From the NCBI GenBank assembly GCA_030612485.1, contig JAUWNS010000035.1, forward strand, positions 1 to 17,928: 17,928 nt of DNA, in the 5' to 3' direction. Below are positions 1-17,928 of this stretch, piece after piece (position 1 is the first letter of the stretch; every line of letters begins with the position of its first letter). The DNA is from Candidatus Bipolaricaulota bacterium. GTDB taxonomy: Bacteria; Bipolaricaulota; Bipolaricaulia; UBA7950; UBA9294. The notes under the pieces are model-generated. The model was given only the letters and a program-made list of their open reading frames with translations, was not told the origin of the DNA and did not search any database. A program made the position numbers and the translations under genes.

Positions 1-143
1 AAAACGGCTCTTCTTAGCAACCTTGGTGTCGCGATACCTTGGAGGCTTGAGTAAGTACAATGAACGGGCGAGAGAGAAGCTTCACGCGTTGCAACCATAA
101 AGCACGCTAAGTACACTGTGTAAAACTCAATGGGAACGTGCTT

Positions 144-1040
144 ATGCATCCATCCTTTCAGAACGTATTCGTTGCCCACGGAGAGCGGAAGCCCCTCAGA
201 TACATCGGGGAGATGGAGGGGAAGCGTTGGTCAGAGGGGCACCTCGTAGGTGAAGATGGCATTCGCTATGCAGATGTCCAAAACGGCATTCCCTCATTTG
301 TGCACCTGGAAGATGACGGCTGGGGTACGGATGAACAGGTAGAATCATTGCTGGCCAAGCACGGGGTGAGGCGTGAGACGCTTATTCCGCAGAATTGGGA
401 AGCCAGTCTGCGCGATTGGAGCCCATCAAGCGAACGATACGCGTGGGTTCAGAGGATCGTCAAACAAGGAGGGCTCATACTGGAGATAGCGTGCGGTCCT
501 GGCGGGGGCTTTATGCCGTTGATCCTCGATCTGAATCCGAATGCAAGGTTGCTTGCAAACGATATCGGCCGGTGGATCTTGGTCGAGTGGAAAAAGTTCA
601 ATGACCAGAAACGTCTGTGGGCCAATGCTGGCTTTGCACAGTTTGACGTAAAACAGTCTCCACTCCGTTCCAACTGCTTTGATTGTGTGGATAGTGCTGG
701 TGGATTCTCCAATATTGAGGGAAGCCACCTGGCTCTGGCTGAGATCTACCGAATTCTTAGGCCCGACGGCAGGTTGTTTATGTCGGATGCTGATGTGGAC
801 CCTTCTTCCTTCCAACAACTGCCCGGCGCGGAACAGGAGGCTTGGCTAAAGCGATTTCCCCAACAGGGCAAGGGCTACGAGGAAATAATGCTTGAGACGG
901 GTTTCGAGATTCTGCAGTTGGAACAGACAGGTAAAACTCTCTTGCGACCTCGCGAAAGTGTGTTGGCGGAAATGGCAACGAAGTATGGTATACCGATGTA
1001 TTTAAGAGGATACCGTATCGAAGCGAGAAAACCTGCTTAG
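144..1040 (+). CDS. SAM-dependent class I methyltransferase, substrate unknown
   Basis: A 298-residue soluble protein with a Rossmann methyltransferase core. Motif I, LEIACGPGGG, sits at about residues 113-122. The acidic end of strand 2 follows as LANDIG (D140), then a strand-4-like region around 179-191 (FDCVDSAGGFSNI). A Methyltransf_11-type LRPDGRLFMSD is at about 205-215. The first ~60 residues, ending in ADVQNGIPSF, resemble the small Trm112/UbiE-like module often fused before such methyltransferases, but no zinc-binding cysteines are visible. I chose ATG 144 over the in-frame GTG at 138 because GGGAA at 132-136 is then at a sensible distance. There is no signal peptide. The next gene starts about 210 bases downstream, so operon membership is uncertain. 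The fold is secure; the substrate cannot be read from sequence. Confidence 0.85.
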   Translation: MHPSFQNVFVAHGERKPLRYIGEMEGKRWSEGHLVGEDGIRYADVQNGIPSFVHLEDDGWGTDEQVESLLAKHGVRRETLIPQNWEASLRDWSPSSERYAWVQRIVKQGGLILEIACGPGGGFMPLILDLNPNARLLANDIGRWILVEWKKFNDQKRLWANAGFAQFDVKQSPLRSNCFDCVDSAGGFSNIEGSHLALAEIYRILRPDGRLFMSDADVDPSSFQQLPGAEQEAWLKRFPQQGKGYEEIMLETGFEILQLEQTGKTLLRPRESVLAEMATKYGIPMYLRGYRIEARKPA

Positions 1041-1213
1041 CCAACATCTTGCTTGAACGATCCGGGTTCACGAAATCTCCATATCCTGTTCATACCTTCC
1101 TCGCAACCACCCGTTAAGATAACAGCATACGAGAGCAAAAGGTTATTACCTCCAAGAAAGACAACAGGCTCGATAGGCCGAAGAAGATCGAAACGGGGCT
1201 CCTTACGAGGGGG

Positions 1214-1240
1214 CCTCGCTTCTTTTAGGAGAAAGCGAGG
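1214..1240 (+). promoter_or_regulatory. Hairpin overlapping the ribosome-binding site of the PKD-thioredoxin gene
   Basis: CCTCGCTT (1214-1221) and AAGCGAGG (1233-1240) form a perfect 8-bp stem with an 11-base loop. The 3' arm overlaps the GAGGGAG Shine-Dalgarno at about 1237-1243 that precedes the TTG start at 1251. In the mRNA this could partly hide the ribosome-binding site. There is no following T-run, so it is not a convincing terminator. A regulatory role is inference. Confidence 0.3.
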
Positions 1241-1250
1241 GAGTTCTACA

Positions 1251-2033
1251 TTGAGAAAGCGAAAGGCATTTGTCACATTCGTTCTCCTGACGGGCGTTGC
1301 AATCCTACTTGCCGGGTGTCTGGAGAGGAACGCCTTGCCAATAGCAAGCTTTATCCGTAGTCCTGCTTCGGGTCCTTCTCCACTTTCGGTCTTCTTCGAT
1401 GCCACATCTTCCTACGACTCCGATGGCACGATCCTCGCCTACGAATGGCAATTTGGGGACGGGTCCACCGGGACGGAAGAGATTGCGACCCATACCTATT
1501 CCTCTTTTGGAATCTACGAGGTGCAGCTCACCGTCACCGACGGTAAAGGAGCGACAAATAGCACTGTGCGTATGGTTACCGTATTCGATCCAACGGAGGA
1601 GGTCCCCGTGGGAACTAAGATTGGGGATCTTGCTCCTGGATTTACCCTCAAAGATCTTCAAGAAGAGAGCATCTCTCTCTCCGACTTCCGCGGGAAGGTC
1701 ATCATTCTCGATTTCTGGGCGAGTTGGTGTCCGCCATGCCGTAGCTCCATGCCACACTTGGATGAAATGCGCAAACGCTACCAGAGCGAGGGGTTGGTGG
1801 TCGTTGCGGTCAGTCTCGATCCGGATATGGCGGATATTTCGACCTTCCTCGAAGAGAACGAATTCACGGACCTGTTGGTTCTGTGGGAATCCCTCACAGC
1901 CGCGCAGAGGGTGAAAACCCTCTACGGCGTCTCTGGAATCCCTCATACCTTTGTGATCGATCGGCAGGGGATTATCCGCTATTCAGATCATCCGATCCGC
2001 CTCCGGGATCGCAACATCGAGCCCTGGCTTTAA
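1251..2033 (+). CDS. PKD-domain/TlpA-like thioredoxin lipoprotein
   Basis: A predicted exported lipoprotein of 260 residues. The TTG start at 1251 is preceded by CGAGGGAG with 7-base spacing. It gives a textbook N-terminus: basic residues (MRKRK), a hydrophobic stretch and a lipobox ending LLAG-C23. The reading frame is open upstream, but the extra ~66 residues are basic and unlike any leader, so I left them out. Residues ~29-113 form one PKD domain (SYDSDGT, WQFGDGS, HTYSSFGIYEVQLTVTD). Residues ~121-250 form a TlpA/ResA/AhpC-type thioredoxin domain with WCPPC at 159-163 and the cis-proline loop GIPHTF (P231). Such domains normally reduce or exchange disulfides outside the cytoplasm, for example in cytochrome maturation. 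The PKD module probably acts as a spacer or binding domain. No cytochrome-maturation genes are nearby, so the partner is unknown. Confidence 0.85.
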   Translation: MRKRKAFVTFVLLTGVAILLAGCLERNALPIASFIRSPASGPSPLSVFFDATSSYDSDGTILAYEWQFGDGSTGTEEIATHTYSSFGIYEVQLTVTDGKGATNSTVRMVTVFDPTEEVPVGTKIGDLAPGFTLKDLQEESISLSDFRGKVIILDFWASWCPPCRSSMPHLDEMRKRYQSEGLVVVAVSLDPDMADISTFLEENEFTDLLVLWESLTAAQRVKTLYGVSGIPHTFVIDRQGIIRYSDHPIRLRDRNIEPWL

Positions 2034-2069
2034 CGAGATCCTTCTCAAAGGGCCACGGTTTTCCCACCA

Positions 2070-2402
2070 ATATATCTGGCTCTTTGTCGTTTCGAGTGGG
2101 TAAAGCCTCCTAATTTTCAATCCCTCAGTGTAGCCAACCGCTCAAGGGATATTCTCGTGTAGGCCAAGCTCGATTTCAGATTGACCACTTGAAACACGGT
2201 CCTTTTAATCTCTTAGGAAGCCAGGAGGCCAGGGAAGAGGCATGAGATAGCGGTTCACTATGAAGCCAGAGGAAACGCGTGTCTTTCTTGTTTTCAACTC
2301 AAGAATTCTGGCTCTTTTCCTGGATTCCTGGTTTCCTTAGAACAAAGACGCAGGCAAACTTAACTCTCAGTTACCCACTCAAAACGGTAAGGAACCATAT
2401 AT
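2070..2402. repeat. MITE-like element with ~33-bp terminal inverted repeats
   Basis: The left arm (2070-2103) and right arm (2371-2402) are inverted copies. Reading inward, both start ATATAT, differ by a 2-base gap, and end in CGTTT(C/T)GAGTGGGTAA. By hand alignment 27 of 32 positions match, and four of the five mismatches are C/T transitions; the fifth is G/A. A second imperfect inverted repeat lies inside (2212-2340). There is no transposase gene and no clear target-site duplication. It looks like a small non-autonomous palindromic element between two unrelated genes, but its mechanism is unknown. Confidence 0.5.
2212..2340. repeat. Inner imperfect inverted repeat (~29-bp arms)
   Basis: The arm at 2215-2242 (AGGAAGCCAGGAGGCCAGGG...) is inverted at 2309-2338 with a few substitutions, mostly ones that would leave G-U pairs in RNA. 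The loop is about 65 bases. It is nested within the larger 2070-2402 repeat, so a transcript of this region could fold into one long interrupted hairpin. Confidence 0.5.
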
Positions 2403-2640
2403 CTTGCAGCTTGTGGTGCGGATGAAGACATGGGTCTGCTTTTTTGCCGTCCTACAACACCTTGCTGTACCATGAAGATGCCGAGTGATCCTACCGCGTG
2501 GAGATGGTTGTAGGTTGCAACTTCGTCAAACAGTATGATCAGCAACGGCGAAGGAGGTGATGACTGGTAGAAACTGCGAGAGTAATAAGGGTGTTGGCTT
2601 TTGTAGGCCGATAAACGCAGTCACTATGAAGGAGGTTCTT

Positions 2641-5100
2641 TTGCATAGACATAACTTGTTGGTCTTATTGGTGGCGCTATCGTTGGTTTTTACCCTAGGT
2701 TCTCTGGTGGTTGCGGATCTGCCACAGGGTGTACACCTGGGATGGGAGATAAATGACATCAACACCACGATGTCGTTCGTATGGTATACCGATGAGTCCA
2801 CAACTGCGAGCCAGCTTCTCTACGACACGCAGTCAAGGGGCGGCGACGAAGGCTTGTACGCATTCTCAACAACGGCTGATAGCCCCATGGTGATCATCGG
2901 ACAAGATGGGGACGAAGAGGGGTACACGTACAAGGCGACACTCACCGGGCTTACCCCTGGCGTTACATACTACTTTGTCTGTGGCGGTCCCGATGGATAC
3001 ACCGAGGAGTTCATGTTCCACACCGTTCCTAGCGACCTGGAACGGATAAGGTTCATCGTTGGCGGGGATACACGTCAAGGAGCTTTGGACTTTCCAGAGG
3101 GACGGAACAAGACCGCGTTGTTGCAAGCCCAGCACGATCCCTGCTTCATGATCCACGTGGGAGACCACATCGAGAAATCCTTCGACGCTGGAGAGTGGAA
3201 GGAGTACAGTCGGCACCTTCAGGAGTACTACGTTGACACTCAGGGACACCTGATCCCGATTTTGCCGATCATAGGAAACCACGAGGTCGGACGAACCGAA
3301 GCTCCAGAGGGTGACTATACGGTTCCAGAGACGGGCTTCTACGAGTTTGAGATCACCAAGGAAGATGCACGCCTCTACTACCAGTTCTTCTGCATGCCCG
3401 AGCCGAAACGATGGTACGCATTCGATATCACCAAGGATCTGCGTTTCTTCGAGCTCAACTCCGAAACCTATAGCGATCCTGCATATCCGGAGACCGAGCA
3501 GCTCGGATGGTTCACAAATGAGGCCAGTGCATCAGCAGATGTAACGTGGAAGCTCGTGGGTTTTCATAGGCCCGCGTTCGAGGAATACGGTGGACAGGGC
3601 AAATCTGTAAACTTCCTACCGCTGCTCGATCAGTTCGACGTCGATGTGGCCATTTCCGGACACGAGCACTTCTACGCCAGGATGACCCCGATTGACGGCA
3701 CAGTGCACATAATCGCCGGAGGAGGAGGAGCTCCTCTCTCACAGGCTTATCCAAAGTCGTGGCACGCTTGCGGACCCATCTCTCAGTACAGCTACACGAT
3801 CTTCGAAGTCTCACCCGCAGACCTCCACGTAGTGGCCTACAACGTGGACAATAAAGTCATTGACGAGATCACTCTGCACAAGGGAGTTGCTAGTTCCGAG
3901 ACGTTCCTCCGTACCCGTGGCGAGGGTTCCTATGCTGCCGATAACATCGGGCCGCCGCCGCTTGTCGCGTACTCTGCGGGCACCTACCCCGAGATCGCAA
4001 CATTCGGCAAGGTGGGGAATGGCAATGTGATTGCTGCCGGTCTAGCCTGGAACTGCATCAACGGCTACTGGAAGCTAGGGCAGTACGATGTACTCTTCGA
4101 CATCATGTTCCAGCACTTGAACGCCGGGGCAACCAAGGTGCTGTGGTACGAGGGCTACGGAGTGGCGCACGATACAACCGCGTGCTCGGAGCTCGTCACC
4201 GCGCTTGGCAACCTGGGATACACAGTTGTTGGTGATGCCACGGAGCCGATAACTTCTGCCTTGCTCGCCGAATACGACATAGTGATCATTCCGCAGCTTC
4301 GTCTTGGCTCGTCCTATGTCGGCGGTGACCCGAACCAACTGCCTTGGGAAGACGTCGAGGCGATCAGGGAGTTCGTGGCTAGTGGCAAGGGGCTCATGGT
4401 CATGGATGCGCACGACTACGGTGGAAACAACTGGGCCTTTGTCCAGAACAAGGTCCTCGAAGGGATCGGCTCTGACGTCGCCCTTCAGTCCGACGGGGTC
4501 TACGATTGGGCCGATAACTGGCTGGGTCGCGGTTGGCATCCGATGGGTGCAGTTGATCCATCTACGCCCATCGGCGCTGAGTACGTGGCGCGAACGGGCG
4601 GTGTCGAGATCGAGCTTTGGGAGGTATCGACTGTTGTACCGATACCTGCCTTCTTCCTCGAGAAGGTCGCGGCTGGCATAAGGACAATTGTAGACGGCCG
4701 GAGAACGGGTGCAGATGCCCGAGTTATCATTGAAACGCTGGACGGTGGCGAGGGCTACGTGCGAATCCAGAGGGAGCCCGACCTTGCTGTAGCTGAAGGT
4801 GGCGGAGAGGGATACAGTGCTCTGAGTGGACCCACTGCTGCCGGAACGCTGGTCGTGGTGGATGTTACTACAGACATCTCTGGCTCACTGATCGAGTGGC
4901 CTATCACGATCGAGGTGTACTACACCCAGGAAGCCTTCGACGCATCTGGATTCGAGGACGAAGCTCTTCTCGCACTGTTCTACTGGGATACCGAACAGGG
5001 AATGTGGCGAGCATGTCCGGAATCCGGCGTCAACATTGAGCGCAACTGCGTGGCGGCAGCGACGTACCACTTCACCCGCTTCGCCATCATGCGGAAGTAG
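2641..5100 (+). CDS. Secreted purple acid phosphatase-like metallophosphoesterase with C-terminal amidotransferase-like domain
   Basis: An 819-residue exported protein. I chose TTG 2641 because AAGGAGG (2629-2635) sits 5 bases upstream and the product begins with a clean signal peptide (hydrophobic residues ~6-24, cut after VVA). ATG 2626 is in frame but has no ribosome-binding site. Residues ~27-128 form a fibronectin-III-like domain as in purple acid phosphatases. Residues ~135-410 form the calcineurin-like metallophosphoesterase core, with all metal motifs visible: GGDTR (D143), GDH (D175), GNHE (N213/H214), FHRP (H309) and GHEHFYAR (H341, H343). Residues ~497-640 look like a class-I-amidotransferase/ThuA-like fold (KVLWYEGYG, YDIVIIPQ, EAIREFVASGKGLMVMD) without an obvious catalytic cysteine. 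The last ~70 residues resemble a surface-protein beta domain ending YHFTRFAIM. It probably hydrolyses phosphoesters outside the cell; the substrate is unknown. A hairpin terminator follows at 5134. Confidence 0.85.
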   Translation: MHRHNLLVLLVALSLVFTLGSLVVADLPQGVHLGWEINDINTTMSFVWYTDESTTASQLLYDTQSRGGDEGLYAFSTTADSPMVIIGQDGDEEGYTYKATLTGLTPGVTYYFVCGGPDGYTEEFMFHTVPSDLERIRFIVGGDTRQGALDFPEGRNKTALLQAQHDPCFMIHVGDHIEKSFDAGEWKEYSRHLQEYYVDTQGHLIPILPIIGNHEVGRTEAPEGDYTVPETGFYEFEITKEDARLYYQFFCMPEPKRWYAFDITKDLRFFELNSETYSDPAYPETEQLGWFTNEASASADVTWKLVGFHRPAFEEYGGQGKSVNFLPLLDQFDVDVAISGHEHFYARMTPIDGTVHIIAGGGGAPLSQAYPKSWHACGPISQYSYTIFEVSPADLHVVAYNVDNKVIDEITLHKGVASSETFLRTRGEGSYAADNIGPPPLVAYSAGTYPEIATFGKVGNGNVIAAGLAWNCINGYWKLGQYDVLFDIMFQHLNAGATKVLWYEGYGVAHDTTACSELVTALGNLGYTVVGDATEPITSALLAEYDIVIIPQLRLGSSYVGGDPNQLPWEDVEAIREFVASGKGLMVMDAHDYGGNNWAFVQNKVLEGIGSDVALQSDGVYDWADNWLGRGWHPMGAVDPSTPIGAEYVARTGGVEIELWEVSTVVPIPAFFLEKVAAGIRTIVDGRRTGADARVIIETLDGGEGYVRIQREPDLAVAEGGGEGYSALSGPTAAGTLVVVDVTTDISGSLIEWPITIEVYYTQEAFDASGFEDEALLALFYWDTEQGMWRACPESGVNIERNCVAAATYHFTRFAIMRK

Positions 5101-5133
5101 CTCCCCAGGGTGAGTAACCCACGATGATTGTGG

Positions 5134-5171
5134 ACCGGCGGTTGGCCAAGGGTTGGCCGCCGGTTCCTTTT
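5134..5171 (+). terminator. Probable rho-independent terminator of the metallophosphoesterase gene
   Basis: ACCGGCGG (5134-5141) pairs with CCGCCGGT (5157-5164), and CCAA/TTGG pair inside. It is followed by TCCTTTTCGTTCT, a weak T-rich tract. It lies 34 bases after the stop codon at 5100 on the same strand, where a terminator would be expected. Confidence 0.6.
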
Positions 5172-5280
5172 CGTTCTGGGCACAACAAATACTTATCAAT
5201 TCTCATTTTGAGTGAGCCACTCGAAGTTGAATCAAAAGGAGGGTCTGATTCCCCGCTCCTTGGGGCGGTTTACGGCGAAT

Positions 5281-5305
5281 ACCTGAAAACATCTGATTTT
5301 CAGGT
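5281..5305. repeat. Perfect short hairpin (9-bp stem)
   Basis: ACCTGAAAA (5281-5289) and TTTTCAGGT (5297-5305) form a perfect stem around a 7-base loop. It lies at the 3' end of the transposase remnant, where REP-type palindromes are commonly found. There is no T-run to make it a terminator. Confidence 0.5.
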
Positions 5306-5317
5306 GATACCTCTTGA

Positions 5318-5341
5318 TACCCCGTTTGCTTGCGGTGGGTA
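5318..5341. repeat. Degenerate REP-like palindrome
   Basis: TACCCCGTTTGC (5318-5329) and TTGCGGTGGGTA (5330-5341) form an imperfect stem-loop. GCAAGC-type loops between C-rich and G-rich arms are common in RAYT-associated REP units. The call rests on this shape and on the adjacent RAYT remnant. Confidence 0.3.
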
Positions 5342-5679
5342 GTTCATTCCCTCTCAATAGCGATTTCATCGGCTCCGCAAATTCTTCGGTTCCGAACAGA
5401 ATCCCGCCCTTCAGATCATCCCACACGGAAACATCTCGCCTCTCCTTCACAAACCGGCGATACGCAGCACGCGCGCACGTTAAATCATCATCGAACTGTG
5501 ACAAGATCCAATATACGGTCAGGAATCCAGGCGGCTTTGCTTCCCCCACCGTACTACAATAGCTACTCTGTAAATCCACTTCCGAGGCCAGGCCTGCCTG
5601 CGCTCACCGTCCTCAGCAACCTTTCCCAGAAAGCCTCGTACCCCTATGGCAAAACGTATTGGCTGAGTTCATCTCTCCC

Positions 5680-5710
5680 GTGACACCATTGGATGTTTCG
5701 TGCGTAGATA
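5680..5710 (+). promoter_or_regulatory. Weak candidate promoter of the glycosidase-like gene
   Basis: GTGACA (5680-5685) and TAGATA (5705-5710) could serve as -35 and -10 boxes, but the 19-base spacer is long. The position, about 45 bases before the start codon, is suitable. Low confidence. Confidence 0.2.
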
Positions 5711-5753
5711 ATGTGGTCCCCGTATTCGGGAGTTCTGCAAAGGAGGTCTTGTG

Positions 5754-7058
5754 ATGAAACGGTTCTCTCTCGTACTCGTTCTCTGCGCCGTGGCAATGGT
5801 TGTCTTCGCCCAGCCGGTTGAGGTGGTCCAACCTGCAATCCGCGACGGAATCTTTGGCATCTCGGGAATCATCCCGGATGCTTCCTACTTCGAAGAGCTG
5901 CGCATCGACTGCGCTACCTCGGGATTCTGGATCGGTCCCTCGGCGGGCTTTCTCGGCGGGTCGAAGGAGGAGCTACATACCCGACAGATGCGAACGTTTG
6001 TTTCCCATGGAATCACGCCGATTGCGACATTCTACCTTGGAAACATCGGCCCGGACGCAGCGACGCACGCGGAGCAGATAGTCGCTCACTACACCACCGG
6101 GCAAGGTGCCGAGGACGTCGGGATTCCTGTCCTTTACTGGGAGATTGGTGATGAGGAGAACGGGACGTGGGGAACCTCGTGTGAACCAGAGGAGTACGCG
6201 CGCCGGGTCTCTATCCTCGCTCCCGCCATCCGTCGGGCGTGCCCGGAGTGCACAATCATAATGGGCGGACTCCTCGACGGCCCGGAGATGGGTGACTGGG
6301 CCCTTGAGCTATATCTGCGCCGGTTCCTCGTGGCCGGTGGTGGAGACTGGATAGATACATATGCGTTCCATTACTACGGGTTGGCACGGCCGGATCCCCG
6401 CCTGCCGAACGCGCAACTGTATTACTCAGCTGTCGATATCGTTGACACCATCCGTGACGTCCTTGCGGAGCACGGACTCGAAAATCACCCGATCTGGGTT
6501 ACCGAGACCTCCACGTTCTCCGGTGGGATGGGATCGATCGCGCAATCGGAGAGCGAGCAGGCTGCGGATCTTGTAAAGCGTTATATTCTACTGTGGTCGC
6601 TCGGCGTGGAGAAGGTCCAGTGGTGCTACCTCACCGAGCCGCAGTTCGAGGGAACGGGCGTTGGCTTCTTCGACCAGAGCGGCCTGATCTACGATGGGAT
6701 CGGACCCTACGATCGAGGGGAAGGGACCAAGAAGCGATCCTACTATGCCTACGTTCATTTGATCGAACGGCTCCGGCTCGCCGAACTCGGCGACCTGTGG
6801 CGAGAGGACGGGGTCACTTGTGCCCGATTCGACACTGTCAGCGGCCCCGTGTGCGTGCTATGGCAGGATCCGTGGGTCCGGCAGGGACCTATCTGGGTTC
6901 AGCCAAGCGGGACCGTCATCGTCGAGGATCTCGCAGGCGAATGGCTGGGGCAATACGAAGATCTACTCCGTCTCGATCTGGATATCGAACCAGTTTACTT
7001 GAGGGGATCCGTGAGTGGGATCTCGCAAGCGGCTCCTCGGCTACACTCGGGTGGTTGA
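5754..7058 (+). CDS. Secreted glycoside hydrolase-like TIM-barrel protein
   Basis: A 434-residue exported protein. ATG 5754 has AAGGAGG 7 bases upstream; the GTG just before it (5751) is too close to be preferred. Residues 1-19 are a signal peptide (MKRFSLVLVL..., cut after VFA). The rest looks like a clan-A glycosidase barrel. YWEIGDEENGTW (~128-139) resembles the WEIGNEP acid/base motif, with E134 as candidate proton donor and Asp replacing the usual Asn before it. IWVTETS (~247-253) resembles the nucleophile strand, with E251. DTYAFHYYG (~201-209) matches the conserved His/Tyr strand between them. The tail after ~350 is probably a small beta domain. The family number and substrate cannot be named; GH39- or GH5-like barrels are the nearest patterns I recognise. 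It is alone on its strand and could act on extracellular polysaccharide. Confidence 0.65.
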   Translation: MKRFSLVLVLCAVAMVVFAQPVEVVQPAIRDGIFGISGIIPDASYFEELRIDCATSGFWIGPSAGFLGGSKEELHTRQMRTFVSHGITPIATFYLGNIGPDAATHAEQIVAHYTTGQGAEDVGIPVLYWEIGDEENGTWGTSCEPEEYARRVSILAPAIRRACPECTIIMGGLLDGPEMGDWALELYLRRFLVAGGGDWIDTYAFHYYGLARPDPRLPNAQLYYSAVDIVDTIRDVLAEHGLENHPIWVTETSTFSGGMGSIAQSESEQAADLVKRYILLWSLGVEKVQWCYLTEPQFEGTGVGFFDQSGLIYDGIGPYDRGEGTKKRSYYAYVHLIERLRLAELGDLWREDGVTCARFDTVSGPVCVLWQDPWVRQGPIWVQPSGTVIVEDLAGEWLGQYEDLLRLDLDIEPVYLRGSVSGISQAAPRLHSGG

Positions 7059-7111
7059 AGAGATCAGATACAACGTAGGAAGTCGAGTCTGTTCTTATCC
7101 GTCAATGACTC

Positions 7112-7976
7112 TTAGTCATCCAATCTGAAACGATAGATCGGTTGCCTTACCCCTTCGCTCAGGGTGTAATAGAAACGGCCATCAGGAGAGAAAGCGATCG
7201 CCTCACCCTGTGGTTCCACTTTCAGAGGAAGGGGGCAACCATCCTCGGAGAAGATCGCAGATAACGGTAACCCATTTTTTCTCTCTCATATGGTAGCATT
7301 GAAATAGCCGCACACGATGATTCTCTTCCCGTCTTGAGAGACGTCTCCCCCAGTAGTGATCCCGACCCACGGAAGCTTCGCGACTCGCAACAGCATTCCG
7401 TCGTCAGAGGCTCTATACATAAGACCGCCCCACTTGGTGATGATGTAGATCCCTCCATCTACTGGGTCAACAAGAAGCGTCTCTGCATCTTGTGTCCGAT
7501 CGGGATAATTAAGAACGATCCTCTCGACTCGATCGACCAATACGTTTTGCGTGTCTTCGTCGACAAAGAGGTTCAGGGAATCGGTAGATCTCGACCTTTT
7601 CGCGCGAAAACCCGTTATCGCCGATGTCGGCAACATAGATGTAGTCGAGCCCGGGTTCTGGCCCCGGACCAATGGCAATATCCTCCCAGTCGATAGAATT
7701 AACGTCTACAAGAATGAAAGTAGCGACGAGCCTGCCATCGGGCGCAAGCGCGTACACCCGCGCAGAATCGCCCGAGTCGTTATGCACCCATAGGATACCA
7801 GGGTTATTTCTGCTTAAGACCATTCCCGACGCCTCATTGATGAGAGGGCTTTCCACACGGGCAAACTCGACCACCTCTGTAACATGGGGACAACGACCTG
7901 CTGCTACCAATACATACGAAGCGATGATGATGGAAAAAAGAGAGAAGCACGAGAAACCTTTGTCTACTCTAAGCAT
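7112..7976 (-). pseudogene. Secreted beta-propeller-like protein, broken by a frameshift and an in-frame stop
   Basis: If repaired, this would encode ~287 residues. ATG 7976 has GGGGAGA 6 bases upstream and the product starts with a signal peptide (hydrophobic ~9-27). The body reads like an NHL/esterase-like beta-propeller: INEASGMVLSR, ILWVHNDSGDSARVYAL, IDWEDIAIGPG, YIYVADIGDN, then TQDAETLLVDPVDGGIYIIT and, at the end, EPQGEAIAFSPDGRFYYTLSEG. Two lesions interrupt it. An extra base near 7565-7567 (run AAA on the plus strand) moves PEP... into the wrong frame. A TGA at 7286-7288 then follows FNATI, where the flanking pattern suggests a tryptophan codon. The frame after the TGA is the original one and runs to TAA at 7112-7114. 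Function unknown; probably extracytoplasmic. Confidence 0.75.
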
Positions 7977-8070
7977 ACGATCTCCCCTACAAGAGCCTGT
8001 AAACCTTTCTACAACCAGTCTTAAGATTGAATCACAAGTTCAATCATCTCACCGCAGAGCGCATAAGAGC

Positions 8071-8135
8071 AGGGCGCAAGGACACGGTGAGGGTGGGACA
8101 CGGAGAAAATGCGAATCCCCGTGTCTCCGCGCCCT
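8071..8135. repeat. Imperfect inverted repeat with 17-base arms
   Basis: AGGGCGCAAGGACACGG (8071-8087) is inverted at 8119-8135 with three substitutions. A second shorter copy of the ACACGG word lies in the loop. It sits in the 209-base gap after the editing-domain gene. It lacks a T-run on the minus strand, so it looks like a dispersed palindrome rather than a terminator. Its right arm shares a 13-base word (TCCCCGTGTCTCC, 8116-8128) with 15572-15584. Confidence 0.45.
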
Positions 8136-8185
8136 CGACGTTGGAAGCCTTTGTTCCGTAAGAAAAGAAGATTTATGCAGCGCCC

Positions 8186-8596
8186 TCACAAGCTCTTGAA
8201 TATCCGCGCAAGCGAGCGACCCGGCGCCTCCAGGTGCAGGTCAAGGAAGAACCCGAATGGGGTCTGCGAGACTTCGTAACCCGCTCCCGCAAGCCTCGCT
8301 TCCGCGTTCGACAGAAGGTCCTTGGTGAACTCCGGGGTCGCTTTCCCCTCCGCAAGGTGAGCGAATGAGTGGAGAAGGATTCGGTCTGTCCCGTTCTTTC
8401 GCGCCGCCCACTTCAGGTTCTTGACCAGACGCGTCTCGACCGCCCCAGCCTCGGCTTCATCCTGTGGCTCAGCGTGGATGAATCCGACCAAGACATCCTC
8501 AACCGTTCGTTCCTCGACCCAATCCTCCTCGGACTCCAGTGTCTTGATGGTGGTGCGATATCCAAAATGGGTGGTGTAGATCATCACGAGTTTCAT
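8186..8596 (-). CDS. Stand-alone threonyl-tRNA synthetase editing-domain protein
   Basis: A 136-residue protein that matches the archaeal-type ThrRS editing domain (tRNA-Thr_ED fold, related to D-aminoacyl-tRNA deacylase) across its whole length, with no synthetase attached. Visible family features are the N-terminal strand MKLVMIYTTHF, the middle strand VLVGFIHAEP (~35-44), ILLHSFAHLAE (~73-83, with the conserved His) and TPFGFFLDL (~111-119). In archaeal ThrRS the last motif is APFGYYKAF, whose Lys helps catalysis; here it is Leu, so classical Ser-tRNA(Thr) editing is doubtful. It starts 6 bases after the serine palmitoyltransferase-like gene and is almost certainly co-transcribed with it. 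The cellular substrate is unknown. Family assignment is firm; activity is inference. Confidence 0.75.
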   Translation of the reverse strand: MKLVMIYTTHFGYRTTIKTLESEEDWVEERTVEDVLVGFIHAEPQDEAEAGAVETRLVKNLKWAARKNGTDRILLHSFAHLAEGKATPEFTKDLLSNAEARLAGAGYEVSQTPFGFFLDLHLEAPGRSLARIFKSL

Positions 8597-8602
8597 TCTT
8601 CC

Positions 8603-9820
8603 TCAGATGATCCCTTCCGCCTTACCGACCTCTTTGAAGGTGTCGAGGACCTGCTCCATCTCCTCGTCGGAGTGGGTCGCCATGTAGCTCGTGCGAAGAA
8701 GAGCCTTCTCCGCTGGCACTGCGGGCGGGACAGCAACGTTTGTGTAGACACCCGCCTCGAACAAGGCCTTCCAGAACTTCAACGTCCTCATCTGATCACC
8801 GATCATGATCGGGACGATCGGGGTCTCGCTCTCGCCGACGTCGTAGCCGAGGTCGCGATAGCTCCGGCGCATCCGCGCTGCGATGGCATTGACGCGATCC
8901 ACCCGCTCGGGCTCGCTCTCCATCACCTTGAGCGAGGCGAGCGCAGCAGCGACGTTCCCCGCGGGAAGGGCGGCGCTGAAGATCATCGAACGGGCCATGT
9001 GCTGGATCCAGTGGATCGTCGTTTCCTCTCCTGCGATGAATCCTCCGATGGAAGCAAAGGACTTGCTGAACGTTCCCATGATGAGATCGACATCACCTGT
9101 TACGCCGAAGTGTGCAGCGGTCCCCTTCCCTTGCCCAACGACCCCTATCCCATGCGCATCGTCGACCATCAGGCGTGCCCCGTACTGCTGACAAAGCGGA
9201 ATGATCTCCAAGAGCGGGGCTATCTCCCCGCTCATGCTGAACACCCCATCGATCACCACGAGCTTCCCTGCCTGGTCAGGACAGACACGCAGAATTCGTT
9301 CCAGATCCTCCATGTCGTCGTGCCGGAACCGCTGCAGGCGGCCGAGCGCCAGGCGGGAGCCATCGACGAGGCTGGCGTGGTTCTCCTTATCGCCGATGAT
9401 CACATCGTTGCGGCCGATCAGGGCCGAGAGGGTGCCGAGGTTCGTCTGGTAGCCGGTGGAAAAGACGAGGGCCTTCTCCTTCCCCACAAACCGGGCCAGT
9501 CTCTCTTCCAACTCGTTGTGCAACGCAAGGGTCCCGTTCAGGAACCGCGAACCAGTGCAGCTCGTGCCGAACTCGCGCACGGCATCAATCGCCGCCTGCC
9601 GCACCTTGGGGTGCGCCGTTAGCCCGAGGTAGTTGTTCGACCCGATCATAATCAGGCGCTGCCCATTCACCGTCACCTGCGTCCCTTCTGCCCGGTCCAG
9701 AGGGATAAAGTAGGGGTAGAGGCCCATCGTTTTAAACGATTGAGGGTTCATCGGATACCCCATCGCCTGTGCTACTGCTGGATCAGAGAAGAATCCCCGG
9801 CATTTTTCGAATATGTCCAC
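8603..9820 (-). CDS. spt: Serine palmitoyltransferase-like alpha-oxoamine synthase (PLP)
   Basis: A 405-residue fold-type I PLP enzyme. It starts with GTG, with AGGAG 10 bases upstream. Family residues are all visible: GSRFLNGT (~90-97), NHAS (H148, stacks on PLP), VDDAHG (D220, H223), TFSKS (K253, Schiff-base lysine) and LLRTSYMATH (R376, carboxylate binding). Among alpha-oxoamine synthases (Kbl, BioF, HemA, Spt) it best matches, from memory, Bacteroidetes-type serine palmitoyltransferase. Shared features are a YPYF start, GSNNYLGLT, DLIMGTFSKSFASIGGFIAG and IFSAALPAG. The expected reaction is serine plus acyl-CoA to 3-ketosphinganine, cytosolic, the first step of sphingolipid synthesis. The SDR gene directly upstream could supply the next, reductive step. 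Kbl (2-amino-3-ketobutyrate ligase) remains possible, but there is no threonine dehydrogenase gene here. Confidence 0.8.
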   Translation of the reverse strand: MDIFEKCRGFFSDPAVAQAMGYPMNPQSFKTMGLYPYFIPLDRAEGTQVTVNGQRLIMIGSNNYLGLTAHPKVRQAAIDAVREFGTSCTGSRFLNGTLALHNELEERLARFVGKEKALVFSTGYQTNLGTLSALIGRNDVIIGDKENHASLVDGSRLALGRLQRFRHDDMEDLERILRVCPDQAGKLVVIDGVFSMSGEIAPLLEIIPLCQQYGARLMVDDAHGIGVVGQGKGTAAHFGVTGDVDLIMGTFSKSFASIGGFIAGEETTIHWIQHMARSMIFSAALPAGNVAAALASLKVMESEPERVDRVNAIAARMRRSYRDLGYDVGESETPIVPIMIGDQMRTLKFWKALFEAGVYTNVAVPPAVPAEKALLRTSYMATHSDEEMEQVLDTFKEVGKAEGII

Positions 9821-9836
9821 TATACGTTTTCTCCTA

Positions 9837-10652
9837 TTATACCTTATAGTATTTCATCAATCCCCACTCGAACAGTTTGCTCGGGAGAATTCCTTTAAGA
9901 ATAGCTGCTACGCGCTGCGAGGCCTCGCCGGTCGAGTAACGCACCTTAGGAGAGGAATCCTGGAGGATCCGATGAAGAAGACGGGCGATTCTCTCCGGGG
10001 AAGACCCACCCTCTTCGTCCGACTCTGCCACCTTAAGCGCACGCTGGAATCGCTCTTGATAGGCAGAATCTTCCTTTGATGCGGCCGTGTATACGCGGTT
10101 ATCGGTGAACCCGGTGCGGAAATCCCCTGGCTCGATCAGGGCAACCTTGATTCCGAACGGTTTCACCTCCATGCGGAGTGCCTCGGTCACTCCCTCTACC
10201 GCAAATTTAGTTGCACTGTACAATCCCTGATACGGAAGGCCGATCCTCCCTGCAAGCGAGGAGATGTTGACGATAATTCCCGAGCCCTGCTCTCTCATCT
10301 TGGGGAGTACCGTCTGGCAGACCCGTAACAGCCCAAAGAGGTTCGTCTCGAAGAGCGCTCTTACCTCCTCGATCGAGGTTTCTTCTATTGCGCCGGCAAT
10401 ACCAAATCCCGCGTTGTTGACCACGACATCAAGCCGTCCCGCATCCTGTAGAACTCTATCGATACCCGAAACGACCGATCGATCATCGTTCACATCCATC
10501 CGAACCATACGGACTGAGCCGTCTTCTACAGGATCATCACCTGTGATCTTCCGGCTCGTCCCGTAGACTCGGTAGCCGTGTTCAGCCATATACCGCGCGC
10601 ACGCCTTCCCTATGCCCGATGAGGCTCCTGTGATCAGGATCACCCTTTCCAC
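9837..10652 (-). CDS. Short-chain dehydrogenase/reductase, candidate 3-ketosphinganine reductase
   Basis: A 271-residue classical SDR from GTG 10652, which has a G/A-rich ribosome-binding site (GGGGGAAG) just upstream and places the first beta strand at the N-terminus. The frame is open to 10778, but that start overlaps the -35 box, and the added residues are not SDR-like. ATG 10721 is an alternative. Motifs are TGASSGIG (8-15, nucleotide binding), R34 after strand 2 (favours NADPH), NNAG (79-82), N104, NISS (S132), and YSATK (Y145, K149): a complete catalytic tetrad. The C-terminal ~35 residues (LPSKLFEWGLMKYYKV) are typical of lipid-active SDRs. The stop lies 16 bases before the serine palmitoyltransferase-like gene, so the two are co-transcribed. 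Reduction of 3-ketosphinganine is inferred from this pairing only. Confidence 0.8.
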   Translation of the reverse strand: MERVILITGASSGIGKACARYMAEHGYRVYGTSRKITGDDPVEDGSVRMVRMDVNDDRSVVSGIDRVLQDAGRLDVVVNNAGFGIAGAIEETSIEEVRALFETNLFGLLRVCQTVLPKMREQGSGIIVNISSLAGRIGLPYQGLYSATKFAVEGVTEALRMEVKPFGIKVALIEPGDFRTGFTDNRVYTAASKEDSAYQERFQRALKVAESDEEGGSSPERIARLLHRILQDSSPKVRYSTGEASQRVAAILKGILPSKLFEWGLMKYYKV

Positions 10653-10749
10653 CGCTTCTTCCCCCTTCCCCTTTGTCAATAGCACGTCCTCTGGAGAACA
10701 CTTCCCTGCACGGGGTGACATTCTCAAATGACCGAACGAACGTGAAAAG

Positions 10750-10778
10750 AGTGTAGACGTCTTTCGCTTGCTTTTCAA
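10750..10778 (-). promoter_or_regulatory. Sigma-70-type promoter of the SDR-spt-editing-domain operon
   Basis: On the minus strand TTGAAA (10778-10773) and TACACT (10755-10750) are separated by exactly 17 bases. Transcription would begin near 10743, about 90 bases before the GTG start at 10652. Its position argues against starting the SDR protein at 10778. Confidence 0.5.
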
Positions 10779-10817
10779 TTTTGCGTGTGCTCTCTATGTC
10801 TTCGTGTGTTGCTCCGG

Positions 10818-10847
10818 TTGGCATCCTGACAGGTTCTCCGCTATAGT
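10818..10847 (+). promoter_or_regulatory. Sigma-70-type promoter of the membrane protein-lemA operon
   Basis: TTGGCA (10818-10823) and TATAGT (10842-10847) are separated by 18 bases. They lie 40 bases upstream of the ATG at 10887 and diverge from the promoter at 10750-10778, making this a divergent promoter region. Confidence 0.45.
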
Positions 10848-10886
10848 CGAACAATTGATCCAAGGGTTTGCCGATAAGGGGGCCAG

Positions 10887-11555
10887 ATGTCCGGCTTGTA
10901 CTTCCTGATCATCGCTCTTATCCTTGTGTTCCTTGTTTTCTCAATCTGGAAAAGCGTACAGAGGCGGAAGGAGTTGGCTGCGTGGGCAGTTGAAAAGGGG
11001 CTGTCGTTCAGTGCGACAAAGGATCGCGGTTTCGATGACCGGTTCTCTTCCTTCGGTTGCCTTCACCGCGGGCACGGCCAATACGCGTATAATATCGCCG
11101 AGGGGAACTGGAACGGTCGAAGGGTGATGGCTTTCGATTATCGCTATGTCACTGGGAGCGGGAAGAACCGCTCGACGCACTACTTTTCGGCGATTATCCT
11201 GTGTAGCGATGTGCAGCTCAAGCCGCTGAGCATCCGGCCGGAAGGGGTCTTCGATAGGGTGACCGAGTTCTTCGGGCTCGACGACATCGACTTCGAATCG
11301 GCCGAGTTCAGCCGGATGTTCTACGTCAAGAGTTCGGATAAGCGCTGGGCCTACGACGTGATCCATCCGCGGACGATGAAGTTCCTCCTTTCCAGGCCAC
11401 GCTTCTCTATAGAGTTGGACCACGCACACGTCATCGTATGGAAGAACAGACGGTTCGATCCCGAGGCTTTCGAAGCGGCGATCGCAATCGCCGTGGGGTT
11501 GCTCGATAATCTTCCGACGTACCTGACTGATAGACAGGGCTCGAAGGGAGGATAA
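10887..11555 (+). CDS. Membrane-anchored LemA-associated protein of unknown function
   Basis: A 222-residue protein with one N-terminal membrane segment (residues ~4-20, LYFLIIALILVFLVFSI), then a basic stretch (KSVQRRK), then a soluble domain of about 195 residues predicted to face the cytoplasm. The domain begins AAWAVEKGLSF and contains a GHGQYAYNIAEG/VMAFDYRYVTGSGKNRSTH region. This is the pattern of small anchored proteins (DUF3137-like) that are often found beside lemA. ATG 10887 follows AAGGGGG. The stop codon is 2 bases before lemA and the lemA ribosome-binding site lies across it, so translation is probably coupled. No catalytic motif is visible; function unknown. Confidence 0.75.
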   Translation: MSGLYFLIIALILVFLVFSIWKSVQRRKELAAWAVEKGLSFSATKDRGFDDRFSSFGCLHRGHGQYAYNIAEGNWNGRRVMAFDYRYVTGSGKNRSTHYFSAIILCSDVQLKPLSIRPEGVFDRVTEFFGLDDIDFESAEFSRMFYVKSSDKRWAYDVIHPRTMKFLLSRPRFSIELDHAHVIVWKNRRFDPEAFEAAIAIAVGLLDNLPTYLTDRQGSKGG

Positions 11556-11557
11556 AG

Positions 11558-12121
11558 ATGCTGGGTACTTACATTGTTGCCGGAATTGTCGGGTTGGTTC
11601 TGATCTATATTATCGGTACGTACAACGCTCTCGTTCGCTTGCGACAACAGGTGCAAGAGAGCTGGTCTGGCATCGATACTGAGCTGAAGCGGCGTTACGA
11701 CTTGATCCCCAACCTGGTAGAGACGGTGAAGGGCTATGCCGTTCACGAACGGGAGACGTTGAACGCGGTGATCGAGGCGCGGGCACGCGCGGTAGCGTCT
11801 ACCGGAACCCCGGACAGCCAAGCACGGGACGAGGGAGTGCTTGTCAGCACGCTCAGAGAGCTGTTCGCCGTGGTTGAAGCCTACCCGCAACTCAAAGCGA
11901 ACCAGAACTTCCTACACCTGCAGGAGGAGTTGGTCATCACAGAGGATCGTATCCAGGCGGTGCGCCGCTTCTACAACGGCAACGTCCGCGACCTGAACAC
12001 CAGAATTGCGGTCTTCCCGTCGAACCTCATTGCCTCGATCTTCGGAATTGGACCAGAGGAGTTCTTCGAGGTGGCAGAGGCCGTTCGCACGGCCCCCAAG
12101 GTACGGCTCACCAAACTTTAG
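11558..12121 (+). CDS. lemA: LemA family membrane protein
   Basis: A 187-residue protein matching LemA from end to end. It has an N-terminal membrane helix (~4-22) directly followed by the signature YNALVRLRQQVQESWSGID, then RRYDLIPNLVETVKGYAVHE, LKANQNFLHLQEEL and ITEDRIQAVRRFYNGNVRDLN. It ends with a hydrophobic FPSNLIASIFGI motif. The size is normal. ATG 11558 has GGGAGGA just upstream, overlapping the stop of the preceding gene, with which it forms an operon. LemA proteins adopt a helical bundle outside or at the membrane; their biochemical role is not settled. The downstream gap to the convergent peptidase gene is only 25 bases. Confidence 0.9.
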   Translation: MLGTYIVAGIVGLVLIYIIGTYNALVRLRQQVQESWSGIDTELKRRYDLIPNLVETVKGYAVHERETLNAVIEARARAVASTGTPDSQARDEGVLVSTLRELFAVVEAYPQLKANQNFLHLQEELVITEDRIQAVRRFYNGNVRDLNTRIAVFPSNLIASIFGIGPEEFFEVAEAVRTAPKVRLTKL

Positions 12122-12127
12122 CAGTTT

Positions 12128-12140
12128 GGGGTCAGACCCC
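12128..12140. repeat. GGGGTCAGACCCC palindrome
   Basis: A near-perfect short palindrome between the convergent lemA and M3 peptidase genes, preceded by TTT. The TTGGGGTC word also begins the long palindrome at 15477 (15483-15490). Without a T-run in either direction it is a poor intrinsic terminator. This word recurs near REP-type elements in many bacteria, which is the basis for listing it. Confidence 0.35.
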
Positions 12141-12146
12141 GATGCC

Positions 12147-13924
12147 TCACGCTCCCATAGGCTTATTCATCTCGTCGATCATCCCTTCGATCACGTCGAA
12201 TCCACCACGCCAGAAGGAGGCCGAGGTCATATCGATTCCGGCCTCGCTCAGGATCTCCTGCAGGCTCTTCGACCCGCCATGGGCGAGGATCTTGAGGAAC
12301 TTGGGGACGAACTCCTCCCCGTCCTCTTTGTACTGCCTGTAGAGGGAGAGGACGAGAAGCTGTCCGAAGCTGTAGGCATAACAGTAGAAGGGGACGGAGT
12401 AGATGTGCGGAATCGAGACCCACTCCCAACGAAACTCGTCGCTCACCTCGACAGCATCGCCGAATTGCTCCTTGAGGTTTGCAAGGTATCGCTCCGCCAG
12501 AGCGTCTGTCGTCGCCCCTTCCTCGATCAGGGCGTGTGCCTCGCGCTCGAAGAGGACGAAGTAGGCCTGGCGCATCACTGTGGCATAGGAGCCATCGACG
12601 AACCGAGCCAGTGTATCCCGCCGCACAAGGGGATCGGCCTCGTGTTGTAGCTGGTGTTCGAGGAGGAGGATCTCGGAGAAGATGGATGCTGTCTCGGCCA
12701 ACGGGAGAGAGGAGTGGAAGGTGAGCGGCGAGTGATCGGAGGCGATCAGTGCGTGCATAGCGTGGCCCAACTCATGAGCTAACGTGGAGAGGTCGTTCCC
12801 CTTCCCGTTGTAGCTTGTCAAGACCCACGGGGTCATCCCTGGGAGCACCCCGTGGCAGAAGGCACCGCCGATCTTCCCGAGCCGAACCTCGGAGTCGAGG
12901 TGCCCCTCGTCGAGAACGCGCCTCGCGTGATCGGCCAGGATAGGGGAGAAGGCGGTGAGGCTCTCTAAGATGGTCGTCGTCGCCTCATCGAACGGATAGG
13001 TCCTTGCAGACTCACTCAGTGGGGCGTAGAGGTCGTAGCGGCGGAGCTGTTTCATCCCCAGCCAGTTCGCCTTCAGCCGGAAGTAGCGCTGAAAGAGACC
13101 TCTATTCTCTTGACAGACTTCAAGGAGGGTCTCGACGACGGGACCGGGGATATCATTTACCAGGTTTCGAACGGCGATCGGCGATGAGAATCCCCGGAGG
13201 GTGATCTTCTCATCGGCCCAGTTGCGAACGATGTGTTGATAGACCTGGCCGAGGATCGTGCTCTCCTCCCCGTAGACACGGTAGAGCTCCTTGTAGATCG
13301 CCTCTCTGACTCGGGGGAGGGATCAAAGGCGTAGGCCATCAGTTCGGAGCGTGTCAGGACCTTTTCCTCCCCATCGATCTCGATACGAAAGGCGAAGCGG
13401 GTCGTGATCATATCGTAGAGGGAGGTCAGCGCATCGACGCCGTTTTCATCCTTCAGGTTGATGAGCTTCTCCTCGGGCTCGGAGAGGGTGTGTGGTCGGA
13501 AGCGACGCAGCGATTCGAGGTAGTAGGAAGCGTCCCCGCTCGCTGGGAGGAGACGCTCGGCAGTCTCGTCGTCGAGCCCCTTCCACCACAGATCGAGGAA
13601 GAGCGTCCTGTTCCGCGCATCTGTCAACACCTTCTCGATCCTCCCGCGGAAGGCAAGTGCGTCTTGATTTGTAGTATCCTCGGCGAACCAAAGGGAGGCG
13701 TATCCCCCCAGCCTCCGGGAGAGTGCTCCGACCTCCTCGATAAGAGAGACTATATCCGCAAACTCGATCTCTGATATTCCCTCACTCAGGCGGTCGCGCC
13801 ACCCTTCGAGCGCGACAACTACCTCCTCAAGGCGGGCCGTGAATCTCTCAAGATCCTTACCCGTTCGCGATTGAAGCAGATCTGTGAGGGACCATCGTTC
13901 CGATTTGTAGGTTTGTTCGTTCAT
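12147..13924 (-). CDS. M3-family oligoendopeptidase (PepF-like), interrupted by a -1 frameshift
   Basis: With one base restored this is a ~592-residue M3 metallopeptidase, the usual size of the oligoendopeptidase F group, cytosolic and acting on short peptides. ATG 13924 has GGGGAG 6 bases upstream; an upstream ATG at 13948 overlaps the previous gene's stop and lacks a site. The N-terminal helical region runs to AYAFDPS. There a run of five G (13313-13317 on the plus strand) is one base short, and the frame that continues the family (RVREAIYKELYRVYGEE...) is a different one. That second frame stays open to the TGA at 12147 and holds the active site: HELGH (12776-12762, residues ~384-388) and the third zinc ligand in AETASIFSE (E411). 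A homopolymer base-calling error is as likely as true inactivation. It shares an operon with the HD gene upstream, 23 bases away. Confidence 0.85.
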
Positions 13925-13947
13925 CGTGCTCTCCCCTTCTTCACTCA

Positions 13948-14535
13948 CTACGTGGGTTCGATCGTCCCTGCAAGGCCGATCGCTGTTGCGACCCTGCGCA
14001 TCCCCATGATCACATCCTCGAACAGGTCTTTAAGCTCCATCCCCAACATCTGCGCTCCCTGCTCGATCACCTCGCGGTTCGCCCCCGCGGCGAAGCTCTT
14101 GTCCTTCCACTTCTTACTGACCGACTTGACCTTCATGTCAAGGACGCTGTGCGACGGGCGCACAAGGGCCACCGCTGTTACGAGGCCGGTCAGCTCGTCG
14201 ATTGCGTAGAGGACCTTCTCCATCTCGTGTTTTGGCTCGACATCGGTCACGAGCCCCCAACCGTGTGACATCACCGCGTGGATGTACTCCTCGGGCCAAC
14301 CGTGCTCTGTCAATATCTCCCTCGTCTTTGCGCAGTGTTCCTCTGGGTAGCGCTCGTAATCGAGGTCGTGGACAAGGCCGATGACCCCCCACTTCTCCTC
14401 GTCCTCGCCGCGCTTTTGCGCCATGTAACGCATCACCCCTTCCACGCTGAGGGCATGCTTGATCAGGCTCTCACTCTTGTTGAACTCCTTGAGTAGTCTG
14501 TACGCCTCTTCTCTAGTCGGTACATGAGTCGGCAT
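13948..14535 (-). CDS. HD-domain metal-dependent phosphohydrolase
   Basis: A 195-residue soluble protein. Its HD-superfamily residues are in order: SLIKHALSVE (H27), GLVHDLDYERYPEEH (H56-D57), MSHGW (H91) and AIDELTGL (D113). These are the metal ligands of the fold. The C-terminal third is helical (DLFEDVIMGMRRVATAIGL). ATG 14535 follows AAGGGGGAG. Such small HD proteins hydrolyse phosphoester bonds, usually in nucleotides, but the substrate cannot be read from sequence. It is the first gene of a two-gene operon with the M3 peptidase, and a candidate promoter lies at 14582-14611. Confidence 0.85.
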   Translation of the reverse strand: MPTHVPTREEAYRLLKEFNKSESLIKHALSVEGVMRYMAQKRGEDEEKWGVIGLVHDLDYERYPEEHCAKTREILTEHGWPEEYIHAVMSHGWGLVTDVEPKHEMEKVLYAIDELTGLVTAVALVRPSHSVLDMKVKSVSKKWKDKSFAAGANREVIEQGAQMLGMELKDLFEDVIMGMRRVATAIGLAGTIEPT

Positions 14536-14581
14536 CGCTCCCCCTTTTCAGTGGATCTTTCTCGCTTCTGTTCTGCCCGCT

Positions 14582-14611
14582 ACTCTACTCGTTGTTCGTA
14601 ATTTCGTCCAA
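14582..14611 (-). promoter_or_regulatory. Candidate promoter of the HD-peptidase operon
   Basis: On the minus strand TTGGAC (14611-14606) and TAGAGT (14587-14582) are separated by 18 bases, about 47 bases before the ATG at 14535. The boxes are acceptable but not strong. Confidence 0.35.
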
Positions 14612-14692
14612 TGACGAAGACGCGCGCTGAACATGCTTCTATGCTGCGAGGCGGGTATAGTCTTCTTATCTCCGCAACGAAAGAGGGACCGA

Positions 14693-15475
14693 GTGGATCT
14701 ACACGCAGGTGTATTCTTGGCGCTCTTCTTCGCTGCGATTGGGATCGGCGGCTTCGCGAGCTTCCTCGGGCTCGGAGGGGGCGTGTTCATGGTCCCTCTC
14801 CTCTCCCTTGGTGGCTTTGTCGCCACCATGCCCGGGGCTGTGGGGACAAGTATCGCTGGGGTGGTCTTCACCAGTCTCTCCAGTTCGATCGCCTATGCCC
14901 TCAAACGGAAGATCAACATCAAACTCGGCCTCCTGCTCATGCCGCCGACTATGTTTGGAGCGTGGTGCGGGGCGCGATTGACCGAGGTGATCGATACCCG
15001 TCTTCTATCGATCGCCTTCGGTATCTTCCTCCTCTACCCGATGTTGATGATGCTCATGGGCAAGCCTCCGAAGGAGATCCCCTTCTCCTTTCGCGGAAAG
15101 ATGAGGGGAGTACGCCTCTACGCGATCACCGCAGCGATCGGCCTGATCGCGGGGATCGCCTCAGGCCTCTTTGGAATAGGTGGAGGTACGGTGATGGTCC
15201 CTTCTCTCTCCGTCTTCTTGGGGCTCGATATAAGCATCACTGTCGCTACCAGTCTCTTTGTTATGGCTCCGTCAGCACTTGTGGGATCCTACCAACACTG
15301 GGTGCAGGGTAACCTTCACCCCGAGCTGGCCCTTCCGCTGATCATCGGGCTCGTGATCGGGGCACAGATCGGTCCCCGTCTTGGAGCGCGCCTCCCCAAG
15401 GTACGCCTGCGGCAAATCTTCGGAATCGTCCTCCTCTACGCCGCAGTTAATATGATCATCAAGGGAACTGGATAG
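14693..15475 (+). CDS. TauE/SafE (TSUP) family membrane permease
   Basis: From GTG 14693 (AGAGGGA just upstream) this is a 260-residue membrane protein of normal TSUP length. It has two homologous halves of about four helices each. Each half opens with the family's glycine-rich motif: FASFLGLGGGVFMVPLL (~22-38) and GIASGLFGIGGGTVMVPSL (~152-170). The reading frame is open to 14633, but the extra 20 residues are polar and not part of the fold. TSUP proteins export or import small sulfur- or carbon-containing anions such as sulfite or sulfoacetate; the substrate is not predictable here. It stands alone, divergent from the HD gene and convergent with saccharopine dehydrogenase. A TATAGT box at 14656-14661 could be its -10, without a clear -35. 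Confidence 0.85.
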   Translation: MDLHAGVFLALFFAAIGIGGFASFLGLGGGVFMVPLLSLGGFVATMPGAVGTSIAGVVFTSLSSSIAYALKRKINIKLGLLLMPPTMFGAWCGARLTEVIDTRLLSIAFGIFLLYPMLMMLMGKPPKEIPFSFRGKMRGVRLYAITAAIGLIAGIASGLFGIGGGTVMVPSLSVFLGLDISITVATSLFVMAPSALVGSYQHWVQGNLHPELALPLIIGLVIGAQIGPRLGARLPKVRLRQIFGIVLLYAAVNMIIKGTG

Positions 15476-15476
15476 A

Positions 15477-15569
15477 GGAAGCTTGGGGTCTTGTTTCTTG
15501 CATGGAGACCAGTGAGACTCCGCCTCTGGAGAGAGTTAGACCACGCAAGAAACAAGACCCCAAGCTTCC
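15477..15569. repeat. Long near-perfect palindromic element
   Basis: Bases 15477-15501 are repeated perfectly and inverted at 15545-15569 (25 bp). After one mismatch the stem continues for three more base pairs (15503-15505 with 15541-15543). The loop is 35 bases. The arms begin GGAAGCTTGGGGTCTTG. The element starts one base after the TSUP stop codon and fills most of the gap to the convergent saccharopine dehydrogenase gene. It could end transcription in both directions, but lacks T-runs; a mobile palindrome is more likely. Confidence 0.7.
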
Positions 15570-15589
15570 CGTCCCCGTGTCTCCCCGTC

Positions 15590-16933
15590 TCAGTCTCCCG
15601 GGATGATCTCGGTCTTCTCGATGAACTTGATCCCCATCGACTCGAGTTCGGCCAGGACCGGCTCGTAGATCTCAGGGATCACCGGGACCTGTACCCCTGT
15701 GAGGTCGATCTTCCCCTGCAGGATCAGGCGCGTCGCGATCGCCGCAGGTAGCCCCACGGTGCGCGACATCGATGTATCGCCGTGCGGGACCCCGTAGTCG
15801 ATCATCGTGGAGGTCGTCTTCTCAGTGCGGTCGGGGTACTCGGCGATGAATTCGTGCTGCATCACGAGGAGGTCGCGTTCACCCGGAGCGTACTGCATCT
15901 TATCGAGCATTCGCACTGCCAGCACATCGAGTGGGGATTTTGCTCCCTCAGGGAGAGGCTCATCGCTCAAGAACCCGAGCCACTCAAGGTTCGAGATGAC
16001 GCGCGAACCCTCCTCTATCTTCAGGAACGAGGCAAGGCCACTCTTCAGGTTCTCCTTCGACCGGCCAATCAGCTTGGCGGTCAAGTCGGCAAAGGTAAGG
16101 CCGGCAAGGTCTGTTCGCTCCGCCTCATCGAGGAGGCCCAGTTCAGCGATCTTCTTCAGCGTCTCGCACCAGCCCGGGTAGCGGAGTGTCCCGCGGAACA
16201 TGCTCTTCACCCCTTTTACCCCGTAAGTCTCGATGTACGGGATGCTGTCGCGGTTCGGGTACCCCTCTAGCGTACCGAACCCCTCGATCTCGACCGGGGA
16301 GTGGTGGGCGAAGAGGTCCTCACCGGAAATGTCGACGACCTTGCCATCCCTCAGGTAGCGAGCCGGGTTCTTGCCGGCGAGGATCACCCCGCGAGGGCTC
16401 CAGGAGAACTTGTACCCGTAGGGATTGTCGTTCGCATCCGGCGCAGGTAGCCCCCCGCAGTAGGAGGTGAAGCTTACAAGCTCCCCACCGCTACGTCTGA
16501 TCCTATCGATCACCTGCATCGCCGACATGTGATCGATCCCCGGGTCGACGCCGATCTCGTTCAGCAGGATCACACCCGCTCTCTTTGCATCCTCGTCGAG
16601 GGCCAGCATCTCATCCTTGACGTAGGACGCAGTGACCATCATCTTCTTGTGCTCGATACACATCCTGGCAACGAGCGGGTGGTAGACGTACGGAAGGAGG
16701 CTGATCGAGAGGTCCGCTTCGCTAATGAGTCTCTCTAAGGCCTTCTCATCGCTCACATCCAGTTGCTCGGCAATCCCGTTCTTCGCGCTACCGACGAGTT
16801 TTTGCGCCTTCTCCAATGTCCGGCTCGCGACCTTTACCTGGAAATCCTCCTGATCGAGGAGGCCTACCTCGAGGAGGTAGTGAACCAACGGTCCGGTGAC
16901 AAGACCGGCACCAAGAACCAGTACTCTCTTCAT
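15590..16933 (-). CDS. Saccharopine dehydrogenase (LYS9/AASS C-terminal type)
   Basis: A 447-residue cytosolic enzyme. The N-terminal Rossmann fold opens MKRVLVLGAGLVTGPLVHYL. Next come the family motifs LLPYVYHPLVA, MMVTASYV and LLNEIGVDPGIDHMSAM. The catalytic domain has SYCGGLPAPDANDNPYGYKFSWSPRGV (~residues 160-190), IPYIETYG and TLRYPGWC. This matches the glutamate-forming saccharopine dehydrogenase of the lysine pathway, which converts saccharopine to 2-aminoadipate 6-semialdehyde and glutamate. ATG 16933 follows AGAAGGAG. It lies 35 bases after the lysine-ketoglutarate reductase-like gene, so the two halves that are fused in animals and plants (AASS, LKR/SDH) are encoded here as an operon. 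The direction, lysine breakdown versus synthesis, cannot be fixed from the window, but this pair is usually catabolic in bacteria. Confidence 0.9.
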   Translation of the reverse strand: MKRVLVLGAGLVTGPLVHYLLEVGLLDQEDFQVKVASRTLEKAQKLVGSAKNGIAEQLDVSDEKALERLISEADLSISLLPYVYHPLVARMCIEHKKMMVTASYVKDEMLALDEDAKRAGVILLNEIGVDPGIDHMSAMQVIDRIRRSGGELVSFTSYCGGLPAPDANDNPYGYKFSWSPRGVILAGKNPARYLRDGKVVDISGEDLFAHHSPVEIEGFGTLEGYPNRDSIPYIETYGVKGVKSMFRGTLRYPGWCETLKKIAELGLLDEAERTDLAGLTFADLTAKLIGRSKENLKSGLASFLKIEEGSRVISNLEWLGFLSDEPLPEGAKSPLDVLAVRMLDKMQYAPGERDLLVMQHEFIAEYPDRTEKTTSTMIDYGVPHGDTSMSRTVGLPAAIATRLILQGKIDLTGVQVPVIPEIYEPVLAELESMGIKFIEKTEIIPGD

Positions 16934-16968
16934 CTTTCGCTCCTTCTGGGCGCGTGCCCACCGTTTTG

Positions 16969-17928
16969 TTATAGGTACCTCTCGATATAGCGGTAATCCG
17001 GGGTCAGTTTGCCGCGGTAGGCGATCATCGCCCGCTTGATCTCCGGCGGAAGATCGCAGGACGCGAAATCCCCGCTGTAATCGGCCGCAGCGATCGCTGG
17101 GACGTACCCCTTCAACACACTACTGAAGTACGCGGAGGATTCCCGTGGCAGCTCGCTGGGGAGGATCTCCACCGCCATCACCACCGGCCCGTTCCCCGCG
17201 ATCCCGTCGATCGCCTTGTCGGCCACAGGATCGTAGACATAGACCGGATTATCCGGCTCGGTCGCCTTGACCGTGCACTCGATCGCCCCCTCCACATCGC
17301 AGGTGATATCACCGATCACTTTTAGGCGTGGCCCAGTCGGGCGCGAGCCGTCGCCGCGATATAGCCCTCGCACCGTCTTCTTGGAGAAGAGGCGTGGGTA
17401 GCGCGGCTCCCAGTAGATGCAGTTCACAAGAATATCCAGGTGGGGAAGGTAGCGTTCAAAGACACCGCGATAGCGTTCGGGGTGGTCGTAGTACTCCTGA
17501 AGGTCGAACGGCTGATCCCCCTCCCGTCGTTCGACCATATCCTCCTCCTTGAAGACGCCCTTGTAGACGCCCCTATTAGAGGCGTCCTTTGCCTTGCTCG
17601 GGGGGTGTAGTAAGTCCAAAGTGTTACTACACCCCCCAAGCGCGGCGAGTTCTCCAGGTGCGATCTCCGTCACAGGGAGGAGGTTGAGGATCTCCTGCGC
17701 CCCGTGGGAGACGTTCCCGTACCCCGCGATCCCAACGACAAACGGGGTAATCTCATTGGGTAGCCCATTTCTCTCGATTTGCTTGCCGATCCCACGGATT
17801 GCCTCTTTCGCCGTACCGAGATCGGGGTAGTCGAGGGCGCGCTCGACCTCCTCAAAGGGGTTAGGCGTTCCCTCGAAAGCGAGCCGCTTCCCGAACGCCC
17901 ACAGCGTCTCGATCATCCCGGCGAGGCC
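16969..17928 (-). CDS. Lysine-ketoglutarate reductase-like protein (partial; runs off the window)
   Basis: The 3' part of a gene whose start lies beyond the right edge: the frame is open through 17928 (reading GLAG before MIETLW), and homologous reductases have a further N-terminal domain. The visible 319 codons match the second half of lysine-ketoglutarate reductase (AASS/LKR N-terminal half). Motifs are AGMIETLWAFGKRLAFEG, VVGIAGYGNVSHGAQEIL (nucleotide-binding fold), VYKGVFKEEDMV, YYDHPERY, LVNCIYWEPRYPRL, IGDITCDVEGAIECTVKAT, NPVYVYDP and the tail TPDYRYIERYL. The enzyme joins lysine and 2-oxoglutarate to saccharopine with NADPH and would feed the dehydrogenase encoded next. An extra segment (GGCSNTLDLLHPPSKAKD) before VYKGVFKEED is encoded by a DNA palindrome at 17596-17641. 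Confidence 0.85.
   Translation of the reverse strand, partial: GLAGMIETLWAFGKRLAFEGTPNPFEEVERALDYPDLGTAKEAIRGIGKQIERNGLPNEITPFVVGIAGYGNVSHGAQEILNLLPVTEIAPGELAALGGCSNTLDLLHPPSKAKDASNRGVYKGVFKEEDMVERREGDQPFDLQEYYDHPERYRGVFERYLPHLDILVNCIYWEPRYPRLFSKKTVRGLYRGDGSRPTGPRLKVIGDITCDVEGAIECTVKATEPDNPVYVYDPVADKAIDGIAGNGPVVMAVEILPSELPRESSAYFSSVLKGYVPAIAAADYSGDFASCDLPPEIKRAMIAYRGKLTPDYRYIERYL
17596..17641. repeat. Palindromic insertion inside the reductase coding sequence
   Basis: Arms 17596-17613 and 17624-17641 are inverted copies over 18 bp with one mismatch (core GGGGGGTGTAGTAA, perfect over 14 bp) around a 10-base loop. The element lies in frame within the coding region and keeps it open. A second small hairpin (GACGCC/GGCGTC, 17566-17571 and 17581-17586) lies next to it. 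Both fall in a stretch that interrupts an otherwise well-conserved protein. Confidence 0.65.

What the first reader, a model, noticed from the sequence alone, without database searches (positions are those of the whole stretch)
8186..10778. Possible sphingoid-base operon: SDR, serine palmitoyltransferase-like enzyme and a tRNA-editing-domain protein
Three minus-strand genes are packed with gaps of 16 and 6 bases behind one good promoter. The oxoamine synthase carries Bacteroidetes-Spt-like sequence (GSRFLNGT, DLIMGTFSKSFASIGGF) and the SDR has a complete catalytic tetrad plus Arg after strand 2. That is known logic for 3-ketosphinganine synthesis and reduction. The third gene, a stand-alone ThrRS editing domain, normally recognises serine on tRNA. 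Its coupling to a serine-consuming enzyme is unexpected, and I do not recall it being described. A role in serine or acyl-serine quality control, or in hydrolysing a side product, is speculation.
Basis: partly seen in the sequence, partly recalled or inferred. Interest (0 to 1): 0.7.

Follow-up and report, generated by a model that had tools for sequence, protein, structure and literature searches.

The report
Sphingoid-base gene pair beside editing-domain protein
Two neighbouring bacterial genes very likely make the backbone of sphingolipids, while the third gene, a stand-alone relative of an archaeal tRNA proofreading domain, is an unstudied protein found in many bacterial groups that sits beside them in one lineage but survives there without them.

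Summary
The three packed minus-strand genes are real. SDR + SPT-like is a sphingoid-base pair: the SPT-like enzyme falls on the serine palmitoyltransferase side of a tree, has Ala at the Spt/SulA diagnostic site, and its SDR neighbour best matches 3-ketodihydrosphingosine reductase. SDR lies beside SPT in 22 of 25 close Bipolaricaulota loci. Both score below NCBIfam's equivalog cut-offs. The third gene is a stand-alone PF08915 protein with the archaeal ThrRS editing-domain fold. The exact three-gene order was found in none of 100 Bipolaricaulota genomes; 3 have one gene between. In a close relative a scrap of SPT remains just upstream of an intact editing-domain gene: the adjacency is old there, but the third gene does not need SPT. 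The family has lost the lysine that positions the catalytic water in archaeal ThrRS (Leu in 194 of 199) and has its own invariant residues. In seven or eight phyla it directly precedes a gene of one Sir2 subfamily; yet 10 of 11 Bipolaricaulota carriers lack Sir2. ThrRS editing motifs and DTD are usually present too, so it seems to replace neither. Best reading: a third, unstudied branch of the fold, substrate unknown.

The parts
9837..10652 (-). SDR reductase, KdsR-like (3-ketosphinganine reductase); longer TTG-start ORF reaches 10778
   Evidence: NCBIfam NF049977 best hit 329.6 bits (cut-off 400), domain from residue 44; GTG start with purine-rich upstream; beside SPT in 22 of 25 Bipolaricaulota loci with SPT at least 65% identical
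8603..9820 (-). SPT-like alpha-oxoamine synthase (PLP Lys253, His148, Asp221, His223, Asn62, Arg376, Ala283)
   Evidence: NF047600 best hit 500.5 bits, cut-off 640; 390 bits to Sphingobacterium SPT; residues; trees
8186..8596 (-). stand-alone PF08915 protein, bacterial subfamily of the archaeal ThrRS editing-domain fold, Leu118 in place of Pab Lys121
10750..10778 (-). promoter-like site TTGAAA-17-TACACT, weak
   Evidence: 9 of 12 matches; 3 sites found in the region against 1.4 +/- 1.2 in shuffles

Best explanation
Two things share one packed array. (1) SDR + SPT-like: the PLP enzyme condenses an amino acid, most likely L-serine, with a fatty acyl thioester to 3-ketosphinganine, and the SDR reduces it with NADPH to sphinganine (inferred from residues, tree and adjacency; no enzyme or lipid was measured). 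(2) The third gene belongs to a separate, widespread bacterial branch of the ThrRS-editing-domain/DTD fold. It most likely still hydrolyses an ester on a ribose next to a free hydroxyl, as its relatives do on aminoacyl-tRNA, but through a remodelled pocket (Leu for the water-positioning Lys, Arg for Glu134, conserved His80) and on a substrate not yet known. Its position behind SPT is inherited genomic neighbourhood in part of Bipolaricaulota, not a dedicated sphingolipid function.
For: SPT side: best NCBIfam hits SPT and KdsR; 390 bits to Sphingobacterium SPT, 234 to E. coli Kbl 1fc4, 241 to a cysteate acyltransferase; catalytic residues; Ala at the site that is Lys in SulA, PMC9304779 passages; window in a 25-row Bipolaricaulota clade, 100/100 and 100/99; SPT side against Kbl, HemA and BioF 92/79, and against Kbl and HemA 98/95 with six long rows, both BioF among them, left out; SDR beside SPT in 22 of 25 loci with SPT at least 65% identical. 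Editing-domain side: 1826 relatives, 120 listed; 399 loci, best 80 kept; SPT near it in 3 of 80 loci, all Bipolaricaulota, plus a 35% AOS 5 kb away in L070; 11 of 100 genomes carry the family; contexts differ; SPT relic, 20 residues, 18 as in the window's SPT and 8 as in that genome's own AOS paralogue, directly upstream of an editing-domain gene 89% identical to the window's; SPT in 6 of 11 carriers against 26 of 89 others, Fisher p 0.17; fold and pocket; catalysis by tRNA 2'-OH, Lys positions water, PMC4491819 passages.
Against: SPT and SDR both miss NCBIfam's equivalog cut-offs. Six further Bipolaricaulota SPT loci (54-58% identical, L115-L120) show no close SDR within the 1.5 kb flanks or less that were held. 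None of the 14 window ORFs scanned gave a ceramide-synthase or acyl-carrier match, and three of them gave no Pfam and two no NCBIfam match at all. In two Bipolaricaulota groups the editing domain lies 3' of SPT on the same strand, or did so (window, G004-G006, relic in G002), so a loose functional link is not excluded. K121M is severely impaired in three archaeal enzymes (PMC4491819), so the bacterial branch might not hydrolyse aminoacyl-tRNA at all; no activity was tested.
Confidence: 0.7

Rival explanations
1. The editing-domain protein serves the sphingoid pathway (serine or acyl-serine quality control, or hydrolysis of a side product).
For: 6-base gap to SPT in the window; SPT-gene-editing-domain order in G004, G005, G006; SPT relic upstream of it in G002.
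Against: Gene kept intact after SPT loss in G002 and G001; 5 of 11 carriers have no SPT match and 26 of 32 SPT genomes lack it; SPT near it in 3 of 80 loci (loci are 3-16 kb long, so distant linkage could be missed). G001 is a small assembly, so absence there is weak.
Confidence: 0.08
2. It is a trans-editing deacylase for a mischarged tRNA, a third tier beside ThrRS and DTD.
Against: ThrRS with its own editing motifs was seen in 22 of 30 carrier genomes searched (5 gave no ThrRS match, 3 only partial ones) and DTD in 9 of 11 and 14 of 15 carriers, so there is no obvious gap to fill; Lys121 is lost; I saw no tRNA synthetase among the recurrent neighbour clusters listed (read by eye; tRNA genes not searched).
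Confidence: 0.4
3. It works with a dedicated sirtuin, hydrolysing the acyl or aminoacyl ester of ADP-ribose that sirtuins release (a ribose ester with a free neighbouring hydroxyl).
For: Sir2 directly downstream on the same strand in 21 of 79 loci and beside 12 of 16 editing-domain matches in Cloacimonadota; the sirtuins of these loci, from eight phyla, fall in one clade, 100/99, apart from other sirtuins of the same genomes.
Against: In the window's phylum (by nearest relatives) Sir2 is found in 1 of 11 carriers against 52 of 89 non-carriers, Fisher p 0.0026 without correction for kinship, and G007's Sir2 is outside the linked clade. Most of the 79 loci (58) have no Sir2 directly downstream. 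The clade holds five sirtuins from genomes without an editing-domain match. Linked rows were drawn from one similarity cluster. No chemistry tested.
Confidence: 0.15
4. It is a catalytically inactive binding protein.
For: Loss of the water-positioning Lys in 199 of 199 (Leu 194, Met 3, Ile 2).
Against: Catalysis in the fold is by the substrate's 2'-OH and Met stands there in DTD (PMC4491819 passages); the pocket residues are almost invariant across phyla.
Confidence: 0.15
5. The PLP enzyme uses an amino acid other than serine (for example cysteate, alanine or glycine).
For: Score under the SPT equivalog cut-off; the family is catalytically versatile (established knowledge).
Against: Ala283 is the Spt state, SulA has Lys; tree; KdsR-like partner.
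Confidence: 0.12

Closest known systems
Bacteroidota-type serine palmitoyltransferase (Sphingobacterium multivorum SPT, PDB 3a2b) with KdsR (BT_0972)
   Same: Catalytic residues, Ala at the SulA/Spt site, best family hits for both genes
   Different: Below both equivalog cut-offs; a deep Bipolaricaulota clade; SDR directly beside SPT
Archaeal ThrRS N-terminal editing domain (Pyrococcus abyssi, 1y2q)
   Different: Free-standing, bacterial, Lys121 to Leu, Tyr120 to Phe, Glu134 to Arg, own invariant Lys/Trp/Asn set; found beside a ThrRS that has its own bacterial editing motifs in 22 of 30 genomes searched
D-aminoacyl-tRNA deacylase (DTD)
   Same: Same fold, free-standing, non-polar residue at the Lys121 site
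   Different: 9-19% identity in the structure rows; 9 of 11 and 14 of 15 carriers have a separate DTD as well

Membership tests
Serine palmitoyltransferase | PLP Lys, stacking His, Asp/His pair, Asn or Tyr, carboxylate Arg | tested here: met
   Lys253, His148, Asp221, His223, Asn62, Arg376 aligned with 3a2b; shared with the whole AOS family, so not specific
Serine palmitoyltransferase | Ala, not Lys, at the SulA Lys281 site | tested here: met
   Ala283; Ala also in 3a2b, 2x8u, 2jg2; Asn in E. coli Kbl, Thr in E. coli BioF and Rhizobium HemA; rule from PMC9304779 passages
Serine palmitoyltransferase | Groups with SPT, not Kbl/BioF/HemA | tested here: met
   92/79 with all 63 rows (short of the tool's star); 98/95 against Kbl and HemA after dropping six long rows, both BioF included
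Serine palmitoyltransferase | NCBIfam NF047600 equivalog cut-off (640 bits) | tested here: not met
   500.5 bits; 0 of 9 carrier genomes of other phyla reach it either, 1 of 14 control genomes does
Serine palmitoyltransferase | Forms 3-ketosphinganine from serine | not testable with these tools
   needs an enzyme assay
KdsR 3-ketosphinganine reductase | NF049977 equivalog cut-off (400 bits) | tested here: not met
   329.6 bits, best of 226 families
Archaeal ThrRS editing domain | PF08915 match and fold | tested here: met
Archaeal ThrRS editing domain | Lys121 that positions the catalytic water | tested here: not met
   Leu118; Leu 194, Met 3, Ile 2 of 199
Archaeal ThrRS editing domain | Part of, or partner to, a ThrRS that lacks another editing domain | tested here: not met
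   free-standing; ThrRS editing motifs present in 22 of 30 carrier genomes searched; the window's own ThrRS could not be looked for; the Caldisericaceae genome G109 has only a 425-aa ThrRS frame without that region and is an unresolved exception
DTD | Gly-cisPro motif | not tested
   motif known from abstracts listed; not examined in the model
Conserved SDR-SPT-editing-domain operon | Three-gene order kept in relatives | tested here: not met
   0 of 100 genomes of the phylum strictly; 3 of 100 with one gene between SPT and editing domain; SPT relic in G002

The most novel reading that the evidence does not exclude
Bacterial stand-alone ThrRS-editing-like proteins are a new branch of ribose-ester hydrolases that, in seven or eight phyla, form a two-gene module with their own sirtuin subfamily and clear its O-acyl- or O-aminoacyl-ADP-ribose product, linking a proofreading fold to protein (amino)acylation; lineages such as the window's use the same enzyme for a related ester without a sirtuin.
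Probability: 0.13. Interest if true: 0.85.

Novelty: new variant of a known kind. Interest (0 to 1): 0.48.

Why it matters
It adds a phylum-level clade of likely sphingoid-base makers (SPT in 32 of 100 genomes; no held paper joins 'Bipolaricaulota' with 'sphingolipid'). It also draws attention to a large bacterial protein family that carries a tRNA-editing name but lacks a residue important for that activity in archaea, keeps a different invariant pocket, and in many phyla has a sirtuin neighbour of one subfamily. A single deacylation panel would decide among the readings.

Tried and rejected
Considered and dropped: (a) the editing domain as a dedicated sphingolipid gene (relic and distribution). 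(b) It fills in for a ThrRS without editing: ThrRS motifs present in 22 of 30 carrier genomes searched. (c) It replaces DTD: DTD present in 9 of 11 and 14 of 15 carriers. (d) A general sirtuin dependence: contradicted in Bipolaricaulota, although carriers and Sir2-less genomes there seem clustered by kinship, so the p-value overstates independence. (e) Saccharopine/lysine genes as partner: of the 80 loci only L012 (the same place as L187) has them, and in the window they lie 7 kb away. Literature: searches (editing-domain phrase with sphingolipid; PF08915 by name; Bipolaricaulota with sphingolipid) gave 0 papers; one search's terms were too broad; one search listed 17 papers on ThrRS/DTD editing, of which passages of one were read. 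Searches listed sirtuin and aminoacylation papers; none was opened and none of those listed has a title or abstract start that describes this pairing. 'Not in print' is claimed only for those searches of the held open library.

Limits: no genome is held for the window, so nothing elsewhere in its own genome (ceramide synthase, Sir2, ThrRS) could be looked for. Completeness values were not given for the genomes. The 80 loci are the best of 399 by similarity to the query and vary from 3 to 16 kb. One of the 80 (L012) and the window had no editing-domain ORF picked by the naive gene caller, so one search counts 79. G056's 33% match (L132) was left out of the 11 carriers. In the sirtuin tree two short linked rows (L018, L064) were dropped and three Cloacimonadota linked rows added; 'linked' there means in the same locus, which for L013, L023, L030 and L068 is two or three genes away rather than next door. 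Phylum names: 'Bipolaricaulota' is the phylum of G002 (L002's title), although one of its genomes, G093, matches a record titled Neomarinimicrobiota (L015); 'Cloacimonadota' is the phylum of G108 (L033).
Full report
What is there. The window holds three minus-strand genes packed as described: an SDR ending at 9837, an SPT-like PLP enzyme at 8603-9820 and a 136-residue protein at 8186-8596, with gaps of 16 and 6 bases. The SDR start needs correction: its domain begins at residue 44-45 of the TTG-10778 reading frame, and GTG 10652, behind a purine-rich stretch, is the likelier start. The promoter-like site lies at 10778-10750 and scores 9 of 12; three such sites were found in the region where shuffles give 1.4 +/- 1.2, so it is weak evidence by itself.

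The nearest relatives with names are Candidatus Bipolaricaulota/Acetothermia (editing-domain identity 88-89% to L001 and L002). No genome is held for the window itself.

The sphingoid pair. The PLP enzyme's best NCBIfam model is Bacteroidota-type serine palmitoyltransferase (500.5 bits, cut-off 640) and the SDR's is 3-ketodihydrosphingosine reductase (329.6 bits, cut-off 400). Both miss the equivalog cut-offs, so I call them SPT-like and KdsR-like. Among solved structures the PLP enzyme scores 390 bits with Sphingobacterium SPT, 318 and 279 with two Sphingomonas-type SPTs (organism names recalled), 241 with a cysteate acyltransferase and 234 with Kbl 1fc4. The catalytic residues Asn62, His148, Asp221, His223, Lys253 and Arg376 are in place, and residue 283 is Ala, as in Spt, where sulfonolipid SulA has Lys (rule from passages of PMC9304779). 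A 63-row tree puts the window enzyme in a Bipolaricaulota clade of 25 rows (100/100), on the SPT side of a branch (92/79, just short of the tool's star) that leaves out Kbl, HemA and BioF. With six long rows dropped, the two BioF references among them, that branch has 98/95 against Kbl and HemA. SPT is found in 32 of 100 genomes of the phylum at E 1e-100 and a close SDR in 25 of 100 at E 1e-65. The SDR lies directly beside SPT in 22 of 25 loci with SPT at least 65% identical; two of the other three are cut by contig ends, and L081 (G009) has 1.4 kb upstream without it. Six further SPT loci at 54-58% identity (L115-L120) show no close SDR in the flanks held. 3-ketosphinganine reductase BT_0972 is the experimental precedent (outline and abstract of PMC9278070). 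Serine as substrate, and the lipid product, are inferences. Of the 14 window ORFs scanned none matched a ceramide synthase or an acyl carrier.

The telling case is L002. Between PhoH and the editing-domain gene it keeps a scrap of SPT: 60 bases at 78% identity (E 1.8e-6; local score 59 against a maximum of 31 in 200 mononucleotide shuffles). Its 20 residues match the window's SPT at 18 positions and that genome's own AOS paralogue at 8. L001 keeps a still shorter scar, which taken alone scores no better than chance (21) but lies at the same place in nearly the same sequence. Neither genome has an SPT match at E 1e-100. So SPT once stood where it stands in the window, was deleted, and the editing-domain gene stayed at 88-89% identity. 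The adjacency is inherited, and the gene's function does not need SPT. Against a pure accident: a same-strand position 3' of SPT is also seen in G004-G006, so the neighbourhood is old in part of the phylum.

What the family is. In 199 aligned members (the 120 listed proteins and 79 loci) the residue at archaeal Lys121 is Leu in 194, Met in 3 and Ile in 2; Tyr120 is Phe in 199; Glu134 is Arg in 198; His83 is kept in 199; and Lys59, Lys62, Trp63, Lys67, Asn68 and His76 are invariant, none of them so in the Pyrococcus sequence. These members are the closest to the query, so more distant ones may differ. In archaeal ThrRS, K121M is severely impaired because the lysine positions the water, Tyr120 and Glu134 are dispensable, the tRNA 2'-OH is catalytic, and DTD has Met at the lysine site (passages of PMC4491819). 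So hydrolysis remains possible, but the archaeal function cannot be carried over. ThrRS with HxxxH and DxCxGxH editing motifs was seen in 22 of 30 carrier genomes searched; 5 gave no match and 3 only partial ones, of which G109's 425-residue frame may truly lack the domain. The motif names are recalled from E. coli ThrRS. DTD is present in 9 of 11 carriers in Bipolaricaulota and 14 of 15 in Cloacimonadota.

A different neighbour. Sir2 is the gene directly downstream on the same strand in 21 of 79 loci, and a member of that Sir2 cluster occurs in 25 of 80 (Pfam of one member). The directly adjacent cases come from seven phyla as labelled (Myxococcota, Cloacimonadota, Fermentibacterota, Ignavibacteriota, Caldisericota, Calditrichota, Bacteroidota) and from a Desulfobacula record (L064). 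In Cloacimonadota, read, the family gives 16 matches in 15 of 124 genomes, and a Sir2 match begins 60-66 bases downstream in 12 of the 16; a thirteenth is 2 kb away, two genomes show no Sir2, and one second copy is unlinked. In a tree of 44 sirtuins the 26 linked ones (those seven phyla, Fidelibacterota, and one unplaced record) lie in one clade of 31 (100/99) with five from genomes without an editing-domain match, apart from other sirtuins of the same genomes and from CobB. They were drawn from one similarity cluster, which favours a clade. Sirtuins release a ribose ester with a free neighbouring hydroxyl (established knowledge), the kind of bond this fold cuts, hence the novel case. Against it: in Bipolaricaulota only 1 of 11 carriers has Sir2, against 52 of 89 others (p 0.0026, kinship not corrected), that one is outside the linked clade, and 58 of the 79 loci have no Sir2 next door.

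Verdict. The sphingoid pair is a new member of a known kind in a phylum for which the held library gives no sphingolipid paper. The third gene is a new variant of a known fold whose name may mislead. The suggested serine-chemistry coupling is unlikely (about 0.08).

Noticed in passing
L022, L031, L033, L039, L061, L079 and others; Cloacimonadota genomes G108, G178, G225, G238: PF08915 stand-alone gene directly followed by a gene of one Sir2 subfamily, in seven phyla plus a Desulfobacula record.
   Followed up: yes
L002:6360-6429 and L001 about 3150-3167: Relic of SPT between PhoH and the editing-domain gene, shorter in L001.
   Followed up: yes
window 15590-17928 (-): Saccharopine dehydrogenase-like and lysine-ketoglutarate-reductase-like genes (named by eye from sequence; no NCBIfam hit). 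In L012/L187 the same pair lies directly beside the editing-domain gene.
   Followed up: partly
window 12147-13948 (-): A peptidase M3 gene may be split: 12147-13055 has the Pfam match, and 13157-13948 looks by eye like its N-terminal part (not scanned): frameshift or sequence error.
   Followed up: no
window 7286-7976 (-): Two overlapping minus-strand frames downstream of the editing-domain gene; the 7509-7976 frame has a 51% match (79 aa) at the same place in L002, so downstream synteny is kept although SPT was lost.
   Followed up: partly
window 5232-5579 (-): REP-type transposase-like fragment (by eye), 44% over 84 aa to a gene near the editing domain in L002.
   Followed up: no
G109 (genome of L039, Caldisericaceae), contig C4:8667-9932: ThrRS match of only 425 residues, without the N-terminal editing region, in a genome that carries the stand-alone protein.
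   Followed up: no
L196 (Priestia megaterium plasmid, 3001-4215): SPT-like gene on a Bacillota plasmid, 50% identical to the window's, NF047600 524.7 bits.
   Followed up: no
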